Assembly (NCBI GenBank): GCA_019636625.1
Contig: JAHBXE010000004.1
Location: forward strand, 62,001 to 126,000
Source of the DNA: Phycisphaeraceae bacterium
GTDB lineage: Bacteria; Planctomycetota; Phycisphaerae; Phycisphaerales; UBA1924
Direction of reading: 5' to 3'
Length of the DNA: 64,000 nucleotides
Numbering within the stretch: position 1 is the stretch's first letter; every line of letters starts with the position of its first letter. The notes beneath the pieces were generated by a model. That model searched no databases. It had not been told where the DNA came from and saw only the letters and a program-made list of their open reading frames with translations. Positions 1 through 64,000 of this stretch are shown here, piece after piece. A program made the position numbers and the translations under genes.

Positions 1-2
1 CG

Positions 3-719
3 ATGGCGAACGTGCTTGTGGTGGGCCCGCACCCGGACGACCAGGAACTGGGCATGGGCGGGACGATCGCGCTGCTGGCTTCGCAGGGGCACCGGGTGCT
101 GCTGCTGGACATGACCAACGGGGAACCGACGCCGCACGGGTCGCCGGAGGTCCGTGCGCGGGAAGCGGCGGCGGCGGCCCGGGCGCTCTCGACGCCGGGG
201 AACGAGGTCCGGCGGGTGTCGCTCGGGCTGCGGAACCGGTACGTGGAACATTCGATGGAGGCGAGGCACCGGGTGGCGGGGGTGATCCGTGCGCACCGGG
301 CGGACATCGTGTTCGTGCCGCACCCGGAGGATGCGCACCCGGACCACCGGGCGGTGACGCGGATCGTGGAGGATGCGCGGTTTGACGCGAAACTGACGGG
401 GGTGGAGATGCCGGCGCCGGAGGGGCTGGAGGTGGGGCCGCCGGTGTACCCGAAGTGGCTGTTCCACTACTTCGCGACGCACCTGCGGTCGGTGCCGGCG
501 CCATCCTTTTTTGTGGATGTCTCGGCGTTCCTGGAGCACAAGATGCGGTCGATCCTGGCGTACGAATCGCAGTTCGTCGCCAACCCGAAGAACCGGCACG
601 TGCCGGAGTGGGTCCGGGCCCAGGGCGTGTACTTCGGGTCGCGGGCGGGCGTGGGCGCGGCGGAGGCGTTCTCGACGCCGGAGCCGCTGGCGCTGCGGTC
701 GCTGGAAGGGCTGGCGTGA
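3..719 (+). CDS. PIG-L (LmbE-type) deacetylase family protein
   Basis: A 238-residue zinc-dependent N-acetylglucosaminyl deacetylase-like protein. The N-terminal PHPDDQELGMGG (about residues 9-20) is the family AHPDDE metal-binding and catalytic motif, and PHPEDAHPDHRAV (about residues 107-119) supplies the HPDH motif. Family members de-acetylate GlcNAc-type conjugates, and length and motifs are close to the BshB1 enzymes of bacillithiol biosynthesis, but the substrate cannot be read from sequence. The ATG is the third base of the window, so its ribosome binding site and promoter lie outside. It is followed 46 bp later by miaA on the same strand. Confidence 0.88.
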   Translation: MANVLVVGPHPDDQELGMGGTIALLASQGHRVLLLDMTNGEPTPHGSPEVRAREAAAAARALSTPGNEVRRVSLGLRNRYVEHSMEARHRVAGVIRAHRADIVFVPHPEDAHPDHRAVTRIVEDARFDAKLTGVEMPAPEGLEVGPPVYPKWLFHYFATHLRSVPAPSFFVDVSAFLEHKMRSILAYESQFVANPKNRHVPEWVRAQGVYFGSRAGVGAAEAFSTPEPLALRSLEGLA

Positions 720-754
720 GGGCGCGTGAGGGGGCGCCGGAGAACGCCGGGCCC

Positions 755-760
755 TACACT
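755..760 (+). promoter_or_regulatory. Putative -10 box (TACACT) of a near-leaderless miaA transcript
   Basis: TACACT ends 5 nt before the GTG start of miaA and no Shine-Dalgarno sequence is present. If it is used, transcription would begin at or next to the start codon. The same arrangement recurs before other genes in this window. This is inferred from sequence only. Confidence 0.35.
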
Positions 761-765
761 GCGCG

Positions 766-1683
766 GTGTCGCGGTTTCCTGTGATTGTCGGGCCCACGGC
801 GGGCGGCAAGTCGGACCTTGCCGTGGAGGTGGCGCTCGGCCTGATCGGGAGCGGGCGGGCGACGGAGATCGTGACGGCCGATGCCTTCCAGATCTACCGT
901 GGCATGGACATCGGCACGGCCAAGCCGACGCCCGAGGAGCGGCGGGGCGTTGTGCACCACCTGCTCGATTGTGTGGACCCGGGCGAGAGTTTCACGGTGT
1001 CGGACTGGCTGGGCGAGGCCAACCGGATCATCGGGGCGCTCAAGGCCCGGGGCGCGGTTCCCATCGTGGTCGGCGGGACGCACCTGTACATCAAGGCGAT
1101 GCTGGACGGGCTGTTTGAAGGGCCGGAGCCGGACCCCGCCCTCCGCGAGGAGCTGCGGACGCTGTCCCCCGCGGCGCGCCGGGCGGAGTTGGAGCGAGTG
1201 GACCCGGCGGCGGCGGCGAGGATTCATCCCAACGATGAGCGTCGGACGCTGCGGGCGCTGGAGGTCTTCCGGCAGACGGGGCGCCCCATCAGCGAGCACC
1301 AGTCGCAGTGGGACCGCACGCCGCGGCAGGATTGCGTGCTCGTCGGGCTGGACTGGTCGAGCGAACAGCTCAACCCGCGCATCAATGCGCGGGTGAAGGC
1401 GATGATGGAGCGAGGGCTGCTGGAGGAGGTCCGGTCGCTGCGGCCGCGCCTGACGGGCCAGGCGCGCGAGGCGCTGGGGTACAAGCAGTTGCTGGCGTTC
1501 CTGGAGGGCGGCGGCACGCTGGAGGAAGCGGTGGAGGAGATCAAGATCGAGACGCGGCGGTTTGCGAAGAACCAGCGGACGTGGCTGCGGCGGTTGCGGT
1601 CGACGCCGGGGTCGGTGTGGATCGATGCCGCGACGACGCCGCGGGAGCGGTGGGCGGGGATTGTGTTGCGGGCGATGGCGTGA
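766..1683 (+). CDS. miaA: tRNA dimethylallyltransferase MiaA
   Basis: A 305-residue enzyme that transfers the dimethylallyl group of DMAPP to N6 of A37 in tRNAs reading UNN codons. The P-loop GPTAGGKS is at residues 9-16. The diagnostic DAFQIYRGMDIGTAKP lies at 39-54, corresponding to the family D..Q.Y..(M/L)DIGTAKP segment, and an HHLLD block follows. The C-terminal part contains EALGYKQLLAFLEG and TRRFAKNQRTWLRR, both typical of MiaA. The start is GTG with no ribosome binding site and a TACACT box just upstream. Length matches the family. Confidence 0.96.
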   Translation: MSRFPVIVGPTAGGKSDLAVEVALGLIGSGRATEIVTADAFQIYRGMDIGTAKPTPEERRGVVHHLLDCVDPGESFTVSDWLGEANRIIGALKARGAVPIVVGGTHLYIKAMLDGLFEGPEPDPALREELRTLSPAARRAELERVDPAAAARIHPNDERRTLRALEVFRQTGRPISEHQSQWDRTPRQDCVLVGLDWSSEQLNPRINARVKAMMERGLLEEVRSLRPRLTGQAREALGYKQLLAFLEGGGTLEEAVEEIKIETRRFAKNQRTWLRRLRSTPGSVWIDAATTPRERWAGIVLRAMA

Positions 1684-1692
1684 GGCGTTGAG

Positions 1693-2691
1693 CTACGGGA
1701 TGAAGGAGTTGTTCTGGCGGAGGGGCGAGGTGGCGGGGCCGAGGTAGTACCACCAGCTTGAGGAGGGGGCGCGCATGACGGACTTGGTGGGGGCGTACCA
1801 GGAGGGGTCGGCGCTCTGGGTGTTGTCCAGCGCTTCGACGTGGCCGTCGAACATGGCGGCGCTCATGCGTTCGGCGTGGCGGAGGGAGATGGCCTTGAGG
1901 ATGGGGTTGGGTTTGTAGCCTCGGTTGGCGTCGCGGAGGTAGTTCTCGCCGGAGCCCATCCAGGCGCTGCCGCGGGAGAGGAAGTTGCCCTGGGGCGTTC
2001 CGGCGAGGCCGGCGCCGTTGGTGACGGTGGAGTAGTCGAAGCCGTTGATGGCGGGGAACCAGTACCGCGCACCTTCGAAGACCATGATTTTCTTGGAGGG
2101 GAGGGTGCCGACGAGATCGATGCGAGGGCGGTAGCCGCGGGGCAGGGTGATGGGCTCGCCGGCGGGGAGGGTTTCGTAGGTCAGGCCGAGGCCCGCGGTG
2201 GTGCCGGTTGGATAGAGCTGGAAGTACGCGGGGGTCATGTAGCTGAGCGTGAGGGGCTGCTCGCCCTGGGATTCGATGGGCAGGGGGTTGCCGGAGAATC
2301 GCTGGGTGTAGCGGACGCGGTTGCTGGGGCAGCGGAGGCGCGTCTGGCAGATTTCCTGGAACTTCTCGAGCTGGCGCTCGGGGAAGTTCATGGAATCACC
2401 CAGCAATGGGGAGACGAAGTCCCAGTCCTGGCAGGGGGTGCTCTTGCCCTCGACGTACGGGCGGTTCTGCTGGAGGGCGAAGCCGGAGGTGTTGGGCCCG
2501 ACCAGGGCGCCGCGGTTGTCGGCTTCGTAGACGGCCATGGCGACGACGACGCCCCGCGCGTGGGCCTGGCAGACGACGCCGCGCCCGGCCTCCCTCGCGC
2601 CGGAAAGGGCGGGGAGCAACAGGCCGATCAGCAGCGCGATGATCGCGATGACGACGAGCAACTCGATGAGGGTGAACCCTGGGCGCTTCAT
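1693..2691 (-). CDS. Type II secretion/type IV pilus-like pseudopilin with H-X9-DG motif
   Basis: A 332-residue prepilin-like protein. It begins MKRPGFTLIELLVV, the class III signal with cleavage after Gly5 and Glu at mature position 5, followed by a hydrophobic helix (about 7-27). The C-terminal part holds the H-X9-DG pattern (His about 272, Asp-Gly about 282-283) typical of the very numerous planctomycete pseudopilins. I chose the ATG at 2691 because an AGGGGGAG ribosome binding site precedes it and the methylation motif sits directly after it; an in-frame upstream ATG would bury the signal. Such proteins are processed by a PilD-type peptidase, and their substrates are unknown. It is a single gene convergent with miaA. 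Confidence 0.88.
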   Translation of the reverse strand: MKRPGFTLIELLVVIAIIALLIGLLLPALSGAREAGRGVVCQAHARGVVVAMAVYEADNRGALVGPNTSGFALQQNRPYVEGKSTPCQDWDFVSPLLGDSMNFPERQLEKFQEICQTRLRCPSNRVRYTQRFSGNPLPIESQGEQPLTLSYMTPAYFQLYPTGTTAGLGLTYETLPAGEPITLPRGYRPRIDLVGTLPSKKIMVFEGARYWFPAINGFDYSTVTNGAGLAGTPQGNFLSRGSAWMGSGENYLRDANRGYKPNPILKAISLRHAERMSAAMFDGHVEALDNTQSADPSWYAPTKSVMRAPSSSWWYYLGPATSPLRQNNSFIP

Positions 2692-2929
2692 GCAACTCCC
2701 CCTGTGTGGGACGGGGAAGCGTACGCGGGGCCGGAACGGGTGCGAAACGGGCGCGACGTGAAGAGTGCGCATAGGACGGGCGCGCCACGTTTTGCGCGGG
2801 ATTCACGCGGGGCTATCGGAACGTCAACGGGCGTCGGGTAAGTTCGCCAGCGGGCGAGCGGTGCGCCGGCTCGGTGGCCGGCGGCCGTCGCCCGGGCACA
2901 CGGCCGGGATCGGCCAGAGGGAGTGAATC

Positions 2930-3823
2930 ATGAATCGCATCATCGCGGTGGTGGCCGCGGCGGGGTTGGCGTCGGGCGTGATGGGTCAGGTCACGGCCAG
3001 CAGTGTGGCGGTGCTGACGGGGACGATCCAACCCGGGGGCCCGCGCCAGGGCGTGAACGGGGATCGGTTCTTCAACATCGAGGGGTTGAACAACGGCGCG
3101 TTCTCCTCGTACGGGGTGGCGCGGTGGGACCTGACACAAGTACGTGCTGACTTTGACGCCGCGTTTCGCGCGGGGCAGTGGCAGATCGCGGCGGTCGAAC
3201 TGGAGTTGACGCAGGACAACGCGGCGTTCAGCCTTTCCGGCCCGGTGGCGGTGTACTACACACCGGACGATGTGACGGACATTAAGACAACGGCGAGCCC
3301 GCTGTTCTACCCGCTCTTCGATCCGCTGACGTTCGCGTCGGACCTGCCGCTGGGCAACGGGGGGAACCCGGTCCTGTCGTACACGTTCACGCTGGGCGTG
3401 ACGGGCGACCTGGACCGGTACACGCAGGCGGGCGGGTCGCACGCGGGAGGGCCGGTGAACCCGGCGGAGGCGCTGGCCCTGGCGCCGGACCTGGTGCAGG
3501 ACATCCGGACGGACAACTTCCTGACGCTGGTGTTCAACGACGGCGACCCCGCGACCGCGGCGACGTACCGCGGGCAGGAGTCGTTCTCCGGGCGTGTCGG
3601 ACCGAACCTGTTCATCACCGCGGTGGGCACGGGCGGGTGTTATGCCAACTGCGATCAGTCCACGGGCTCGCCGCTGCTGACGGCCAATGACTTCCAGTGC
3701 TTCCTCAACACGTACGCCGCGGGCGCTTCGTACGCGAACTGCGACGGATCGACGGGGAGCCCGGCGCTGACGGCCAATGACTTTCAGTGTTTCCTGAACA
3801 AGTACGCCGCCGGGTGCTCCTGA
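2930..3823 (+). CDS. Exported protein with two C-terminal GC-type dockerin repeats
   Basis: A 297-residue secreted protein. A signal peptide (about residues 1-20, ending SGVMGQ) follows a GAGGGAG-like ribosome binding site. The body, about residues 21-235, is a beta-rich region of unknown function. The last 60 residues are two near-identical modules, each Cys/Ala-Asn-Cys-Asp, then Ser-Thr-Gly-Ser-Pro, then LTANDFQCFLN.YAAG. The Asp/Asn spacing recalls dockerin calcium loops, and the arrangement is a recognised C-terminal module of Phycisphaerae exported proteins. The partner or sorting machinery is unknown. The next gene is a second protein with the same tail, so this looks like a small family cluster. 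Confidence 0.85.
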   Translation: MNRIIAVVAAAGLASGVMGQVTASSVAVLTGTIQPGGPRQGVNGDRFFNIEGLNNGAFSSYGVARWDLTQVRADFDAAFRAGQWQIAAVELELTQDNAAFSLSGPVAVYYTPDDVTDIKTTASPLFYPLFDPLTFASDLPLGNGGNPVLSYTFTLGVTGDLDRYTQAGGSHAGGPVNPAEALALAPDLVQDIRTDNFLTLVFNDGDPATAATYRGQESFSGRVGPNLFITAVGTGGCYANCDQSTGSPLLTANDFQCFLNTYAAGASYANCDGSTGSPALTANDFQCFLNKYAAGCS

Positions 3824-3856
3824 CCCCGATTCACGCCCGGTTCCGCCAGATCGGGC

Positions 3857-3884
3857 TTGGATTGTCGGCACCCGCTGGTACACT
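3857..3884 (+). promoter_or_regulatory. Putative sigma-70-type promoter for the 3924 gene
   Basis: TTGGAT (3857-3862) and TACACT (3879-3884) are separated by 16 bp and lie about 40 bp before the ATG at 3924. The match to -35/-10 is reasonable for this GC-rich background. No transcript evidence is available. Confidence 0.45.
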
Positions 3885-3923
3885 GCCTTCATCCCGCCGA
3901 CCGGCGGGATGGAGGTTTTGGTT

Positions 3924-4622
3924 ATGAGACTGGGCTTTGTCGTGGCCGCGGTGTGCGCTTCACCGGTGCTGGCGCAGCCGTCGGTGTCGATCGACCTGAC
4001 GGGGTTGCAGTTCCGGCACCAGACGAACCAGACGCGGTCGAGCGCGCCGAACACGATCAGCCCGGCGTACCGGTACACGTACGCGATCACGGGGAACGTG
4101 CGTGGTGTGGGCGGGGCGCTGGGGCTCCTGTACCCGACGGCGACGCCGATCGCGACGGTGCTGGAGAACCTGGCGCCGGGGTCGTCGCAGAACCTGTCGG
4201 GGACGTTCGACAACTGCTCGGGCACGCACCCGATCACGCCGCCGCCGACCACCACCTCCGGCACGACCGTGATCTCGGGGATCAACGTGGACTACGCGTT
4301 CACGCTGACGACGAGCATCGATGCGGCGAACATCGCCTCGTTCAGCGTGACGAACGTGACGCTGTCGCCGGCGCTGCTGGTGGGGTACCTGCAGTTCACG
4401 AGCGGGACGTGCGTGATCCAGCGGGTGGAGTTCTGCCCGGCCAACTGCGACGGGAGCACGGGGGCGCCGGTGCTGACGGCCAACGACTTCCAGTGCTTTC
4501 TCAACAAGTTTGCGGCGGGGGACCCGAGCGCGAACTGCGATTGCAGCTCCGGGACGCCGGTGCTGACGGCCAATGACTTCCAGTGCTTTCTCAACAAGTT
4601 CGCGGCGGGGTGCGGGCGGTAG
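3924..4622 (+). CDS. Exported protein with two C-terminal GC-type dockerin repeats
   Basis: A 232-residue protein. I chose the ATG at 3924 because GGAGG (3911-3915) sits 8 bp ahead of it; the ATG at 3909 would place the ribosome binding site inside the gene. The signal peptide MRLGFVVAAVCASPVLAQ is followed by about 150 residues of Thr/Ser/Asn-rich beta-type sequence without recognisable domains. Two modules of the ANCD..S..PVLTANDFQCFLNKFAAG type close the protein. The tail is closely similar to that of the preceding gene, while the bodies differ, consistent with a shuffled anchoring or sorting module. Confidence 0.83.
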   Translation: MRLGFVVAAVCASPVLAQPSVSIDLTGLQFRHQTNQTRSSAPNTISPAYRYTYAITGNVRGVGGALGLLYPTATPIATVLENLAPGSSQNLSGTFDNCSGTHPITPPPTTTSGTTVISGINVDYAFTLTTSIDAANIASFSVTNVTLSPALLVGYLQFTSGTCVIQRVEFCPANCDGSTGAPVLTANDFQCFLNKFAAGDPSANCDCSSGTPVLTANDFQCFLNKFAAGCGR

Positions 4623-4639
4623 GGCTCGCCGCGCGGGCG

Positions 4640-4906
4640 TTACTTCTTGACCTTGTAGTAGTCCAGGTTGATCTGGATGTACTTGTTCCACTCGGCCGGG
4701 AGGTCTTCCTGCGGGAAGATGGCCTTGACGGGGCACTCATCGACGCAGAGGCCGCAGTCGATGCAGGTATCGGGGTCGATGTAGAGCTGCTCGGCGGTCT
4801 CGAAGTCGGGCTCGTTCTTGGTGGGATGGATGCAATCGACGGGGCAGACGTCGACGCAGGAGACATCCTTGGTACCGATGCAGGGTTCGGCGATGATGTG
4901 GGGCAT
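4640..4906 (-). CDS. fdxA: FdxA-like 7Fe/8Fe ferredoxin
   Basis: An 88-residue bacterial-type ferredoxin. Cysteines fall at 9, 17, 21 and 25 and at 48, 51, 54 and 58; the second set is a classic C-x2-C-x2-C-x3-CP cluster site. The first set (C-x7-C-x3-C-x3-C) is the spacing of 7Fe ferredoxins that carry one [3Fe-4S] and one [4Fe-4S] centre. The acidic C-terminus with an EWN..Y segment fits FdxA. The start at 4906 is chosen because PHIIAEPC directly follows, as in homologues; an upstream ATG would add 22 atypical residues. It is a low-potential electron carrier, and its redox partner is not indicated by the neighbourhood. Confidence 0.9.
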   Translation of the reverse strand: MPHIIAEPCIGTKDVSCVDVCPVDCIHPTKNEPDFETAEQLYIDPDTCIDCGLCVDECPVKAIFPQEDLPAEWNKYIQINLDYYKVKK

Positions 4907-5043
4907 ATCGCGGGGTCTCTCGGGAAAGTGGGCGGGATGGTATGCGGGGTTGCGGGAGAGGGCCGAGCGCAAGGCGCGCAGGGAGGGGGCGCCCGCGGAC
5001 AGGCCAATCGGGGGAAGGCCCGAAAAGGGAACCGGCGGAGTGG

Positions 5044-6702
5044 TTACGGACAGCCCGCGGCGAAGGCGTTGAGGAAGCAGGCGAAGTCGTTGGCGGTGAG
5101 GATGGGGGTGGTCGTGGAGCCGTCGCAGTTGGCCCGGGGGTCGGCGGAGGCGAAGCGGTTGATGAAGCAGAGCAAGTCGTTCGCCGTGAGGAAGGGAGGC
5201 AGGAAGGAAGCGTCGCAGTTGGCGTAACAGGGGTCGGGGATGTCGGCCCGCAGGATGACTTCGTCGAGGGAAGGGAGCGTGATGGCCGCGAAGATCAGGC
5301 GGCCGGAATCGCTGAAGAGGGTGGGGCGGCCGTCCTGACCGCCGGACCAGTAGGGTGAACCGACCAGGAAGGCGGCGATGGTGTCGGTGGATCCGGGGAG
5401 TGTGTCGCCGGTCTTGACGACCAGGACGGGATCGCGCCCGCGATCGGCGATGAAGATGCCGCGGGCCGGGGACTGCGCGACGTGGATGAAGGTGGCGGTG
5501 AAGGCGACCTGGCCACGGGCGTTGATGGCGAAGTTGGGGTCGAGGCCGGTGAAGTGGCTGCCGGGCGGGAGCGTGGGGATGGGGGCGCCGGAGCGGGCGA
5601 TGAGGCGGAGGCTGCCGGGGATGCCGGCCCAGAGACCGACATCATCGACCGAGCGGGCGCAGATGCCCGAGAGGAAGGCGACTTCGCCAACTTCGTTGAG
5701 GTCGAAGAGGTCCGGGGGGCCGTTGCCGCCGAAGGAGCAGAACGTTCCCTCGGTTCCCGGTGCAGGCTCGCCGGTGATGGCGACGGGCAGGAGCGAGCCG
5801 CCGGAGAAGAGCCAGAGGCCACGGGCCAGGCCCGCACCTTCAGGAAGCTCCAGGAGCCCGTCGATCGCGACCTGTCCTGAGGTGTTGATGGATGTCGAGA
5901 AACCGAGATGGACCAGGCGGCCGGGGTGAGCCGGGCTGGGGACCGGCGTGGAGGAGAGCAGGGAAAGACCGGATGGGCGGGAGGCCCAGATTCCCGCCGC
6001 GGCGTCGGACGTCATGGCGCGGAAGGCGATGTGACCAGTCCGGCTGAGGGCGAGCGAGTTGGCGGTGAAGCCCGCGAATGTGTGCCCCGGGAGACCGGGG
6101 GCGGGCTCGCCGGCCGTGGCGACACGCGACGGCCGCTCGGGCGGGCCGGCCCAGAGGGAGGGCGTGGCTCCGGATGGGGTGGATGCGGTGACGACCCAGG
6201 CTGCGGATTCGGTGTGGTTGCGGGTGGCCGCGAGCTGGGTGACGGTGGTGTTCTGAACGCCGAAGAGAGGCTGGCCGACGGTGGCGATGGATTGCGGCGC
6301 GGCGGTGGCGAAGAAGCGGAGGTGAGCGGTCGTGAGTTGGGCGCAGGAGCCGTTGGCGTCGGAGACGGTAGCCAAGACGCTGGCGCCGCCGGCGATGGCC
6401 TGCGCGCTGATGAACTGGCAGATCACTTGCCCGGGAAGTCCGCCGGGGGCGGGGTCGCCGGCCCGGGCCAGAAGGCGTGGGCCGGAGGGGTCAATCATGA
6501 CAAGGGCGCGGGTGGAGGTGCCGGCCAGTTGGCACAGAAAAGTCACGGTGCCCGATTCATGAACGCTGCGGTCGGAGAAGGGGGCCCACAGGAGCGTGCC
6601 GGGGGGAAGGGTGGGGTAGACGGTGTTGGTGCGGGCGATGATGGTTGGCTGGGCATGGGCGGACACCGCAGCGCCGGCGACGATAAGGAGCAGTGCTTTC
6701 AT
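5044..6702 (-). CDS. Large exported protein with two GC-type dockerin repeats
   Basis: A 552-residue secreted protein. The signal peptide MKALLLIVAGAAVSAHAQ directly follows the chosen ATG at 6702; a GGGG stretch upstream may serve as ribosome binding site. About 470 residues follow with recurring blocks such as ARAGDPAPG and TAGEPAPG and repeated G-x-(I/V)-A-F-x-A segments (GHIAFRAM, GQVAFTAT, GEVAFLSG), suggesting an all-beta repeat (propeller-like) fold. The end carries two dockerin-like modules (YANCDASFLPPFLTANDLLCFINRFAS and the copy ending FLNAFAAGCP). The function is unknown; it is probably cell-surface or extracellular. Confidence 0.84.
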   Translation of the reverse strand: MKALLLIVAGAAVSAHAQPTIIARTNTVYPTLPPGTLLWAPFSDRSVHESGTVTFLCQLAGTSTRALVMIDPSGPRLLARAGDPAPGGLPGQVICQFISAQAIAGGASVLATVSDANGSCAQLTTAHLRFFATAAPQSIATVGQPLFGVQNTTVTQLAATRNHTESAAWVVTASTPSGATPSLWAGPPERPSRVATAGEPAPGLPGHTFAGFTANSLALSRTGHIAFRAMTSDAAAGIWASRPSGLSLLSSTPVPSPAHPGRLVHLGFSTSINTSGQVAIDGLLELPEGAGLARGLWLFSGGSLLPVAITGEPAPGTEGTFCSFGGNGPPDLFDLNEVGEVAFLSGICARSVDDVGLWAGIPGSLRLIARSGAPIPTLPPGSHFTGLDPNFAINARGQVAFTATFIHVAQSPARGIFIADRGRDPVLVVKTGDTLPGSTDTIAAFLVGSPYWSGGQDGRPTLFSDSGRLIFAAITLPSLDEVILRADIPDPCYANCDASFLPPFLTANDLLCFINRFASADPRANCDGSTTTPILTANDFACFLNAFAAGCP

Positions 6703-7105
6703 GGGAACCCCAGAGAAGTGGACGAGGGAGGATACGTTCAAGGGGAGTGTGAAGTTCCGAGAAGGCGGGAACTTCCTTGCGCGGGAAGGCGGTTCGGGAT
6801 GTGGAAGGGCCCCCCACTCCCCGCCGCACGGATCCGTGGTTCGAGGGGATTCGGGCACCCCTTCAGGGTGCGGACAACAGGGGTCTTTGTACCGGGGGTG
6901 CCGCTTCGCGGCGACCCCCGGCTACGCACGGTCGAGGCCTTCGGCCTGAAAGGCGAGGCAGATCGGCTGGAGAATCAAGATCTTTGACTTGAAGAGGCGG
7001 GGCGGATTGTCTGGAGAATCAGGACCTTCGGGCTGAATGAGAGAGGCCGATGTCCGGTGGGATCCGGGCCGTTGGCCTGAAGGGTCGAGGCCGTGGGAGG
7101 CAGCT
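6703..7105. repeat. Intergenic repeat region: REP-like hairpin plus four degenerate 44-bp tandem units
   Basis: This 403-bp gap holds no convincing gene. A hairpin at 6855-6871 (GCACCC/GGGTGC) and a longer one at 6892-6921 (arms CCGGGGGTGCCGC and GCGGCGACCCCCGG, TTC loop, one bulged base) resemble planctomycete palindromic repeats. They are followed by four units spaced 42-45 bp apart whose cores start at 6935, 6977, 7021 and 7066 (for example AGGCCTTCGGCCTGAA). Units two and three also share CTGGAGAATC at 6967-6976 and 7011-7020. It lies between the upstream end of a dockerin-protein gene and the 3' end of metG. Confidence 0.7.
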
Positions 7106-8872
7106 TCAGGCGCCGGGTGGGGGTTCGGCGGGGTCGGCGCGCATGAAGAGGGCGTCGCCTTTTTCGATGGGCGTGCCGGGCTGGAGGGAGTAGGGGCCGC
7201 CCCATTGGCAGAGGTCGGCGAGGGGGACGCCGGGAGGGGGAGTGCAGTTCCAGCGCTTCCAGAGGTCGGCCATTTTTTCGGGCATGGCGGGGGATAGCAA
7301 GATTGAGGCGATTCGAACAACCTCTGCACTGGTGTAGAGAATAGCCGCAAGGGCCTCTTTGCCTCTCGGAATTTTGTCGACTTGCTTGGCAAGCGTGAAG
7401 GGGGCTGCGTGCCCGATGAACTTGTCGATCTTTCGAACCAACATCGCTCCGTAGATAAGCGCCGTCGCGAGGTCAAATTCTTTGATGCTCTCGCACACGC
7501 CGCTGTACGCTCTGCTGACTGGTCTCTGAAATTCGAACGCCATGGTTTCATGCCCCGGCATCACGGGGGTACCGGCCATGGCCCGGGCAGAGAGCGCGAC
7601 GTCAAGTAACGTGTGACCATCCGTAGAGGCGACGAAGTCCCCGGACCTTTCCGAACTTGGCACTTTCCCATCAAAGTACTTCCCGATCATGTTGCTCACG
7701 CGGCTGGCGCAGTTGCCGATGCCGTTGGCGAGGTCGGCGTTGTAGACTTCCACAAACTTGGCATGGGAGAAGTCGGCGTCGTTGCCGCCCAGGGGGCCCT
7801 GCGTGGCGAGGTACCAGCGGAGGGCGTCGAGGGAGTAGCGGCCGGCGTAGGCCCGGAGTTTGTCGAGGTCGATGAAGTTGCCGAGGCTCTTGCTCATCTT
7901 CTGGCCTTCGGACACCCACCAGCCGTGGCCGTAGATGCAGCGGGGCAGGGGGCGCTTGAGGGCCAGCAGCATGGCGGGCCAGATGACGGCGTGGAACCAG
8001 AGGATGTCCTTGCCCAGGAAGTGGGCCGCGGGGGGCCAGAAGTGCTTTCGCTCGGGCGTGTCCACCGTGCTGAGGTAGTTGAAGAGGGCGTCGATCCACA
8101 CGTAAATGCGGTTGGCGGGGTCGCCGGGGACCTTGATCCCCCACTGCGTCGCGGGGTCGCTCGTCACCGGGCGCGAGATCGGCACATCGTTGAGGACGGC
8201 GGGGGGCTTCAGGCGACCGAGGACCTCGTTCTTGCGGGCGTCGGGGGCGATGCGGAGCGTGTTCGATTCGATCAGCTCGCGGAGTTTGGCCTGGTACTGG
8301 CTGAGTTTGAAGAAGTAGCAGGGTTCGGTCCGCTTCACGAGCGGTTTCTTGTTGATCGCGGACTTGAAGTCGTTCTCACGGGCCGTGGTTTCCGTGACGT
8401 ACTCCTCCTGGCCTTCATCGTACCAGCCGGTGTATTCACCCTTGTAGATGTCCCCGGACTTCTGGAGTTCCTGGATGTACTGGACGACCTTGTCCTTGTG
8501 GCGGGGCTCGGTGGTGCGGATGAAGTCGTCGTTGGCGATGTTCATGAACGCGAAGGCGGCCTTGAAGGCCGCGGCGTTCTGGTCGGCCCACTCCTGGGGC
8601 GTCTTGCCGTGCTCGGCGGCGGAGGTGACGACCTTGTCGGCGTGTTCATCGGTGCCGGTGAGGAGGAAGACGGAAGGTCGGGCGTGGGGGGCGTTGTCGC
8701 TTGGAGACCCGCCGCGGAGCGGCAGGCCACCCGGAGTGGGGTTTGGTTCGCCGCGGATCAGGCGTTGGAAGCGGGCGGTGATGTCGGCGATGAGGGTGGT
8801 GTAGCAGTGGCCGATGTGGGGCTTGTCGTTGACGTAGTAGATGGGGGTGGTGATGTAGAAGGGTTCGGGCAT
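7106..8872 (-). CDS. metG: Methionine--tRNA ligase
   Basis: A 588-residue class I aminoacyl-tRNA synthetase. YITTPIYYVNDKPHIGH (residues 6-22) carries the HIGH motif, TGTDEHA follows at 72-78, and GQKMSKSLGNFID is the KMSKS loop. The TGWYDEGQEEY region lacks the cysteine knuckles of zinc-binding MetRS, so it belongs to the zinc-free type. It ends without the C-terminal EMAP-like tRNA-binding domain. An unusual Gly/Pro/Arg insert lies at about residues 42-66, between FQRLIRGE and FLLTGTDEHA, and its DNA contains a palindrome like those of the neighbouring intergenic repeats. Start ATG at 8872. Confidence 0.95.
   Translation of the reverse strand: MPEPFYITTPIYYVNDKPHIGHCYTTLIADITARFQRLIRGEPNPTPGGLPLRGGSPSDNAPHARPSVFLLTGTDEHADKVVTSAAEHGKTPQEWADQNAAAFKAAFAFMNIANDDFIRTTEPRHKDKVVQYIQELQKSGDIYKGEYTGWYDEGQEEYVTETTARENDFKSAINKKPLVKRTEPCYFFKLSQYQAKLRELIESNTLRIAPDARKNEVLGRLKPPAVLNDVPISRPVTSDPATQWGIKVPGDPANRIYVWIDALFNYLSTVDTPERKHFWPPAAHFLGKDILWFHAVIWPAMLLALKRPLPRCIYGHGWWVSEGQKMSKSLGNFIDLDKLRAYAGRYSLDALRWYLATQGPLGGNDADFSHAKFVEVYNADLANGIGNCASRVSNMIGKYFDGKVPSSERSGDFVASTDGHTLLDVALSARAMAGTPVMPGHETMAFEFQRPVSRAYSGVCESIKEFDLATALIYGAMLVRKIDKFIGHAAPFTLAKQVDKIPRGKEALAAILYTSAEVVRIASILLSPAMPEKMADLWKRWNCTPPPGVPLADLCQWGGPYSLQPGTPIEKGDALFMRADPAEPPPGA
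8675..8749. repeat. Repeat-like palindromic insert inside metG
   Basis: This stretch encodes the atypical MetG residues 42-66. It includes the perfect hairpin GCCGC-GGA-GCGGC (8711-8723) flanked by GACCC and AGGCCACCCGG. Read on the minus strand, the core TGCCGCTCCGCGGCG nearly matches TGCCGCTTCGCGGCG of the intergenic hairpin at 6892-6921. It appears to be a repeat that kept the reading frame open. Confidence 0.5.
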
Positions 8873-8916
8873 GGGAGGGGAGTGTACGGGGCGAACGCCG
8901 GGGTATGCTGTGGACC

Positions 8917-9486
8917 ATGGCGACCTCGTTCTGGACGGCGAAGCGGAAGAAGTTCTGGGCGCTGGGTGGCGTGTTGATCGTGTTGACGGCGGGCGTGGTG
9001 CTGACGGTGTTCCTGGTGGCGAGGCAGCCGGACAACCTGCCGCGGCAGGCGGCGAAGGGGGAGATTTCGGCGTTCGTGTCGGACGGGCACAAGGCGGCGT
9101 TCCGGGAGGGGGTGAAACTGGACGAGAAGTTCCCGGCGAAGGAAGGGGAGGCGTTTGCGCGCGGGATGTGGCAGTGGGTGGGGATTCAGCGATCGATGGA
9201 CGAGTTGTTCCCGAATCCGGGGGTGACGGTGCTGGGCCTTGGGTCGTCGGCGCAGGCGCGGCTGAAGGTGGGGGAGCACAACGCGAGCGTGTTCTTTCAG
9301 CAGTACCGGGCGTACCCCGACTTGACGGACGGTGCGGCGTACACGCTGGCGTCGCGTGGACTGGGTTCGCCGATCGTGGTGTGGCGGCGCGGGGGGATGG
9401 TGTGCTATCTCGCGGCGGATTCGGTAGAGGGAATGAAGGCCCTTCGCGAAGGGATGGGGGCCCCGGAACCGAAGAAGGACTATTGA
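8917..9486 (+). CDS. Membrane-anchored protein of unknown function
   Basis: A 189-residue protein with a short basic N-terminus (FWTAKRKKFW) and one transmembrane helix (about residues 17-38), so the remaining 150 residues are probably periplasmic. No known domain is recognised. The soluble part contains SSAQARLKVGEHNASVFFQQYRA and ends with a charged PEPKKDY tail. The ATG at 8917 is preceded at 8904-8909 by TATGCT and no ribosome binding site, so the mRNA may be nearly leaderless. It is divergent from metG and precedes another exported protein on the same strand. Confidence 0.7.
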   Translation: MATSFWTAKRKKFWALGGVLIVLTAGVVLTVFLVARQPDNLPRQAAKGEISAFVSDGHKAAFREGVKLDEKFPAKEGEAFARGMWQWVGIQRSMDELFPNPGVTVLGLGSSAQARLKVGEHNASVFFQQYRAYPDLTDGAAYTLASRGLGSPIVVWRRGGMVCYLAADSVEGMKALREGMGAPEPKKDY

Positions 9487-9516
9487 ACGAGGGGGTAGGG
9501 GGTGAGGGCCGGGCCG

Positions 9517-9522
9517 TATAGT
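9517..9522 (+). promoter_or_regulatory. Putative -10 box (TATAGT) for the 9544 gene
   Basis: TATAGT lies 21 nt upstream of the ATG at 9544, ahead of a GGAGG ribosome binding site at 9534-9538. A matching -35 is not obvious. Confidence 0.35.
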
Positions 9523-9543
9523 TGAGACGGAATGGAGGCAGGT

Positions 9544-11151
9544 ATGCGCTGGCGACTGGGCTGCGTGTCGGTGCTGATGGTGGCCGGGATGGCCTGCGGG
9601 CAGAACGTGCTCGATCGGCCGCTGGACAAGAACCCGCTGCAGGGGTCGGGAGGGTTGAACCCGGCCCGTACGGACCTGGCCGAGGAACTGCGGTTCCGGA
9701 ATGCGATCGTGACGGGCAACGCGCCCGGGGGATTCTCGTTCCGCGGGGATGTGGGGTACCGGGCGCCGGGCGAGTTCTTCGGGAGCTTGGGCTCGAACGA
9801 GAGTTTCGCCTTCCGGCGGGACAGTTACTTTTCCGGCCTCGGGGGGATGGGGATCCGCGGGACCGATGCGCTGCAGTACCAGATCGCGATGACGACGGGC
9901 AATGCCCCGCCGCCGGGGCTGACGGGGTCGGGGATGCTGATGAGGTCGGGGGGTGATGTGGCCCCGCAGGGGTTGCAGTACCGGCAGACGAACCCGTTCG
10001 AGGCGGGCGGGATCCGGCGCGAGATGCCCGATCCGTTCAAGCCGGGGGCGGACATGCGCGGCCTGTCGCTGATGTCGATCCGGTCGCCGGCCTCGTTCGC
10101 GGCCAACCGGGGGCTGGAGCCGGCCTCGATGGGATGGACGACGGGTCCGGACGGCAGCCGCGTGGAGTACTCGGCCTCGGCGCTCCGGGGGCTTATCGCG
10201 GACAAGCGCCCTGCGCCGGAGTTTGAGAATCCGTTCGCGGCGGGATCGACGCCGGGAACAACGCGGGATGCGACCACGCCCGGCGCGGAGAACCGGATCG
10301 ACGGGTCGGCCGGGTTGACGGGCTTGGCCCAGCGGGCGGACACGAAGGTGGACACGCGGCTCACGACGACGACACGGTCGGCGTACGAGGACCTGATGGC
10401 GCGGATCCGCGGCGGCGAGGAAGAGAAGCCGAGCGGGAGCGACTTGGCGCCCGAGTGGCAGAAGCAACTGGACGAGCTTCGGCAGCAGTTGAGCGATGCG
10501 AGCCCGACGAAGCGGGCGGGTGCGGCGGGTGGGCGGGTTGTGTCCCGCGCTGGCGACTCGCGCGGGCCGGAGGCCAAGCCGCGCGGGGAGATCAGCGCCG
10601 ATGCGGCCAAGCGGATCCGGGAGGCGGCGGGGGATGTCGAGCGGCTGGCGCCGGACGGGTACGACGCGTATGCATCGCACATGCGCGCGGGCGAAGAGCG
10701 GCTGGCCGGCGGGCGGTACTTTGACGCGGAGGAGCGGTTCGCCGCGGCGCTGGGGGTTCGGAACGGGGACCCGATGGCGGCGATCGGTCGGGTGCACGCG
10801 CAGCTTGGGGCGGGGATGTTCCTGTCGGCGTCGATCAATCTCCGGGCGCTGTTCGCGGAGAAGCCGGAGGTGGTTGGCCTCAAGTACAAGGCGGAGCTGC
10901 TGCCGACGAAGGACCGGGTGGAGATCCTGATCAACCGGCTGAAGGGGATGACGCAGGTGCAGGATGACCGCCGCCGGGATTCGGGTCTGCTGCTGGCGTA
11001 CCTGGGGTACCAGGCGGGGGATGCGGAGGCGGTTCGGATCGGGCTGGCGGCGCTGGCCAAGCCGGACGTCGAGGGCGCGGAGCCCGATGCGCTCCAGCGG
11101 CTGGCGGCGCTGCTGGAGAAGGTGTGGACGCCGGCGGAGCCGGGCAAGTAA
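9544..11151 (+). CDS. Exported TPR-like protein of unknown function
   Basis: A 535-residue protein. GGAGG at 9534-9538 is 5 bp before the ATG at 9544, which is preferred over the ATG at 9532 that overlaps the ribosome binding site. The signal peptide ends near VAGMACGQ; the Cys there could instead be a lipid attachment site. Residues about 20-250 are Gly/Pro/Arg-rich and low in structure. From about residue 345 there are helical repeats resembling tetratricopeptides (YDAYASHMRAGEERLAGGRY, DAEERFAAALGVRNGDPMA, AAIGRVHAQLGAG). It ends 6 bp before the GAF/SpoIIE phosphatase gene, so the two are probably cotranscribed. No function can be assigned. Confidence 0.75.
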   Translation: MRWRLGCVSVLMVAGMACGQNVLDRPLDKNPLQGSGGLNPARTDLAEELRFRNAIVTGNAPGGFSFRGDVGYRAPGEFFGSLGSNESFAFRRDSYFSGLGGMGIRGTDALQYQIAMTTGNAPPPGLTGSGMLMRSGGDVAPQGLQYRQTNPFEAGGIRREMPDPFKPGADMRGLSLMSIRSPASFAANRGLEPASMGWTTGPDGSRVEYSASALRGLIADKRPAPEFENPFAAGSTPGTTRDATTPGAENRIDGSAGLTGLAQRADTKVDTRLTTTTRSAYEDLMARIRGGEEEKPSGSDLAPEWQKQLDELRQQLSDASPTKRAGAAGGRVVSRAGDSRGPEAKPRGEISADAAKRIREAAGDVERLAPDGYDAYASHMRAGEERLAGGRYFDAEERFAAALGVRNGDPMAAIGRVHAQLGAGMFLSASINLRALFAEKPEVVGLKYKAELLPTKDRVEILINRLKGMTQVQDDRRRDSGLLLAYLGYQAGDAEAVRIGLAALAKPDVEGAEPDALQRLAALLEKVWTPAEPGK

Positions 11152-11157
11152 CAAGCC

Positions 11158-12873
11158 ATGACGAGCCCCGCCGTACCGTCGCCCGCCGCTTCCGCTGCAC
11201 CCAAGGCCCCCACCGCTGCCGGGACCGGCGCTGCGCCGGCGCTGTCGATCGCGGACTTCATCACGGACGCCTCGCTGCCGGCGGCGTGCGACCACCTGAC
11301 GAAACTCACGGGTGTGGAGGTGAGCCTGCGCGACCCGGAGGGCCGCAAGATCGTCCGGCGCGAGCCGCCGCCGGCGTGGGAGTTTGACCTGAGCGCGCCG
11401 CCGGTGGGGCCGGAGAGCGTGTCGATCCCGCTGCTGGTGGACGGGCGGGCGATCGGGTCGATCGTGCTCGGGCCGGGCACGCCGCGGGTTCCGGAGAAGG
11501 AGGGCCGGGCGCGCCTGATCGAGGCGCTGGCGCAGATCGCGAAGACGGCGGCGGAGTTCTGCCGCCAGGATGTGGACCTGCGGCACCGGGTGAAGGAGGT
11601 TCAGGCGCTGTACCGGCTGTCGTCGATGCTGGTGCGGGCGACGAAGGCGGAGGCGGTGCTGGACATTGCGCTGGAATCGGCGCTGGATGCGCTGGAACTG
11701 GACGCGGGGTCGATCGTGCTCTTCGAGCAGGAGGAGGGGCCGACGACGCAGACGGAGGTGGACCTGGTCCTCAAGGCGTCGCGGAACCTGTCGCGCGAAT
11801 GGCTGGAGAGCCCGCTGCCGCTCTCGAAGGAACGGCTGTTCGACCGGCTGGCGCTCGAGGGGCAGGTGGTCACATCGCACGACCTGCTGACGGACGACCG
11901 CGTGCTGATCCACGACCATGTGCGATCGGAGGGGCTGCGGTCGGCGATGCACGCGGGGCTGGTGTTCCAAGATCGGGCGATCGGGGTGATCCGGCTGTAC
12001 GCGCGCCGGCCGCGGGAGTTCACGGAGTCGGAGAAACGGCTGCTCAAGTCGATCGCGGCGCAGGCGGCGGTGGCGGTGGAGCAGGCGCGGCTGCTGAAGA
12101 TGCAGGAGCGGGAGCAGCGGGTGCAGCGGCAGGTGCAACTGGCGGTGGATGTTCAGCGGCGGATGCTGCCGCGGAAGGTGCCGAGCCTGGCGCGGCTGGA
12201 TGTGGCGGCGCGGTACGTTCCGAGCTTTGAGCTGGGGGGGGACTTCTACGACTTCTTCGAGCTGGCCGGGAGTTTCGGGATCGCGATCGGGGACGTGGTG
12301 GGCAAGGGGCTGGCGGCGGCGCTGCTGATGGCCTCGGTCCGGGCGAGCCTGCGGGCGCACGTGCAGGATGTGTACCACATCGATGACGTGCTCTCGCGGG
12401 TGAACGCGGCGCTGGTGCGGGACACGCTGGACAACGAGTTCGCGACGCTGTGGTACGGCGTGATCGACACGGAGAAGCTGCGGCTGACGTACTGCGCGGG
12501 GGGGCACGAGCCGCCGATGGTGTTCCGGGCGGTGCAGGGGCGGACGCCGACGCTGGCGGACATCGACGAGCTCTCGATCGGGGGCATGGCGGTGGGGATC
12601 GACCCTTCCCAGCGGTACCAGCGCGGGACGTACGACCTGCACGCGGGGGATGTGCTCATCGCGTACACAGACGGCGTGACGGACACGCTGAACTTCTCCG
12701 GGAAGAAGTTCGGCAAGCAGCGGCTGCGGCAGGCCGTGCTGCGGCTGCTGTCGGAAGAACCGGGGGCGTCCGCGGCGCGGATCGCGGACCACATCTACTG
12801 GGAACTGAGGCAGTACGCGGGGATTCTGGAGCGACCGGATGACCAGACCGTTGTGGTGGTGCGGGTCAAGTAG
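11158..12873 (+). CDS. GAF-domain PP2C-type (SpoIIE/RsbU) serine phosphatase
   Basis: A 571-residue cytoplasmic signalling protein. Residues about 30-140 form a PocR/GAF-like sensor segment, 145-315 a GAF domain (ending AAQAAVAVEQARLL), and a short coiled linker leads to a SpoIIE-type PPM phosphatase domain from about 340. Metal-binding motifs GGDFYD (about 360) and GDVVGKGLAAALLM (about 378), later YTDGVTD and the terminal DDQTVVVVRV, are all present, so it should be active. Such enzymes dephosphorylate anti-anti-sigma factors in partner-switching systems, but no anti-sigma kinase or STAS partner is encoded nearby. Its end overlaps the next gene by 35 bp. Confidence 0.9.
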   Translation: MTSPAVPSPAASAAPKAPTAAGTGAAPALSIADFITDASLPAACDHLTKLTGVEVSLRDPEGRKIVRREPPPAWEFDLSAPPVGPESVSIPLLVDGRAIGSIVLGPGTPRVPEKEGRARLIEALAQIAKTAAEFCRQDVDLRHRVKEVQALYRLSSMLVRATKAEAVLDIALESALDALELDAGSIVLFEQEEGPTTQTEVDLVLKASRNLSREWLESPLPLSKERLFDRLALEGQVVTSHDLLTDDRVLIHDHVRSEGLRSAMHAGLVFQDRAIGVIRLYARRPREFTESEKRLLKSIAAQAAVAVEQARLLKMQEREQRVQRQVQLAVDVQRRMLPRKVPSLARLDVAARYVPSFELGGDFYDFFELAGSFGIAIGDVVGKGLAAALLMASVRASLRAHVQDVYHIDDVLSRVNAALVRDTLDNEFATLWYGVIDTEKLRLTYCAGGHEPPMVFRAVQGRTPTLADIDELSIGGMAVGIDPSQRYQRGTYDLHAGDVLIAYTDGVTDTLNFSGKKFGKQRLRQAVLRLLSEEPGASAARIADHIYWELRQYAGILERPDDQTVVVVRVK

Positions 12874-13369
12874 CCTCTTGCTCGGCGCGGCGGTGCTGGG
12901 CGGGGGGTGCTATAGCCCCGCGAAGTTCCATGGCGACGGCGCGATCTCGGCGGGCGGGACGACGGACCCGTACCGGTACCGCGTGGAGTGCGGCGAGGTG
13001 GATCTTGGTGAAGGAGGCCTCACGCGGCTGCGCCTGGCAGGTTTGCCCGCGGGAGAGTTTGAGTTTGCCCTGGAGGGCGACGAAGCGACCATCCGGCGCG
13101 TCGGCGGGCACGATCGGTGGACAATCGGGTTGTTCTATTGCGAACACGATCGGCCCGCGGCGAACGTGGCGGGCGGGCGGGTGGTCGATGAGCATTGGGC
13201 GGTGAGCGGTCCGGTGCGCGGCGGGGCGTGGCGTTTGACGCCGCGAAAGTGGAACCCGGCGCTGCCGGTATCGGCGCCGGGGCGGAGCTACGACGTGGTG
13301 ATCGAGGTGAAGGGCGAGGCCGTCACCGGCGCGGCGAAGGTGAAGCCTGTGCTGGAGTGGACGAGGTAG
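12839..13369 (+). CDS. Putative small lipoprotein of unknown function
   Basis: A 176-residue protein whose ATG lies 35 bp inside the end of the phosphatase gene, indicating translational coupling. The N-terminus SSSLLLGAAVLGGGCYSPAKF looks like a lipoprotein signal with Cys as attachment residue, although the Gly-rich lipobox is not ideal. The rest is a beta-rich soluble domain with no recognised family (for example EGDEATIRRVGGHDRWTIGLFYCEHDRPA). It may be a periplasmic sensor or accessory of the phosphatase, which is inference from coupling only. Confidence 0.68.
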   Translation: MTRPLWWCGSSSLLLGAAVLGGGCYSPAKFHGDGAISAGGTTDPYRYRVECGEVDLGEGGLTRLRLAGLPAGEFEFALEGDEATIRRVGGHDRWTIGLFYCEHDRPAANVAGGRVVDEHWAVSGPVRGGAWRLTPRKWNPALPVSAPGRSYDVVIEVKGEAVTGAAKVKPVLEWTR

Positions 13370-13373
13370 AGTT

Positions 13374-13595
13374 TCAGGCGGCGCGCGGGCGGTCCGGGTC
13401 GTCCGGGCCGAAGCCCATGAGGTCGCGCATGCGTTCGAAGTTCAGTTCGACGTTGCGCAGGGCGCGCTCGACCCGGCGTGCGGCTTCGCACGTTCCGCGA
13501 TCGGCGGCTTCCAGCATCGCCAGTTCGGCGGGGCTGGGGAAGGGCAGAGGCGCCGGTGCATCTTCGAACCTGTCGTAGTCGGCGAGCTTGAGCAT
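13374..13595 (-). CDS. Small hypothetical protein (73 aa)
   Basis: A 73-residue acidic, probably cytoplasmic protein starting MLKLADYDRFEDAP. A G-rich ribosome binding site (GGGGGG) precedes the ATG at 13595; an upstream in-frame start would add Arg/Pro-rich residues without support. The C-terminal half (EAADRGTCEAARRVERALRNVELNFERMRDL) should form a helix. It is convergent with the preceding lipoprotein gene. No family is recognised. Confidence 0.5.
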   Translation of the reverse strand: MLKLADYDRFEDAPAPLPFPSPAELAMLEAADRGTCEAARRVERALRNVELNFERMRDLMGFGPDDPDRPRAA

Positions 13596-13770
13596 GATGA
13601 ATCCCCCCAACAGGGGAGAACATCGGCCGCGCCGGGGGCGGGGTGGAGGAACGGATCGGGGCTGGTGTGTCCGGCGCGTTACACGGACGTGCGTGACCGC
13701 ACCAGTCACCCCGGTTGAACGGGTGCCCTGGGGTTATTCCGACGTCCGGATTTCTTGGGTGCGGGCGGCT

Positions 13771-14454
13771 CTATGCCGCGCCGATGCGGGCCTTGAGGGC
13801 GTCGAGGAGAGAGGTCCAGACGAGTTCTTCGCTGCGGCTGGCGTCGATCTTGAGGTAGCGGCCGGGTTCGGCGGCGATCTGGTCGAGGTACCCCTGGCGG
13901 ACGCGCTGGTGGAACTCGGCGCCCTTGGCCTCCATGCGGTCGAGGAGGGGGCTGAGTCGGCGGGCGGCGGTTTCCTGGTCCACGTCGAAGACGATGATGA
14001 GGTCGGGTTTGCAGCCGCGGAGCGCGACGCGGGCGACGTCGAGGATGTCGCGGACGGGCATGCCGCCGGCGGTGCCCTGGTAGGCGAGGGTGGAAGGGAG
14101 GAAGCGGTCGGCGGCGACGAGTTCGCCGCGGGTGAGGGCGGGGATGATCTTCTGCTCGATGAGCTGGGCGCGGCTGGCCATGTAGAGGAGCATTTCGCAG
14201 GTGAGCGTCATGTCCTTGTGGGCGTGGTCGAGGAGGACCTCGCGGATTTTCTCTCCCGCGCCGGTGCCGCCCGGTTCGCGGACTTCGCAGACGGTGAGGC
14301 CCGAAGCCTCCGCGGCGCGGAGGAATCGGCGGAACTGCGTTGTCTTGCCCGAGCCGTCGGGGCCTTCGAAGACAATGAACTTGCCGGAGAGGTGTCTGAA
14401 CCAGGGGTCGGTCACGCGCGGAGTGTATCGCGAAGGAACGGAGGAGAGCGTCAA
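13771..14454 (-). CDS. tmk: Thymidylate kinase
   Basis: dTMP kinase, 227 residues from the TTG at 14454 or 214 from the GTG at 14415. It phosphorylates dTMP to dTDP. The P-loop FEGPDGSGKTTQF follows GKFIV, then REPGGTGAGEKIRE, and the ADRFLPSTLAYQG block carries the DR(F/Y) nucleoside-site motif. The C-terminal lid and helix are normal. The TTG overlaps the stop codon of the upstream gene and gives a coupled start, while the GTG begins closer to the conserved core; neither has a clear ribosome binding site, so the start is uncertain. It is the last gene of a three-gene minus-strand group. Confidence 0.93.
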   Translation of the reverse strand: MTLSSVPSRYTPRVTDPWFRHLSGKFIVFEGPDGSGKTTQFRRFLRAAEASGLTVCEVREPGGTGAGEKIREVLLDHAHKDMTLTCEMLLYMASRAQLIEQKIIPALTRGELVAADRFLPSTLAYQGTAGGMPVRDILDVARVALRGCKPDLIIVFDVDQETAARRLSPLLDRMEAKGAEFHQRVRQGYLDQIAAEPGRYLKIDASRSEELVWTSLLDALKARIGAA

Positions 14455-16628
14455 GCTTTCAGGCGAGCGCGGACGATCGTGAGGCGGGAGCGCCAGGGTT
14501 CACCGCCGAGCGAAGCATCGATGGACTCGAGGCGCTTGAGGTGGGCCAGGATGGAAGCGGAGCGGGCGCCGTCGGCGTTGCGGTCGGCGAGGGCCTCGAG
14601 CATCAGCGTCCAGGCGTGCCAGAACTCGGCGGGGCGAGATGGATCGGCGGGCGATGCGGGCGGGGCGTCGAGCGATGTGGCCAGATCGCGCAGGACGGCG
14701 AACGCGGCCTCGGTCTTGCCGGCCAACAGGAGGCAACGGGCGTGACCGAGACGCAGGCGCGGGCGCAGCGCGGGGGCGCTCCGCGTGAGAAGATCCTCGT
14801 AGAGCCTTTGTGCGGTGCTGTCGCCGGTCTCGGTCATGGCGTCGGCGAGATCGGTCTTGAACCGGTCCAGCGAAGGGGATGCGGCGGCGGTGGCCCACTC
14901 GACGGCTCGCCTGGCTTCAGGGAGGATTTCGGTGCGGCAGAGGGCCGCGGCCTCGACCGGCTTGATGGAACGACGAAGATCGGCAAAGCGAGCCCACGCC
15001 TCGTCGAGGACGGCGGATTGCACGCGGGCGTGCAGAATGTTGGCATCGGCTTCAACGGAAGCGCCGGGGCGGATCTGGCGGAGCGCGTTGAGGGCGGCAC
15101 GGAGTTCGTCGATGGACGGTGCCGCGCGGTCGGCGAGGATCCGGGCGTACTCGTAGCGCCAGGTGTCGATGCCGGGGAGCGATGGGTAGCGTTCAACAGC
15201 GAGTTGAAGGGCCGCGCGGTACTCAGAGGACGCGGCGGTGCTGGTCGAATCGGCGGCGAGGTTCTGGGCGTACGCGAGCGCGGCGGACATGGCCTCGGTG
15301 GCGCGGGGGAGCGTGGGAAAGTCGCGGGCGAGGCGGGAAAGGTCTTTCACGGCTTGCAGGCGTTCAGCGCCCGGGGCGTTGAGGACGGCCAGCTCCCAGA
15401 GCGCATCGGCGGCGAAGTCGCCGGAATCCGGGGCTTCCGCAACCGCGCGCAGGAGCCGCAGGGCTTCCGCGCGGCGGGCGGGGTCCCGGGCGGCATCGAT
15501 GGCGGCGGCGAGGTCCATCGCGGGGGGAAGATCAAGCTCGCCGCGGCGCGCTGCGAGGGCGCTGACCAGGTGGAGCTTCTGGTAGACAAGCGGGCGGAGG
15601 GAATCGGGGCGGAGTGGGAGGTCGGATCGGCGGAGCAGCGATTGCTGGGCCGCGACGGCGCGGTCGAGTGCCGAGCGTTCGCCGGTCGCGGCGGCGCGGA
15701 CGACCCAGGCTCGGGTCACCACGTCGGCGGCGAGGACGGCAAGGAGTGGATCGGCCTTGCCGTCCGGTCCGACAAAGGGCTCTCGCTGGAGGGCGCGAGT
15801 GAACTCCGGTTCGATCGAATCAAAGCGGCCAAGGACGCACGCGGCGGAAATGAGGCCGAACCAGGCCTCCGCGCGCGTGACAGCCGAAGCGCCGGGCTGG
15901 GGTCCGCCGTTGTGTCCCGTCAGGATCCAGCCGAACTCGTCGATCGCGGTTTGCAGGTCGGCGGGCTCCGAGGGCGGGGCGCGGAACAACAGCGCAGCGC
16001 CGATGGTGATGCGGCGGATGCTCTCCGGCCCCGGGTTGGAAAGGGCGAGCTTGCCGACGCTGTCGAACGCCAGTTGAGCAAGCCGCGAGCGCTCCTGGCT
16101 CGGGGGCAGATCGGCGGCGAGCAGGACCCGGGCGCGGGAAGCAAAGAACGGGATGCGGACCGTGCGTTCCTGCTCCACCTGGGTTCGTGCGGGGTCGTCG
16201 GGCGGGAGCGATTCAAGGGGCTTCCAGCGTTCGTCGAGCAGGGCGGCGGCACGGTCGAGAAGCGCGAGGCAGGAGGATGCAGCCTGGCGCACGGCGTCGG
16301 CCTGCGCGGGGAGGGGGATGCCAAAGAGGACGGCGGTATCCGAGCCGTCGCGGCCGAGGCGTGCGAGTTCGGCCGCGGCGTTGTCCATGAGGAACGCGGG
16401 GAGGCGTGGGTCGTCGGGGCGTGCGGCGGCGATGGCCCGCGTGCGGAGCTCCATCGCCTTGTCGGCGGCCTGTTCACGTTCCCGCAACGAGACGGATCGA
16501 TCCGAGGCGCGGCGCTGGGTGGCTTCCAGCTCGGCCAGGAGGGATTCGGCCGGCTGGGCGGTCGCGCGATGAACGCCGGCCAGAGCGGCCAGGAGAAGAA
16601 CCAGGTGTGTGGTACGTCGGGGCATCAT
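14451..16628 (-). CDS. Large exported TPR/alpha-helical repeat protein
   Basis: A 725-residue protein with an N-terminal signal peptide (HLVLLLAALAGVHRATAQ). The rest is almost entirely alpha-helical, rich in Ala, Leu, Arg and Asp, with paired-helix periodicity like degenerate tetratricopeptide repeats. No catalytic motif is visible. Its ATG overlaps the stop of the upstream VWA-domain gene (ATGA), and its own stop overlaps the possible TTG start of tmk, so the three genes are probably translated from one message. The role may be scaffolding in the periplasm together with the VWA protein; the function is unknown. Confidence 0.78.
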   Translation of the reverse strand: MMPRRTTHLVLLLAALAGVHRATAQPAESLLAELEATQRRASDRSVSLREREQAADKAMELRTRAIAAARPDDPRLPAFLMDNAAAELARLGRDGSDTAVLFGIPLPAQADAVRQAASSCLALLDRAAALLDERWKPLESLPPDDPARTQVEQERTVRIPFFASRARVLLAADLPPSQERSRLAQLAFDSVGKLALSNPGPESIRRITIGAALLFRAPPSEPADLQTAIDEFGWILTGHNGGPQPGASAVTRAEAWFGLISAACVLGRFDSIEPEFTRALQREPFVGPDGKADPLLAVLAADVVTRAWVVRAAATGERSALDRAVAAQQSLLRRSDLPLRPDSLRPLVYQKLHLVSALAARRGELDLPPAMDLAAAIDAARDPARRAEALRLLRAVAEAPDSGDFAADALWELAVLNAPGAERLQAVKDLSRLARDFPTLPRATEAMSAALAYAQNLAADSTSTAASSEYRAALQLAVERYPSLPGIDTWRYEYARILADRAAPSIDELRAALNALRQIRPGASVEADANILHARVQSAVLDEAWARFADLRRSIKPVEAAALCRTEILPEARRAVEWATAAASPSLDRFKTDLADAMTETGDSTAQRLYEDLLTRSAPALRPRLRLGHARCLLLAGKTEAAFAVLRDLATSLDAPPASPADPSRPAEFWHAWTLMLEALADRNADGARSASILAHLKRLESIDASLGGEPWRSRLTIVRARLKA

Positions 16629-17671
16629 CGGATGGCGCCTTCCCCCGGGGCGCCCCCGCTGCCGGCGGGGGCGCCGCCGAGGGCCTGGAGTGTGACAACG
16701 GAATAGGAGCCGGGGCCGTCGCCGTGGAGGTCGCCGATGGCCTGCATGGTTCCCGTGGGGTCTTCTTCAAGGAACTGGAGGGCCTTGATGACGACGCGGC
16801 GGGTGTCGCCGCGGACGGGATTCAGCTTGTCGAGCTCGGCCATGATTTCGGCCTTGCCGCGCCCCCAGACGCCGGAGGCGGATTCGCCGATGGCGGCGGC
16901 GCCGGTGCCGTCGCCCGCGGCACCGCCGGAGCGGCGGATGCTGCGGGACAGGAGGAAGATCACGTCGGGGCTGAGCGACAGGCCGCGGCGGAGGCCGTCG
17001 AGCGGGTTGGAGCGGCCGGTCGGGGTGATGGTTTTGAGCCACTCGCGGAGGGCGGCCTTGTTGGCGGGCGTGGCGGGGAGGAGGCCGGAGGTGCGGCCGT
17101 CGGGCGAGAAGGTTTCGTAGAGGCTGCCGGAACGATCGCGGAAGAGGATGACCTGGAACTTCTGGGCGGAGGAGAGGTTGCGGACGGAACGTTCCAGCTC
17201 CGCCAGCACGAACTTGAGGCTGGTGACCATGGCGCCGGAGGCATCGACGACGTAGACGACGCTGGCGGCGCGCTTGGCGCCCATGCCGGCGAAGGTGGCG
17301 CCCTGAATGGCCGAGTCATCCTGGGCGCGGAGCAACTCACCGGGGTTGGTGGCCTCGATCGTGGCGGAGCGGAGCACGGGCGGGGCGGCGAGGTTGGGCG
17401 TCGCGAGGCCCTGAAGCAGCGGCGGAAGGGTGTCGGGCGCCGCGGCACGGACCGGGACCGATTCCCCGGACGAGGGCTGCACGGTCTGGGTGGTCGGCGT
17501 GGGGACGGTGATGAGAACCTCTACACGGGCGCGGCCGGGCTCGCCGCCGGGGCGGATGGACCAGGCGCTGTAGATGAGGACGGCGGCGAGGGCGCTGTGG
17601 ACGATGAGGGACACGCCCAGCGGCAGGCCGAGGTGCAGCAGTCGGACCAGATGGGATGGGCGCGTGTTCAC
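16625..17671 (-). CDS. Membrane-anchored VWA-domain protein with incomplete MIDAS
   Basis: A 348-residue protein. I chose the GTG at 17671 (VNTRPSHLVRLL) because a G-run ribosome binding site precedes it by about 8 bp; an upstream in-frame start would run through a Gly stretch. One transmembrane helix (about 14-34) is followed by a Pro/Thr linker and, from about residue 140, a von Willebrand A-like domain (SVVYVVDASGAMVTSLKFVLAELERSV, KFQVILFRDRS). The MIDAS motif reads D-A-S-G-A rather than D-x-S-x-S, so metal binding may be weak. It is coupled to the TPR-like gene downstream. Upstream G-tract length could affect its translation. Confidence 0.78.
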   Translation of the reverse strand: MNTRPSHLVRLLHLGLPLGVSLIVHSALAAVLIYSAWSIRPGGEPGRARVEVLITVPTPTTQTVQPSSGESVPVRAAAPDTLPPLLQGLATPNLAAPPVLRSATIEATNPGELLRAQDDSAIQGATFAGMGAKRAASVVYVVDASGAMVTSLKFVLAELERSVRNLSSAQKFQVILFRDRSGSLYETFSPDGRTSGLLPATPANKAALREWLKTITPTGRSNPLDGLRRGLSLSPDVIFLLSRSIRRSGGAAGDGTGAAAIGESASGVWGRGKAEIMAELDKLNPVRGDTRRVVIKALQFLEEDPTGTMQAIGDLHGDGPGSYSVVTLQALGGAPAGSGGAPGEGAIR

Positions 17672-17679
17672 GTGTGCAT

Positions 17680-17703
17680 CCCCCCCTCCCCCCCCACCCC
17701 CCC
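17680..17703. repeat. C-rich tract (G-run on the coding strand) at the VWA ribosome binding site
   Basis: A stretch of C6-T-C8-A-C7-type runs occupies the 5' leader of the VWA gene. On the mRNA these are runs of G immediately ahead of the GTG. Such runs are slippage-prone and would change ribosome binding site spacing. Confidence 0.5.
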
Positions 17704-17746
17704 ACCGCTCCCTAGTCGCCGGTCTGTCCCGGCCCGGCCTCAACGC

Positions 17747-18568
17747 TTATTCATCATCGTCATCATCGGGGCGGGGCTTGGCGAAGACGGCATGATCGAG
17801 GCTGGCGCGGCCGGGGCCGAGAAACAGTAGGGCCAGAGCCGTGACAGCCAGGACGGTCTGATGGACAAGGGGACGCCACTTCTCGTAATCGAAGGTGGCG
17901 TGGTTGGGCAGGAAGCCGAAGAGGGCGTCGGCGGACTGCGTCGCCGGGCCGATGTGCGAAACCCAGAGCGCGACAAGGAACCGGCCGGCGATCAGGAGGG
18001 CCCACCAGCGGGTCAACAGACCGATGATGAGTCCGACGCCGGCGAGCGACTCGCCGATGGCGCATGTCCAGGCGAGGTACATGGGCCACTCGCCGTTGCC
18101 AAGGGAAGCGGGCCAGAGCGGTGAGCGGGTCGTGCCGGAAGGCGTGGAGCCCGGGTTCGCAGCGGCGTGAATGGCCAGGGCGATCGTGTAGAGCTTGCGG
18201 ACGCGGACGGGGTTGGGGAAGTCGAGGGCGGAGTAGCGGGTCTGCGTGGCCTGTGAGGCGAGATGGATGAAGGGTGTGGCCGCGGCGGAGCCGCCGGATG
18301 GCTTGTCGGGGGTGGTGGGCGGGTGAGCGGGGGTGGCGGCCGGGGTTGTTGCCGGGGATGGGGCGGCCGGAGGGGAGTTGGAGGGCGGGGCGCTGGGTGA
18401 AGGGGAGGGCTTGATGGCGCCCATGTTGGCGAGGATGGCGGCCTCGGTGGGTTGGACCTCGTAGGTTTCGAGGATCTTGCCCAGGCCCATCCAGAGGACG
18501 ATGGCCCCGATGGTGAGTCGGAGGAGGAGGGGCGGAAGGTTGAGTCCGACGCGGTCACGGACGCGCAT
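17747..18568 (-). CDS. DoxX-like integral membrane protein with Pro/Ala/Thr-rich insert
   Basis: A 273-residue protein with an N-terminal amphipathic and transmembrane segment (LLLRLTIGAIVLWMGLGKILE) typical of the DoxX family. A low-complexity Pro/Ser/Ala/Thr insert of about 45 residues follows, then three further membrane helices (YLAWTCAIGESLAGVGLIIGLLTRWWALLIAGRFLVALWVS; LAVTALALLFLGPG). It ends in an acidic DDDDDE tail. DoxX proteins are small membrane proteins linked to thiol or redox stress; the role here is unknown. The insert probably lies outside the membrane. It precedes the VWA/TPR/tmk group by 75 bp. Confidence 0.75.
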   Translation of the reverse strand: MRVRDRVGLNLPPLLLRLTIGAIVLWMGLGKILETYEVQPTEAAILANMGAIKPSPSPSAPPSNSPPAAPSPATTPAATPAHPPTTPDKPSGGSAAATPFIHLASQATQTRYSALDFPNPVRVRKLYTIALAIHAAANPGSTPSGTTRSPLWPASLGNGEWPMYLAWTCAIGESLAGVGLIIGLLTRWWALLIAGRFLVALWVSHIGPATQSADALFGFLPNHATFDYEKWRPLVHQTVLAVTALALLFLGPGRASLDHAVFAKPRPDDDDDE

Positions 18569-18667
18569 GGGCGATCCTCGTGGCGGCGCGGGTGCCGCCG
18601 GGGATTGTATCGGGCGTTCGGGTCAGATCCGTGGAGCCGCGGGAGGGGGGAGTCTGCGGGCGGCGAC

Positions 18668-18673
18668 TACGAT
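18668..18673 (+). promoter_or_regulatory. Putative -10 box (TACGAT) of the tRNA-Leu(UAG) gene
   Basis: TACGAT ends 8 nt before the predicted 5' end of the tRNA at 18682, the spacing expected for a transcript starting at or near the mature end. Confidence 0.4.
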
Positions 18674-18681
18674 TCGGGTGC

Positions 18682-18765
18682 GCGGGCGTGGCGGAACTGG
18701 CAGACGCGCGGGACTTAGGATCCCGTGGCCGCAAGGCCGTGCAGGTTCAACTCCTGTCGCCCGCA
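18682..18765 (+). tRNA. tRNA-Leu (anticodon UAG)
   Basis: An 84-nt class II tRNA. The acceptor arms GCGGGCG and CGCCCGC pair fully, with discriminator A. The anticodon stem CGGGA/TCCCG encloses the loop CTTAGGA (anticodon TAG). A variable arm (GTGGCCGCAAGGCCGT) follows, and the T loop is TTCAACT. CCA is not encoded. It decodes CUA and wobble codons. Confidence 0.95.
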
Positions 18766-18805
18766 CTTGTCGTGATCGAGGCTGGTGGGGACGGCGGCGG
18801 CGGAC

Positions 18806-20773
18806 TTACTTCCGTTCGACTTCGGGGCGGGACTCCTGCAACTGGAGCCGGCGGACGCGGATCCGGTGTTCCTCGAGCCCCGGCGGGGGAGGGAACAGGG
18901 CTTCGAAGGACTTGGAGAGGCCGGCCTTGGCCAGGTCATCGAGCCGCTGGCGGAACATGTCGGAGAGGGTGTCGAAGGCGTAGAGCTGGAGCGTCTGCGG
19001 GGCGTTGGCGTAGACGCGCTGGGCGTCGTCGAGCTCGAGGATGGAGACGAAGGCGGCGAACTCCTGCCCGACGCCGAAGTTGAAGTCGCGGAACCACTGG
19101 ACCATGCGGCCCTGGTCGGCGCGGCTGACGAGGGTCTGGACGCCCTGGGTCTTGGTGAAGTACTCGTGGACCCAGCGGGCGTACTTCACGGATTCAAAGA
19201 AGGCTTCATCGTCGCCGGCGAGCAGGCCGTTGGCAAAGGCGCCCTGGAGCGCGCCGACGATTTCCTCTCGCATCACGCTGGGGCGCTTGAGCTCCTCATC
19301 CTTGAGTTCCTCGCGGATGTAGTCCTCCATCGGGAGCGCGAGGCGGATGTTGCGGTCCGGGTCGTTGGTGTTCTGGCCGACCCACTCGGCGAGCTGGACC
19401 TTGCGCTTGTTGGCCTCGGCGATCTGGCCTCGCCGGTAGAGGAAGCGGATCGAGTCCTTCATCAGGTTGTCGTAGCCGGCGGCGTAGAAGCTGTAGACGC
19501 GACGCGGGTTGTCGGCCCAGGAGAGGGACTTGAACCACTCGAGGTGCTCGGCGTAGGAATCGACGAAGGCGAAGCACGGGGCGCCGCGGTACACGACGGC
19601 CTGGTCGTTGCCGGTCATCACGTAGGCGCGGAAGTCGAACCAGAGGTCACCGGAGCGCCAGAGTTCCTGAAGCGACTGGACGGCGACGCGCCCGGCGTTG
19701 ATGAAGTCAAAGTCCTGCTTGTTGGCCTTGGTGACGCGTTCAAGGGCGTTCTCGACGCCGCGCTGCGCCCAGTAGAGGCCGTGGGCGGCGAAGTGGCGCC
19801 AGTCGATGGGGCCGTACATTTCCATGTAGCGGAGCATTCGGGAGGGCTCCATCCCGTACTGCTCGATGATGATGCGTTTGCGGAGGAAGGAGAGGAGGGC
19901 GGGCCAGGCCTTCTGGTAGGTGGGGTCGTCGGTGATGGCGAGAAAGGTGGCCTGCGTGGGCTTGAGGCCGCGCTCGTAGAGCTGGCGCTGGCCGGCCTCG
20001 GCGATGACGCGGATGGCGGGGTAGTTCTGGACCACGCGGCCGTCGGGGCCCCAGTCGAGGTCGGCCTTGAGGCGGTCGAGGAGGGACTGGACCGAGGGCT
20101 CGCGGGCGATGACCTCTTCGAGGGTGTCCGGTGCCTCGGCGACGGGCCGGAACCACTCGACGAACTTGTCGGTGAGGGCGCGGCGGTCGCGGTTGCGGGG
20201 ATCGGGCGGGGGAGGCGGTCCAAGGAGGAAGGACCATTCCAGCGCGAGCTGCTTCTTGTAGTAGAGGTTGGCTTCATCCATGTACCCGCCGATCTTGTGG
20301 AGGAAGATCCAGCCGAGTTCCTTGTGGATGAGCAGGTCGTTGGGGTTGGCGCGGAGGCCGTGGTCGCGGAGGAGGTTGATGCCGGCCTTGACCCAGAGCC
20401 AGCGCTCGCTGTTGGTGTGGGTCTGGACCGAGATGTTGTAGGCCATGTTCCAGGCGTGGAAGACCCAGACCTGCGGGTAACGGGGCTGGAGGCGGGTGAT
20501 GATGCGGGCCAGGTCCATGGACTCGTAGAACCGGCCCTCTTCCTTGAGGTTGTTGGCGCGGATCCAGAGCATGTTGACGAACAGACCCCGGAACGCGCCC
20601 ATCGCGATGCCGAGCGAGACCTCGGGGGGTTGCCCCTCCTCGGCGACGTCGGTGTACGTGAGGCGGTGGCGGCCGCTGGAGGACGAGAGGCCGACGGAGA
20701 GCGCGACGGAGGCGGAGAGACAGACGAGGAGGACCACGCCGGCGATGAGTTGGACGAGGGTGTCGCGTTTCAT
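18806..20773 (-). CDS. Membrane-anchored large protein at the end of the SPFH-ABC operon
   Basis: A 655-residue protein with a signal anchor at about residues 7-29 (QLIAGVVLLVCLSASVALSVG) and a large, mostly helical soluble part rich in Trp and Tyr. Segments such as LGIAMGAFRGLFVNMLWIRANNLKEEGRFYESMDLARIITRLQPRYPQVW suggest TPR-like helical pairs. Its ATG is 1 bp after the stop of the ABC permease gene, so it is the sixth and last gene of a coupled operon and very likely works with the transporter. No family function is recognised. The end is a charged, coiled-coil-like stretch. Confidence 0.75.
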   Translation of the reverse strand: MKRDTLVQLIAGVVLLVCLSASVALSVGLSSSSGRHRLTYTDVAEEGQPPEVSLGIAMGAFRGLFVNMLWIRANNLKEEGRFYESMDLARIITRLQPRYPQVWVFHAWNMAYNISVQTHTNSERWLWVKAGINLLRDHGLRANPNDLLIHKELGWIFLHKIGGYMDEANLYYKKQLALEWSFLLGPPPPPDPRNRDRRALTDKFVEWFRPVAEAPDTLEEVIAREPSVQSLLDRLKADLDWGPDGRVVQNYPAIRVIAEAGQRQLYERGLKPTQATFLAITDDPTYQKAWPALLSFLRKRIIIEQYGMEPSRMLRYMEMYGPIDWRHFAAHGLYWAQRGVENALERVTKANKQDFDFINAGRVAVQSLQELWRSGDLWFDFRAYVMTGNDQAVVYRGAPCFAFVDSYAEHLEWFKSLSWADNPRRVYSFYAAGYDNLMKDSIRFLYRRGQIAEANKRKVQLAEWVGQNTNDPDRNIRLALPMEDYIREELKDEELKRPSVMREEIVGALQGAFANGLLAGDDEAFFESVKYARWVHEYFTKTQGVQTLVSRADQGRMVQWFRDFNFGVGQEFAAFVSILELDDAQRVYANAPQTLQLYAFDTLSDMFRQRLDDLAKAGLSKSFEALFPPPPGLEEHRIRVRRLQLQESRPEVERK

Positions 20774-20774
20774 G

Positions 20775-22856
20775 CTACTGCCCCGAGTACGTGGCGAGTT
20801 CGCGCCGGCGGAAGATCAGGACGGCGACGCCGTAGAGGACGAGGGACCACACGGCCAGGAGCGAGGCGCCCCAGGCCACGCCGCCCCAAGAGAGCAGCCG
20901 GCCGTCGACGAGGCGCTCCGTGGGCTTGAGCTCGGAATAGGTCTTGAAGATCCACGTGATCCACAGGCCGACGCCGCGGATGGCGACTTTCCAGTACACG
21001 ACGTTCTGGCCGGTGTCGACGGCGTCGTAGTACTCGAGGGAGTTGCTGAGGAAGGCCGTGCCTTCGGCGCAGAGGAACACGGAGAAGGCGACGAGGCACG
21101 CGACGGGGAAGCTAAGGCAGGTCGCGGCGGTGATGGCGAGCATGGCGAGGAAGGCGAGCTTGACCCACAGGATGAACGAGACGCGGAGGAAGTTCCCGCG
21201 GAAGGAGCCGACGGAGTAGGACACCTCGAGGCCACCCTTGGGGAACTGGCAGGTCTGTTCGTTGGGCTCGACGACGACGGTGCCGTCGCGGTTGAAGTAG
21301 ACCCCCGCGTTGTAGACCTCCATCGCGAGGTTGCCCTCGTCGTCGATGATGTCGGGATTGATCGGCATGGTGTGGGTCGGGCCGAGGCCGACGGACTGGG
21401 GCGGCGTGGGGATCCCGCCGAAGACGAAGGTGATGGTGTAGAGCTTGTCGGGCTCGTTGGAGCCCGCATCGATGCGGTAGCGGATCGTGAGCAGCTTGTT
21501 CTGCTTCTTCGCCTCTCCGAGGCCCTTGAAGAGGAACGCGCGGCCCGCGCCGGGCGGGATCGATCGGTCGAAGCCGACAAGCTGCTTGTAGAGGTCGTCG
21601 ACGATGCGGTCGTAGGTGGCCTGGTCCTTGCCGAAGTTGGGGTCGCGCTTCTGGCCGTCCTCGATGTAGGGGCGGACCCAGGTCTCGATGAACTCCGGGT
21701 CGCTCTTGCCACGGGTAACCTGGGGCTCCACGGCGATGCGGGCCTGGAGGACCTGGCTCTCGAGGATCAGGCGGTCGTAGGTGATCTCGTTCGCCGCCGT
21801 CACGGATCGGGCCTGTTCGCCCTCGGCCGGCAGGGTGCGGAGGTATTCGGTGAACAGGAGGATGCCCGTGCAGCAGACGCCCAGGAGCACCGCGTTCACG
21901 CAGATCACGCCGAGCCACTTGCCCAGGATGTACTGCGCGGCGGAGACGGGCTTGGTCATCGTCTGCCAGATCTGGCGGTCGCGCTGCTCGAAGGCGACGG
22001 AGGCGGCGCTGAAGATCAGCGTGAGGACCGCGATGATCCAGAACGAGCCGCCCGTGCCCCACTGCAGGAAGCTCTGGACGCGGTAGCGGAGCGGCGTTTT
22101 CTCGTCCAGCACGAGGGGGAGCGCCGCGAGCGCGAGGATCAGGATGATGATGAAAATCAGCGAGACCTTCATCCGCAGCGCTTCGATGACGGTCTTGAGG
22201 GCGATGCCGCGGACGGAGGCGTCGGTCGGGAGGGGAAGGAGCCGGGACTGCTGCTTGCCGGTCAGGGGCGAGACGGCCGGGCGCGTGAGGGCGGAGAGGA
22301 ACTCGGTGATGGGGTTGTCGGAGAGGAGGAGGCGGAGCGCGGCGATAAAGGCGGTGAACGCCTGCGCGAGGAGGACCACGCCGACGATGACGAAGGCATA
22401 GTCCTTCGTCGCCGGGCTGAGGGACATGGGATAGGCGATCGCGGCGCCGAGGATGGACAGGCCGAGGTAGGTCAGGCAGATGCCGAGCCAGATGATGATG
22501 AGCCAGACCGCGGTCAGGGCGAGGAGACCGATGGCGATGGAACCGTAGCCGTAGCGAGCCGCGGCGAGATTGCGGACGATCTGCTGGGCGCGCTGGGCGG
22601 AGAGGCGGGCTTCCTCCGCGGCCTTGAGCTGCTCCGGAGAGACGTTGCCGACCGCGGCGGCGCCGGGGCCGGGCGCCTGGGCCGGCGCAACGGCAGCGGC
22701 GGGAACATCCGGCACGGCGGCGGGTGCCTCGGCGCGGACGAGGTAGACCACGAAGGCGGAAATCGCGAGGATGAGAACCAGCGCGGACGCGGCCAGTTTG
22801 AACGGCAGGGACTTCTGCACGCGGTCGCAGCGGTTCAGGAATCCGCGCAGGTTCAC
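20775..22856 (-). CDS. ABC-2-type transporter permease
   Basis: A 693-residue integral membrane protein. One helix (about 20-41) and an Ala/Pro linker are followed by a cluster of hydrophobic segments (about 100-215), a further pair after 240, a large extracytoplasmic domain (about 330-540) and C-terminal helices. The segment IFSAASVAFEQRDRQIWQTMTKPVSAAQYILGKWLGV is the typical amphipathic element of ABC-2 permeases that contacts the ATPase. GTG start, 4-bp GTGA overlap with the ATPase gene. Substrate unknown; similar systems act as exporters or membrane-remodelling complexes. Confidence 0.85.
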   Translation of the reverse strand: MNLRGFLNRCDRVQKSLPFKLAASALVLILAISAFVVYLVRAEAPAAVPDVPAAAVAPAQAPGPGAAAVGNVSPEQLKAAEEARLSAQRAQQIVRNLAAARYGYGSIAIGLLALTAVWLIIIWLGICLTYLGLSILGAAIAYPMSLSPATKDYAFVIVGVVLLAQAFTAFIAALRLLLSDNPITEFLSALTRPAVSPLTGKQQSRLLPLPTDASVRGIALKTVIEALRMKVSLIFIIILILALAALPLVLDEKTPLRYRVQSFLQWGTGGSFWIIAVLTLIFSAASVAFEQRDRQIWQTMTKPVSAAQYILGKWLGVICVNAVLLGVCCTGILLFTEYLRTLPAEGEQARSVTAANEITYDRLILESQVLQARIAVEPQVTRGKSDPEFIETWVRPYIEDGQKRDPNFGKDQATYDRIVDDLYKQLVGFDRSIPPGAGRAFLFKGLGEAKKQNKLLTIRYRIDAGSNEPDKLYTITFVFGGIPTPPQSVGLGPTHTMPINPDIIDDEGNLAMEVYNAGVYFNRDGTVVVEPNEQTCQFPKGGLEVSYSVGSFRGNFLRVSFILWVKLAFLAMLAITAATCLSFPVACLVAFSVFLCAEGTAFLSNSLEYYDAVDTGQNVVYWKVAIRGVGLWITWIFKTYSELKPTERLVDGRLLSWGGVAWGASLLAVWSLVLYGVAVLIFRRRELATYSGQ

Positions 22857-24058
22857 GTGCCGCCTCCACCGGGCTTGCTGGGCGGGTCGAGGAGGGAATC
22901 GATCACGGAACGATCCACCTCGGAGGTGTCGACCGGCTTGGGCGGGGGCTTGGCGGTCGGGGGCGCGGGCGGTTCATCGCGTGTCAGCGAGCCGATGAGG
23001 TCGGGGTCGGGTTCCGCCGGGGCGGCGGGCGAGGCGGGCGTTGCCTCGGGGAGGGGCGTCGATTCGGCCTTAACCAGCTTGTCGATGAGGGCGTCACCCT
23101 CGTCGCCCTTGAGGAACGAGGCGGTCTGACCGCCGTGGGAGGCGCCGGCGTTCTCGAGGCGCTCGGCGCGGGCCTTCTCGACGATGTCCATGAAGAGGGC
23201 TTCGAGGGTCTGCCTCGGGCGTGTGACCTTCAGCACGGCGCCGCCCGTGCGGCTGCGCACGAGGCGGTCGATCTCGGAGACGGTGTCTTCGTCGAGGGTG
23301 TCGGTCTCGATGGATGTGCGGCTGCGGCTCTCGAGCAGTTCGCCGCAGGTGCCCTGGGCGCGGATCTTGCCGCCGTAGAGGATCACCATTCGGTCGACGC
23401 AGTCCTCGACATCGGCGAGGAGGTGGCTGGAGAGGATGATGGTCTTTCCGCGCTTGCCGAGGGCGATGATGAGGTCCTTGACCTGGCGTGTGCCGATGGG
23501 GTCGAGGCCGGTGGTGGGCTCGTCGAGGATGAGGAAGTCGGGGTCGTTGATGAGGGCCTGGGCCAGACCGAGGCGGCGCTGCATGCCCTTGGAATACTCG
23601 CGGACGGTCCGGAACTGGGCGGCGCTGAGGCCGACCATGTCGATGAGTTCATCAACGCGGCGCTTGCGGATGGACCGGTCGAGTTCGAAGAGCTTCCCGT
23701 AATAGTCGAGCGTCTCGCGGGCGTCGAGGAAGGGGTAGAGGTACGACTCTTCGGGGAGGTAACCGATGCGTTTCTTGATGGAGACGTCGGTCGGCGGCTT
23801 GCCGAAGACGGCCAGGCGGCCGGAGGTCTTCTTCAGCAGGCCGAGGATCATCTTGATGGTCGTGCTCTTGCCGCTGCCGTTGGGGCCGAGGAGGCCGAAC
23901 ACTTCGTGCGGGCGGACCTCGAAGGAGACGTTGTCGACCGCGCGGGCGCGGTCGCGCATCCAGAAGTCCTTGAAGACCTTGGTGAGGTTCTGGGCCGCGA
24001 CGATGGGCTCAGCGGCGGGGAGCGGGGCCGGGGAACGGGATGCCGCGGCGCGGGTCAT
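22853..24058 (-). CDS. ABC transporter ATP-binding protein
   Basis: A 401-residue ATPase starting at the ATG at 24058 (MTRAAASRSPAPL), which overlaps the stop of the upstream SPFH gene (ATGA). Walker A GPNGSGKST, Q-loop region YLPEESYLYPFL, signature REYSKGMQRRLGLAQAL, Walker B FLILDEPTTGLDPIG and the switch His (SSHLL) are all intact. A C-terminal extension of about 120 residues carries a Pro/Ala-rich tail with SLLDPPSKPGGG. It should energise the adjacent permease. The long disordered tail is unusual and may dock the SPFH or TPR-like partners (inference). Confidence 0.94.
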   Translation of the reverse strand: MTRAAASRSPAPLPAAEPIVAAQNLTKVFKDFWMRDRARAVDNVSFEVRPHEVFGLLGPNGSGKSTTIKMILGLLKKTSGRLAVFGKPPTDVSIKKRIGYLPEESYLYPFLDARETLDYYGKLFELDRSIRKRRVDELIDMVGLSAAQFRTVREYSKGMQRRLGLAQALINDPDFLILDEPTTGLDPIGTRQVKDLIIALGKRGKTIILSSHLLADVEDCVDRMVILYGGKIRAQGTCGELLESRSRTSIETDTLDEDTVSEIDRLVRSRTGGAVLKVTRPRQTLEALFMDIVEKARAERLENAGASHGGQTASFLKGDEGDALIDKLVKAESTPLPEATPASPAAPAEPDPDLIGSLTRDEPPAPPTAKPPPKPVDTSEVDRSVIDSLLDPPSKPGGGGT

Positions 24059-25491
24059 CGGCTGCCTGCCTTGGGAATGGCGTTGAGTTCGAGGTGGTCC
24101 GTTGGGACGCGGAGGCGTTCGGCTTCCTGCGCCTTGCGGCGGGCTTCTTCGGCCTTCTTGGCGCGCGTCTCGATTTCGAGCTGCTGCATCAGCTTCACGA
24201 ACTCCTGGTCGCGGTTGATGTTGAGCTCGACGGTCCGTGTGCCCTCGGGGAGGACAAAGCTCTCGACGAAGCCGCGGGCCAGGAGCGTGGAGAGCGCATC
24301 GGCCCATTCGCGCTGGATGACGACGTCCGGGTTGGACCGGAACTGCTCGAGCTTGGCCTGGAAGGAGGCGAGCTCGCCGCGGCGCTGGCTGACGATGCTG
24401 GTGCGGTACTGGTTGGCGTCGTTGAGCATGGAGGTGACGGTGCCGGAGACGGCCTTGTCGTACACGACGTCATCGACGGCGACCCGCTCGCCGCGCATCA
24501 GGGCGTGGACCGTGTCGAGGGCTCGGCGCTGGGCGTCGGCGTCCTTCTGCTCGATGGCGGCCTCGTAGCGGTCGATCATCGTGATGAGGGGCTGGGCGGC
24601 GGCGCCGGCCATGGCGTTGAGGATGTTCTGCGAGGTGGAGCGGGCGTTGCTGATCTGTTCGCTGGCCTTCTGCTCGGCGGACTGGACGCCGTTGAACTCG
24701 GCGAAGGTGGCGAAGGGCTGGCACTTGTCCTGGAGCGTGAGCTGCTCGATCTGGATGCCCGAGCCGAGCCGGTCCAGGCACTCCTGCGCGAGCTCCTTGG
24801 CGCGGGTGGCGACGGAGCCGGGCTCGCCGGAGGACTGCTTGAGCAGGTCGTCGATGGTCATGGTCGCGACGGACTTGACGACGGCCTGCTCGACGGCGGC
24901 CTGGACGATCTTCTTCTCGTGCTCCTCGTACACGTTGGCCACAAAGTCGCGTGGGCGGTGGCGGCGGTACAGGACGCGCCACTTGGCGTGGGCCAGGGCC
25001 GCGTCGCCGGTGATGAGCGAGCCGTCCTCGCCGGGCTTGAGCGAGAGCTTGACGCCCTGCTGGGCGACCTGCGAGAGGGGCAGCTTCTTCTGGTCCGCGG
25101 TCATGGAGGGCATGAAGGAATCTTCGAGCTCCAGCGTCCGCGCGCCGGTGTCCACGCGGATGAGTTCGCCCAGGGGGTAGGGCCAGGCGAACTGCGGGCC
25201 GGAAGAGATGTTGTCCCCCGTGACGCGCCCGAAGAGCAGCCGGATGCCGCTCTCGGTCTCCTTGACCATCTGCACGCCGCTGAAGATGAAGTACACGACC
25301 AGGCCGAGCATCGCGAGCTTGATCCCGCCGAAGACGAGGTTGAGGGCCTCGGCCAGGGACTGGTTCGCCGCGTCAAGCTGCACGGCCGAGTCGTCCGTGC
25401 CGGTTTCGGAACGGAGCGTGACGGAGGCGGCCCGCTGCGGCTGCGGAGGAGGAGGGGTGGGCGTGCCGGATGGGATGGTGGGATCGCTCAC
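24055..25491 (-). CDS. HflK-like SPFH/prohibitin-family membrane protein
   Basis: A 478-residue protein with a Pro-rich cytoplasmic N-terminus, one transmembrane helix (about 52-72, GIKLAMLGLVVYFIFSGVQMV) and an SPFH domain starting VKETESGIRLLFGRVTGDNISSGPQFAWPYP. A long coiled-coil region follows (about 290-455) ending in ETRAKKAEEARRKAQEAERLRV. SPFH proteins form large ring or cage complexes on membranes; the HflK/HflC pair encloses the FtsH protease. GTG start with a 4-bp GTGA overlap with the HflC-like gene. It is the third SPFH gene of the operon. Confidence 0.88.
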   Translation of the reverse strand: MSDPTIPSGTPTPPPPQPQRAASVTLRSETGTDDSAVQLDAANQSLAEALNLVFGGIKLAMLGLVVYFIFSGVQMVKETESGIRLLFGRVTGDNISSGPQFAWPYPLGELIRVDTGARTLELEDSFMPSMTADQKKLPLSQVAQQGVKLSLKPGEDGSLITGDAALAHAKWRVLYRRHRPRDFVANVYEEHEKKIVQAAVEQAVVKSVATMTIDDLLKQSSGEPGSVATRAKELAQECLDRLGSGIQIEQLTLQDKCQPFATFAEFNGVQSAEQKASEQISNARSTSQNILNAMAGAAAQPLITMIDRYEAAIEQKDADAQRRALDTVHALMRGERVAVDDVVYDKAVSGTVTSMLNDANQYRTSIVSQRRGELASFQAKLEQFRSNPDVVIQREWADALSTLLARGFVESFVLPEGTRTVELNINRDQEFVKLMQQLEIETRAKKAEEARRKAQEAERLRVPTDHLELNAIPKAGSR

Positions 25492-26519
25492 CGGGAACCT
25501 CCCGCGGTCCGGCGTTCTTCGGAGTTCTCGGGGTCGTCCGCGGCGGCACGCGGGCCTTCCATGAGACCCTTGACGCCGGGCACGCCGCCGACGCGCGGGG
25601 CGGTCATGGCGCGCGGGGAGAACAGCTCGATCCCGGGCATGGCCGTGCTGAAGATGAAGGTGATCCGCTTGGCCAGCGTCTCGCGGATCATCTCGACGTT
25701 CTTGAGGAACACCGCGAGCTCCGGCGCTTCCTGCATCTTGCGGACAAACTCGGTCGCTTCCTCATCGCCCTTCTTCCGGACCTCCTTGGCCAGGCTGTCC
25801 GCGAAGACCTCGATCCGGCGGGCGTTGGCCTGCGCGGCGGAGGTGATGGACTGGGCGGCGGAGGTGCCGCGGCTCTCGAGGTCGGCGATGAGCCGGCGGC
25901 GCTCGGCCTTCATGCTCTCGAAGACGGTCTTGGTCGTCTCTTCGGGCAGGACGATGCGGTTGATGCCGACGGTGACGATCTCGACGCCGTAGTCGTCGAT
26001 GCTGGCCTGGCCGGTGGAGGCGGTCTTGATGGCGCTGAGGATCTGGCCCTCGAGGTCCCCCAGGCGGCTGGCCCGGGCGTCGGTGGTGAAGAGCTCGTTG
26101 AGGCGGAACTTGCTGATCTCGCCCAGGGCGCTGCGGAGGTTGCCGCGCAGGACTTCCTCGGCCTTGGCGTAGTGGTCGCTGGCGCGGTCGCCGGCGTTGC
26201 TGAAACGCTGGAAGAACTTGAGCGGGTCCTTGACGCGCCAGGTGCAGAAGGACTCGACCACGACCTGCTTGCTGTCGGTGGTCTGCTGCGTCTGGGACTG
26301 GGTCTGGAGGAACCGGGCGCGGGTGTCGTACTTCGTGACGCTCTGGATGGGGTCGGGCCACTTGAACTTGAGGCCCGGCTCAACCTTGACCGCCTCCGCA
26401 TCGGCCTTGCCGAAGGTCGTGAGCACGGCGGCCTCGGTGAACTTGACGGTGTAGGTCATGGCCCGCGAGAGCATCGCGAGGGCGAAGACGACACCGATGA
26501 CAATGATGATGGCTCGCAC
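25488..26519 (-). CDS. HflC-like SPFH/prohibitin-family membrane protein
   Basis: A 343-residue protein. An N-terminal signal anchor (IIIVIGVVFALAMLS) is followed by TYTVKFTEAAVLTTFGKADAEAVKVEPGLKFKWPDPIQSV, matching the start of HflC SPFH domains. The segment SIDDYGVEIVTVGINRIVLPEE and the following coiled coil (ESMKAERRRLIADLESRGTSAAQ) are also HflC-like. GTG start with GGAG 8 bp upstream. The C-terminal 40 residues are low complexity. With the HflK-like product it probably builds a hetero-oligomer; FtsH itself is not encoded here. Confidence 0.9.
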   Translation of the reverse strand: MRAIIIVIGVVFALAMLSRAMTYTVKFTEAAVLTTFGKADAEAVKVEPGLKFKWPDPIQSVTKYDTRARFLQTQSQTQQTTDSKQVVVESFCTWRVKDPLKFFQRFSNAGDRASDHYAKAEEVLRGNLRSALGEISKFRLNELFTTDARASRLGDLEGQILSAIKTASTGQASIDDYGVEIVTVGINRIVLPEETTKTVFESMKAERRRLIADLESRGTSAAQSITSAAQANARRIEVFADSLAKEVRKKGDEEATEFVRKMQEAPELAVFLKNVEMIRETLAKRITFIFSTAMPGIELFSPRAMTAPRVGGVPGVKGLMEGPRAAADDPENSEERRTAGGSR

Positions 26520-26540
26520 GGTTGAAGCTCCGGTAAACGG

Positions 26541-28619
26541 TCACTGCGGGGTCTGGAACACATCGCCAACGGTCTCGCGGTCGATCATGTCGCCGCGGAT
26601 GTGAAGGTCGGACTTGCCGTCCACGATGAAGACGCGGGCGTCGGCCATGGCGGCCCTGAGGGCGTCGAGGTAGAGGGAGGCCTTGTAGTACGCGGGGGCG
26701 GCCTGGAACGAGCGGAGCTGGCCCTGGTACACCGACAAACGGGCCCGCTCGCCCATGTGCCGGGCCCAGCGGTCCGCGCTGGCCTCGAGGATCACGCTGG
26801 CGGTCTTGCCGCCGGCGGTCTGGATGAGCGAGCGGATCTTCGTCCGCTGCTCGGCCAGTTGGCGCTCCTGTTCCTCGGTCGGAACGCCGGGGGGCGTCAT
26901 GGCCTGCAGCGTGTCGATCTCGCGCACGATCTCGTCCGCGAGCTCGACACTTCCCACCGTACCCACCAGCGTGCGGATGGCCTCCGCCTCGGCCTCCATC
27001 GTCTTGGCCTTGAGGCTCTTCTGCTCCGCCTGCACCACGCCCTCGTAGAGCGCGGCGGTCTCCTTCGGTGGGTGGACATCGTCAAGCCCGACGAACAGGA
27101 TCCCGACGCCGGCGCCGCGAGGCTTGCCCGTGGCATCCGGGTTCACGGCGGCGAAGGCCTGCTCGATGCGGCGGGTCAGCTCGCGCCGGACCGCCGTGCG
27201 GTCGGCGGCGAGCAGATCGCCGACCGAGAGCGTGGAGAAGTACTGCATCACCGCGCGCTGAGCGACCGCCTTCAGCAGGTCGTCGCGCAGCTCCGGGGGG
27301 CCGAGCATCTCGTACGCCAGCACGTCCGTCACCGTGAAGTGCAGCGGGATTTCGGCGGCGAGCACGGCGAGGTCCTTGCTGCCGGCGTCCTCGCGGATGT
27401 TCCATGGCTGGACCAGGAACATGACTTCCTTGCCGGCGTGGTCGTTGGTCCAGAGCACGGGCTTGCCCGCTTCCGGGGGCGTGGTGCCGATGTCCACGGA
27501 GCGGACGCCGGTGACCGTCCGGCTGGCGTACATCACCTTGCCTTGCGGGTCCTTCTTCGTGTACACCGGGACCTCAACGGTCTCGATCGGCCAGGGCCAC
27601 TTGAAGTTCAGCCCCGGCTCGACAATGCGCTGGAACTTGCCGAAGCGGAGCACCATGCCCTTCTCATGGGGGCGGACGACCGCGAGGGTGGACATCGCCC
27701 ACAGCGACACCAGCGCCACCGGCAGCAGCACCCGCCACACCGCCCGCTGCACAAGCTTGTAGAACCAGCTCCCCGACACGTCGTAGCCGAACTGGTAGTT
27801 GATCGCCTCGCCGATGGACTCGGCGATCCGGTCGGGCGCCGCGACAAAGCCGAGCACCCGCGACTCGAACGCGGGACGGGGGAACTCGCCCGGCTTGCGG
27901 GGCCGGTACAGGTCGAGCAGGAAGTTCAGGAAGATCTCGCTGCCCAGGGCGATCATCGCGATCGGGAACGCGACGATGAGGTACCGGAGCACCACGTCCG
28001 GCCCGAGGACATCGACGAACTGCCCCACCACGATCGCCAGCCCCAGCAGCGCGGCGCCGACGGCGACGCCCGAGCCGCCGCGGAGGTTGGTCCAGACCTT
28101 CTGCTTGGCCATGCCGGCCATGTAGCGGGCGAAGAGGAAGCCGATGAACGCGACGCCAAAGCCGAAGGCGATCGACCAGCCGCGGGCCTCCGGCGGCTTC
28201 CACGCCGCCAGATGGGCGCTGCTGGCATTGAACCGGACGATGCCGATCCCCAGCATCGCCGCGCCGACGAGCAGGCTGACCGCCGGGATCATGAACTTGT
28301 AGAGGAGCTTGAGCCGCTTGGCGGCCACCCGCATGTCCTCGGCGTTGCTCTCGAACACGGAGGAGGACGCGGCATCGGAGGCGGCGAACGACTCGGCCTC
28401 GATCGCCTCGATGCGCTCGCGCCGGTGCTGGTCGTAGAGAACGGCCAGGCACAGCCAGACCGGCACCCCGAGCAGCACCATGAGGCCCGCGGTGATCGCG
28501 GCCTGGTCGCTCGTGAAGTTGCCGCTCAGGAGCAGGAGCAGGCCGAGGGCCAGTTGGATGACCAGGCCAAGGAGGCTCCGGTTCGTCGCACGCTGGTAAC
28601 TCAGGTAGTCGGCCTTCAT
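26541..28619 (-). CDS. Polytopic HflK-like SPFH protein (692 aa), first gene of the SPFH-ABC operon
   Basis: A 692-residue protein, far longer than normal HflK (about 420). Residues 1-315 contain about six hydrophobic segments in pairs (15-35, 43-62, 110-130, 150-168, 182-205, 218-240) and a last helix at about 305-325. The SPFH domain then begins AVVRPHEKGMVLRFGKFQRIVEPGLNFKWPWPIETVEV. The coiled-coil C-terminus contains GVGILFVGLDDVHPPKE and EQKSLKAKTMEAEAEAIRT, both typical of HflK. AAGGA precedes the ATG at 28619. The fused polytopic domain is unusual and may be the membrane platform of the complex. Confidence 0.85.
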   Translation of the reverse strand: MKADYLSYQRATNRSLLGLVIQLALGLLLLLSGNFTSDQAAITAGLMVLLGVPVWLCLAVLYDQHRRERIEAIEAESFAASDAASSSVFESNAEDMRVAAKRLKLLYKFMIPAVSLLVGAAMLGIGIVRFNASSAHLAAWKPPEARGWSIAFGFGVAFIGFLFARYMAGMAKQKVWTNLRGGSGVAVGAALLGLAIVVGQFVDVLGPDVVLRYLIVAFPIAMIALGSEIFLNFLLDLYRPRKPGEFPRPAFESRVLGFVAAPDRIAESIGEAINYQFGYDVSGSWFYKLVQRAVWRVLLPVALVSLWAMSTLAVVRPHEKGMVLRFGKFQRIVEPGLNFKWPWPIETVEVPVYTKKDPQGKVMYASRTVTGVRSVDIGTTPPEAGKPVLWTNDHAGKEVMFLVQPWNIREDAGSKDLAVLAAEIPLHFTVTDVLAYEMLGPPELRDDLLKAVAQRAVMQYFSTLSVGDLLAADRTAVRRELTRRIEQAFAAVNPDATGKPRGAGVGILFVGLDDVHPPKETAALYEGVVQAEQKSLKAKTMEAEAEAIRTLVGTVGSVELADEIVREIDTLQAMTPPGVPTEEQERQLAEQRTKIRSLIQTAGGKTASVILEASADRWARHMGERARLSVYQGQLRSFQAAPAYYKASLYLDALRAAMADARVFIVDGKSDLHIRGDMIDRETVGDVFQTPQ

Positions 28620-28703
28620 GAGGGTCCTTCGGTCCTAGGTTTTCACCGCCGCGCAAGACCCGCGCGGAGCCCCTTCCGGCCGCGGCCGGACCCGGGGGGA
28701 GCT

Positions 28704-28732
28704 ATTGTGGCGGTTGCCCCTGCCACTGTCCA
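28704..28732 (-). promoter_or_regulatory. Putative promoter of the SPFH-ABC operon
   Basis: On the minus strand TGGACA (28732-28727) and CACAAT (28709-28704) are 17 bp apart, about 85 bp before the ATG at 28619. The -35 matches five of six consensus bases, the -10 four of six. Confidence 0.45.
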
Positions 28733-28840
28733 CCAACCGCCCGCCTCATGCGGGCGCCAAACTGCATCTCTCTTCCGCTCCGTGGTCGAACCCGGCACAT
28801 TCGGCGCAGGTTCAAGCGAACCGGAGACCCCGGTCGCACG

Positions 28841-28869
28841 TTGAAGTACGGGCGTCCGGGGCGTATGTT
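28841..28869 (+). promoter_or_regulatory. Putative promoter of the divergent ABC permease gene
   Basis: TTGAAG (28841-28846) and TATGTT (28864-28869) are separated by exactly 17 bp, about 73 bp before the ATG at 28943. Together with the minus-strand promoter this makes the 323-bp gap 28620-28942 a divergent control region. I see no clear operator palindrome in it. Confidence 0.5.
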
Positions 28870-28942
28870 CGTCGGCCCCGACCAAAAAATCGCGGTCCCG
28901 CCTCTCGGGGCCGGGTCCGGAGCTTGCGCCGTTTAACATCCG

Positions 28943-30292
28943 ATGCCGATCCAGATCCTCACCATCGCCCGCAACACCTTCGTCGAGAGCATCCGGCAGC
29001 CGATTTACTTCGTGCTGGTCATGCTCTGCGGGGTGCTGCAGTTCTTTACAACCTGGGGCACCGGGTTCTCGATGGGGTACACGGAATCCGGGGAGGTCTC
29101 AGGCGACGACAAGCTCCAGTTTGAACTGGGGCTCTCCAGCGTGTTCGTGTGCGGGATGCTCCTGGCCGCCCTGACGGCCACCGCCGTGATCTCGCGCGAG
29201 ATAGAGAACCGGACCGTGCTCACCGTGGTCAGCAAGCCGGTGGCACGCCCGTCGGTGGTGGTGGGCAAGTACCTGGGGGTTGCCGGGTCCCTGCTGCTGG
29301 CCATTGTGCCCATGGTCATCTTTCTGCTCATGGGCCTGCGTCACGGCGTCATGACGACCGCCGGCGATGACCCCGACCAGCCCGTGCTGCTCTTTTCCTT
29401 CCTCGCCATCGGCCTTGCCCTGGCGACCGCGCTCTGGTGCAACTTCTTCTACGGCTGGTACTTCTCGCAGACCTGCATGATCGTCCTGGCCCCGGGCATG
29501 GTGGTCGCGTACGTGCTGGTCCTGCTCATCGGCAAGAAGTGGGCATGGCAGTCGATCACCACCGACATCAAGCCGCAGGTGCTCTTTGCGTGCGTTTCCA
29601 TGAGCCTGGCGATCTTCGTGCTCGCCGCCGCGGCGACGGCGGTGTCCACGCGCCTCAGCCAGGTCATGACCATCGCGGTCTGCGTCGGGTTGTTCCTGAT
29701 GGGCCTGCTTTCAAACCACCTCATCGGGCGGCGGGTCTTCAGCAACCAGCTCGTGGGCATCGTGCAGACGGCGGCGCCCGGCAACCCATCGAGGCCCGGG
29801 TGGGATGAAGTCGGCTCGACCTACCGCATCGTGCCGCAATCGGCGCTGAAAGTCCCGGTCAAGGCGGGTGACCCTTTCTATTACAGCACCAGCCCCAGCG
29901 GATTCCCGATGCTGACGCCGGACTTCCCGCGGTTTACGGGGAACCTGGAGCGGTCGGAGGACCTGTTTGCCGCGACGCCGTCGCTGGTCGTGACGGATGT
30001 CGTGGGCACGACGATGACGGTTCGACGGATCGGCACCGGCGCGCTGCGGGCGGAACGGCCGCCGCAGAACGGGGATTACATCTTCACGCGCCCCACGACG
30101 GTCAACATCGCGGCGATGGGGGCGTGGGGGATGCTGCTGAACCTGCAGCACTTCTGGCTGGTCGATGCGATCTCGCAGAACCAGTTGATCCCGTTCACGC
30201 ATCTGGGGCTGATCGGGGCGTACGGGCTGTTCCAGATCGTGGGCTTTCTCGCCCTTGGGGTGGTGTTGTTCCAGAAGCGGGATGTGGGTTGA
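28943..30292 (+). CDS. ABC-2-type permease, divergent from the SPFH-ABC operon
   Basis: A 449-residue membrane protein. MPIQILTIARNTFVESIRQPIYFVLVMLCGVLQFF is a typical ABC-2 permease start, and TAVISREIENRTVLTVVSKPVARPSVVVGKYLGV is the coupling-helix region. At least six membrane helices are visible, with one periplasmic domain (about 270-390) before the final helices. No ATPase is adjacent on this strand, so it may use the ATPase encoded at 22853-24058. No ribosome binding site is evident; translation may rely on a weak leader. The substrate is unknown. Confidence 0.85.
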   Translation: MPIQILTIARNTFVESIRQPIYFVLVMLCGVLQFFTTWGTGFSMGYTESGEVSGDDKLQFELGLSSVFVCGMLLAALTATAVISREIENRTVLTVVSKPVARPSVVVGKYLGVAGSLLLAIVPMVIFLLMGLRHGVMTTAGDDPDQPVLLFSFLAIGLALATALWCNFFYGWYFSQTCMIVLAPGMVVAYVLVLLIGKKWAWQSITTDIKPQVLFACVSMSLAIFVLAAAATAVSTRLSQVMTIAVCVGLFLMGLLSNHLIGRRVFSNQLVGIVQTAAPGNPSRPGWDEVGSTYRIVPQSALKVPVKAGDPFYYSTSPSGFPMLTPDFPRFTGNLERSEDLFAATPSLVVTDVVGTTMTVRRIGTGALRAERPPQNGDYIFTRPTTVNIAAMGAWGMLLNLQHFWLVDAISQNQLIPFTHLGLIGAYGLFQIVGFLALGVVLFQKRDVG

Positions 30293-30361
30293 ACTTGCGT
30301 TTGTCGGGGTGCGCGGGGCTATTATTCCGAGCATTCACCAGGGTTTTTCCGGAGAGTCGCC

Positions 30362-30667
30362 ATGTCACAGACCAATCGCCGCTCGCTTGTCGATGATTCC
30401 ATGGAGTCCGTCGGGACCTCCAAGAAGGCGAAGTCCAAGTCGGGCGGCGGGTCGGGCAATGGCGTCAAGATCGCGATCATCGCGGTGTGCCTTGGTCTGG
30501 CGGCGATCCTTCTGGCGTACCAGTTCGGCGTGATCCCCAATCCGTTCGAGGAGAAGGTCAAGCCGCCGTCGTTTACGCCGGAAGAGCAGGCCCAGATCCA
30601 GAACTACGAGCAAGAGGCGGCCAAGGCCGTCAAGACGACGACGCCCCCGGTCCGCGGCGGCGAGTAA
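30362..30667 (+). CDS. Small single-pass membrane protein (101 aa)
   Basis: A 101-residue protein. GGAG precedes the ATG by 7 bp. A hydrophilic, Lys/Ser/Gly-rich N-terminus (about 1-34) leads to one transmembrane helix (GVKIAIIAVCLGLAAILLAYQFGVI, about 34-58) and a short acidic tail rich in Pro and Glu. No family is recognised. It is 69 bp downstream of the ABC permease and could be cotranscribed with it; the end is convergent with the glycosyltransferase gene, only 4 bp away. Confidence 0.65.
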   Translation: MSQTNRRSLVDDSMESVGTSKKAKSKSGGGSGNGVKIAIIAVCLGLAAILLAYQFGVIPNPFEEKVKPPSFTPEEQAQIQNYEQEAAKAVKTTTPPVRGGE

Positions 30668-30671
30668 TCCC

Positions 30672-32066
30672 TCAGGCCATCTGAAGCACGCGGCGCTGCT
30701 CGGCGGCGCGGGCGTAGCTGCGCAGGCACTTTTCGGCCGCGCCGTCCCACGTGAGCCAGCGGAGCTGGAAGGGGCCGTGCTGGCGGAGGGTCTGGGACAG
30801 GGGTGGATGGCGGAGGACCGCCACAATCTTGTTCGCCATCTCGTCGGTGTCCCAGAAGTCGACCTTCAGCACGTGCGTGAGGACCTCGGACACGCCCGAC
30901 TGCTTGGAGATGATGACGGGGACATCGTGGTGGATCGCTTCGAGGGCGGAGATGCCGAACGGCTCGGACACGCTGGGCATGACGTAGCAATCGGCCATTG
31001 AGAAGATCCGCTCGATGTCTCGCCCGCGGAGGAAGCCGGTGAAGAGCACCTTGGAGCCGATGCCCATCTGGGCGGCCAGCTCGATCATCCGCGTGGTCAT
31101 GTCCCCCGAGCCGGCGACCACGAACTTCACGTTCTTGATCTTCTCGAGGACCCGCTTGGCGGCGGCGATGAAGTACTCCGGGCCCTTCTGCATCGTGATC
31201 CGGCCCAGGAAGAGCACGATCTTGTCCTTCGACTCGATCTGGGCGCCGGGGGCGGGCTGATCCGCCTCGCGGTCGATGCCGTTGTAGACCACGTCCACTT
31301 TGGCCGAGGGAACGCCGTAGCGCTGCACGCAGATGGACTTGGTGTACTCGGACACCGCGATGACGCGGTCGGCCATGTGCATGCCGCGGCGTTCGATGTC
31401 GTAGAGCTGCTGGTGGATGTTGTCCCCGGAGCGGTCGAACTCGGTGGAGTGGACGTGGACCACCAGGGGCTTGCCGGAAACGGAGGCGATGGCGATGCCG
31501 GCGGGGTAGGTCAGCCAGTCGTGGGCGTGGACGACGTCGAACGACTCGTGCCGCGCGAGCGCGACGACCAGACGGGCGTACCGGTCGGCATCCCCGACGA
31601 GGTCGCCGGAGTAGTGAGCGCCGCCGCGCTGCGCGATGCCGATGGGCGGAGGCGTGGCCGCGCCAGGCGGATCGGGGTGATCGAGGAGGGAGGGGTCGGT
31701 CGAGGCGAGCGAGGGGTGGCCCGCCGGCGCGTGGTTGAAGTCCGGATAGGGGCTGGAGAACGAGGCCTGCACCCCTTTGAAGACGACGTGCTCGAACTCG
31801 GTTGTGGTGTAGTCGCGGTCAAAGTCCTCGCTGTGGGGCGTGCGCTTGGCGGAGGCCCGCTTGCGGGGCAGCCGGAGCGAGCGACGGGCGGCATCCGGCG
31901 AGAGGAGCTTGATGTGCGAAGAGTGGGACGTGTCCACGGGACGGGGGAGGATGAACAGGACCTCGTGGCCAAGGCGGTCGAGGGCCTTGGTCAGTCCGTA
32001 GCACGCCACGCCGAGACCGCCGGCGATGAAGGGGGGAAACTCCCATCCGAGCATCAGGATCCGCAT
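30672..32066 (-). CDS. GT4-family glycosyltransferase (glycogen synthase-like)
   Basis: A 464-residue GT-B enzyme. MRILMLGWEFPPFIAGGLGVACYGLTKAL is the N-terminal acceptor domain start with the glycine-rich loop, and SFDVVHAHDWLTYPAGIAIA follows. The C-terminal domain has KDKIVLFLGRITMQKGPEYFIAAAKRV and the EPFGISALEA block (E-x7-E) that binds the nucleotide sugar. An insert of about 70 Pro/Ser-rich residues lies near residues 75-150. Donor and acceptor are unknown. I chose the ATG at 32066; a GTG 12 bp upstream is possible because AGGA lies next to it. It is 23 bp downstream of the 32090-32542 gene. Confidence 0.9.
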   Translation of the reverse strand: MRILMLGWEFPPFIAGGLGVACYGLTKALDRLGHEVLFILPRPVDTSHSSHIKLLSPDAARRSLRLPRKRASAKRTPHSEDFDRDYTTTEFEHVVFKGVQASFSSPYPDFNHAPAGHPSLASTDPSLLDHPDPPGAATPPPIGIAQRGGAHYSGDLVGDADRYARLVVALARHESFDVVHAHDWLTYPAGIAIASVSGKPLVVHVHSTEFDRSGDNIHQQLYDIERRGMHMADRVIAVSEYTKSICVQRYGVPSAKVDVVYNGIDREADQPAPGAQIESKDKIVLFLGRITMQKGPEYFIAAAKRVLEKIKNVKFVVAGSGDMTTRMIELAAQMGIGSKVLFTGFLRGRDIERIFSMADCYVMPSVSEPFGISALEAIHHDVPVIISKQSGVSEVLTHVLKVDFWDTDEMANKIVAVLRHPPLSQTLRQHGPFQLRWLTWDGAAEKCLRSYARAAEQRRVLQMA

Positions 32067-32089
32067 CGTGCGACTCACTTCCTGAGCGG

Positions 32090-32542
32090 TCAGTCTTCGG
32101 GTCCGGCGTTCATGTCGCCGAGGTTGCGGAAGCAGGCTTCGTACGCCAGGAGGTACTTCACGGCGAGGCCGGGGCCTTCCGGGCTGGCCGGATCGACGGG
32201 CAATGGCGAGCGGAAGGTGAAGAGGAGGTCATCCGACCGGAAGTGCTCGACCTTGAGCTGCTGGGGCGGCAGGCCGAGTTCGACCAGTTCTTCCTCGACC
32301 AGATCGGCGACCTTGTCCCCGGTGTGGAGGAGGTCGGTTTCGATGGACTCGCTCAGCCAGCGGTCGGCCATGACAAGGGACACCCAGGGGGTGCCGTTTT
32401 CCACGAACAGGCGGTAGGAGGCGGGGGCGGCGGACGCCGCGGCGTGGCACACGACCTGCCCATCCCGAACGGAGACAGGCCCAAAGACGCCGGCCTTGGC
32501 GGCATGGTCTGCGGCGGACTGGAGGAAGGCTTGGGTGGTCAT
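32090..32542 (-). CDS. Conserved-looking hypothetical protein (150 aa)
   Basis: A 150-residue soluble protein from the ATG at 32542 (MTTQAFLQSAADHAAKAG). The pattern of an N-terminal helix, strands around SYRLFVENGTPWVSLVMADRWLSES, a helical KVADLVEEELVELG and strands KVEHFRSDDLLFTFRSPLPV resembles small chaperone-like (YbjN/type III chaperone) folds, but I do not assign the family. It is upstream of the glycosyltransferase on the same strand and probably cotranscribed. Confidence 0.65.
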   Translation of the reverse strand: MTTQAFLQSAADHAAKAGVFGPVSVRDGQVVCHAAASAAPASYRLFVENGTPWVSLVMADRWLSESIETDLLHTGDKVADLVEEELVELGLPPQQLKVEHFRSDDLLFTFRSPLPVDPASPEGPGLAVKYLLAYEACFRNLGDMNAGPED

Positions 32543-32677
32543 GGCGAGGGTCTGGAGCACGGGGGAAGAGGGTAGGACGAGGGGGCGGGAGAGGCGAACG
32601 GAGAAGGTGTAAAGAGTTGGATGCGGGCGGGGCTGGGCGCGTATTGTTGTCCCCGCGGGCGAGGGCCCGCGGCACCT

Positions 32678-32761
32678 GCCCAGGTGGCGAAATTGGCAGA
32701 CGCACTACCTTGAGGTGGTAGCGCCCGCAAGGGCATGGAGGTTCAAATCCTCTCCTGGGCA
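32678..32761 (+). tRNA. tRNA-Leu (anticodon GAG)
   Basis: An 84-nt class II tRNA. Acceptor arms GCCCAGG and CCTGGGC pair perfectly, with discriminator A. The anticodon stem CTACC/GGTAG encloses TTGAGGT (anticodon GAG). The variable arm is CGCCCGCAAGGGCAT and the T arm GGAGG-TTCAAAT-CCTCT. CCA is not encoded. TATTGT at 32642-32647 could be its -10. Confidence 0.95.
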
Positions 32762-32858
32762 CTTTCGCTGTGAAGGTGAATCGCTGGAAGCCCCGGTTCG
32801 GGGACGAGCGATTCCCGAAGCCGCGGTTGCGGCCAGTGAGTCACTCGATCGATCGCGG

Positions 32859-34649
32859 ATGAGACCTGCTAGCATGGCCCTCCCGCCGGGTTGGCGGGTG
32901 GATACGGAGGTTTCCGGCGGGATGCTCTCGTTCGCGGTCTTTGATGGGTCCGGGGTGGCGCGGGAGTGGCCGCTCCGGAAAGCCTACCTGTTCGGCCCCG
33001 ACGAGGTGCCGATTCAGGGCGAGGTGTACCTTGAAGACGGGGTAATCATCTGCGAGAAGCCGGTGCCCGATGCCGCGGGCTTGGCGTTGCAGTTCGAAGT
33101 CGGTCTGCCGCCCGGCGGGGCGGGAGAGAGCCGGCGGGGCGGTGTGCACAAGGGGGATGCGGGGCTCGGGCTTCTGACCCTTCGGACCTGCCTGCTTCCC
33201 GATCGGCAGGAACCGTACCTGCTCTCGCTCGAGCTCGCGCGACACCGGATCATGATGATCCTGAACAAGCTCGAGCAGTGGTCGCTGTTCGATCTTCCGG
33301 CGGAGCACCCCGTGCTCCGGCAGTTTGAAGCGGCGCGGGGGGAGTTCACGGCGGCGCTGGTGGCCCTGTGCCATCGCGTAACAACCAACGGGGTGAGCGG
33401 GCCGGACCCGGCGTCCATGCTCGAGGCGGATGCCGCGGCCAAGCGGGCGCTGTCGCTGGCGATCGATGCGGGGGAGCAACTGGCCCTGCTCCACGGGGAG
33501 CGGCAGCTCAAGCTCCGGCTCGAGGGTTCGTTGTTCAAGGATGCGAGCGATCGGGCCTCGGAGGCGATGACCGGGGATCGGAGCATTCCCGACGGCGCGG
33601 CGAAGAACCCGGACGGCGTGGGCGTGGTGATGCCCGGGCCGGCGCAGGTGGGGTGCGCTGTGAATCCCGCGCTCTTCAGCGATGCCCTGGCGCGTGTGGT
33701 GGCGGGCACGTGCGACTTTGTCACCATGCCGATGCGCTGGATCGACATGGAGCCGACGGAGGGCAAGTACTCGTTCGCGAAGACGGACAAGTGGATCGAG
33801 TGGGCCGTGCGGTCGGCGAAGCTGCCGGTGCACGCGGGGCCGCTCATCGACTTCCGAGAGATCAGCGTGCCCGAATGGCTCTACATCTGGGAGAACGACT
33901 ACGAGACGCTGCGCGAGCTGGTGTACGAGCACATCAAGACCATCGTGACGCGGTACCGTCGCACGGTCGCGCGGTGGACGGTGTGCTCCGGCCTGCACGT
34001 CAACGAGTCGTTCCCCATGACGCTCGAGCGGATGATGGACCTGACGCGGATGTGCGCCCTGCTGGTCCGCAAGCTCCAGCCGTCGGCGAAGGTTCAGATC
34101 GAGATCGCCCAGCCCTGGGGCGAGTACTTCGCGCGCAACAAGCGGTCGATGCCCCCCAAGATGTACGCCGACATGATCCCCCAGGCCGGGATCATGGTCG
34201 ATGCGTACGCCGTGCGCGTGCAGATGGGCCAGGCCGCGGCGGGGCGGTCCACGCGGGACCTGATGGCGGCGGTGGACCTGCTCGACCGGTACGCGGAGCT
34301 GGACAAGCCGCTGTGCGTGACGGCCGTTGGCGTGCCCAGCCAGATGGCCGGACCGACCGCGAATGGAAACGGCGCGCCGCCGGACCGGGCGCCGTACACG
34401 CCGGCGCACGGTGGGTGGTGGCGTTCCCCCTGGACGAATGAAGTCCAAGCCCGCTGGGTGCAGCAGGCGGTGTCGCTCTTTGCATCGCTGCCGTACGTCC
34501 ACAGCGTTTGCTGGCAGGATCTGTACGACGCCCCGCCGGGCCAGGCGGAAATGCCCTTTGGCGGCCTCGTGAGCGAGACGGGGACGATCAAGCCCGCCGC
34601 GTTGTCGCTGGCCGAAGTGCGGAAGGCCGTCGGGGCCAGGCGGGCCTAG
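32859..34649 (+). CDS. GH10-like (endo-xylanase fold) protein lacking the usual nucleophile motif
   Basis: A 596-residue protein from the ATG at 32859 (the ATG at 32874 is an alternative; neither has a clear ribosome binding site, and a longer frame would start inside the tRNA). No signal peptide is seen. Residues 1-240 form a conserved-looking N-terminal domain. A TIM-barrel resembling glycoside hydrolase 10 follows: CDFVTMPMRWIDMEPTEGKYSFAKTDKWIEWA, then the acid/base region ARWTVCSGLHVNESF and a C-terminal VCWQDLYDAP. Where GH10 has the nucleophile in a TELD motif, this protein reads CVTAVGVPS, so classical retaining catalysis is doubtful. Confidence 0.82.
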   Translation: MRPASMALPPGWRVDTEVSGGMLSFAVFDGSGVAREWPLRKAYLFGPDEVPIQGEVYLEDGVIICEKPVPDAAGLALQFEVGLPPGGAGESRRGGVHKGDAGLGLLTLRTCLLPDRQEPYLLSLELARHRIMMILNKLEQWSLFDLPAEHPVLRQFEAARGEFTAALVALCHRVTTNGVSGPDPASMLEADAAAKRALSLAIDAGEQLALLHGERQLKLRLEGSLFKDASDRASEAMTGDRSIPDGAAKNPDGVGVVMPGPAQVGCAVNPALFSDALARVVAGTCDFVTMPMRWIDMEPTEGKYSFAKTDKWIEWAVRSAKLPVHAGPLIDFREISVPEWLYIWENDYETLRELVYEHIKTIVTRYRRTVARWTVCSGLHVNESFPMTLERMMDLTRMCALLVRKLQPSAKVQIEIAQPWGEYFARNKRSMPPKMYADMIPQAGIMVDAYAVRVQMGQAAAGRSTRDLMAAVDLLDRYAELDKPLCVTAVGVPSQMAGPTANGNGAPPDRAPYTPAHGGWWRSPWTNEVQARWVQQAVSLFASLPYVHSVCWQDLYDAPPGQAEMPFGGLVSETGTIKPAALSLAEVRKAVGARRA

Positions 34650-34733
34650 CAACGGCGTGCCGGCTTCTCGTTCGCTGCCTTCTCGACCAAGGTGTGCGTC
34701 CCCACGCGGTTCCCGTGATCCGTCGGGTTCTGG

Positions 34734-34739
34734 TACGCT
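34734..34739 (+). promoter_or_regulatory. Putative -10 box (TACGCT) of the near-leaderless ComEA-like gene
   Basis: TACGCT ends 6 nt before the ATG at 34746 and there is no ribosome binding site in the short gap, as for miaA. Confidence 0.3.
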
Positions 34740-34745
34740 CGCGGC

Positions 34746-35240
34746 ATGAGTTCGTGGGATTGGACGGTGTCGAGCGCGAAGTGGGCGGCGGTCGTGGTGC
34801 TGGGCGGCGCTTCCGTGGCCGGGTTGGCGTGGTCGATGTCCCGTCCTGGGCCGGGCGTGGTGCTGCGTGCGCCGGTCGAGAGTCGCCGCGCAGCGCCGAT
34901 GGCGGCGGGGACATCGGAACCCGCGTCGAGTCTCGAGCCGCGTCCGGATGTGTCCCCGTCTCAAACGGATGTGGGGGGTGGCGCTGCGATGGCTTCGCCT
35001 CCCGTACACGTGCCCGAGGCGGTTCCGGAGCGGGACCTGCGCGTGCACCGGATCAACCTGAACACGGCGACGCAGGCGGAACTGGAGTTGCTGCCGGGGA
35101 TCGGGCCGGCGATGGCCAAGCGGATCCTGGAGTACCGCTCGGCGAAGGGGCGATTCACGAGTGTGCTCGAGCTGGACAAGGTCAAGGGGATCGGGGAAAG
35201 GACGATGGCGAAGCTGCGGCCCCTTGTGACGGTCGAGTAG
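34746..35240 (+). CDS. ComEA-family helix-hairpin-helix DNA-binding protein
   Basis: A 164-residue protein with an N-terminal membrane anchor (about 12-30, KWAAVVVLGGASVAGLAWSM), a disordered Pro/Ala/Ser linker (about 35-95) and a C-terminal double helix-hairpin-helix domain: INLNTATQAELELLPGIGPAMAKRILEYR and FTSVLELDKVKGIGERTMAKLRPLV. ComEA proteins bind incoming DNA in the periplasm during competence. The topology fits, although in planctomycetes the role has not been shown to be DNA uptake. It sits alone upstream of mfd. Confidence 0.86.
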   Translation: MSSWDWTVSSAKWAAVVVLGGASVAGLAWSMSRPGPGVVLRAPVESRRAAPMAAGTSEPASSLEPRPDVSPSQTDVGGGAAMASPPVHVPEAVPERDLRVHRINLNTATQAELELLPGIGPAMAKRILEYRSAKGRFTSVLELDKVKGIGERTMAKLRPLVTVE

Positions 35241-35301
35241 CACCCCGTTCCCCGCGAATCGACCGCGAGAACGTGGAGTACGCCCGGCGCGCGTCGGGCT
35301 C

Positions 35302-35307
35302 TACACT
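35302..35307 (+). promoter_or_regulatory. Putative -10 box (TACACT) for mfd
   Basis: TACACT lies 73 nt upstream of the mfd ATG in the 140-bp gap after the ComEA-like gene. No good -35 is seen. Confidence 0.3.
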
Positions 35308-35380
35308 GTTCCAACACAGACCGCCCGGCCCGGGTTCCCACGCGGGAATCGGGGCGGGCTTCTGCGCGCTCGGAGCGGGC

Positions 35381-38300
35381 ATGGACCTTCTGGCGGCGAT
35401 TTCGGGCGTTTCGGGGGATCTGGCCGCGGCGTTGGCGGCGGGCCGGCGGGTGGTGGCGACCGGCGTGGCGGGGAGTTCAACCGCTTTGGTAGGCGGGGCC
35501 GTGGCCGCTTCGCTCAAGCGTCCGGTGGTGCTGGTGGTGGCGCACCTCGACGATGCGGACGAGGCGGAGGATGAGCTCCGCAGCGCCGGGACCCGCGTGC
35601 TCAAGCTGCCGGGGTTGGAGGTTCTACCGGGGGAAACCGCCGCGAGCGCCGAGTTGTTCGCGGAGCGGCTGCGTGCGGTGCGCGAGGCGGTCGGGCTCTC
35701 GGGGGCGGTGGTTGTCGTCACGCCGATCCAGGCGCTGATGCAGGCCGTGCCCGCGCCGTCGCGTCTGCCGCTGCTCTCGCGGCTCATCGCGCGGGGCGAT
35801 GAAGTGGATCACGGCGAACTGGTCCGGTGGCTCGACGGCGCGGGGTACAAGCGCCTCGAGGCGGCCGAAGAGCCGGGGGACTTCTCCGTTCGCGGCGGGA
35901 TCATCGATGTGTTCCCCGCTTCCGGCGGGGAGGGCCCCGTGCGGCTGGACTTCTTCGGCGATCAGGTGGACCGCATCACCGAGGTCGACCCCGACACGAT
36001 GGGTTCCGCGAGGAACCTCGACCGCGTGGAGCTGATCGCCGCCAACGCGGAGGCCCTGACCGGTGGCCGGGGTGATGACGGCGCGGTGAACTTCCTCGAG
36101 CTGTTGCCACGGGAATGCGTGGCGCTCATCAGCGAAACGATGGAGGTCACGGAACAGGGGCGAGGGTACTACGAGCGCATCGCGGACGGGCGAGGCATCT
36201 ACGGTCCGCCGGCGGTGTTCAAGCTCCTGGCCGAGCGGTTCGCCTCGCTGGCGGAGGTCAACCAGTTCTCTGCGGGCGCGGCGACGGCGGATGTGCGGAT
36301 CGAGCTCGCGTTCGGCACGCTCCCGCCGTTTGCACAGGACGCGGCCGAGGCGGTGAAGGAACTGGCGGCGCTGGCCCAGAGCACCCGGGTCGTCGTGTTC
36401 TGCCAGAACGCCGGGGAGCTTCAGCGGTTCCAGGAGCTCGTCGCGGAGTTTGCGCCCGAGGCCCGCGCTCGCATGGAGGCCAAGGTCGCGTACGTGCACC
36501 GCGGCTTCCTCATCGAGCCCCCGCGCACCAAGCCCATTGCGATCGTCCCGTACCACGAGCTGCTCCACCGCTACCACACGCGGCGGCGAGCCGTCCGCCT
36601 TCGCGCCGGCCGCGCGATGGACACGTTCCTCGACTTTGCGCCGGGGGACTACGTCGTCCACGCCGACCACGGTATCGCGAGGTTCATCGGGCTGAAGGTG
36701 ATGAAGCCGCCGCGGCACCGGGAAGTCGCGGGCGGCACCGACGCCTCGCAGATCCCGGCTGGTCTTCGCGAAGCGCACACCGATCGTGCCACCATCGAGC
36801 CGCAGGAGTACCTGACGCTCGAGTTCGCGGGCAAGGCGAAGCTGCACGTGCCCGCCTCGAACATTGACCAGGTGCAGAAGTACATCGGCGGCTTCCACGG
36901 CAAGCCGCAGCTCTCGACGCTCGGCGGGCAGCGCTGGCGCAGCCAGAAGGAGAAGGTCTCGGAGAGTGTGAAGGACCTGGCGGCGGAGATGCTGCGCGTC
37001 CGGGCGGCCCGCGAGCACATGCCGGGGATCCGCTACCCCGCGGATACGGCGTGGCAGAAGGAGTTCGAGGCGGAGTTCCCGTACGAGGAAACGGAGGACC
37101 AGCTCGCCGCGCTCGCGGAGATCAAGAAGGACATGTCCAGCGACCGGCCGATGGACCGGCTCATCTGCGGGGATGTCGGTTTCGGCAAGACGGAGCTGGC
37201 CATCCGGGCGGCGTTCAAGGCCGCGGAGTACGGCAAGCAGGTGGCCGTGCTGGTGCCGACGACGGTGCTGGCGGAGCAGCACGAGCGGACCTTCCGGTCG
37301 CGCTTCGCGGACTACCCATTCAAGATCGAGAGCCTGTCGCGCTTCAAGAGCGACCGCGAGGCGAACCAGATTCTCGCGGCGGTCCGCAAGGGGCACGTGG
37401 ACATCGTGATCGGCACGCACCGGCTGCTGTCGAGCGATGTGAAGTTCAACGACCTCGGGCTGGTGATTGTCGATGAGGAGCAGCGCTTCGGCGTGGAGCA
37501 CAAGGAGCGGCTGCTCAAGCTGAGATTGACCGTGGATGTGCTGACGCTCTCGGCGACGCCGATCCCGCGCACCCTGCACATGTCCATGCTCGGCCTGCGG
37601 GATATCTCCAGCCTGACGACGCCCCCGCTGGACCGGCGGGCGATCGTGACGGAGGTGATCCCGTACAACGAGCGCCGGATCCAGCAGGCGATCGCGCGCG
37701 AACTGTCGCGCGACGGGCAGGTGTACTTCGTCCACAACCGCGTTTTCAACATCAAGTCCGTCGCGGACGACATCCAGCGACTGGCCCCCGATGCACGGAT
37801 CGTGATCGGCCATGGCCAGATGCCGCCGCACGAGCTTGAAGAGGTGATGCTGAAGTTCATGCGTCGGCAGGCGGACATCCTGGTCTCCACCACGATCATC
37901 GAGAGCGGGATCGACATCGCGACGGCCAACACGATGTTCATCAACGATGCCGATCGGTTCGGGCTGGCGGACCTGCACCAGCTCCGCGGGCGCGTCGGTC
38001 GGTACAAGCACCGGGCGTACTGCTACATGCTGCTCCCCCACGACCGGACCACGACCGAGGTCGCGCAGAAGCGCCTCAAGGCGATCGAGCAGTACAGCAT
38101 GCTCGGCGCTGGGTTCAAAATCGCGATGCGCGACCTGGAGATCCGCGGCGCGGGCAACCTGCTCGGCGCCGAACAATCCGGCCACATCGCCGCCGTCGGC
38201 TACGAGATGTACTGCCGCCTGCTCGACGAGGCGGTTCGCGGCCTCAAACACGAGGCCCCGCCCGCCGTCGCCAGCCAGACCGCCATCGACATCGGTGTGA

Positions 38301-38878
38301 CCGGGACCATCCCCAAGACCTATATCCCATCCGACCAGCGGCGCATGGAGGCGTACCGGCGCATCGCAACGGCCGCCACCATCGAGCAGCTTGTGCAGAT
38401 CGGCGCCGACCTCAAGGCCGCGTACGGGGAACCGCCGCGGCCGGTGGCTCGGCTGCTCGACCTGGGCGAGCTCCGCATCGCCGCGGCGGGCCTGGGGATC
38501 CGGACGATCACCGTCCGCGGGCCGGACGTTCTGTTCCGGACCGACTCCCCCCGCCCGGTGCAGGACCGGCTGCTTGCCAGTCCGCCGGGGCGTTCCGCGC
38601 CGGGGGCGAAGCCCGCGACCGGCCGGATGTGCGCTGCGAAGCCGGAAGGGTCCGGCTTCCCACCGTCGGCGGTGCGCACGCTTCCCCCGCCGTCGGGAGA
38701 AAGGCTGCACGAGGTGTACCTGCGACCTCCATCGAACTACATGGAGCCGGAGACGCTGCTGCGCGTGCTGCGGCGGCGCCTTGCCCCAGATCGTGGGGAT
38801 CCAACCGTTGATTCCCCAAGCCGTGGGGGTACGGGATCAAGCTCCAGCCCCGCCTCGGCGGAAGGGAACAGGGCCTAG
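35381..38878 (+). CDS. mfd: Transcription-repair coupling factor Mfd
   Basis: A 1165-residue translocase that removes RNA polymerase stalled at lesions and recruits UvrA. Start ATG at 35381 (MDLLAAISGVSGDL). UvrB-like domains (VRGGIIDVFPASGGEGPVRLDFFGDQVDRI) are followed by the RNA polymerase-interacting domain (PGDYVVHADHGIARFIGL, YLTLEFAG), RecG-like helicase lobes with Walker A CGDVGFGKTE (about 596-605), DEEQ (about 698), LSATPIPRT, and QLRGRVGRYKHRAYCYML, then the TRG and C-terminal domain. The C-terminal domain holds a Pro/Gly/Arg-rich insert (about residues 1062-1107) with a strong DNA palindrome, and the protein ends with an atypical Ser-rich tail. Confidence 0.96.
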   Translation: MDLLAAISGVSGDLAAALAAGRRVVATGVAGSSTALVGGAVAASLKRPVVLVVAHLDDADEAEDELRSAGTRVLKLPGLEVLPGETAASAELFAERLRAVREAVGLSGAVVVVTPIQALMQAVPAPSRLPLLSRLIARGDEVDHGELVRWLDGAGYKRLEAAEEPGDFSVRGGIIDVFPASGGEGPVRLDFFGDQVDRITEVDPDTMGSARNLDRVELIAANAEALTGGRGDDGAVNFLELLPRECVALISETMEVTEQGRGYYERIADGRGIYGPPAVFKLLAERFASLAEVNQFSAGAATADVRIELAFGTLPPFAQDAAEAVKELAALAQSTRVVVFCQNAGELQRFQELVAEFAPEARARMEAKVAYVHRGFLIEPPRTKPIAIVPYHELLHRYHTRRRAVRLRAGRAMDTFLDFAPGDYVVHADHGIARFIGLKVMKPPRHREVAGGTDASQIPAGLREAHTDRATIEPQEYLTLEFAGKAKLHVPASNIDQVQKYIGGFHGKPQLSTLGGQRWRSQKEKVSESVKDLAAEMLRVRAAREHMPGIRYPADTAWQKEFEAEFPYEETEDQLAALAEIKKDMSSDRPMDRLICGDVGFGKTELAIRAAFKAAEYGKQVAVLVPTTVLAEQHERTFRSRFADYPFKIESLSRFKSDREANQILAAVRKGHVDIVIGTHRLLSSDVKFNDLGLVIVDEEQRFGVEHKERLLKLRLTVDVLTLSATPIPRTLHMSMLGLRDISSLTTPPLDRRAIVTEVIPYNERRIQQAIARELSRDGQVYFVHNRVFNIKSVADDIQRLAPDARIVIGHGQMPPHELEEVMLKFMRRQADILVSTTIIESGIDIATANTMFINDADRFGLADLHQLRGRVGRYKHRAYCYMLLPHDRTTTEVAQKRLKAIEQYSMLGAGFKIAMRDLEIRGAGNLLGAEQSGHIAAVGYEMYCRLLDEAVRGLKHEAPPAVASQTAIDIGVTGTIPKTYIPSDQRRMEAYRRIATAATIEQLVQIGADLKAAYGEPPRPVARLLDLGELRIAAAGLGIRTITVRGPDVLFRTDSPRPVQDRLLASPPGRSAPGAKPATGRMCAAKPEGSGFPPSAVRTLPPPSGERLHEVYLRPPSNYMEPETLLRVLRRRLAPDRGDPTVDSPSRGGTGSSSSPASAEGNRA
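38629..38679. repeat. Palindromic insert in the mfd 3' region
   Basis: A perfect 9-bp inverted repeat GAAGCCGGA (38638-38646) and TCCGGCTTC (38651-38659) with a 4-nt loop is nested in an outer pair GTGCGC/GCGCAC (38629-38634 and 38674-38679). It encodes part of a low-complexity segment in the Mfd C-terminal domain that is not expected from the family. Confidence 0.55.
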
Positions 38879-38995
38879 AAAAATCCGCGATCGCGTGCTC
38901 ATGCTCCGCAGGAGCCGCGACTGATATATTCGCCCGCACCTCCACGGTCGGAGGGCACGCCGCCGCAATGCGGCGCTGGCTTCAAGGAGCGGAGC

Positions 38996-39817
38996 ATGAT
39001 GAAGACGATGACGCGTGGGGCCGGTGCGCCCCGGGTCGAACTCCCATCGCCCGAGCTTTGGGTCGAGTACAAGCGGCGACCCACGATCCCGGTGCGGAAC
39101 CTCATCATCGAGGCCTACCTCCCGCTGATCCGCACCATTGCCGCCCGAGTGAAGCAGAATCTCCCCGCGCAGGTCGAAGTCGAGGACCTTGTTTCCGCCG
39201 GTTGTTTCGGTCTCATCGACTCGATCAAGAAGTTCAACCCGAAGAAGAACACCCGGTTCGACACGTTCTGCGCCAAGCGGGTGCGCGGGGCGATGATCGA
39301 TGCGCTGCGGAAGATGGACCTGCCCAAGCGCCAGGTGCGCGAGCACGAGGCGCTCGTCGCCGAGGTGTGCGACGCTTTCCGTGTGCAGTTCGGCCGGCCC
39401 CCGTGCGATGAGGAGGTGCTCGATCGTCTCCGGGCGCACGGCGACAAGGCCCGGAAGATCCTGCGCAACAGCCGCGTTGCCCGCGTGGGAAGCCTCAGCG
39501 AGCGGGCCGACTCGCGCGGCGAACGGGCACGCACCATGGAAGAAACCGTGGCCGATCCGCGTCGACCCTCGGCGCTCTCCGGGGCCGAGCGGCGCGACCT
39601 CAAGCAGCACGCCCTCCGCACCCTGAATCGAACCGAGAGGCTGGTGATTGAGCTGTACTACAGCGACAACCTGACCATGCGGGAAATCGGCCTCGCCCTG
39701 GGCCTGTGCGAATCCCGCATCAGCCAGATCCGCAGCGTGGTCATGGCCAAGCTTCAGGCGCAGGCCAGGGCCGGCCGCCTGGCCGATCAGGAGGCGGCCT
39801 CAGCCGCGCGGGGATGA
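38996..39817 (+). CDS. FliA/WhiG-family RNA polymerase sigma factor
   Basis: A 273-residue sigma-28-type factor. Region 2 is clear (LIIEAYLPLIRTIAARVKQNLPAQVEVEDLVSAGCFGLIDSIKKFNPKKNTRFDTFCAKRVRGAMIDALRKMD), then a region 3 (FRVQFGRPPCDEEVLDRL) and region 4 (LNRTERLVIELYYSDNLTMREIGLALGLCESRISQIRS). AAGGAG at 38984-38989 precedes the ATG. Members direct flagellar or developmental genes; no flagellar gene is visible here. TATATT at 38925-38930 may be its -10. The 3' end overlaps the convergent membrane-protein gene by 18 bp. Confidence 0.93.
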   Translation: MMKTMTRGAGAPRVELPSPELWVEYKRRPTIPVRNLIIEAYLPLIRTIAARVKQNLPAQVEVEDLVSAGCFGLIDSIKKFNPKKNTRFDTFCAKRVRGAMIDALRKMDLPKRQVREHEALVAEVCDAFRVQFGRPPCDEEVLDRLRAHGDKARKILRNSRVARVGSLSERADSRGERARTMEETVADPRRPSALSGAERRDLKQHALRTLNRTERLVIELYYSDNLTMREIGLALGLCESRISQIRSVVMAKLQAQARAGRLADQEAASAARG

Positions 39818-40237
39818 GCCGCGTCGAACCAGGATCAGCACCGTGAGGGCCGCGATGATCCCGAGCCCGCGGGCCGCGATGCCGTAGGGCAGGCTCTGCT
39901 CCATCCCCCGGATCAGGAACGGGGCCACGGGATTGGCCAGGGGCACGGCAACGGCGCCAAGACCGACAAACAAGCCGGCCCGCTTCCGGGGTCGGACGAG
40001 GACGATCCACACGATGCAGGCGATGAACGCCGCTCCGGTCACCGCAAGGGAGAGCAGGAGCAGCACCGTCGCGACTTGGTCGGCCCGGTCCAGTTCGGAT
40101 TGCGGGGCGGCCAGGCCCCGCGCCACCAGCGCCATGACCCGGGCATCAAGCACGATCCCGCTCCCGGCGCACGCGATGGTCATCGCCAGCAGGAGCGTGG
40201 TGATCCGGGAGGCCCGGCTGGAAGGGCGGGCGGTCAC
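39800..40237 (-). CDS. Small integral membrane protein (145 aa)
   Basis: A 145-residue protein with about four hydrophobic segments (ITTLLLAMTIACAGSGIVL; VATVLLLLSLAVTGAAFIACIVWIVLV; AGLFVGLGAVAVPLANPVA; LGIIAALTVLILV). I chose the GTG at 40237 because it overlaps the stop of the upstream zinc-ribbon protein (GTGA); a longer frame lacks support. No family is recognised. It is the third of three coupled genes, after a methyltransferase and a zinc-ribbon membrane protein. Confidence 0.66.
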   Translation of the reverse strand: MTARPSSRASRITTLLLAMTIACAGSGIVLDARVMALVARGLAAPQSELDRADQVATVLLLLSLAVTGAAFIACIVWIVLVRPRKRAGLFVGLGAVAVPLANPVAPFLIRGMEQSLPYGIAARGLGIIAALTVLILVRRGSSPRG

Positions 40238-40749
40238 GCGGCGTGTGCTCGCTGAAACTTCTGGCCGCACTCCGGGCAGACGCCGGCGCCGCCCAGGCCC
40301 GTCAGGTCGTACTCACAGAACACGCACTTGCCCTCCGCGATGAGCTTCGCCCGCCGACCGACCGAGCGACGGGCTCCCAGATAGCCTGACAGGAAAACAA
40401 TGATCGCGTACGGAAACAACACAACCGGAAGCTCGCCGCCATTGGCGGCGGCCCCGAGCAGCCCGACGATCCAAAACGACCAGGAGCATCCCACGCCGTA
40501 CTGCACCGGTGTGTCTTTTTCGAATCGTCCGACGACACGCCCGAGCACGTGGCACAGAGCGGCGAAAGCGACCGCGCCCACCGCCGCCAGGATCCAATAA
40601 CCCCCGCCAAGCAGGTACAGACCACCAAAGACGACAAACGGTGATCCCCACACCACCGTGACAAGCAGCCCGAGCCTGATCAGGAATCGCTGAAAGCGGA
40701 GAGGTGGCGTGCCGGGGTCGAGCCGGAACGAGTCTTCGGGGGAGCTCAC
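40234..40749 (-). CDS. Membrane protein with C-terminal zinc ribbon
   Basis: A 171-residue protein. Four hydrophobic helices occupy about residues 20-135, and the C-terminus holds CVFCEYDLTGLGGAGVCPECGQKF, a CxxC...CxxC zinc ribbon of the type common at the ends of small planctomycete membrane proteins. The GTG start overlaps the stop of the methyltransferase gene (GTGA). Another protein in this window (52610-53215) carries the same ribbon. The function of the family is unknown. Confidence 0.76.
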   Translation of the reverse strand: MSSPEDSFRLDPGTPPLRFQRFLIRLGLLVTVVWGSPFVVFGGLYLLGGGYWILAAVGAVAFAALCHVLGRVVGRFEKDTPVQYGVGCSWSFWIVGLLGAAANGGELPVVLFPYAIIVFLSGYLGARRSVGRRAKLIAEGKCVFCEYDLTGLGGAGVCPECGQKFQRAHAA

Positions 40750-41765
40750 GCGTGCAGCCCGCGACGGACCGCCCCGCGCCGAATCGCCTCGGAGATCACC
40801 ACCTCAAGCTCGGACCGTGTGTCCGGTCGGCGGAGCAGGGCCCGGTACTCGCCGTACGCGCTCGGGTGGCTCTTGTGGCCCGAAACCCGGTCGGTGACGA
40901 CCTCGAAGCCCTTCTCGCGGATGAGGTAGCGGATCCGCACTTCGTCAAAGGGATTGGGGTGCATGTGGTCCTTGTGCGTGGACAGATCGACCAGGACCCA
41001 GAACAGACCCCCGGGCCGGAGCAGCCGGAGCACCTCGTCGAGCACCGCGCCCGGATCGGTCACGTGGTCCAGCGCGTTGTCCATCACCACCAGGTCGGCA
41101 AACCCCGGCGGAAGCGGGACATGCTCCGCCGATGACTCGATGTACGTGATGTGCTCCGCCGCGCCGGCGAGCAACCCCTCTTCCACGTAACTCTTCGCCA
41201 GCGGGTCCACCGCCACGGCGCGGCGCCACGCGGGCGCGGCGGCGATGGCGGGGTACGGCCCCGCGCCCAGTTCCACGACCGACTGCCCGGCGCACCAGGC
41301 ATCCAAGGCCGCGTCGATCGCGTGCGATTCGCCGTTGACGGATCCGTTGCCGGTGTGCGCGATGGACGTTTCATCGAGGCCCAGCGCCGTGGCCAGCTCC
41401 CGCAACCGGTCCCGCTGCCAACGGCCAAAGGCCGTCTCGAAGGGGGCGTAGAGCGAGGCCCGGCCCTCTTCGGTCTTGATCAGCCACCGCCAGTACGCCA
41501 GTTCATCCTGATGCTTGTCGCGGGCGAGGTTGGAGTGCGTCAGCCGCTCCAGCGAGGCCTCAATCCGGTCCAAACGGTCCGGAAGTCCATCGAGCGACTT
41601 GGTCCAAGGTTCGGTGCGCCGGTTGATCGCCTGCAGGCGCGTGGCCTGGTTGTCGAGTCGGGCTTCGAGGTGGGCCATCTGTTGCATGAGCGGCCAGAGG
41701 CCCGGCCGGAGCGCCCGATGGACCGCCCGCTTCAGAAGTGACTTGATGCCTCGCGCTTCGCTCAT
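40746..41765 (-). CDS. Class I SAM-dependent methyltransferase with coiled-coil N-terminus
   Basis: A 339-residue protein starting at the ATG at 41765 (MSEARGIKSLLKRAVHR). A helical and coiled N-terminal region (about 20-90, MAHLEARLDNQATRLQAINRR) precedes a Rossmann methyltransferase domain: VVELGAGPYPAIAAA (motif I, about 163), AVAVDPLAKSYVE, and ADLVVMDNALDHVTDPGAVLDEVLRLLRPGGLFWVLVDL. The overall type resembles surface-polysaccharide methyltransferases, but the substrate is not indicated. It is divergent from phoU, with 106 bp between the two starts, and coupled to the zinc-ribbon protein. Confidence 0.86.
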   Translation of the reverse strand: MSEARGIKSLLKRAVHRALRPGLWPLMQQMAHLEARLDNQATRLQAINRRTEPWTKSLDGLPDRLDRIEASLERLTHSNLARDKHQDELAYWRWLIKTEEGRASLYAPFETAFGRWQRDRLRELATALGLDETSIAHTGNGSVNGESHAIDAALDAWCAGQSVVELGAGPYPAIAAAPAWRRAVAVDPLAKSYVEEGLLAGAAEHITYIESSAEHVPLPPGFADLVVMDNALDHVTDPGAVLDEVLRLLRPGGLFWVLVDLSTHKDHMHPNPFDEVRIRYLIREKGFEVVTDRVSGHKSHPSAYGEYRALLRRPDTRSELEVVISEAIRRGAVRRGLHA

Positions 41766-41809
41766 GCCTGATTCCGGCCCGGATGCGGCGTTCACTCGCG
41801 CCCGGGGCT

Positions 41810-41815
41810 TACAAT
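41810..41815 (+). promoter_or_regulatory. Putative -10 box (TACAAT) for phoU
   Basis: TACAAT lies 56 nt before the chosen ATG of phoU in the divergent gap with the methyltransferase gene. No good -35 was found. Confidence 0.35.
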
Positions 41816-41871
41816 AGGGCCTGCCGCGGCCAGGAATGCCCGGCTCCGCCCCGACGGGATGCAGGAGCGAC

Positions 41872-42636
41872 ATGCCCACACCCACCGATCCGTCCCAGCC
41901 ACAACCCCCCCACGGCCCCCTCGCCCCCCACGGAGCACGATTCGCATTCGACCGGAGCCTGGCGCAGCTCAAGAAGCGCCTGGTGTCGGAGGCCACGGCC
42001 GCGTTCGGGATGCTGGAGGGCGCGCTCGAAGCGCTGTGGAGACTGGACGCCGCGGCGGCCAAGGAGGTCCGTCGGCGGGACGACGGCATCGACGCGGAAG
42101 AAGTGCAGATCGAGGCGGAGTGCTTCCGGCTGCTCGCGCTCGAGCAGCCGATGGCCCGCGACCTGCGCGTCATCACCTTCATCCTGAAGGTCAACGCGGA
42201 CATCGAGCGCGTCGCGGACCACGCCTCCTCGATCGCCAAGATCGCGACGCGCATGGACACGTCGAGACCGCCCAGGTGGCCGACGGCCCTCGTGGAGATG
42301 GGTCAGCGGGTCCCCGTGATGTGCCACCTGTTGATGCGGGCGGTGCTCGACGAGGATGCGGAACTGGCGCGGCAGGTGGTGGACGAGGATGAAACCATCG
42401 ACCGCCTCGAGCGCCGGCTCTTTGAAGAAGTCGAGGACCTGCTCCGCAAGGAGCCGGAAGGTACCCGAAACGGTCTGCTGATCTACCGCGCGGGCCGGGA
42501 GCTTGAACGCATCGGCGACCTGATGAAGAACATCGGCGAGGATGTCATCTACCTCTCCACCGGGTCGATCGTCCGGCACGAGCAGAAACGGGCGAAGCAC
42601 GCGGCGGAGCAAGCCGGCCAGGTGCCGCGGGACTGA
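41872..42636 (+). CDS. phoU: Phosphate-signalling PhoU-type protein
   Basis: A 254-residue protein. AGGAG precedes the ATG at 41872 by about 5 bp. Two PhoU three-helix repeats are seen, with metal-binding motifs NADIERVADHASSIAK and GRELERIGDLMKNIGEDVIYL. PhoU represses the phosphate starvation response through the PhoR kinase and PstB transporter and limits phosphate uptake. Neither pst genes nor phoBR are in the window, so it stands alone. An alternative ATG upstream would add a Pro-rich segment without a ribosome binding site. Confidence 0.9.
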   Translation: MPTPTDPSQPQPPHGPLAPHGARFAFDRSLAQLKKRLVSEATAAFGMLEGALEALWRLDAAAAKEVRRRDDGIDAEEVQIEAECFRLLALEQPMARDLRVITFILKVNADIERVADHASSIAKIATRMDTSRPPRWPTALVEMGQRVPVMCHLLMRAVLDEDAELARQVVDEDETIDRLERRLFEEVEDLLRKEPEGTRNGLLIYRAGRELERIGDLMKNIGEDVIYLSTGSIVRHEQKRAKHAAEQAGQVPRD

Positions 42637-42693
42637 CGCGCCCGGATCGCCGAGATCCCAGCGGGGACCCGGCAGGCATTTTCCCAAGAAAGC

Positions 42694-42719
42694 GGGCAGC
42701 GCCCGATGGGGCGCTGCCC
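42694..42719. terminator. Bidirectional-type terminator hairpin between phoU and the CvpA-family gene
   Basis: A perfect 11-bp inverted repeat (GGGCAGCGCCC and GGGCGCTGCCC, loop GATG) lies between two convergent genes. On the minus strand it is followed by a T-rich stretch (GCTTTCTTGGGAAAA), supporting termination of the minus-strand operon; on the plus strand only two T follow. Confidence 0.75.
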
Positions 42720-42752
42720 TTGGGCAGGCTCGATGATCCGTCGCGGCGGGGT

Positions 42753-44573
42753 TCACCGCCGGAACGGCATGTCGACGTGGAACGGACGGGCCGACGGCCA
42801 GCGGTCGAGCACCACATCGCCGATGCGGAACTTGATCAGGTCCACACCGTTGTTGACGACAAAGAGCAGGGTGAGCTCCTTGTCGGGCGTGTTCCGCGTG
42901 ACGCGCGGGATCTCGTTGAAGCTCTTGATCGGGTTGGCCTGGGTGTAGCGGATCTCGGTCTTGCTGCTGTCGCGGTAGATCCACCCGACGGCCTGGTAGG
43001 TCACGCCGTTGATGTCCTCGAGCACCGGCAGGGCGTTGGGGTCGGCGGTCTCCAGGTCGCGGACGAACTCCTCCGGCCGCTGCGTCGGCGTGAGCAGCAC
43101 CTTCACCAGCGCCGTGTCGGAGTTGACCGCGAAGCGCTCAATCCGCAGCGCCTTGTCGAGGCCGGATGTATTCCCGCCCCGGCTCCGCGAGATGGACGTC
43201 GTGCCGTCCTGGATCGCCCAGCCCTTGCCATCGTCCACGACGGTGAGCCGCGGCCCTTCGGTTCCCTTCTGGATCACGAAACCGATCGAGGCGGTCACCG
43301 TGACCGGTGTCGTGCTGATGGTCGGTCCGCTGGTCGTGTCCTGGATCGGCTTGCCCTCCGCGTCGAGGATCGGGCCCACGCCGCCCATGTGCGGGAAGTC
43401 GCCTTCCTCGATCTCGCGGTCGCGCTGCGAAACCGAGTCGTACTTCTTCCCCGGGGCCGTGTCCTCCACGCCGAAGCGCACGCCCTTGACAAAGAACGCC
43501 ACCGGCTTGAACCCCGCGGGGACCGCGAACTCGAACGCGAACGTCGGCTCGGACTCCGCCCCGACGCTCGAGATGTACATGTTGTCGCTGTCGTAGCGGA
43601 ACCGCGAATACGCCACGCGCGTGGCGCTGGCCGTCCGGCTCACCACCGCGATCGGGTGCAGCGCCCGACGCTCCGGCTCGCCATCATCCTCCGTGGACTC
43701 CACCACCAGGCGGACCTGCGAGTTCCCGACGTACGTTGATCCGATCCGTTCGCGTGCCGCGGCCTTGAACTTCACCGTGAAGCCCGCGATGTAATGGTTG
43801 CCGGAGATCAGTTCACCGTCGAGATCGCTGAACTTCTGCGGAGAGGCGGACCACTTGTCGGAGAGGATCACGTTCGGTGGGGCCCCCTTCGCCTGGTCAC
43901 CGACGGTGTACCACATCAGCAGGCTCACATCGCGGCGCTTGACCGTGTTGCGGCTCTTGCCCTCGAACGTGAGCCGGAGTTCGCCGGGATAGGTCGCCAG
44001 GTCGGGGTAGTGCTTGGCCAGGGGCTCACCCGTGCGGAGCGTGGTCAGCGAAAGGTGCGAGTACATCCCCGCCACGATCCGGTCCACCCAGGGGACGAAC
44101 GTCTCCTTGTTCTTCTCGATGCTTCCCCGGCCCGCGCCGCCCGTGTACGACGCCGCCTGGTAGCCCAGGAAGTCCGGCTCCACGCGCAGCATGCCCGCCG
44201 AGAGCACCACGATCCCCGCGGAGATGATTCCCGACACCGCGCCGCACACACCGCCGCCGACGTAATCCAGCGCCTTCTCGCACTGGGCGTTGGCGGGGAG
44301 GATCTTGTCGATCACGCCCCGCAGCACCGCCAGGCTGATGGCAAAGGGCAGCGCCAGGCCAAGCCCGAGGGCCGCGCCCGAGAGCCACGCAAACCCGCCC
44401 CGGTCCGGCGCACTCTCGCGCAGCAGATCGGCCAGGATCTCCCACACGCCAAAGGCGATGGCCCCGGCCGCGATCACGCACACCATGTGAATCAGCGCGG
44501 AGAAGAACCCGCGCGTGCACCACACGTACGCGGTGGCGCCGACGATGCCGAGGGTAACAAGGATCATGAACAT
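42753..44573 (-). CDS. CvpA-family membrane protein with long C-terminal domain
   Basis: A 606-residue protein. The first 130 residues contain four membrane helices in the CvpA arrangement (MILVTLGIVGATAYVWCTRGFF, LIHMVCVIAAGAIAFGVWE, WLSGAALGLGLALPFAISLAVL, VCGAVSGIISAGIVVLSAGML). A soluble domain of 470 residues follows, with beta-rich segments (GELRLTFEGKSRNTVKRRD, TFAFEFAVPAGFKPVAFFVKGV). CvpA proteins are linked to colicin V secretion or stress resistance, but the large domain has no known equivalent that I can name. It is the last gene of the pilT group. Confidence 0.8.
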   Translation of the reverse strand: MFMILVTLGIVGATAYVWCTRGFFSALIHMVCVIAAGAIAFGVWEILADLLRESAPDRGGFAWLSGAALGLGLALPFAISLAVLRGVIDKILPANAQCEKALDYVGGGVCGAVSGIISAGIVVLSAGMLRVEPDFLGYQAASYTGGAGRGSIEKNKETFVPWVDRIVAGMYSHLSLTTLRTGEPLAKHYPDLATYPGELRLTFEGKSRNTVKRRDVSLLMWYTVGDQAKGAPPNVILSDKWSASPQKFSDLDGELISGNHYIAGFTVKFKAAARERIGSTYVGNSQVRLVVESTEDDGEPERRALHPIAVVSRTASATRVAYSRFRYDSDNMYISSVGAESEPTFAFEFAVPAGFKPVAFFVKGVRFGVEDTAPGKKYDSVSQRDREIEEGDFPHMGGVGPILDAEGKPIQDTTSGPTISTTPVTVTASIGFVIQKGTEGPRLTVVDDGKGWAIQDGTTSISRSRGGNTSGLDKALRIERFAVNSDTALVKVLLTPTQRPEEFVRDLETADPNALPVLEDINGVTYQAVGWIYRDSSKTEIRYTQANPIKSFNEIPRVTRNTPDKELTLLFVVNNGVDLIKFRIGDVVLDRWPSARPFHVDMPFRR

Positions 44574-44616
44574 CGCTGGATCTCCAAGGACCGGGATCGG
44601 CCCTCTCGTGCTGGCT

Positions 44617-46353
44617 TCAGGCCTTCGGGGCGGGTTGCTTGGGGGGAGCGGGCTTCGGCGCGGTCGCGGCGGCGGGCTTCGCGGCCGGCGCGGCGGGCTT
44701 CTGCTCCATCGTCACGCGGGAGAGCTCTTCGACGCTGGTGATGCCCTCGAAGGCCTTCTTGAGCGCCGCCTGCTGGATCGTCGGCAGGCCGCGCTTGCGG
44801 AACTCGGCCCGCAGGGCGCTCATGTTGCCGGTCTTGATGAACTCCCGCTCCGCCTTGTCGATCCGGAAGACCTCGAAGATGCCGTCCTGCCCGAGGTAGC
44901 CGATGCCGTTGCACACCGGGCACACCTCCGGCTTGTTCTTGATGAGCACCTGCCCGCCCTTTTTGAAGAGCTGGCGGGGCTTGTCCGAGGGGACGCCGAG
45001 CTTCTTGAGCATGTCCGGCGAGGCCTGGTACGGCTGGCGGCAGTTGACGCAGAGCTTGCGGAGCAGCTTCTGAGCCACAACACCGTGCAGCGACTTGGAC
45101 GCCATGTCCGGGTCGCCCACCGCCTTCATCCAGATGAGGATCGCGGACAGGGCGTTGTCCGTCTTCAGGGACAGGTACGTCCGGGTCCGCTCGTGGTCGG
45201 CACGGGCGATTTCCTTGGCCGTCTGGTCGTCGGGCAGCTCCGCCACGCCCACCACCTGCGGGTCGCGCCGCAGGATGGACCGCGTAAACGTGCTGAACTC
45301 CGGCCCTTCGCCCGCGGACTCGAACACGTTCTGCCGGATGCCCTCCAGCGCCACCTGCGTCTCCAGCTCCACCGTCTGCACGTTCGTCGTGTACGCATCG
45401 TGCATGCGGATGATGCTGTAGAGCGACGTGGTGCGCCCCATGTCCGGCGGCGCGGCCAGCAGCACGACGCCCTTGGCATCCTCCACGATGGCCTTGAGCT
45501 CCGCCATCTGCGGCTCGAGCAGGCCGAGCTCCGCGATCTTCTTGTTTACCGCCTTGGACGGATCGAAGAGCATCGTCATCCGCATGCCGCCCTGGGCGCC
45601 GCTGGATGTGACGCGGAGCGTGTGCTTGTCCACGCCACGCTCGATCGACACGTCGGCCGTCAGCTTCCGACGGCGGTCCTGCAGGTCGAGCTTGCCGGCG
45701 GACTTCCAGAAGTCCATGATCTTGATCGCGTTGGGGCCCGGGATCGTCTGCCCCGGTTGGCGCACGCCGTCCACCAGGTACGACACGGCGTAGTTCGTGT
45801 CCTTCCCGGACGGACCGATGTCCGCCTGAGAGGCTCGCACGTCGAGCGCCTTGGTGACGATGCCCTCGGCCGCGACACGGACTTCGAACTCCGGCGTCTC
45901 CGCCATCGGCGCCGCGAGGGTGGACTTGTCCGGGCTCTTGATGACCAGTTCGACCTTGCCCTGCTTCTTGGCCTCCGCCTTCGCGGCGCGGGTCTCGGCC
46001 ATCTTGGCCAGCATGTTGAACTTGACGTGGAACTCTTCGGGGACCCGGTCGTCCTTGTTCGCGACCACCGCGTACGCGACGAGGTCGATCGCGAGGATGA
46101 CGATCATCACGCCCAGGCCGATCCAGAAGGCCGCCTCGCCCTTGACGGGAATCGCCAGCGCCGCGAATACGGCGAGGACACCGATCGACAGGTGAATGGC
46201 GTTCCACTTCCCGCGCCCAAGGTGGAATCGCGCCGCGTGCTTGTCGTACACGCGAGAAATGATCCACAGCCACCCGACCAGCGGGACCAAGAGGAAGAGG
46301 GGCTTCCAGAACGAAACGAGGAAGAAGCCCTCGGCGAGCATTGGTTGCATCAT
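44617..46353 (-). CDS. Membrane-anchored GspE/PilB-like protein with degenerate Walker motifs
   Basis: A 578-residue protein from the ATG at 46353. Two or three transmembrane helices (about 10-32, 52-70, 74-97) precede a type II secretion ATPase domain. Walker A reads APPDMGRTTS (301-310), with Arg307 in place of the essential Lys; Walker B reads DPQVVGVAEL, and the Asp/His boxes are altered (LSLKTDNA for LSTLHTNDA). The tetracysteine zinc site (Cys 435, 438, 478, 481) is kept. GspE/PilB normally powers pilus or pseudopilus assembly; this one is probably not an active ATPase. An Ala/Pro/Lys tail ends it. Membrane helices in a GspE protein are themselves unusual. Confidence 0.86.
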   Translation of the reverse strand: MMQPMLAEGFFLVSFWKPLFLLVPLVGWLWIISRVYDKHAARFHLGRGKWNAIHLSIGVLAVFAALAIPVKGEAAFWIGLGVMIVILAIDLVAYAVVANKDDRVPEEFHVKFNMLAKMAETRAAKAEAKKQGKVELVIKSPDKSTLAAPMAETPEFEVRVAAEGIVTKALDVRASQADIGPSGKDTNYAVSYLVDGVRQPGQTIPGPNAIKIMDFWKSAGKLDLQDRRRKLTADVSIERGVDKHTLRVTSSGAQGGMRMTMLFDPSKAVNKKIAELGLLEPQMAELKAIVEDAKGVVLLAAPPDMGRTTSLYSIIRMHDAYTTNVQTVELETQVALEGIRQNVFESAGEGPEFSTFTRSILRRDPQVVGVAELPDDQTAKEIARADHERTRTYLSLKTDNALSAILIWMKAVGDPDMASKSLHGVVAQKLLRKLCVNCRQPYQASPDMLKKLGVPSDKPRQLFKKGGQVLIKNKPEVCPVCNGIGYLGQDGIFEVFRIDKAEREFIKTGNMSALRAEFRKRGLPTIQQAALKKAFEGITSVEELSRVTMEQKPAAPAAKPAAATAPKPAPPKQPAPKA

Positions 46354-46635
46354 GACGAATCCCACCGGGTCACACTCGACCCATACGAAATCACAACGCC
46401 GGATGCACCCGCATCCGCCGCCCCACCTCACCTTCCCTACATGGTACTACGTCCGGCCCGGCCGTGCGATGGTTCCCGGAAAGTGGTGTCACCCCGGCCG
46501 CCGCTCGGAGGGAAAGACCCAACGTGCCCCCTCAAGGCCGGACGGAGCGAACTTTGCCCCACATCAGCTCGGCCCGGTGATTCAGCCACGTCCCGGGTCT
46601 CCCGGCGCAAAAGCCGGACAAACACCCGCCAAGCC

Positions 46636-47097
46636 CTACTTTCCCCAGTCTTCCGCGCTGGCCACGATGTCGTCGGTCAGCTTGTCGAGGGCCTTGCGGA
46701 ACACCGCGTTGGTCATGGCGCGGTTGTCGCACGTCAACCCGATCAACAGGGACCCTTTGTCCGAGACGTAGAACTGCGAAGGCTGAATCTTGGCGTTGCG
46801 GCGCAACAGCCGGCCGGCCTTCTCATCGCTCGGACTGTCCGCCAGACGAGCGGTCAGCCAGATGTAGTTGCCGCTGGCGGAGAGCTCGGTGGCCACGGGG
46901 ATGTTGTAGTTTCCCTTCGCCAGCTTGATCTCCCACTTCTTCTCGTTGATCTCTGTCGGCTCGTAGCCAAGCTCCTCGAGGCACTGCTTGAGCCGCGGCG
47001 TTTCCCAGCGGTCATCGTCCGCGGTGATCGGAGCGGGAGTGGCCATGACGACCCCGAAGGACGTGATCGCCAAAGACGCGAGCAAGAACTTTCGCAC
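46636..47097 (-). CDS. Small exported protein (153 aa)
   Basis: A 153-residue protein from the GTG at 47097, with GGGGA about 8 bp upstream. A signal peptide (FLLASLAITSFGVVMATPAPITA) precedes a small alpha/beta domain: RLKQCLEELGYEPTEINEKKWEIKLAKGNYNIPVATELSASGNYIWLTARL. The fold pattern resembles the YbjN-like chaperone type, which is a weak guess. It lies between pilT (upstream, same strand) and the GspE-like gene (downstream), so it may belong to the same pilus-like system. Confidence 0.65.
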   Translation of the reverse strand: MRKFLLASLAITSFGVVMATPAPITADDDRWETPRLKQCLEELGYEPTEINEKKWEIKLAKGNYNIPVATELSASGNYIWLTARLADSPSDEKAGRLLRRNAKIQPSQFYVSDKGSLLIGLTCDNRAMTNAVFRKALDKLTDDIVASAEDWGK

Positions 47098-47178
47098 GGT
47101 AATTTCCCCAGAGTCTTGGACGTCGAGTGTTCCCATGGGCGTCGAGCGAGTCAGGCGCCCTGCTTTCGGTGACTTGCG

Positions 47179-48408
47179 TTAGCGCCGGCCGCCCAGCTTC
47201 TTGAGCCGCATGTTGAGCTCGTCCACGTTCGGGCTGGCCTCCAGGGCGACTCGGACGTGGATGTACTCCTGCTCCACCAGGTTCACCAGCGACTGGTTGA
47301 AGTCGATGTTCCCGGCCTGGATGGCCTCGATGGTCTTGAGGTACTCGCGGAGTTCGCCCTCGCGGGCCTCGAGGATGTACTTCTGAACGACCGTGTTGCC
47401 GATCAGGATCTCCAGCGCCGGGATGCGGTGGATGTGCTCGTGCAGCGTCGGCAGCAGCTTCTGGTACACGAACGCCCGCATCTGGTACGCCAGGATCTTC
47501 CGCACCTGCTCCACTTCATCCGCCTCGAACAGACCGTAAATACGGCTGAAGGTCTGCGTCGCGGAGGAGGCGTGGATCGTTCCGTACACGAGGTGACCGG
47601 TTTCCGCGGCGTGCAGCGCGGCCTCGAACGTCTCCTTGTCGCGCATTTCGCCGACGAGCACGACGTCCGGGTTCTCGCGGACCAGCGCGCGGAGCGCGAT
47701 CTTGAAGTCCAGGCAGTCGATGCCGATCTCGCGCTGGTTGATCGTCGCCTTCTTGTCCGTGAGCAGGTACTCGATCGGGTCCTCGATGGTCACGATGTGG
47801 ATCGCCTTGCGCTCGTTCACGTAGTCGAGCATGGCGGCGATGGTCGTGGTCTTGCCCGAGCCGGTGACGCCCGAGAGGAGCACGATGCCGTTGGGCTGCA
47901 TCGCGACCTCCCCCATGATGGGGGGCATGTGCAGCTCTTCGAACCGCCGGATCTTGCTGCTGATGCGACGGGCCGCCATGGAGAGCTTGCCGCGGGCCTG
48001 GAACAGGTTCACGCGGTACCGCGTGCCCTCGTCGTAGTCGTACGCGAAGTCGGCCGAGCCGAACTTGTGCAGGTCCGCCCATTGCTCCTCGCTCAGGATG
48101 TGCTTGGCGATGGAGATGAACTCCTCCGCGCTCACCGGCTCGGTGTCCAGCGGTTTGAGCGCGCCGCGGATGCGGAGCTTGGGCGGCTGGCCGGACTTCA
48201 TGATGAGGTCGGAGGCTTCGAGCTTGATCGAGGCCTTCAGGAACGACCCGAACCGCGTCGCGTGGGGGTCGTGCTTCTTGTCAGGGTCGAGGGTGACGTG
48301 GCCGACGTGGGAGGCGTCGGTGTGCGATTCACTGATGCTCATCAATCCAGCTCCGTTCTTGGCGGGACCACCGTTGGGGACTTTCGGCACAGGTAGATCG
48401 TGAATCAC
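47179..48408 (-). CDS. pilT: PilT-type type IV pilus retraction ATPase
   Basis: A 409-residue hexameric ATPase that retracts type IV pili. The N-terminal PAS-like half and the Walker A GVTGSGKTTT (about 180-189), the Asp box TIEDPIEYLL, Walker B VRENPDVVLVGEMRD and the His box ETGHLVYGTIHASSATQTFSRIYGLF are all intact. The GTG start is preceded by GGAGG with 7 bp spacing. Unlike the GspE-like neighbour it should be active. No pilin, PilC or PilM-N-O-P genes are adjacent. The first 45 residues are an unusual flexible extension. Confidence 0.93.
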   Translation of the reverse strand: MIHDLPVPKVPNGGPAKNGAGLMSISESHTDASHVGHVTLDPDKKHDPHATRFGSFLKASIKLEASDLIMKSGQPPKLRIRGALKPLDTEPVSAEEFISIAKHILSEEQWADLHKFGSADFAYDYDEGTRYRVNLFQARGKLSMAARRISSKIRRFEELHMPPIMGEVAMQPNGIVLLSGVTGSGKTTTIAAMLDYVNERKAIHIVTIEDPIEYLLTDKKATINQREIGIDCLDFKIALRALVRENPDVVLVGEMRDKETFEAALHAAETGHLVYGTIHASSATQTFSRIYGLFEADEVEQVRKILAYQMRAFVYQKLLPTLHEHIHRIPALEILIGNTVVQKYILEAREGELREYLKTIEAIQAGNIDFNQSLVNLVEQEYIHVRVALEASPNVDELNMRLKKLGGRR

Positions 48409-48592
48409 AGCGTATCCTCCCGCTCAACCGATCGCTAGACGTACAGGCATCGCCCCCAGCCCAGGCACCGATAACACCGGGCCGTCTGGCGTTGAGGGCG
48501 CTTCATCCAAGACGCAGGTATTCGATGGGTCGCCCACTCCGGTTCCGAAGGGCCACGATGCGGGAAACCCCCCTCCAGTGGGGCGCGGCCGC

Positions 48593-49978
48593 TCAGGGGC
48601 ACCCAACTGCAAACCGGTTCAGAAAGCAAGCAAAGTCCGCCGCGGTCAAGACCGGGTGGCCCGTCGATCCATCGCAGTTGGCGTACGAGTCCCCGCGCGC
48701 GTACGAGTTCAGGAAGCACTGGAAGTCGTTCGCCGTAAGTACAGGCGCAGCGCTGCTGGCGTCGCAGTTGGCGTAGCAGGGGCAACCGATCCACCGGGCC
48801 AGCGAGGTGACGCTCTGCCCGGGTGCCGCGAAGTAGCCACCGATGTACAGGACCGGCCGGCCGTTCTCGACCGTCGGGTACAGCGCATTCACTTCCTGGC
48901 CTGTCAGGCCGGGAACCAGGTTCGACCACGTCTGCCCGTCCCAGCGGGTCAGGGGCACCTGCCCGAGCCGGTGGTAGCCGCCGGCGTAGATCGCGGGTCC
49001 CGTCCCATCGTTGAAGGAGGCCAGCTTCTCCGGCCTGTAATTCCCGTGCCACCAGTTGTCATGGCCGACCGCGGTCCAAGAAGCGCCGTCCCACTTCGCG
49101 AACCCGGAGGCCGGCATCTGGCCGATCCCCACGAACGTACCCGCGGCGTACAGCGCCGGACCCTTCCCATCATCATGCACCACCATCGCGCTGACGATGG
49201 GCATCAGCGGGTTGTTCCCGCCTCCCACGATGGGCTCTCCGACCGTCTTCCAGTTTGCCCCGTCCCACCTCGCGATGCCGGGGCTCGTGATCTGTCCCGC
49301 CTTGCCGAAGATGCCGCACACGTACACATCGCCTTGAAACTCCACCATGTCCAGAACCTGGTTCCACGACCAGTGCGTGGGTGGCAGTTCGGGGTGGGTG
49401 CCAAGACCGCCGTTCAGGCTTGACCAGGCCTGTCCGTTCCACCGTGCCACGTGGTTGGCCTGAACCCCTCCGGCGAGGGTGAACTCGCCCGCGATGTACA
49501 ACTCCCCCTTGTGCACCAGCATCCGCCGCGCCCGTGGTCCGCAGTCCGCGCAGTTCTGCAGGCGAAGCCCCGCCCCCATCGGGCCCCAGGCCGTCCCATT
49601 CCAGCGCGCCACGCTCCAAGTGGAAATCCCGTCGGCACGGAGGAAGGCCCCGCCGATGTGCAGGGCGTTCTGGAAGGTCGCAAAGGAGTACACCATCGGG
49701 TAGCACAAGGCGCCCAAACCCCAACCGATGCTGACCCCACCCCCGATCGCGCTCCACTGGTTCCCATCCCAGCGGGCGACGGCCCCGATGGGTCCCACCT
49801 GGCACACATCCGACAAGCCGCCGATGTACAGAACGTCCGCCCCGGCCTCCGTGGTCTTGAACAGCCCGTACACCGAGAGCGCGGGCACGCCATGAACCAT
49901 CTCGGCCCGGGGCTCGCATGGTTGAGCGTGCACGGAGCCAGCCAGCGCGAGCAGAGCGGCAAGGGAGCGGCAGCGCAT
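48593..49978 (-). CDS. Exported Kelch-like propeller protein with two GC-type dockerin repeats
   Basis: A 461-residue secreted protein. GGAGG sits 7 bp before the ATG at 49978, and a signal peptide (MRCRSLAALLALAGSVHAQ) follows. The body has about seven repeats with VARWDG.(Q/A)W and VLYIGG or LYAAGTF-type blocks, spaced by about 50-60 residues, as in a beta propeller. The end holds two dockerin-like modules (CYANCDASSAAPVLTANDFQCFLN and the copy ending FLNRFAVGCP). The role is unknown; it is probably surface-exposed. It follows pilT on the same strand. Confidence 0.85.
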   Translation of the reverse strand: MRCRSLAALLALAGSVHAQPCEPRAEMVHGVPALSVYGLFKTTEAGADVLYIGGLSDVCQVGPIGAVARWDGNQWSAIGGGVSIGWGLGALCYPMVYSFATFQNALHIGGAFLRADGISTWSVARWNGTAWGPMGAGLRLQNCADCGPRARRMLVHKGELYIAGEFTLAGGVQANHVARWNGQAWSSLNGGLGTHPELPPTHWSWNQVLDMVEFQGDVYVCGIFGKAGQITSPGIARWDGANWKTVGEPIVGGGNNPLMPIVSAMVVHDDGKGPALYAAGTFVGIGQMPASGFAKWDGASWTAVGHDNWWHGNYRPEKLASFNDGTGPAIYAGGYHRLGQVPLTRWDGQTWSNLVPGLTGQEVNALYPTVENGRPVLYIGGYFAAPGQSVTSLARWIGCPCYANCDASSAAPVLTANDFQCFLNSYARGDSYANCDGSTGHPVLTAADFACFLNRFAVGCP

Positions 49979-50048
49979 GAGGATTCCTCCACAAACCTCT
50001 CTGTGGCGATTCAGATTACCCGGAACACACCGAGGTGCCAACACAAAA

Positions 50049-50075
50049 ACGCCCGGCGGGTTTGCCGCCGGGCGT
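50049..50075 (-). terminator. Intrinsic terminator of the sigma-factor gene
   Basis: A perfect inverted repeat (ACGCCCGGCGG and CCGCCGGGCGT, loop GTTTG) begins 26 bp after the sigma-factor stop codon at 50102. On the minus strand the second arm runs into TTTTTGTG, giving a U-rich tail. It also insulates the downstream dockerin-protein gene. Confidence 0.88.
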
Positions 50076-50101
50076 CAAAGTTGCAAATCCTGCGGGAGCG
50101 C

Positions 50102-51244
50102 TCAGTTCACGGCCAGCGGTTCTGACCCGGGCTCCGCCGGGATGGCGCCGCCCGGGACGCCGGGCATTCCTTCGGCCGGCGGGACTTCCACCAGCGGACG
50201 GGTTCCCAGGAAGTTGGCCTCGAGCTGGATGCGGATCTTCTCCATCGCCTTGTTCTGGATCTGGCGGACGCGTTCCTTGGTGACGCCGATGATCTGGCCA
50301 ACCTGCTCCAGGGTCATCGGCTTCTCACCCTCGGCCGCCTCGAGCCCGAAGCGGTGCTCGATCACCGTGCGCTCGACATCCGTCAGATCGGCCCGGTTGT
50401 CCAGGACGATCCGCTTGACCTCATCCGCCGCGTCCCGCTCGAACGTCGACCGCTTGGTCTCGAGGAAGTTGCTCCGCTCGAGCTTGGGATCGAAGTCCGT
50501 CGGGAACCGCTGGCGGTACTTGCTCAGCTTCATGCCCTGGCGGCTGAAGGCCTTGAGGATCGCGCGGCAGGCGTACGTGCTGAACTTGTACCCGCGACCG
50601 GCGTCGAACTTGTCGACCGCGCGGAGCAGGGCCATGTTGCCCTCGCTGACCAGATCGGCGAAGTCCACCTCGCTCATGCGGGTGCGCTTGGCCATGGCCA
50701 GAACCAGCGCCAAGTTCGTCTCCGCGATCTGCTCACGGATCCGATCGGCGATGCGGTACCACTTCAGGATCTCTTCCGCCTGCTCCGCCGTTGGCTGCTT
50801 GCTCGGCGTGTCCCACGCCTCGGTCTGGATCTTGTAGATCCGGTACCGCGCGTAGTTGAACTGGTGGAACAGGACCTTTTCTTCCGCGCCGGTCAGGATC
50901 ACCTGCTGCGCGCTCTTGACCGTGCGGCCCTTCGAGCTGGACAGGTCGTCCATCACCGGGTGGTACCACGAGGTGTCCGGCTTCTGGATCTCCGGGGCCT
51001 CGTCGTAGATCTTCTTCTCGGCGCCCTTCTCGTAGAAGGCCGGGCTGTCGATGAAGTCCTGCTCGCAGGACATGATCTGGTTGAGGAGCTTCTCATCCTC
51101 AACCGAAAGCTTCCGGCGCGAGGTCTTCACCTCCGCCGCGCCCGCCTTGCCCGTCTTGACCACCGGGGACGCACTGACCCCGACCCGGTGGCGACGGCGC
51201 ACCTGGTCAAGCGGGCTCGGGGTTGTGCGGTGCACTCGGCTCAT
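50102..51244 (-). CDS. RpoD-like sigma-70-family RNA polymerase sigma factor
   Basis: A 380-residue sigma factor starting at the ATG at 51244, with an AAGGAAGG ribosome binding site. Region 2 is seen in ETNLALVLAMAKRTRMSEVDFADLVSEGNMALLRAVDKFDAGRGYKFSTYACRAILKAF, and region 4.2 in MTLEQVGQIIGVTKERVRQIQNKAMEKIR. The promoter-melting segment differs from the housekeeping factor (RAILKAFSRQG instead of the usual WWIRQ type), and the N-terminal part (about 1-130) is not region 1.1. It is therefore probably an alternative, RpoD-like factor of planctomycetes. A strong terminator follows. Confidence 0.9.
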   Translation of the reverse strand: MSRVHRTTPSPLDQVRRRHRVGVSASPVVKTGKAGAAEVKTSRRKLSVEDEKLLNQIMSCEQDFIDSPAFYEKGAEKKIYDEAPEIQKPDTSWYHPVMDDLSSSKGRTVKSAQQVILTGAEEKVLFHQFNYARYRIYKIQTEAWDTPSKQPTAEQAEEILKWYRIADRIREQIAETNLALVLAMAKRTRMSEVDFADLVSEGNMALLRAVDKFDAGRGYKFSTYACRAILKAFSRQGMKLSKYRQRFPTDFDPKLERSNFLETKRSTFERDAADEVKRIVLDNRADLTDVERTVIEHRFGLEAAEGEKPMTLEQVGQIIGVTKERVRQIQNKAMEKIRIQLEANFLGTRPLVEVPPAEGMPGVPGGAIPAEPGSEPLAVN

Positions 51245-51672
51245 GTTCCTTCCTTTGCTGCCCGGCCGCGGCGCGCTCGCGCTTCGTAGCCTACCGCAGC
51301 GGTTTCTTTCCACCCACGTCCGCCCGCCTCGTGGCGAAGCGGGCGCATCTTCAAGTAGTACGCGAAACGACCCAGTTTGTTTCGCTCTCTTAGAGCGATT
51401 CTAACCAAAATCCGGACACCACCTGACCTGGCGGTGTCCATCCCGCACCAGTCACCGATTGACCACCCCGGACGCCCGGGGTAGGCTCCACACCCGAGTC
51501 CATTGCTGGTTCTCGGGCCCGGTTCGGCGCTTCCAGCGGCCGTTACGGATAGACAGCATACTCGGTTTTCTGCGTCCTGCAAGTTGAAAGTCGCGAAGTA
51601 GGGTGTATTCCGTTTGGTTATTGGACGGGAATCGCGCAATGTCCGACACCCGAATCACTTGAGGAGACTCCC
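51245..51672. other. Divergent control region between the sigma-factor gene and sod
   Basis: This 428-bp gap holds no gene. It contains two small hairpins: TCGCTCT/AGAGCGA (51382-51398) and GGACACC/GGTGTCC (51414-51439). The candidate -35 TTGAAA at 51584-51589 lacks a good -10 for sod, so I do not annotate a promoter. The second hairpin could be an operator or part of the leader of the sigma-factor gene. Confidence 0.45.
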
Positions 51673-52305
51673 ATGCCCATGACCCTCCCTCCGCTCCCCT
51701 ACGCCTCTGATGCACTCGAGCCGTTCATCGATAGCCAAACGATGCAGATCCACCACGGCAAGCATCATCAGGCGTACGTGACCAACGCCAACAAGGCCCT
51801 GGAAGGCACGAAGTGGGCCGATGTGCCCGCCGAGGACCTGATCCGCCGGCTGGCGGAACTACCGGAAGACAAGAGGACCGCCGTCCGCAACAACGCGGGC
51901 GGGCACGTGAACCACTCGATGTTCTGGCAGATCATGGCCCCGGCGGGCAAGGGCGGCGGTGGTGAACCCTCCGGCGCTCTGGCCGATGCGATCCGCAAGT
52001 CCTGGGGCGAGTTCTCTCACTTCAAGGAGGAGTTCCAGAAGGCCGGCATGGGCCGGTTCGGATCCGGCTGGGCTTGGCTCTGCGTCGCGCCGGACAACTC
52101 CGTCCAGATCTGCTCCACCGCCAACCAGGACAACCCGACCATGGGCAAGGACATCGCGGGCGGCTGCGGCGGAAGGCCCATCCTCGGCGTTGATGTCTGG
52201 GAACACGCCTACTACCTGAAGTACAAGAACCTCCGGGCGGACTATCTCGCGGCGTGGTGGAACGTCGTGAACTGGGGCAAGGTGGCGGAACTCTACAAAG
52301 GCTGA
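51673..52305 (+). CDS. Superoxide dismutase (Fe/Mn type)
   Basis: A 210-residue enzyme that converts superoxide to oxygen and hydrogen peroxide. Metal ligands are His27 ([14 protein letters not shown]), His81 ([10 protein letters not shown]), Asp174 and His178 ([13 protein letters not shown]). GAGGAG precedes the ATG by 6 bp; a second ATG at 51679 is possible. The metal (Fe or Mn) cannot be chosen with certainty. A short N-terminus and no signal peptide make it cytoplasmic. Its stop codon is followed by a 26-C tract. Confidence 0.95.
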
Positions 52306-52308
52306 CCG

Positions 52309-52334
52309 CCCCCCCCCCCCCCCCCCCCCCCCCC
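52309..52334. repeat. Homopolymer of 26 cytosines just after sod
   Basis: An uninterrupted C26 run begins 4 bp after the sod stop codon. Runs this long are very unstable in replication and hard to sequence, so the exact length may be an assembly artefact. It lies 62 bp upstream of the next candidate start. Confidence 0.9.
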
Positions 52335-52395
52335 GCCTCGGCGCCTGGCCACAGCGCCGCAGGTGGCCGCGAGTCCACGTTGGAGATGTGGCGGA

Positions 52396-52701
52396 ATGTT
52401 GAAAGAGGCCATGTCGCTCGCGCCCTCCAAACCCGCGAACTCCCGCAAGACCCGCATCCTGCTGTTGCTGTTCATCATCAGCCCTCTGGCGGTGCTGACG
52501 CTGCTGTGCGTCATGATCGCGGAGTCGATCGAGAAAGGGGCCGTGATGCACGCCCCGCCGGTCGGTGCCGGCGCGGGCCGCACGGGCATGAGCAACGAGT
52601 TCATGGGGATTGGCAAGGAGCGCCACCCAAAGCCGCCCACGCCCATGGCCCCTGCCGAGACCCATCCGTCGAACTCGCCCGCGACCGAACCTCCCCGCTG
52701 A
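52396..52701 (+). CDS. Putative small single-pass membrane protein (101 aa)
   Basis: A 101-residue frame starting MLKEAMSLAPSKPANSRKTR. One transmembrane helix (about 21-45, ILLLLFIISPLAVLTLLCVMIAE) is followed by a Pro/His/Ala-rich tail (for example ERHPKPPTPMAPAETHPS). The second ATG at 52411 (MSLAPSK) is an alternative with AGAGG nearby. Its 3' end overlaps the next gene by 92 bp in another frame. No family is recognised. It lies downstream of the C26 tract. Confidence 0.5.
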   Translation: MLKEAMSLAPSKPANSRKTRILLLLFIISPLAVLTLLCVMIAESIEKGAVMHAPPVGAGAGRTGMSNEFMGIGKERHPKPPTPMAPAETHPSNSPATEPPR

Positions 52702-53215
52702 CTCCTGGGAGCCGTTTCTGCGAATCCCCATCGCCAAGGTCTACCGGGCGTTCCCGGAGTTGGACGCCTTCACCGATGAAGAGTGCGAGCGGTACGTGGC
52801 GCGTGCCCGGTCCCGAAGTTGGGGATCCTCGCTGACCATGTCGCTTGTCGCGGTCTTCGCGGGCCTCGCGACCATCATCGGACTTGTGGGCTTGTTCGGC
52901 TTTGTCGTCCTCCCGATCGGCCGGGCCCTCGGCGTGAAGATCGGAGAGGAGTGGGAACTTGGCTTTATCGGCCTCGGACTCATCGTTGTGGTCGCGTCGG
53001 GGTTCACCGTCGGGTTCCTGATTCGCGATGCCTGGCTCCGGCGCGCGATCAAGGGCTGCATCGACGCCGCGCGCTGCGGCATGTGCGACTACTCCCTCCT
53101 CGGTCTCCCCATCCTCGCCGGAGTCGTAACCTGCCCGGAATGCGGGCACACGCTCGACCTCGTCCGCGCGGGGCTTTCGTCGGAAGATGTGCTCGGCAAG
53201 GATGTTCGGCCCTAA
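52610..53215 (+). CDS. Membrane protein with C-terminal zinc ribbon
   Basis: The clear part runs from about IPIAKVYRAFPELDAFTDEECERYV: a soluble helical start, two membrane helices (SLTMSLVAVFAGLATIIGLVGLFGFVV and LGFIGLGLIVVVASGFTVGFLI), then CGMCDYSLLGL...VTCPECGHTLDLV, a CxxC...CxxC ribbon like that at 40234-40749. The frame opens at a TTG (52610) within the upstream small gene; its first 30 residues are Pro/Arg-rich and doubtful, so the true start may be internal and non-ATG. The function is unknown. Confidence 0.66.
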   Translation: MARSATQSRPRPWPLPRPIRRTRPRPNLPADSWEPFLRIPIAKVYRAFPELDAFTDEECERYVARARSRSWGSSLTMSLVAVFAGLATIIGLVGLFGFVVLPIGRALGVKIGEEWELGFIGLGLIVVVASGFTVGFLIRDAWLRRAIKGCIDAARCGMCDYSLLGLPILAGVVTCPECGHTLDLVRAGLSSEDVLGKDVRP

Positions 53216-53218
53216 AGA

Positions 53219-54343
53219 TCAATGCCCGAAGAGGTTCTTCTCGCCGAACATGCCCTGGCTCTCGAAGTAGGACAGGGCCTCATCCACGGTCTTGAAGATC
53301 TTGGTCGCCGTCTCGGTGATGAAGGGGCTCGGGTGCTTCTTGGGCTTCCAGACGACGTAGACCTCTTTCGTGTGCTCGAAGGCGTGGTGCAGTTCGCGTT
53401 CGACGCCGGAGGAGAGGCCGGGAACGCCGCCCGGCAGTTCGGGGATCAGGCTCACGATCATGTCGGACTGGTCCACGAGCTTGAAGTCACGCATGTAGAT
53501 CTGGCCGTCGATGTCCCCCGCGATGTCCAGCACCTCGCGGACGCGGACCCGGATCGGCTCCCCCACCGCCTTCGAACCCGCGAAACTGTGCGGGGCGACC
53601 TCGAGGAACTCCTGGCCATCGCGGGCCGCGGCGATCGCCCGTTCCAGCAGCAGTTTCTCGTCCACATCGCCGGGATCGAACGTGATGAAGTGCTCGGCGA
53701 GCTTGGCCCGGAAGTGGTCGATCTCGGCCAGGACGTCGGGCATGTCCACGACGTGGCTCATGGGGAAGCTGGGGTACACCTTCTTCATCGTCGGGCGGCA
53801 GACGAGGCGGAACATGGTGCGGCGGGTGTCGGCGTGCCGGCCGCGCGAGAGGATGTAGAACTTCGATCCGGGGATGGCCTGGCTGAGCAGTTCGGTGGCG
53901 AGGATCTCCTCCTCGCGCCAGACCATGCAGTCCTTGAGCGTCGCGTCGATGACGTGGTCGCGGTGGAGGCGGTGGTGGACGGTCTCGATGTTGTCCACGA
54001 GGCAGACGCACAGGTCGGGCTGGAGGAGGCGGATCTGGTCGAAGTCGAACGCAGAAAAGAGGCCGTGGCGCCAGCGGAAGGTCGCGTGGGTGTTGACGAT
54101 CAGGTTCTTCTGTCCGCGTGATTCGGCGATGATGTCCTTGATCGCGGCCCGACGGAGCGAGTTCAACCGGGAGAGGGGCAGGTCGAGGATCTTGCCGGGG
54201 CGGACGTCGGGGGCCTCGCGGTACATGAGGTCGCCGACGTGGTAGACGGGCAGCGACTCGCCCTGCTGGCCGGCGAAGTCCGCGACGGCCTGGAGGTACG
54301 GCTTCTTGTCCATCCCGACCTGGCCTGTGACGATCGCTCGCAT
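53219..54343 (-). CDS. P-loop-like protein fused to a nucleoside deoxyribosyltransferase-like domain
   Basis: A 374-residue protein. Residues 1-210 resemble adenylate-kinase-type P-loop proteins: MRAIVTGQVGMDKKPYLQAV starts like a Walker A but reads G-Q-V-G-M-D-K-K, so the last Gly is Asp and Ser/Thr is Lys. NLIVNTHATFRWRHG and CVCLVDNIETVHHRL follow the same fold. Residues about 285-360 (DQSDMIVSLIPELPGGVPGLSSGVERELHHAFEHTKEVYVVWKPK) look like the nucleoside 2-deoxyribosyltransferase family. ATG start; no clear partner gene. The reaction is unknown; nucleotide binding is plausible. Confidence 0.75.
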   Translation of the reverse strand: MRAIVTGQVGMDKKPYLQAVADFAGQQGESLPVYHVGDLMYREAPDVRPGKILDLPLSRLNSLRRAAIKDIIAESRGQKNLIVNTHATFRWRHGLFSAFDFDQIRLLQPDLCVCLVDNIETVHHRLHRDHVIDATLKDCMVWREEEILATELLSQAIPGSKFYILSRGRHADTRRTMFRLVCRPTMKKVYPSFPMSHVVDMPDVLAEIDHFRAKLAEHFITFDPGDVDEKLLLERAIAAARDGQEFLEVAPHSFAGSKAVGEPIRVRVREVLDIAGDIDGQIYMRDFKLVDQSDMIVSLIPELPGGVPGLSSGVERELHHAFEHTKEVYVVWKPKKHPSPFITETATKIFKTVDEALSYFESQGMFGEKNLFGH

Positions 54344-54436
54344 GGGGGATCTCCGGGGGCGAGTATATGAGTGGTGGTGAGCCGTTCGCGCTCCGAACCC
54401 CGTAGTATCTGGTCAAACAGTCATCAGGAGCTTGCC

Positions 54437-55225
54437 ATGAGAATCGCTGTTGCGCTCGTTCTGCTTGCCGCGTTCGCGATGTGCGCCCCCGCCGTTCGTG
54501 GGGAGGTCAAGGTGGAAGCGGTGGAGTACAAGGATGGGGAGACGGCGCTGCGCGGCTACCTGGCCTACGACGATGCCATCACGGGCAAGCGGCCCGGGAT
54601 CATGGTGATCCACGAGTGGTGGGGCTGCAACGACTACGTGATCGGGCGGGCCAAGCAACTGGCGGAGATGGGCTACGTCGCGTTCGCGTGCGACATGTAC
54701 GGCGCGGGGGTGACGACCAAGGATGCGGGCGAGGCGGGGAAGCTGGCGGGGCAGATCCGGAGTGACAAGGCGAAGTGGCGCCAGCGTGCCGCGGCGGGGT
54801 TGAAGGTGCTTTCCAACCATGCGCGGGTCGATGCATCGAAACTGGGGGCGATCGGATACTGCTTTGGTGGGACCACAGCGCTGCAGATGGCGTGCGCGGG
54901 GATGGACCTGAAGGTGGTGGTGAGCTTCCACGGGAGCCTCTTCACGCCGACGGCGGAGGAGGCCAAGGCGGTGAAGGGGAAGGTGCTGGTGTGCAACGGC
55001 GCGGCGGATGCGTTCATTCAGCCCGCGGACCGGGAGGGGTTCATCAAGGCGTTTGAGGCGGCGAAGGTGGATTATGTGTTTGTGGATTACGCGGGCGCGG
55101 TGCACACGTTCACGAACCCGGAGGCGGGGAAGGCGGGGATTCCGGGTGTGGCGTACGACGAGAAGGCGGACAAGCGGTCGTGGGCGCACATGAAGCTGGC
55201 GTTTGAGGAGGCGTTTGGAAGGTGA
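54437..55225 (+). CDS. Exported dienelactone hydrolase-family protein
   Basis: A 262-residue alpha/beta hydrolase. AGGAG at 54426-54430 is 6 bp before the ATG at 54437. A signal peptide (MRIAVALVLLAAFAMCAPAVRG) is followed by the fold start IMVIHEWWGCNDYVIGRAKQLAEMGYVAFACDMYG. The catalytic triad is visible: Cys142 in GAIGYCFGG (nucleophile of the dienelactone hydrolase type), Asp191 (NGAADAFI) and His223 (GAVHTF). The family cleaves dienelactones and other esters; the substrate is unknown. It is probably periplasmic and divergent from the P-loop-like gene. Confidence 0.88.
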   Translation: MRIAVALVLLAAFAMCAPAVRGEVKVEAVEYKDGETALRGYLAYDDAITGKRPGIMVIHEWWGCNDYVIGRAKQLAEMGYVAFACDMYGAGVTTKDAGEAGKLAGQIRSDKAKWRQRAAAGLKVLSNHARVDASKLGAIGYCFGGTTALQMACAGMDLKVVVSFHGSLFTPTAEEAKAVKGKVLVCNGAADAFIQPADREGFIKAFEAAKVDYVFVDYAGAVHTFTNPEAGKAGIPGVAYDEKADKRSWAHMKLAFEEAFGR

Positions 55226-55739
55226 GAGGAGTTGCTGGAGACGGTCAAGATGCTCACGATGTTGTGAGAGGGGGTTTGAGCATCTTGAGGGGGTGGGGAA
55301 CGGGGTTTTTGGCGGCGCCAGGTGGGTTTTTGGGTCAAGATGCTCATTGGGCGGGGGTCAAGGTGCTCAAGGGGTTGAGCATCTTGGGTTGGGGGTGGGG
55401 GGGAACGGTGGGAAGGGAGGAGAAGACGGGAAGCAGGCCCGGTACGGAGAGACCAGGGTGGACCCGAGGACCACCGAGATCGCAAGGCCGATCTCGGTGG
55501 CACGACTGTGGGTGGGCTTGATGCCACTTGCCCACGAGGTTTCGGCTTTTCGGGGCCACCGGCCGACGCTGGCGGCGTGAACCCGCACGCGCGGGTACAC
55601 TTGCCCCGTTGACCCCGCGGTAGCCGACTGGTCGCTGTTGTTCCCGAGTGTCGGGAGCGCACCTGCCAGTGACGCCGCGAGGCGACGCCATGCCGATGTC
55701 GGGGCCGCAAACCTGCCCTGCACGGTAAGGAGTGATATT
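55226..55739. repeat. Repeat-rich intergenic region upstream of the GHKL ATPase gene
   Basis: This 514-bp gap has no gene. Five copies of CAAGATGCTCA or its inverse occur: direct at 55246-55256, 55336-55346 and 55359-55369 (one mismatch), inverted at 55277-55287 and 55376-55386. A 30-bp hairpin follows at 55471-55500 and then a block (55510-55531) that resembles one downstream of the GHKL gene. The arrangement is unlike CRISPR, since spacings and orientation vary. Confidence 0.7.
55471..55500. repeat. Left 30-bp hairpin flanking the GHKL ATPase gene
   Basis: Arms CCACCGAGATC and GATCTCGGTGG (perfect 11 bp) with loop GCAAGGCC. It is a near copy, in the same total length, of the hairpin at 57597-57626 on the other side of the gene. 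Confidence 0.85.
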
Positions 55740-57563
55740 ATGGCACAGGGCCGTAGCGCGCCGTCGTCGAATCGCACGCTCCCCATGTCGGTCGCCAACA
55801 TGACCTTCATGGTGGATAAGTTGGGAGAGGATTGTGCTCCTCTCCAGTTCGTGCGGGAACTCACACAAAACGCGATCGAGAGCATCCTCAAGTCACCCGG
55901 AAAGAAGGGTGAACTTCGCTGGGATGTCGCCTGGAATCACCAGACTTTGACGGGTCAGACCAAACTTGCCGTGATCGACAACGGCGTGGGCATGACCGGC
56001 GAGGAGATGGTTGAGTACATCAACAAGTTGTCCTCCTCGATGCACGAGCAAAGCCGACACGGCAACTTCGGCGTCGGCGCGAAAATCTCCGCGCTGCCCC
56101 GCAACCCCGAAGGTCTCGTGTATTTGAGTTGGAAGGACGGCGTCGGGTACATCATTCACCTGTGGCGCGACCCGGAGAACAACGAATACGGCTTGAAGCG
56201 CATGAAGCACCCCGACGGGCGCGAAGAATACTGGGGCTACATCGACGACACGCTCAAGCCCGAGCCGATCAAGGAAAACGGGACAATGGTGATCCTTCTC
56301 GGAAAGGAAGAGAAGGAGAACACGATGACTGCCCCGGCGGGCACGCCCATGCCCTCACGCTGGATACTGCGTTACTTGAACACCCGGTATTTCCGATTCC
56401 CTTCCGGTGTGCTGGCCAAGTCGCGCGAAGGATGGGAAAAGGGGCAGTCTGACCGGCACAGTTTCTTGCGAGAAGTCACCGGGCAGAAACCGTGGCTTGA
56501 CCAGAACTCGCAGGCCAAAGGCAATGTCGATTTGACCACGGCCAAGGCTCACTGGTGGATTCTGAAGGAATCGGTGGACGACGATTCGGGCCACTACGCC
56601 GGTGGCGGGCATATCGCCGCGCTCTACCAAGATGAGTTGTACGAGTTGGTTGGGGCGCGTGCCGGTGTCGCTCGTCTGCAAGGTTTTGGGGTCATCTTCG
56701 GCTGCAACCGGGTGGCGATGTACTTGGAGCCCAAGACAGATGCTGGGGTGTCCGTGACCGCCAACATCGCTCGGACGAATCTGCTTTGTGATGGCGAACC
56801 TCTGCCTTGGTCAGATTGGGCCGCCGAGTTCCGCGACAACCTGCCCCAGCCGATCTCCGACCTCATGGAAGAGATCAGCGCCAAGTCCAGTCCTTCAGAT
56901 CACCGCGCCGCGATTCGGGACCGCTTGAAGCGGTTGCGCGAATTGTTCCATTTCAGCAGGTATCGGCCTGCGCAGAACGGCCAGCACCTCATTGACGACG
57001 ACTCGCTTACACCCGGTGGGACGCCGAAACAGAAAGACACTGGCGGCGGCGGCGGTGGCGGCGGCGGCGGGCGTGGCGGTCGCGCTGGCGATGTGTACGC
57101 CCTCTTCCTCGCCACACGCGGCGGCGTGTCGGCGGAGGAAGTGAATAGTCCCGTTGAGCCGGAACGGAAATGGGTGACGGTCGCCGAGGGCACCAGGACG
57201 AAGGGAGACCTCGAAGACCGGGCCGCTCGCTTCCTCCCTGACCAGAATCTTCTGCTCATCAACGGCGACTTCCGCGTCTTCACCGACATGACGGATCGGT
57301 GGGCGAAGAAGTACGTGCAAGTGCCGGGTGCCCGCCCGGCAATCGAACAGGTCGTGCGCGAGTGGTTCGAACAACAGTTGGTCGAGACCGTCATGGGCGC
57401 GATGGCGCTCCGGCAAAGCGGGCGGTGGACACTCGACGAACTCAAACGGTTGTGGGATGAAGAGTCATTGACTGCAGCGGTCTTGCCGCGGTATCACGTT
57501 GACTTTGCCATCAATCGCGGACTCGGTTCCAAACTCGGGACGCTCAAGGAACAGACCGTGTAG
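55740..57563 (+). CDS. GHKL (Hsp90/MutL/histidine-kinase-type) ATPase, probable accessory gene
   Basis: A 607-residue protein from the ATG at 55740, 7 bp after AAGGAG. The N-terminal ATP-binding fold is clear: ELTQNAIES (N box, Glu40-Asn44), AVIDNGVGMTGEEM (G1 box, 80-85), HGNFGVGAKIS (G2 box, 108-117). There is no kinase His, receiver or MutL C-terminal domain, and the remaining 480 residues match no family I recognise. A Gly-run of about 10 (near residue 440) divides it from a C-terminal domain. The base composition looks less GC-rich than its neighbours. Flanking hairpins suggest acquisition as a cassette; the role is unknown, and defence is only one guess. Confidence 0.85.
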   Translation: MAQGRSAPSSNRTLPMSVANMTFMVDKLGEDCAPLQFVRELTQNAIESILKSPGKKGELRWDVAWNHQTLTGQTKLAVIDNGVGMTGEEMVEYINKLSSSMHEQSRHGNFGVGAKISALPRNPEGLVYLSWKDGVGYIIHLWRDPENNEYGLKRMKHPDGREEYWGYIDDTLKPEPIKENGTMVILLGKEEKENTMTAPAGTPMPSRWILRYLNTRYFRFPSGVLAKSREGWEKGQSDRHSFLREVTGQKPWLDQNSQAKGNVDLTTAKAHWWILKESVDDDSGHYAGGGHIAALYQDELYELVGARAGVARLQGFGVIFGCNRVAMYLEPKTDAGVSVTANIARTNLLCDGEPLPWSDWAAEFRDNLPQPISDLMEEISAKSSPSDHRAAIRDRLKRLRELFHFSRYRPAQNGQHLIDDDSLTPGGTPKQKDTGGGGGGGGGGRGGRAGDVYALFLATRGGVSAEEVNSPVEPERKWVTVAEGTRTKGDLEDRAARFLPDQNLLLINGDFRVFTDMTDRWAKKYVQVPGARPAIEQVVREWFEQQLVETVMGAMALRQSGRWTLDELKRLWDEESLTAAVLPRYHVDFAINRGLGSKLGTLKEQTV

Positions 57564-57596
57564 GGGCGGGTGGCACCAAGATGACGACATCTCCTG

Positions 57597-57626
57597 CCAC
57601 CAAGATCGGCTTTGCGATCTTGGTGG
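57597..57626. repeat. Right 30-bp hairpin flanking the GHKL ATPase gene
   Basis: Arms CCACCAAGATCG and CGATCTTGGTGG (perfect 12 bp), loop GCTTTG. It begins 33 bp after the stop codon, so it may also act as terminator. A block GGGTAGGCTCAATGCACTTGC (57647-57667) follows that aligns with GGGTGGGCTTGATGCCACTTGC at 55510-55531. Confidence 0.85.
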
Positions 57627-57730
57627 TTCTTGCCCCCCCATCATGCGGGTAGGCTCAATGCACTTGCGTGATTCCGGGTTGCGACCCGTGGCGCACGAAG
57701 CCGCGGCGGACCGACCCCGAGGCATTCGTC

Positions 57731-57805
57731 GATGAGCCCGGAGCGTAAGTGACGGGTCGGCGGCGCACTCACATACTGACCCGTCGCTTACGCTCCGAGC
57801 TCATC
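57731..57805. repeat. Long inverted repeat of planctomycete REP type
   Basis: 28-bp arms at 57731-57758 and 57778-57805 (starting GATGAGCCCGGAGCGTAAG and ending CTTACGCTCCGAGCTCATC) match at 26 of 28 positions with a 19-nt loop. Similar elements with GAGCCCGGAGCGTAAG are abundant in planctomycete genomes as far as I recall. A further palindrome (CACGGGC...GCCCGTG) lies at 57867-57897, near the clpP end. The rest of the 364-bp gap 57564-57927 shows nothing else. Confidence 0.8.
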
Positions 57806-57866
57806 AAGACGCTGAATCATGCAAGGCCATTTGGACGTCAGGCGGAATGGTTGTTGCGGTGTGCGG

Positions 57867-57897
57867 CACGGGCGTCGGCGAAGCGCCGAAGCCCGTG
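57867..57897. repeat. Palindrome downstream of the first clpP
   Basis: Arms CACGGGCGTCGGCG and CGCCGAAGCCCGTG differ at one position and have a 3-nt loop. It lies 31-61 bp beyond the clpP stop at 57928 on the minus strand and lacks a clear U tail, so it is either a weak terminator or a repeat. Confidence 0.6.
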
Positions 57898-57927
57898 GCA
57901 CGAGAAGCCGGTGCCTCTCAGGGGAGG

Positions 57928-58557
57928 TTATTCCTCGTCGGCTTCGCGCTTGCGCTCGATGACGGGCATGCGGGAGAGGACCTTGTCGATCAGGCCGTAC
58001 TCGAGCATTTCCTTGTCGTCGAGCCACTTGTTCCGGTCGCAGTCCGCGGCGATGCGGTCGCGGGTCTGGCCGGTCTGGTTGGCGTAGATTTCATAGAGGC
58101 GGTCGCGGATGCGGAGCATTTCGCGGGCTTCGATCTCGAGGTCGGTCGCCTGGCCCTCGAGCACGCCGCCGATGAGGGGCTGGTGCATGAGGTTGCGGCT
58201 GTTGGCCAGGGCGAAGCGCTTGCCCTTGGCGCCGCTGGTGGCGATGAGGCTGCCCATGCTGGCGGCCTGGCCGATGATGTACGTGCAGACATCGGGCTGG
58301 ATGAAGTTCATCGTGTCGATCATCGCGAGGCCGGCCGAGACACTGCCGCCGGGGCTGTTGACGTAGAGGTGGATGTCGCTCTTGGCATCCTCGTTGGCAA
58401 GGAAGAGGAGCTGCGCGATCACCAGGTTGGCGACGTCGTCGTCGACCGGGCCGCCCAGGAAGATGATCCGGTCCTTGAGCAGGCGGGAGTAGATATCGAA
58501 GGCCCGCTCGCCGCGGCCGGACTTCTCGATCACGATGGGAACCAGATGGCCTGACAT
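57928..58557 (-). CDS. clpP: ATP-dependent Clp protease proteolytic subunit (first paralogue)
   Basis: A 209-residue serine peptidase that forms the tetradecameric barrel used by ClpX/ClpA. Catalytic Ser100 (GQAASMGS), His125 (NLMHQP) and Asp174 (ADCDRNKWL) are all present. [21 protein letters not shown] is the typical strand. The ATG at 58557 ([27 protein letters not shown]) matches known starts; a longer frame is less likely. It is transcribed after the second clpP with 114 bp between. No clpX is in the window. Confidence 0.94.
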
Positions 58558-58671
58558 GGTGTTCTCACATTTCCACAGGGCCAGGTGCTTGCATGGCCGC
58601 ATGCTGTGCTTCAGGTCGATTCAACTCCGACGGTGGCCGTGTAGCGTGGCGCCACACGGCCCGGTCGTTCA

Positions 58672-59250
58672 TCACTTCTTCGGGGGCTCGCTGAGGACCT
58701 CATCGACGAGGCCGTAGCTCTTGGCCTGCTGGGCGTCGAAGTACTTGTCTCGTTCGGCGTCGCGCTTGATCTGTTCGACGGCCTGGCCGGTGTGGTCGGA
58801 CAGGATGCGGTTGAGTTCGTTCTTGGCCTTGATGATCTGCTCGGCCTGAATGCGGATGTCCTCGGCCTGTCCGCCGACGCCGCCGAAAGGCTGGTGGATC
58901 ATGACCTTGGCATGGGGGAGGATGAAGCGTTTGCCCTTGGCGCCCGCCGCGAGGAGCACCGCGCCGCCGCTGTAGGCGCGGCCGATGCAGAAGGTGCTGA
59001 CGGAGGAAGAGAGGAATCGCATGGTGTCGTAGATGGCAAGGGTGTCATCCACGGCGCCGCCGGGGGAGTTGATGTAAAGGCTGATGTCGGCGCCGCGCTT
59101 CTGGTTTTCGAGGTAGAGCATTTGCATCATCACCCGGGCGGCGGAGGCGTGGTTGATCTCGCCGATCAGGAAGACGATGCGATTCTCGAGCAGAAGCTCG
59201 TCGATGGTCATTTCGCGGGTGCGCTGGTATGTCACGCTGGCCATGCTCAT
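58672..59250 (-). CDS. ClpP-family protease subunit (second, divergent paralogue)
   Basis: A 192-residue ClpP-like protein from the ATG at 59250, with GGGAG upstream. The triad residues are kept: Ser94 (GRAYSGGAVLL), His119 (VMIHQPFGG) and Asp168 (AERDKYF). The nucleophile context is AYSGG instead of ASMG, and the N-terminus (TYQRTREMTIDELLLENRIVFLIGEI) differs from the first paralogue, so it may form a hetero-oligomeric barrel. An ATG at 59244 is also possible. It is immediately upstream of the first clpP on the same strand. Confidence 0.92.
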   Translation of the reverse strand: MSMASVTYQRTREMTIDELLLENRIVFLIGEINHASAARVMMQMLYLENQKRGADISLYINSPGGAVDDTLAIYDTMRFLSSSVSTFCIGRAYSGGAVLLAAGAKGKRFILPHAKVMIHQPFGGVGGQAEDIRIQAEQIIKAKNELNRILSDHTGQAVEQIKRDAERDKYFDAQQAKSYGLVDEVLSEPPKK

Positions 59251-59413
59251 CTCGGGTTTCTCCCGGCTGCTCGATTCTTGCCAGGGTTTTGTTCGTGCCC
59301 TTCCGGAATCGTTGTTTCCCACATCGGGCCGATCCGCGGTCGGGATAAGTGCGGCAAGTGGGGTGCCACACGTCGGGGCGCCGGTCCCCAGCGTGGCCCC
59401 TCGTGTGTAACGC

Positions 59414-59983
59414 TCACGCGGGACTGGGGTTCGGTTGCTTCTTCGGTGACGGTCGCGTGGCCGGGGGCAGCAGTCCAATGAAAAGGCTGAGGACGCCCAA
59501 TCCCATCAGCCACGGTCGGATGGTGTCAGAACCGGTCCAGCGCTCGAGCAGGGAATCGACTTTCTGCCGTTCCGGCAGTCGCGCCAAGGCCGGCTCCAGC
59601 GCCCCGAACACCGAGGCGTCCGTTACCCCCCCCACTCCAGTTGCGCTTCCCCCCAATCCTCCACTGTGCAGGATCGTCGTTTCCGGAATCACGGACCGGT
59701 TCTTGGGGATCTGATTGAGCTGGCTGGCCGCCAGGGCCAGCACCAAGGCTGGCTCCTCGCGCTTCAAGGCGGCGAGGTAGTCCTCGTAGCTTGATCGCCG
59801 CGCCAGCTTGTGGTCCTCGATGGCCAGGGCCCGGTCGCGCTGCATCTGCACCTCGGCGAGATCGCCGGCAGCGGGGATGAGGGTGGCGGCGGCGACGACG
59901 CCGATTCCAGCGAGAACGAACAGCCACCCCGGATCCAGCAGCGCGATGGGCGCGCGATCACCATTGGCCGAGTGCGACTCCAC
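59414..59983 (-). CDS. Hypothetical membrane protein with two helices (189 aa)
   Basis: A 189-residue protein with a GTG start. Helix one is at about 18-38 (PGWLFVLAGIGVVAAATLIPA), followed by a charged, helical middle (EVQMQRDRALAIEDHKLARRSSYEDYLAALKREEPALVLALAASQL) and a Gly/Thr/Ser-rich part, then helix two near the end (IRPWLMGLGVLSLFIGLLPPA). The middle probably lies in the periplasm. No family is recognised. The next gene on this strand is the second clpP. Confidence 0.68.
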   Translation of the reverse strand: MESHSANGDRAPIALLDPGWLFVLAGIGVVAAATLIPAAGDLAEVQMQRDRALAIEDHKLARRSSYEDYLAALKREEPALVLALAASQLNQIPKNRSVIPETTILHSGGLGGSATGVGGVTDASVFGALEPALARLPERQKVDSLLERWTGSDTIRPWLMGLGVLSLFIGLLPPATRPSPKKQPNPSPA

Positions 59984-60020
59984 GCCATCTCTATCGGATG
60001 AAACGCCCGATCCGGGTCAA

Positions 60021-61553
60021 CTACCGGCGCGGGCCGTCGTGCGACAGCAGGCGAACCGCCGCGGCGGCGACCTCGGTGAGTTCGGTGTGCCGGAGGGGGC
60101 GGCTCGGGTCATTGGCGAGCAGGACGAGGGTGAACACCCGCCCATCGTGCCGTTCCAGGACCCACGCCATGGAGAGAATTCCCGGCTCGGAGCCGGCCTT
60201 GATCCCGGCCGAGGTCCACCGGCCGGACCCGACATCATCCAGGGCGTCGGTCATGCGGAGCGCCCGGGCGAGGGGGGACATGCCGGGTTGCTGCGACGTC
60301 GCGAGCAGGTCCGCCAGCATGCGCGAGACATCGTCCGCCGTCGCGAAGTAACCGATTCGCTCGACCTCGAACGGCAAGCGCCAGTTCGCCGCGGCGGAGA
60401 GGCTGGGCAGGGAGCGGTCGACCAGGCCCTCGAGCTGGAGCAGCGAGGCGCGGCCCTGTTCATCCGCCGCGGCGTAGCGAGCGGGGAGGGAACGGTCGTG
60501 GCCGAGCTTGATCCGGAAGTACTCCATGGAGGCGAGGAACGGGCGGTTCCGCTCGGGCACGGAGTTGAAGCGTTCGAGGTAAGCGTGGATCGTGTTTCGC
60601 CCGGCCCGGGCGAAGAGGTGGTCGAACGCGGTGGTGTCGCCCCAGCCGTTCCACCCGCCGCCGCCCAGGAGCAGCGTCATGTATTGCACCAGCGGGAACT
60701 CGGTTTCCTCCGGTTCGAGCTGCATCCGCCCGCCCATGAGGCTCTTGAGTTGATCATCGATCGGCAGCGCCTCATCCCAGCGGAGCGACCCGGCCTTGAC
60801 CAGTTCCGTGATCGCGCCGGCGATGTACAGGCTCGAAAGGCCGCCGATGGCGCGGGGTGCATCGGCGCGGAACACGTGCACCGGCCGCGGCCCGTCGTCG
60901 CCCACCTCGCTGGCCGCGAGGCTGGTGCCGGGTCCCAGCTCCGAGAGTCGCTGATCGATGAGGGACCATTCGGCGAGATCGCCCGGGCGGTAGTTCTGCA
61001 CGGCGGTGAGGGACAGGGATGAAATCTTGCCGAAGCGGTCCGTTGAAAGGCGGAGGCGCGAGTAGCGGCCGGATGTCTTTCCGTGCAACACGGCGGTGAT
61101 CGTGCTGAGCGTGGAGTCCTCCACGGCCTGCACTTCCGCCGGTCCATCGGCGAACTCATCGCGGCGCCACTGCTCGAGCGCGGCGCGCAGGTTGGATTCG
61201 CTGGTCCGGCGGAAGAACGACTCGGCAAAGGCCGAATCGAGACGGCGCGTGGTTCCCCCGCTGAGCACAGCGCAGAGGTATTCAAGCTGCTTGCCCGACG
61301 CGGTCTGCGGGACAACGACCGATGGCGCGGCGGCGGGTTGACGCTCCGCGAAGCGGTCCGGGACCGGGGTTTCCGCAACGGACCGCCGCCCGAAGAGGCG
61401 CGTGCTGGGGCGGGCGGGCTCGGCCCGACCGGTCTGCTGGGCCCGCGTTTCCAGCGAAAGGCGGCTGGTGGCGTCCGGGTCGCTGGTGGCGACGCAGGCA
61501 CCTAGGCACAGGGCCACTCCGGCACACACTACGCGAACGATCGCTTTCCGCAT
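60021..61553 (-). CDS. Beta-lactamase-fold lipoprotein with incomplete catalytic motifs
   Basis: A 510-residue protein. The signal MRKAIVRVVCAGVALCLGAC has the lipobox L-G-A-C (Cys20). The N-terminal 190 residues are not conserved; then follows a serine beta-lactamase/DD-peptidase-like domain. Where class A enzymes have S-x-x-K, this one reads S240-S-L-Y243, so the general-base Lys is missing. The KTG-like motif reads K-A-G (AGIKAGSEPG). It is probably not a beta-lactamase; it may bind cell-wall or sugar ligands. AGGA precedes the ATG. It is upstream of the membrane protein at 59414-59983. Confidence 0.8.
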   Translation of the reverse strand: MRKAIVRVVCAGVALCLGACVATSDPDATSRLSLETRAQQTGRAEPARPSTRLFGRRSVAETPVPDRFAERQPAAAPSVVVPQTASGKQLEYLCAVLSGGTTRRLDSAFAESFFRRTSESNLRAALEQWRRDEFADGPAEVQAVEDSTLSTITAVLHGKTSGRYSRLRLSTDRFGKISSLSLTAVQNYRPGDLAEWSLIDQRLSELGPGTSLAASEVGDDGPRPVHVFRADAPRAIGGLSSLYIAGAITELVKAGSLRWDEALPIDDQLKSLMGGRMQLEPEETEFPLVQYMTLLLGGGGWNGWGDTTAFDHLFARAGRNTIHAYLERFNSVPERNRPFLASMEYFRIKLGHDRSLPARYAAADEQGRASLLQLEGLVDRSLPSLSAAANWRLPFEVERIGYFATADDVSRMLADLLATSQQPGMSPLARALRMTDALDDVGSGRWTSAGIKAGSEPGILSMAWVLERHDGRVFTLVLLANDPSRPLRHTELTEVAAAAVRLLSHDGPRR

Positions 61554-61691
61554 CGGAGGATCCTGGGGCCGTCGCCGCGGCGTGCGCCGCCTTGTGGGGT
61601 GTCCACCCGGGAAAGGGCAGGGAGCAACGGGGGGCCCGTGGCGTCTGGCGGGGGAGCATATTCACCGCGCGTGCCCGCCCGCAACAGCTTC

Positions 61692-61697
61692 TACACT
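61692..61697 (+). promoter_or_regulatory. Putative -10 box (TACACT) before the ketosynthase gene
   Basis: TACACT lies 9 nt ahead of the ATG at 61707 without a ribosome binding site, matching the near-leaderless pattern of miaA and the ComEA-like gene. Confidence 0.3.
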
Positions 61698-61706
61698 TGA
61701 CCGTCC

Positions 61707-63077
61707 ATGCGTCGGCGCACAGTCATAACGGGAATCGGCACGGTCAGCGGCCTGGGGACCGGGGTCGAGGCGCTCTGGCAGGGCTTGTCCGCGGGGCGAT
61801 CGGCCTTGAAGCCGATCCGGGCCTTTGATGCTTCGGGGTTCGTGTGCCGCCTGGGCGGTGAGGCCGCGGACTTCACGGGCGCCAAGGACTTCGTGCCCAA
61901 GTCGTACCGGAAGGCCGTGAAGGTGATGGCCCGAGACTCGGAGCTGGCCGTCGCCGGGGCCAAGCTGGCGGTGGACGATGCCAGGCTCGTGACGCGCGGC
62001 ACGCTGCCCGAGGATTCCGCGGAGAAGACGTCGTACCCCTCGGGTCGGCTCGGGTGCCAGATCGGCGCGGGGTTGATCGCGGCGGAGACGGCGGAACTGT
62101 CCATGGCGATGGCGACGGCGAAGGTCGGTCCTGCCGAGAGCCCGTCGCTGGACTTGAAGGCCTGGGGCACGGGCGAAGGGGGCGCGGGCGCCATGAACAA
62201 CCTGCCCCCGCTGTGGATGCTCAAGTACCTGCCCAACATGCTGGCCTGTCATGTGACCATCATTCACGGCGCGGAAGGTCCTTCGAACACCATCACATGC
62301 GCCGAGGCCAGCGGTCTGTTGTCGATCGGGGAGTCGGCCCGTGTCATCGAGCGGGGCGATGCCGACGCGTGCTTTTCCGGAGGGGCGGAGTCAAAGATCA
62401 CGCTCATGGGCCTGCTCCGCATGCAGCTTGCGGGGCGTCTGGCGCCATCGGGAGATATCGAGGACGGTGGTTCGCTCGTGCGCCCGTACGACCCGCGCTC
62501 GGGCGGGACGATCATGGGAGAAGGGGCGGGAATTCTCATTCTGGAGGAAGCCTCCGCCGCGGCGGGCCGTGGAGCGAGGGTGTACGCCGAGGTGGCTGGG
62601 TTCGGGGCGTCCCATTCCGATGCGATGGATGTGCTCGCGGGGGACACGGCCGGCCCGCTGGTGTACGACGATGAGGGGATCCGCTTCGCGGTGGAGAATG
62701 CGCTGGAGGATGCGGGGCTCGACGCCGGTGACATCGATGCCATCGTGCCGCACGCGACGGGAGTGCCCGCGGCCGATGCGCGAGAGCTGGGGGCGTTTCG
62801 CGCGGTGTTTGGTTCCCGCCTTTCGTCGGTGCCGCTCGTGACGCTGGCTCCCGTGGTCGGGGATTGTGCGGCAGCGCAGGGCGGTCTGTCCGCTGCGGTG
62901 GCGGCTCTGTGCCTTCACCATCAGCGGCTTCCGGCCCGGATCCACGCGGGGACGCACCATCCGGACATCCAGGCCGGCGCCTTCCCGGGCGGGAGTGCGA
63001 CGTTGCGCCATATCCTCGTGCTGAACAGTTCGCTGGGCGGACAGAACGCCGCCATCATCCTGCGTGCCGCGGGATGA
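61707..63077 (+). CDS. Atypical beta-ketoacyl-ACP synthase (KAS II-like)
   Basis: A 456-residue thiolase-fold condensing enzyme. The N-terminal RRTVITGIGTVSGLGTGVEALWQGL is KAS II-like. Active-site Cys198 is in NTITCAEASGLLSIG. The first catalytic His349 is kept (IVPHATGVPAADARE), but the second is replaced by Asp386 (APVVGDCAAAQGG for the usual GHTLGAAG). This is neither a normal KAS (C-H-H) nor a chain-length factor (Cys to Gln). It is probably an acyl-binding or specialised decarboxylating enzyme. It lies upstream of a GxxExxY protein and a second KAS gene, both on this strand. Confidence 0.88.
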   Translation: MRRRTVITGIGTVSGLGTGVEALWQGLSAGRSALKPIRAFDASGFVCRLGGEAADFTGAKDFVPKSYRKAVKVMARDSELAVAGAKLAVDDARLVTRGTLPEDSAEKTSYPSGRLGCQIGAGLIAAETAELSMAMATAKVGPAESPSLDLKAWGTGEGGAGAMNNLPPLWMLKYLPNMLACHVTIIHGAEGPSNTITCAEASGLLSIGESARVIERGDADACFSGGAESKITLMGLLRMQLAGRLAPSGDIEDGGSLVRPYDPRSGGTIMGEGAGILILEEASAAAGRGARVYAEVAGFGASHSDAMDVLAGDTAGPLVYDDEGIRFAVENALEDAGLDAGDIDAIVPHATGVPAADARELGAFRAVFGSRLSSVPLVTLAPVVGDCAAAQGGLSAAVAALCLHHQRLPARIHAGTHHPDIQAGAFPGGSATLRHILVLNSSLGGQNAAIILRAAG

Positions 63078-63138
63078 GCGAGACCCACCCTTTGTGGCCT
63101 TTCCCAAGGCCCTACACCCCCTTCCCCAGGAGACGCCC

Positions 63139-63744
63139 ATGCACGACCGCGACTACGACCGGAACTACAACCGCCGTTCCTCCTACCACGACCGCCGCGA
63201 CGACCGGCGGGATGACCGCCGCGATGACCGGGGCGGACGGGGCGAGCGTCGCGGCACGCCGCTTTCCGATCTTGACCCCGCGCTGACCGAGGTGAGCCGC
63301 AAGGTCATCGGGTGCGCCATCGAGGTCCACATGGAGCTCGGGCCCGGCTACGAGGAGTCCATCTATTCCAAGGCGTTGCAGATGGAACTCGACCGCGAGG
63401 GCGTGAAGTACTCCGTGGCGCACCCGTTCCCGGTGTACTTCGATGAGAAGGAAATTGGCCGGACGATCGCGGACCTGTGGGTGGGCGACCGGTTCATCGT
63501 GGAGATCATGGCCCGGCCGGGGGAGATCGGCTCGTACGAGCGGGCGGCGCTTCGCGCGCAGCTCCGTGCGGCGGATGTCGAGCTCGGCCTGATCATCAAC
63601 TTCGGCGAGCGGCGGTTGAAGGACGGTCTTGTGCGTGTGCTCAACCCCGACAAGCTCAACGAGCTCAAGGGCGAAGGCGAGGACGACTACGAGGATGAGC
63701 CCGCCGAGGGCGGCGAGCCGGCCCACGGCGAGCAGCAGGCCTGA
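63139..63744 (+). CDS. GxxExxY-family protein with Arg/Asp-rich N-terminus
   Basis: A 201-residue protein from the ATG at 63139, with AGGAG about 7 bp upstream. Residues 1-45 are a low-complexity DRDYDRNYNRR and RRDDRRDD repeat. The GxxExxY signature GPGYEESIY follows the helix VSRKVIGCAIEVHMEL, and GLIINFGERRLKDGLVRVLNP is the family C-terminus. GxxExxY proteins share a nuclease-like fold but their role is unknown. The last 30 residues are acidic. It sits between two ketosynthase genes. Confidence 0.85.
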   Translation: MHDRDYDRNYNRRSSYHDRRDDRRDDRRDDRGGRGERRGTPLSDLDPALTEVSRKVIGCAIEVHMELGPGYEESIYSKALQMELDREGVKYSVAHPFPVYFDEKEIGRTIADLWVGDRFIVEIMARPGEIGSYERAALRAQLRAADVELGLIINFGERRLKDGLVRVLNPDKLNELKGEGEDDYEDEPAEGGEPAHGEQQA

Positions 63745-63755
63745 GAGCGGCCGCC

Positions 63756-63857
63756 ATGGGCGCGATCCTCTTCTGCGTTCTCCTGTTCTACATCCTGCTG
63801 CGGATCGCGTTCATCGTGAGGTACGGCAAGAACGACAGCATCAATGGCCGAAAGTAG
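63756..63857 (+). CDS. Tiny single-pass membrane protein (33 aa)
   Basis: A 33-residue frame [33 protein letters not shown]: one hydrophobic helix and a short basic tail. It lies 11 bp after the GxxExxY gene and 10 bp before the next ketosynthase start, which is the spacing of genes in an operon. No strong ribosome binding site is seen (GAGAG 11 bp upstream), so it is tentative. Confidence 0.4.
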
Positions 63858-63867
63858 CGGAGAGTCC

Positions 63868-64000
63868 ATGACACGGCGCGTCGTCATCACCGGAATGGGA
63901 TGGGTCACGCCCTTGGGCCACGATGTTCCCTCGGTGTGGCAGCGGCTGCTCCGGGGCGAGAACGCGGTCGGCCCCGTCACGCGGTTCGAGGCGTCGACCT
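63868..64000 (+). CDS. Beta-ketoacyl-ACP synthase II-like protein (5' part, truncated by window end)
   Basis: The first 44 residues ([38 protein letters not shown]) are the characteristic KAS II/FabF N-terminus. CGGAGAG precedes the ATG at 63868. The gene continues beyond the window, so the catalytic residues cannot be checked. It is the second ketosynthase in this strand group and may be the active partner of the atypical first one. Confidence 0.85.

Follow-up and report, generated by a model that had tools for sequence, protein, structure and literature searches.

What role is left to a protein that has the fold of a pilus or secretion ATPase but has lost the residues that bind and hydrolyse ATP? 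The question is raised by one gene in the window, which here means the whole 64,000-nucleotide stretch of DNA that was analysed, from a host genome of 3.7 Mb that is assigned to the class Phycisphaerae on the strength of its named relatives (Phycisphaerales, Phycisphaeraceae or Phycisphaerae bacteria, one being recorded no further than Planctomycetota). The initial annotation had described a GspE/PilB-like protein at this position and had taken it for a probable inactive scaffold or regulator that docks to an active ATPase. Both the coordinates and the family assignment are right: the gene occupies 46353..44617 on the minus strand and its product has 578 aa, the long plus-strand ORF over the same stretch being a shadow ORF only. 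Residues 163-546 match Pfam T2SSE (PF00437; E=4.9e-39, 134.5 bits against a cut-off of 24.9), the homology extends across the N2 and C-terminal domains, as befits a member of T2SSE, and the nearest solved structures are those of GspE, PilB and PilF (best E=1.7e-37). The features of the protein are as follows.

44617..46353, minus strand: P0002, membrane-anchored GspE/PilB-like pseudo-ATPase, 578 aa (family and motif comparisons)
46057..46308, minus strand: predicted membrane anchor at the N-terminus, three helices within residues 16-99 (AlphaFold model and hydropathy)
45427..45453, minus strand: degenerate Walker A, residues 301-309, APPDMGRTT (motif alignment)
45220..45264, minus strand: degenerate Walker B region, residues 364-378, Glu372 retained, Gly and Arg absent
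45151..45174, minus strand: degenerate His box, residues 394-401 (motif alignment)
45040..45051, minus strand: zinc site, first CxxC, C435 and C438 (motif alignment)
44911..44922, minus strand: zinc site, second CxxC, C478 and C481 (motif alignment)

The Walker A motif of the window copy reads A301-PPDM-G306-R307-TT. It has an Arg in place of the Lys, as had been noticed from the sequence, and the first Gly of GxxxxGK[ST] is missing as well. The Asp box is altered (TVELE), the Walker B motif (VGVAELPDD) is without the Gly and Arg of GEIRD, and the His box (LSLKTDNA) contains neither His. The earlier description of an altered Walker B and His box therefore needs one qualification, namely that the Walker B Glu is retained. 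The tetracysteine zinc site (CxxC...CxxC) is complete, also as described. GspE and PilB, the assembly ATPases of type II secretion and type IV pili, are the best sequence match of the pseudo-ATPase and share with it the T2SSE fold, the N2 domain and the tetracysteine C-terminal domain. They differ from it in possessing the Walker A Lys and the His box, and the pseudo-ATPase scores far below the NCBIfam equivalog cut-offs (168.5 versus 630 bits for GspE, 159 versus 676 for PilB). They also have a soluble N-terminal domain where the pseudo-ATPase has predicted membrane helices.

Hydropathy places three N-terminal hydrophobic segments ahead of the ATPase-like part, and helices at 16-40, 47-67 and 73-99 appear in an AlphaFold model that is weak overall (mean pLDDT 55.6) and in which the C-terminal ATPase-like domain is unformed, because the underlying alignment held 8 sequences. 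The membrane segment is absent from all ten PilB/GspE paralogues tested in the same genome, and every T2SSE paralogue there with a P-loop inspected keeps GK[ST] (L014 is a fragment without a P-loop). The initial annotation had contrasted these segments with secretion ATPases, which it described as lacking them; the predicted helices are not special to the dead form, because catalytically intact relatives from other planctomycete families carry them too.

The pseudo-ATPase is widespread. Within the family and order, with the window's own genome counted, 59 of 61 genomes have clear matches above the level of paralogues, while G005 and G060 give paralogue-level matches only; the 59 copies were aligned, two of them being truncated. 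A family profile found matches in 298/298 Phycisphaerae genomes, with E below 1e-100 in 278 and between 1e-65 and 1e-99 in the remaining 20, which may be divergent copies, fragments or paralogues. The Phycisphaerae best matches listed individually begin at profile position 22 or earlier, i.e. in the membrane region. A scan of the phylum (392 genomes) separates the matches listed into full-length members (start at position 14 or earlier, at least 350 bits) and paralogues (start at 105 or later, at most 336 bits). Full-length members occur in Phycisphaerae and in the families f51, f119, f58, f120, f72, f92, f101 and f118.

Catalytic motifs were compared in 100 Phycisphaerae copies (L131, L132, L136 and 97 others, with L130, L133, L134 and L135 dropped as duplicates) and in 26 copies from other Planctomycetota families. 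The Walker A Lys is present in 0/100 Phycisphaerae copies and in 0/8 from f92, f101 and f118; it is present in 18/18 from f51, f119, f58, f120 and f72. Outside Phycisphaerae, then, 18 of the 26 loci encode an anchored protein with intact catalytic motifs and eight a dead one. The His-box His follows the same division: none of the 100 Phycisphaerae copies and none of the 8 other dead copies has it, whereas all 18 active copies do. The loss of the lysine in Phycisphaerae is not due to chance, and a recent mutation or local oddity, the outcome by which the initial annotation was to be overturned had homologues kept their Lys, is ruled out within this class. Conservation of the Arg, which an alignment of homologues was to settle, is not borne out. 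Arg occupies the position in 59 of the 100 Phycisphaerae copies, and the others have Leu (14), Val (9), Gly (6), Ile (4), Thr (3), Ser (2), Gln (2) or Ala (1). A conserved functional replacement of Lys by Arg is thereby ruled out. Of the 100 copies, 57 keep the Walker B Glu. By comparison, three residues are kept in 100/100 copies, namely the Gly that precedes the missing Lys, the Glu of the Asp box and the RRDP Pro; the missing Lys is followed by Ser or Thr in 99 copies, and each zinc-site Cys is present in 98 or 99. From these counts it follows that residues carrying the fold stay and catalytic residues drift. Two dead copies, L054 and L061, are missing most of the four zinc-site cysteines.

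The pseudo-ATPase is maintained under purifying selection, since dN/dS, estimated by a simple pairwise Nei-Gojobori count, is 0.033, 0.063, 0.116, 0.094, 0.069, 0.121 and 0.267 in seven close pairs of dead copies (one further dead pair was saturated). To that extent the idea of an inactive protein stands: lost motifs and low dN/dS together suggest a protein that is probably ATPase-dead and nevertheless kept.

Catalysis was probably lost at least twice. A gene tree calculated without the catalytic columns places the Phycisphaerae copies in one clade and the eight other dead copies in another; a quick version unites both dead clades with a support of 69, and a tree holding f51, f119, f92, f101 and f118 together is not rejected (p-AU 0.68) and is 6.7 log units better. 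The gene tree by itself is indifferent between one loss and two, and fits a descent that follows the species tree. In an RpoB tree of 28 genomes, Phycisphaerae (support 100) stand apart from a clade made up of f51, f119, f92, f101 and f118 (support 99), and a single clade of dead genomes is rejected (p-AU 1.05e-6). Given this rejection, vertical descent and no regain of catalysis, at least two losses are required; the main alternative is the transfer of an active copy. Where catalysis has gone, the anchor, the zinc site and the gene neighbours have mostly stayed.

These neighbours form an operon-like unit in the order PilT-like ATPase, pseudo-ATPase, CvpA-like membrane protein. In the window, the unit comprises the following genes besides that of the pseudo-ATPase.

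47179..48408, minus strand: P0003, ATPase of the PilT family, catalytic motifs intact, lying upstream in the unit (TIGR01420)
46636..47136, minus strand: small protein with a signal-like N-terminus, between PilT and pseudo-ATPase (weak PepSY-like match, E=0.023)
42753..44573, minus strand: P0004, CvpA-like membrane protein, four helices plus a long C-terminal extension (PF02674), 43 bases downstream of the pseudo-ATPase

The initial annotation was silent on the CvpA-like protein, which is the most strictly kept neighbour, more so than PilT. Gene order was compared at 53 Phycisphaerae loci, leaving out L020-L050 (short flanks) and L057, L061 and L071 (truncated), and a CvpA-like gene lies directly downstream of the pseudo-ATPase in 52 of them, the exception being a contig end. 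The same holds for 17 of the 18 active anchored copies of f51, f119, f58, f120 and f72. Outside Phycisphaerae the profile finds a CvpA-like gene at 22/26 loci, and L163, one of the four loci without a profile match, encodes a four-helix PF02674-like protein in the CvpA position. P0004 itself scores below the curated PF02674 cut-off (E=1.8e-4, 22 bits against 29.3); its homologue in L155 lies above it (35.8 bits). A PDB search with the P0004 model (mean pLDDT 56.3) returned no match at E below 0.001. The four-helix inner-membrane domain is common to these proteins and to CvpA, the colicin V production protein, from which the Phycisphaerae proteins usually differ by their long C-terminal extension; in the passages of PMC6705877 that deal with it, the mechanism of CvpA itself is treated as not established.

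P0003 belongs to the PilT family (TIGR01420, 375 bits against a cut-off of 319) and has intact GVTGSGKT and GEMRD motifs. The pseudo-ATPase gene is preceded, on its own strand, by a PilT-like gene whose P-loop is intact in 44/53 Phycisphaerae loci (43 by a strict pattern plus L122; L133, which begins 280 bases before the gene so that an upstream PilT would be invisible, is counted as lacking it), or in 44/59 if the family f8 loci L217-L222 are added. The distance from PilT to the start of the pseudo-ATPase has a median of 73.5 bases (40 loci measured). An intact Walker A is a circular result for the 60 PilT sequences that were chosen by their P-loop pattern; among PilT sequences not chosen in this way it is present in 16/16 strong matches of one set and 17/17 of another. 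An active PilT-like gene upstream at most loci fits the docking proposed at the outset.

It is worth stressing that adjacency to PilT is not specific to dead copies, since outside Phycisphaerae PilT adjoins not only 8/8 dead loci but also 8/18 active ones. The cognate PilT may be encoded at a distance: this is often so in f51, and at the six f8 loci PilT is absent within ~5 kb, with a cognate gene elsewhere in the three f8 genomes searched (G062, G096 and G115). Cognate PilT occurs at 520 bits or more in 45/48 genomes, mostly outside Phycisphaerae, and at 490 bits or more in 64/81 Phycisphaerae genomes; 12 of the 17 without it at this threshold belong to family f11. A cognate PilT can therefore not be obligatory everywhere, which weakens the case for PilT as an obligatory partner. 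In two f92 genomes (L200, L201) PilT is still followed by a dead copy, 442-449 codons long, that has lost its membrane region.

Other genes of the region are less constant. The small protein between PilT and pseudo-ATPase has no homologue in the loci of the other genomes compared. In L113 and L114, PilT and pseudo-ATPase are separated by an FHA-domain GspE whose motifs are intact; it was rejected as a general member of the unit, as six other f8 loci are without it. A relative of FHA-GspE in the window's genome (L010) has no T2SSF (PilC) gene nearby. No PilC/GspF platform gene is present in the unit, the T2SSF genes of the host lying on other contigs or ~71 kb away on the same contig, nor were genes for a pilin or a secretin identified there. 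Further upstream in the window, P0005 (48593-50044) is a secreted-looking protein with a weak beta-propeller match and a repeated Cys-bearing C-terminal segment; relatives lie near the FHA-GspE gene in the same genome (L223). Two genes of the sigma-70 family flank the region (50102-51313 and 38996-39817), and L130 has a similar sigma gene on the upstream side of the unit.

Taken together, we lean towards a reading in which the pseudo-ATPase derives from an active assembly ATPase and now acts, together with CvpA, as a membrane platform that hydrolyses no ATP itself and supports an active motor, likeliest PilT. The ancestor was probably an active, membrane-anchored GspE/PilB-type ATPase that worked with a PilT-like ATPase and a CvpA-like protein. 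Residues for ATP binding and hydrolysis would have been lost, and the fold, the N2 domain, the zinc site and the membrane anchor retained, leaving a protein that may form a membrane-fixed, non-hydrolysing ring or platform. An active ATPase, most often the PilT-like one encoded upstream, would dock onto this platform, which would in turn couple the motor to the CvpA-like membrane protein encoded downstream. We infer the lack of ATP hydrolysis, the formation of oligomers, PilT docking, coupling to CvpA and the link to a pilus or secretion machine from comparisons of sequence and gene order. The fact that CvpA is kept more strictly than PilT suggests that pseudo-ATPase and CvpA, the membrane pair, may form the core, to which different motors could be fitted.

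The same strictness of the CvpA neighbour could be read differently. The domain could bind a nucleotide or second messenger without hydrolysing it and so gate the CvpA-like protein, PilT adjacency being merely historical. We consider such a sensor unlikely, even though f11 retains the pseudo-ATPase/CvpA pair without a cognate PilT and the Gly and Ser/Thr on either side of the lost Lys, along with the Asp-box Glu, are almost invariant; within the P-loop, the positions of the first Gly and the Lys have lost these residues or vary freely, with hydrophobic residues among the replacements, which argues against canonical nucleotide binding. Improbable, in our judgement, are mixed hexamers of alternating pseudo-subunits and PilT or FHA-GspE subunits, with composite active sites formed in trans: a common superfamily fold and adjacent active ATPase genes would allow for them, but PilT and pseudo-GspE are distant within the superfamily. 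Residual ATPase activity through non-canonical residues, such as the Arg in place of Lys and the retained Walker B Glu, would draw on the commonest states of the two positions, yet 41 copies have one of eight other residues in place of Arg and the His-box His is missing from all, so that we regard it as very improbable. A decaying relic without function would explain the lost catalytic residues and can practically be dismissed in view of dN/dS values of 0.03-0.27, the strong profile matches in 278/298 Phycisphaerae genomes and the conserved gene order.

For a non-hydrolysing platform beneath an active motor there is a partial precedent in the type IVa pilus. PilU is reported to retract pili only with PilT present, even if this PilT is ATPase-dead, so that a catalytically inactive ring can be needed by an active one (PMC6762196, PMC6821130). 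In the accounts given there, however, the dead PilT is a mutant or a rare natural variant and is soluble, whereas the pseudo-ATPase resembles GspE, has a predicted membrane anchor and is fixed throughout a class. The closest counterparts are the anchored GspE-like proteins of f51, f119, f58, f120 and f72, which have the same N-terminal anchor and full-length homology to the pseudo-ATPase but keep their catalytic motifs intact. We know of no pseudo-ATPase among pilus or secretion motors that is fixed across an entire bacterial class, and searches of open-licence PMC papers listed none whose title or abstract describes the PilT/pseudo-ATPase/CvpA unit.

Planctomycetes are reported to bear fibres on their crateriform structures and to take up macromolecules by uncharacterised means (PMC5394234), and in Planctopirus limnophila a secretion-annotated cluster is discussed among the essential genes (PMC10632474). 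A tentative and rather doubtful extension of the platform reading is that of a planctomycete-specific membrane motor, in which CvpA and an anchored GspE-like ring, whose catalysis would have been given up on two occasions, would replace the PilC/GspF platform and be driven by a PilT-like, sometimes an FHA-GspE, ring; it could serve a fibre or macromolecule-uptake apparatus of the uncharacterised kind, and a tie of the unit to crateriform fibres or macromolecule uptake is speculation. With active and dead versions of one anchored protein in a single phylum, nature offers an experiment on the functions of the assembly-ATPase fold other than burning ATP, and CvpA-like proteins gain a conserved and testable neighbour.

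Follow-up and report, generated by a model that had tools for sequence, protein, structure and literature searches.

A GHKL ATPase Gene between Inverted REP-Type Units: a Candidate Gene Cassette of the RAYT Family in a Planctomycete Genome

The locus and its two hairpin units

The DNA analyzed here, a stretch of 64,000 nucleotides that we call the window, is C34:62001-126000 of a 3.7-Mb Planctomycetota draft genome in 41 contigs. Within it, a gene for an Hsp90/HATPase_c_3-like GHKL ATPase of 607 amino acids (55740-57563, plus strand) lies between a dienelactone hydrolase gene, dlh (54371-55225, plus strand), on its left and clpP (57928-58602, minus strand) on its right. The gene starts with the ATG at 55740, behind AAGGAG, and its stop codon ends at 57563. 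On either side of it stands a hairpin, at 55471-55500 (plus strand) and 57597-57626 (minus strand). The first-pass annotation had pointed to these two as related, and indeed both are perfect, with a 12-bp stem and a 6-nt loop; the pattern common to them occurs twice in the window, against zero expected from shuffled sequences.

Each hairpin belongs to a larger, asymmetric unit. When copies from the genome are aligned, this unit measures 62 bp: the hairpin, with its 12-bp stem and 6-nt loop, has GTGGCACG at its 3′ foot, and a variable stretch leads from there to GCCACCYGCC. The left unit in the window has a class A core at 55471-55532 on the plus strand, made up of the hairpin and GTGGCACG...GCCACTTGCC, and takes an extended form in which the tail is followed by a second tail (55501-55564). 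The right unit, also of class A, occupies 57565-57626 on the minus strand and begins 2 bp past the stop codon of the GHKL gene. Between the two units there is a spacer of 2,032 bp that holds the complete gene. Single strands of the left and right units fold far better than shuffled sequences (z scores of −5.8 and −5.4).

The orientation of the units differs from what had been proposed. The annotation read the gene as sitting between imperfect direct repeats, but the asymmetric part, GTGGCA...GCCACYYGCC, lies to the right of the left hairpin and to the left of the right hairpin (57565-57600, minus strand), and its pattern matches twice in the window versus 0.02 expected. The pair is thus inverted, with tails pointing inward, and the 62-bp units agree at 46 of 62 positions once one of them is reversed. 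The blocks put forward as direct repeats, 55510-55531 and 57647-57667, resemble each other only marginally beyond chance (P of about 0.02), and the second falls beyond the right unit; we therefore rejected the direct-repeat reading as weak. No target-site duplication is visible beside the window units.

The surrounding intergenic DNA holds two other repeats. Just left of the proposed cassette, at 55244-55395, GTCAAGRTGCKCA and its complement form a repeat with four copies. The same repeat also precedes units on two other contigs, C41 (L022) and C3 (L024), and it may be a favored insertion context for them. In the gap between the cassette and clpP, an inverted repeat at 57731-57805 has 28-bp arms that are 93% complementary and a 19-nt loop; it would represent another hairpin family or a terminator.

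The GHKL gene, its arrival and its neighbors in other bacteria

The annotation was right that the protein has a complete ATP-binding GHKL core: the N box, G1, and G2 motifs of the superfamily are present (ELTQNAIES, DNGVGM, and GNFGVGAK), and Pfam family PF13589 matches with 26.2 bits against a cut-off of 25. In a profile search of the PDB, only the Hsp90/TRAP1 ATPase core was matched, over residues 36 to 126, and a single-sequence search of the PDB returned nothing. An AlphaFold model built from six sequences had a pLDDT of 34 and was uninterpretable. None of the PADLOC models matched the protein or the homologues tested, phage records contained no homologue, and the GhXhhpXXRhl motif of the MORC S5 domain had no match in six homologues.

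Several observations indicate that the gene is a newcomer. The segment from 55564 to 57565 (plus strand) is shared with other genera, at 93% DNA identity to the copy at locus L016, in genome G129 of another genus, and about 76% to that at L018. The encoded proteins are 98% (L016), 95% (L017), and 78% (L018) identical to the window protein, and the ClpP proteins of the same three genomes are 76, 75, and 70% identical. Of 150 genomes in the family, about 6 have the full-length gene, at other loci, and a sample of 392 from the whole phylum yielded 2; both counts include this genome. Had it been a core gene, it should be syntenic and present in all relatives; instead, clpP has neither the GHKL gene nor dlh closer than 1.5 kb in any of 29 relatives. 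The clpP flanks of these 29, none of which belongs to the same genus, share no dlh-clpP site, so that neither an empty nor an occupied version of it could be read, and we found no second copy of the window's unit-gene-unit cassette. With a GC content of 0.612, the segment is the second lowest among 124 windows. The patchy distribution, the 93% identity to DNA at another locus in another genus, and the low GC content support well the conclusion that the gene is accessory, acquired, and a recent arrival. Of the earlier proposal of a mobile or accessory cassette, this part stands; the direct repeats that were to frame it are replaced by inverted, REP-type ends.

The limits of the shared DNA are informative. 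What the window has in common with L016 fills the interval between two inner ends, that of the extended left unit (55564) and that of the right unit (57565). The copies at L016 to L018 have none of the window's units, and the likeness between L016 and L018 extends about 125 bp farther at the 3′ end. It follows that the GHKL gene also moves by other means.

The annotation had suggested looking for a link between homologues and defense islands, and the genes beside the homologues support it. One homologue (L019) adjoins a C5 cytosine methylase and Vsr, another (L101) a methylase, a third (L020) a DUF900 protein that by our reading of its sequence is CHAT-like, and a fourth (L193) an OLD-type ATPase resembling AriA/GajA. 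On two alphaproteobacterial plasmids, from Dinoroseobacter and Agrobacterium (L204:6989-13489 and L205:7004-12066), the GHKL gene is followed by a hypothetical gene and then by GajA and GajB (E values of about 1e-220 and 1e-178), and beside one of these two sets is a caspase-family gene. The row of four could possibly be a Gabija variant. Neighbors of this kind typically accompany defense genes and point to that role, and the GHKL gene is probably a phage-defense gene. Its product would undergo ATP-driven conformational switching, as in Hsp90, MutL, and MORC, and this would license a partner effector. The homologues have as a neighbor a nuclease, helicase, methylase, or CHAT-type protein; the window gene stands alone.

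Related units, RAYT genes and enclosed cargo

Only two other places in the genome, 2.2 kb apart on contig C1, show the exact hairpin pattern. With degenerate 62-bp units included, class A numbers about 10 copies, as enumerated by searches and in the stretches around matches only. Class A copies on C1, C41, and C20 adjoin an intact or broken gene for a REP-associated tyrosine transposase (RAYT). On C1, units at 582325 (minus) and 583027 (plus) flank a RAYT open reading frame that passes the NCBIfam model NF047646 with 100 bits (cut-off, 80), and on C41 and C20 the units adjoin RAYT remnants. Because the units flank a RAYT gene elsewhere, we take the hairpins in the window to be REP-type ends. 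Other RAYT genes, on C12, on C5, and at 437 kb on C1, are flanked by hairpins with different stems, those at C12 being of class C. Across stem classes, most copies have the tag CGTG and a stem with CCA, and the tail GCCACCYGCC is common to several classes. A generic pattern built on the unit gave 13 exact matches in this genome versus 1 in a reversed control, and it is present in 49 of 150 genomes of the family, where control matches are rare.

The HUH motif is present in the intact RAYTs. The class A RAYT (L005:8380-8970, minus strand, G000 C1) has a cysteine at the position of the catalytic tyrosine, CIHRNP versus YIHxNP, and so does the fragment on C20 (L023:1400-1681, CIHRNP). A RAYT of genome G160 (L146) has an aspartate there, and those at C12, C5, and 437 kb on C1 keep the tyrosine. 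A REP unit of a different class apparently inserted into the C20 gene and cut it, at L023:1361-1500. Inside the class A frames on C1 (L005:8185-8260) and C41 (L022:7447-8037) are fragments resembling Rhs/YD-repeat proteins (YSPSLGRFVQRDPNG; YDARNRLV), so that the cassettes on these two contigs lie among displaced Rhs pieces.

We then surveyed how units are laid out at 65 loci. The unit pattern alone had led to the 55 from relatives, and a unit or a RAYT to the 10 from this genome. A RAYT lies inside 0 of 17 inward-facing pairs and 9 of 10 outward-facing pairs (Fisher P of 2e-6; the pairs are not fully independent, one genome, G150, supplying 10 of the 17 inward ones). When that dominant genome is set aside, the counts are 0 of 7 versus 4 of 4 (P of 0.003). 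In this genome and in relatives alike, outward pairs enclose RAYTs and inward pairs enclose small orphan genes. All five inward pairs in this genome have matching ends, of class A, B, or C, and each has different cargo; besides the GHKL gene, these are a 257-amino-acid orphan on C1, a DUF4365 protein on C12, a 136-amino-acid orphan on C41, and, between class B units, a 151-amino-acid orphan on C22. Over all genomes, stems match in only 8 of 17 inward pairs, which means that end pairing is not strict. The DUF4365 protein is nuclease-like, and among the other enclosed genes is one for a CHAT protease that gave a SAVED-CHAT match. For most enclosed genes no known family was found, and a search of the 149 other genomes of the family brought up no full-length relative of the DUF4365 cargo.

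The main alternative holds that the GHKL gene came in otherwise, through natural transformation, another mobile element, or recombination, and that single REPs happened to settle on its two sides afterward. REPs do favor intergenic gaps, chiefly near the 3′ ends of genes. They are known to lie less than 20 bp from such ends (PMC3733652), as the right unit does, and other copies of the gene move without units. Yet the shared segment stops at a unit end on either side, and with ten unit copies in 3.7 Mb, a close pair would rarely arise by chance. The tail-in orientation is, moreover, the rule for pairs that enclose a gene, and the extended form of the left unit recurs in the left unit of the C1 cassette, with 71% identity. 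An independent arrival of gene and REPs fits poorly with these junctions and with the rule on orientation, and we regard this account as rather unlikely.

Some pairs are part of larger arrangements. At two loci in relatives (L136 and L140) the order is plus unit, gene, minus unit, RAYT, plus unit, and at L137:1239-7257 (G150:C83) an alternating array of units, genes, and RAYTs includes three RAYTs and four enclosed gene stretches. Pairs of the two orientations take turns along such an array, which leaves every gene with a RAYT element on either side, and the stem classes in G150 are mixed. From this one could argue that the window locus is the decayed neighborhood of two REPtrons, the facing ends of neighboring RAYT elements whose RAYT genes are gone, with an incidental gene in between. 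We consider this improbable: there is no RAYT match in the stretch fetched around the window cassette or beside the class B cassette on C22, and two cassettes, of class B on C1 and class C on C41, are nested inside class A frames.

The array at L137 also has an integron-like look. Single genes per cassette, imperfect palindromes, and arrays would all fit integron-type cassettes with attC-like hairpins, but the GTTRRRY core is in neither unit, the ends come as inverted pairs and not as a single site for each gene, and the enzyme that goes with the units is a Y1 HUH transposase. An attC identity was rejected on the missing core and the contradictory orientation, and we give an integron origin hardly any credence.

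A proposed cassette mechanism and its relation to known systems

We think it somewhat probable that the locus is a cassette in which a horizontally acquired GHKL gene, probably an antiphage component, lies inside two inverted REP-type units of a RAYT family, and we infer that the unit pair moved or captured the gene via a RAYT. Acting on single-stranded DNA, such as the lagging-strand template, the RAYT would recognize the tagged hairpin (CGTG and the CCAC stem) and cut beside it, and a gene between inverted units could then be excised and reinserted like an oversized REPIN. With no RAYT beside it, the window cassette would have moved in trans or lost its own RAYT. Since the class A RAYT has a cysteine in place of the catalytic tyrosine, the cassette may now be immobile or depend on another RAYT. 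Inverted REP flanks are not the normal arrangement of IS200/IS605 ends, and this counts against the cassette reading. More tentatively, the RAYTs and REP-type units in this family of Planctomycetota may form a general gene-cassette system, with one cargo gene per inverted pair, often a defense or conflict gene, alternating with RAYTs in arrays and mobilized in cis or in trans. The repeats in relatives that frame other stray genes, sometimes in arrays, suggest a little-noticed way of carrying genes.

RAYTs are usually viewed as domesticated transposases that spread only short, noncoding REPs. If inverted REP units carry genes, REP/RAYT elements would be cargo carriers as well, and the puzzle of why RAYTs are kept would be tied to the spread of accessory and defense genes. 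An orphan gene between inward-facing units would then be a simple search signature for new conflict genes. The GHKL family, whose members in other bacteria have Gabija, methylase/Vsr, and CHAT-type genes close by, is a candidate defense component.

The GHKL protein invites comparison with the MORC/paraMORC ATPases, which belong to restriction-modification systems (PMC2292703). The core, the homologues beside a C5 methylase and Vsr, and the sporadic distribution are alike; unlike MORC proteins, ours lack GhXhhpXXRhl, close relatives have no SFII helicase partner, and the window gene is alone. The cassettes themselves resemble those of integrons in their single genes, hairpin ends, and arrays, and differ in having no attC core, inverted ends, and an HUH/Y1 transposase rather than a tyrosine site-specific recombinase. 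Closer are the REPtrons and TIRtrons, in which a RAYT or TIRYT gene is flanked by REPs or terminal inverted repeats and of which GTAG/CGTC relatives are known from Planctomycetes (PMC3733652, PMC8266576). Our units share with them hairpin repeats, a conserved tag at one foot, a class-specific RAYT flanked by inverted copies, and several classes per genome. In place of GTAG or CGTC, however, our units have the tag CGTG-CCA and the tail GCCACCYGCC, and they also enclose unrelated genes, which those two papers do not report. Their number is low (about 10 of class A and 13 generic matches), whereas REPs often exceed 100 copies. In REPINs or BIMEs, too, two inverted units are the presumed mobile entity, but the usual spacing is about 60 to 70 bp of noncoding DNA (PMC3390384), and here the spacer holds a complete gene. 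REPtrons, TIRtrons, and REPINs are known. In the TnpAREP/RAYT literature we searched, which comprised neither preprints nor most subscription papers, inverted REP units are not described as enclosing cargo genes; in one bacterial RAYT paper, "cargo" stands for prophages and islands.
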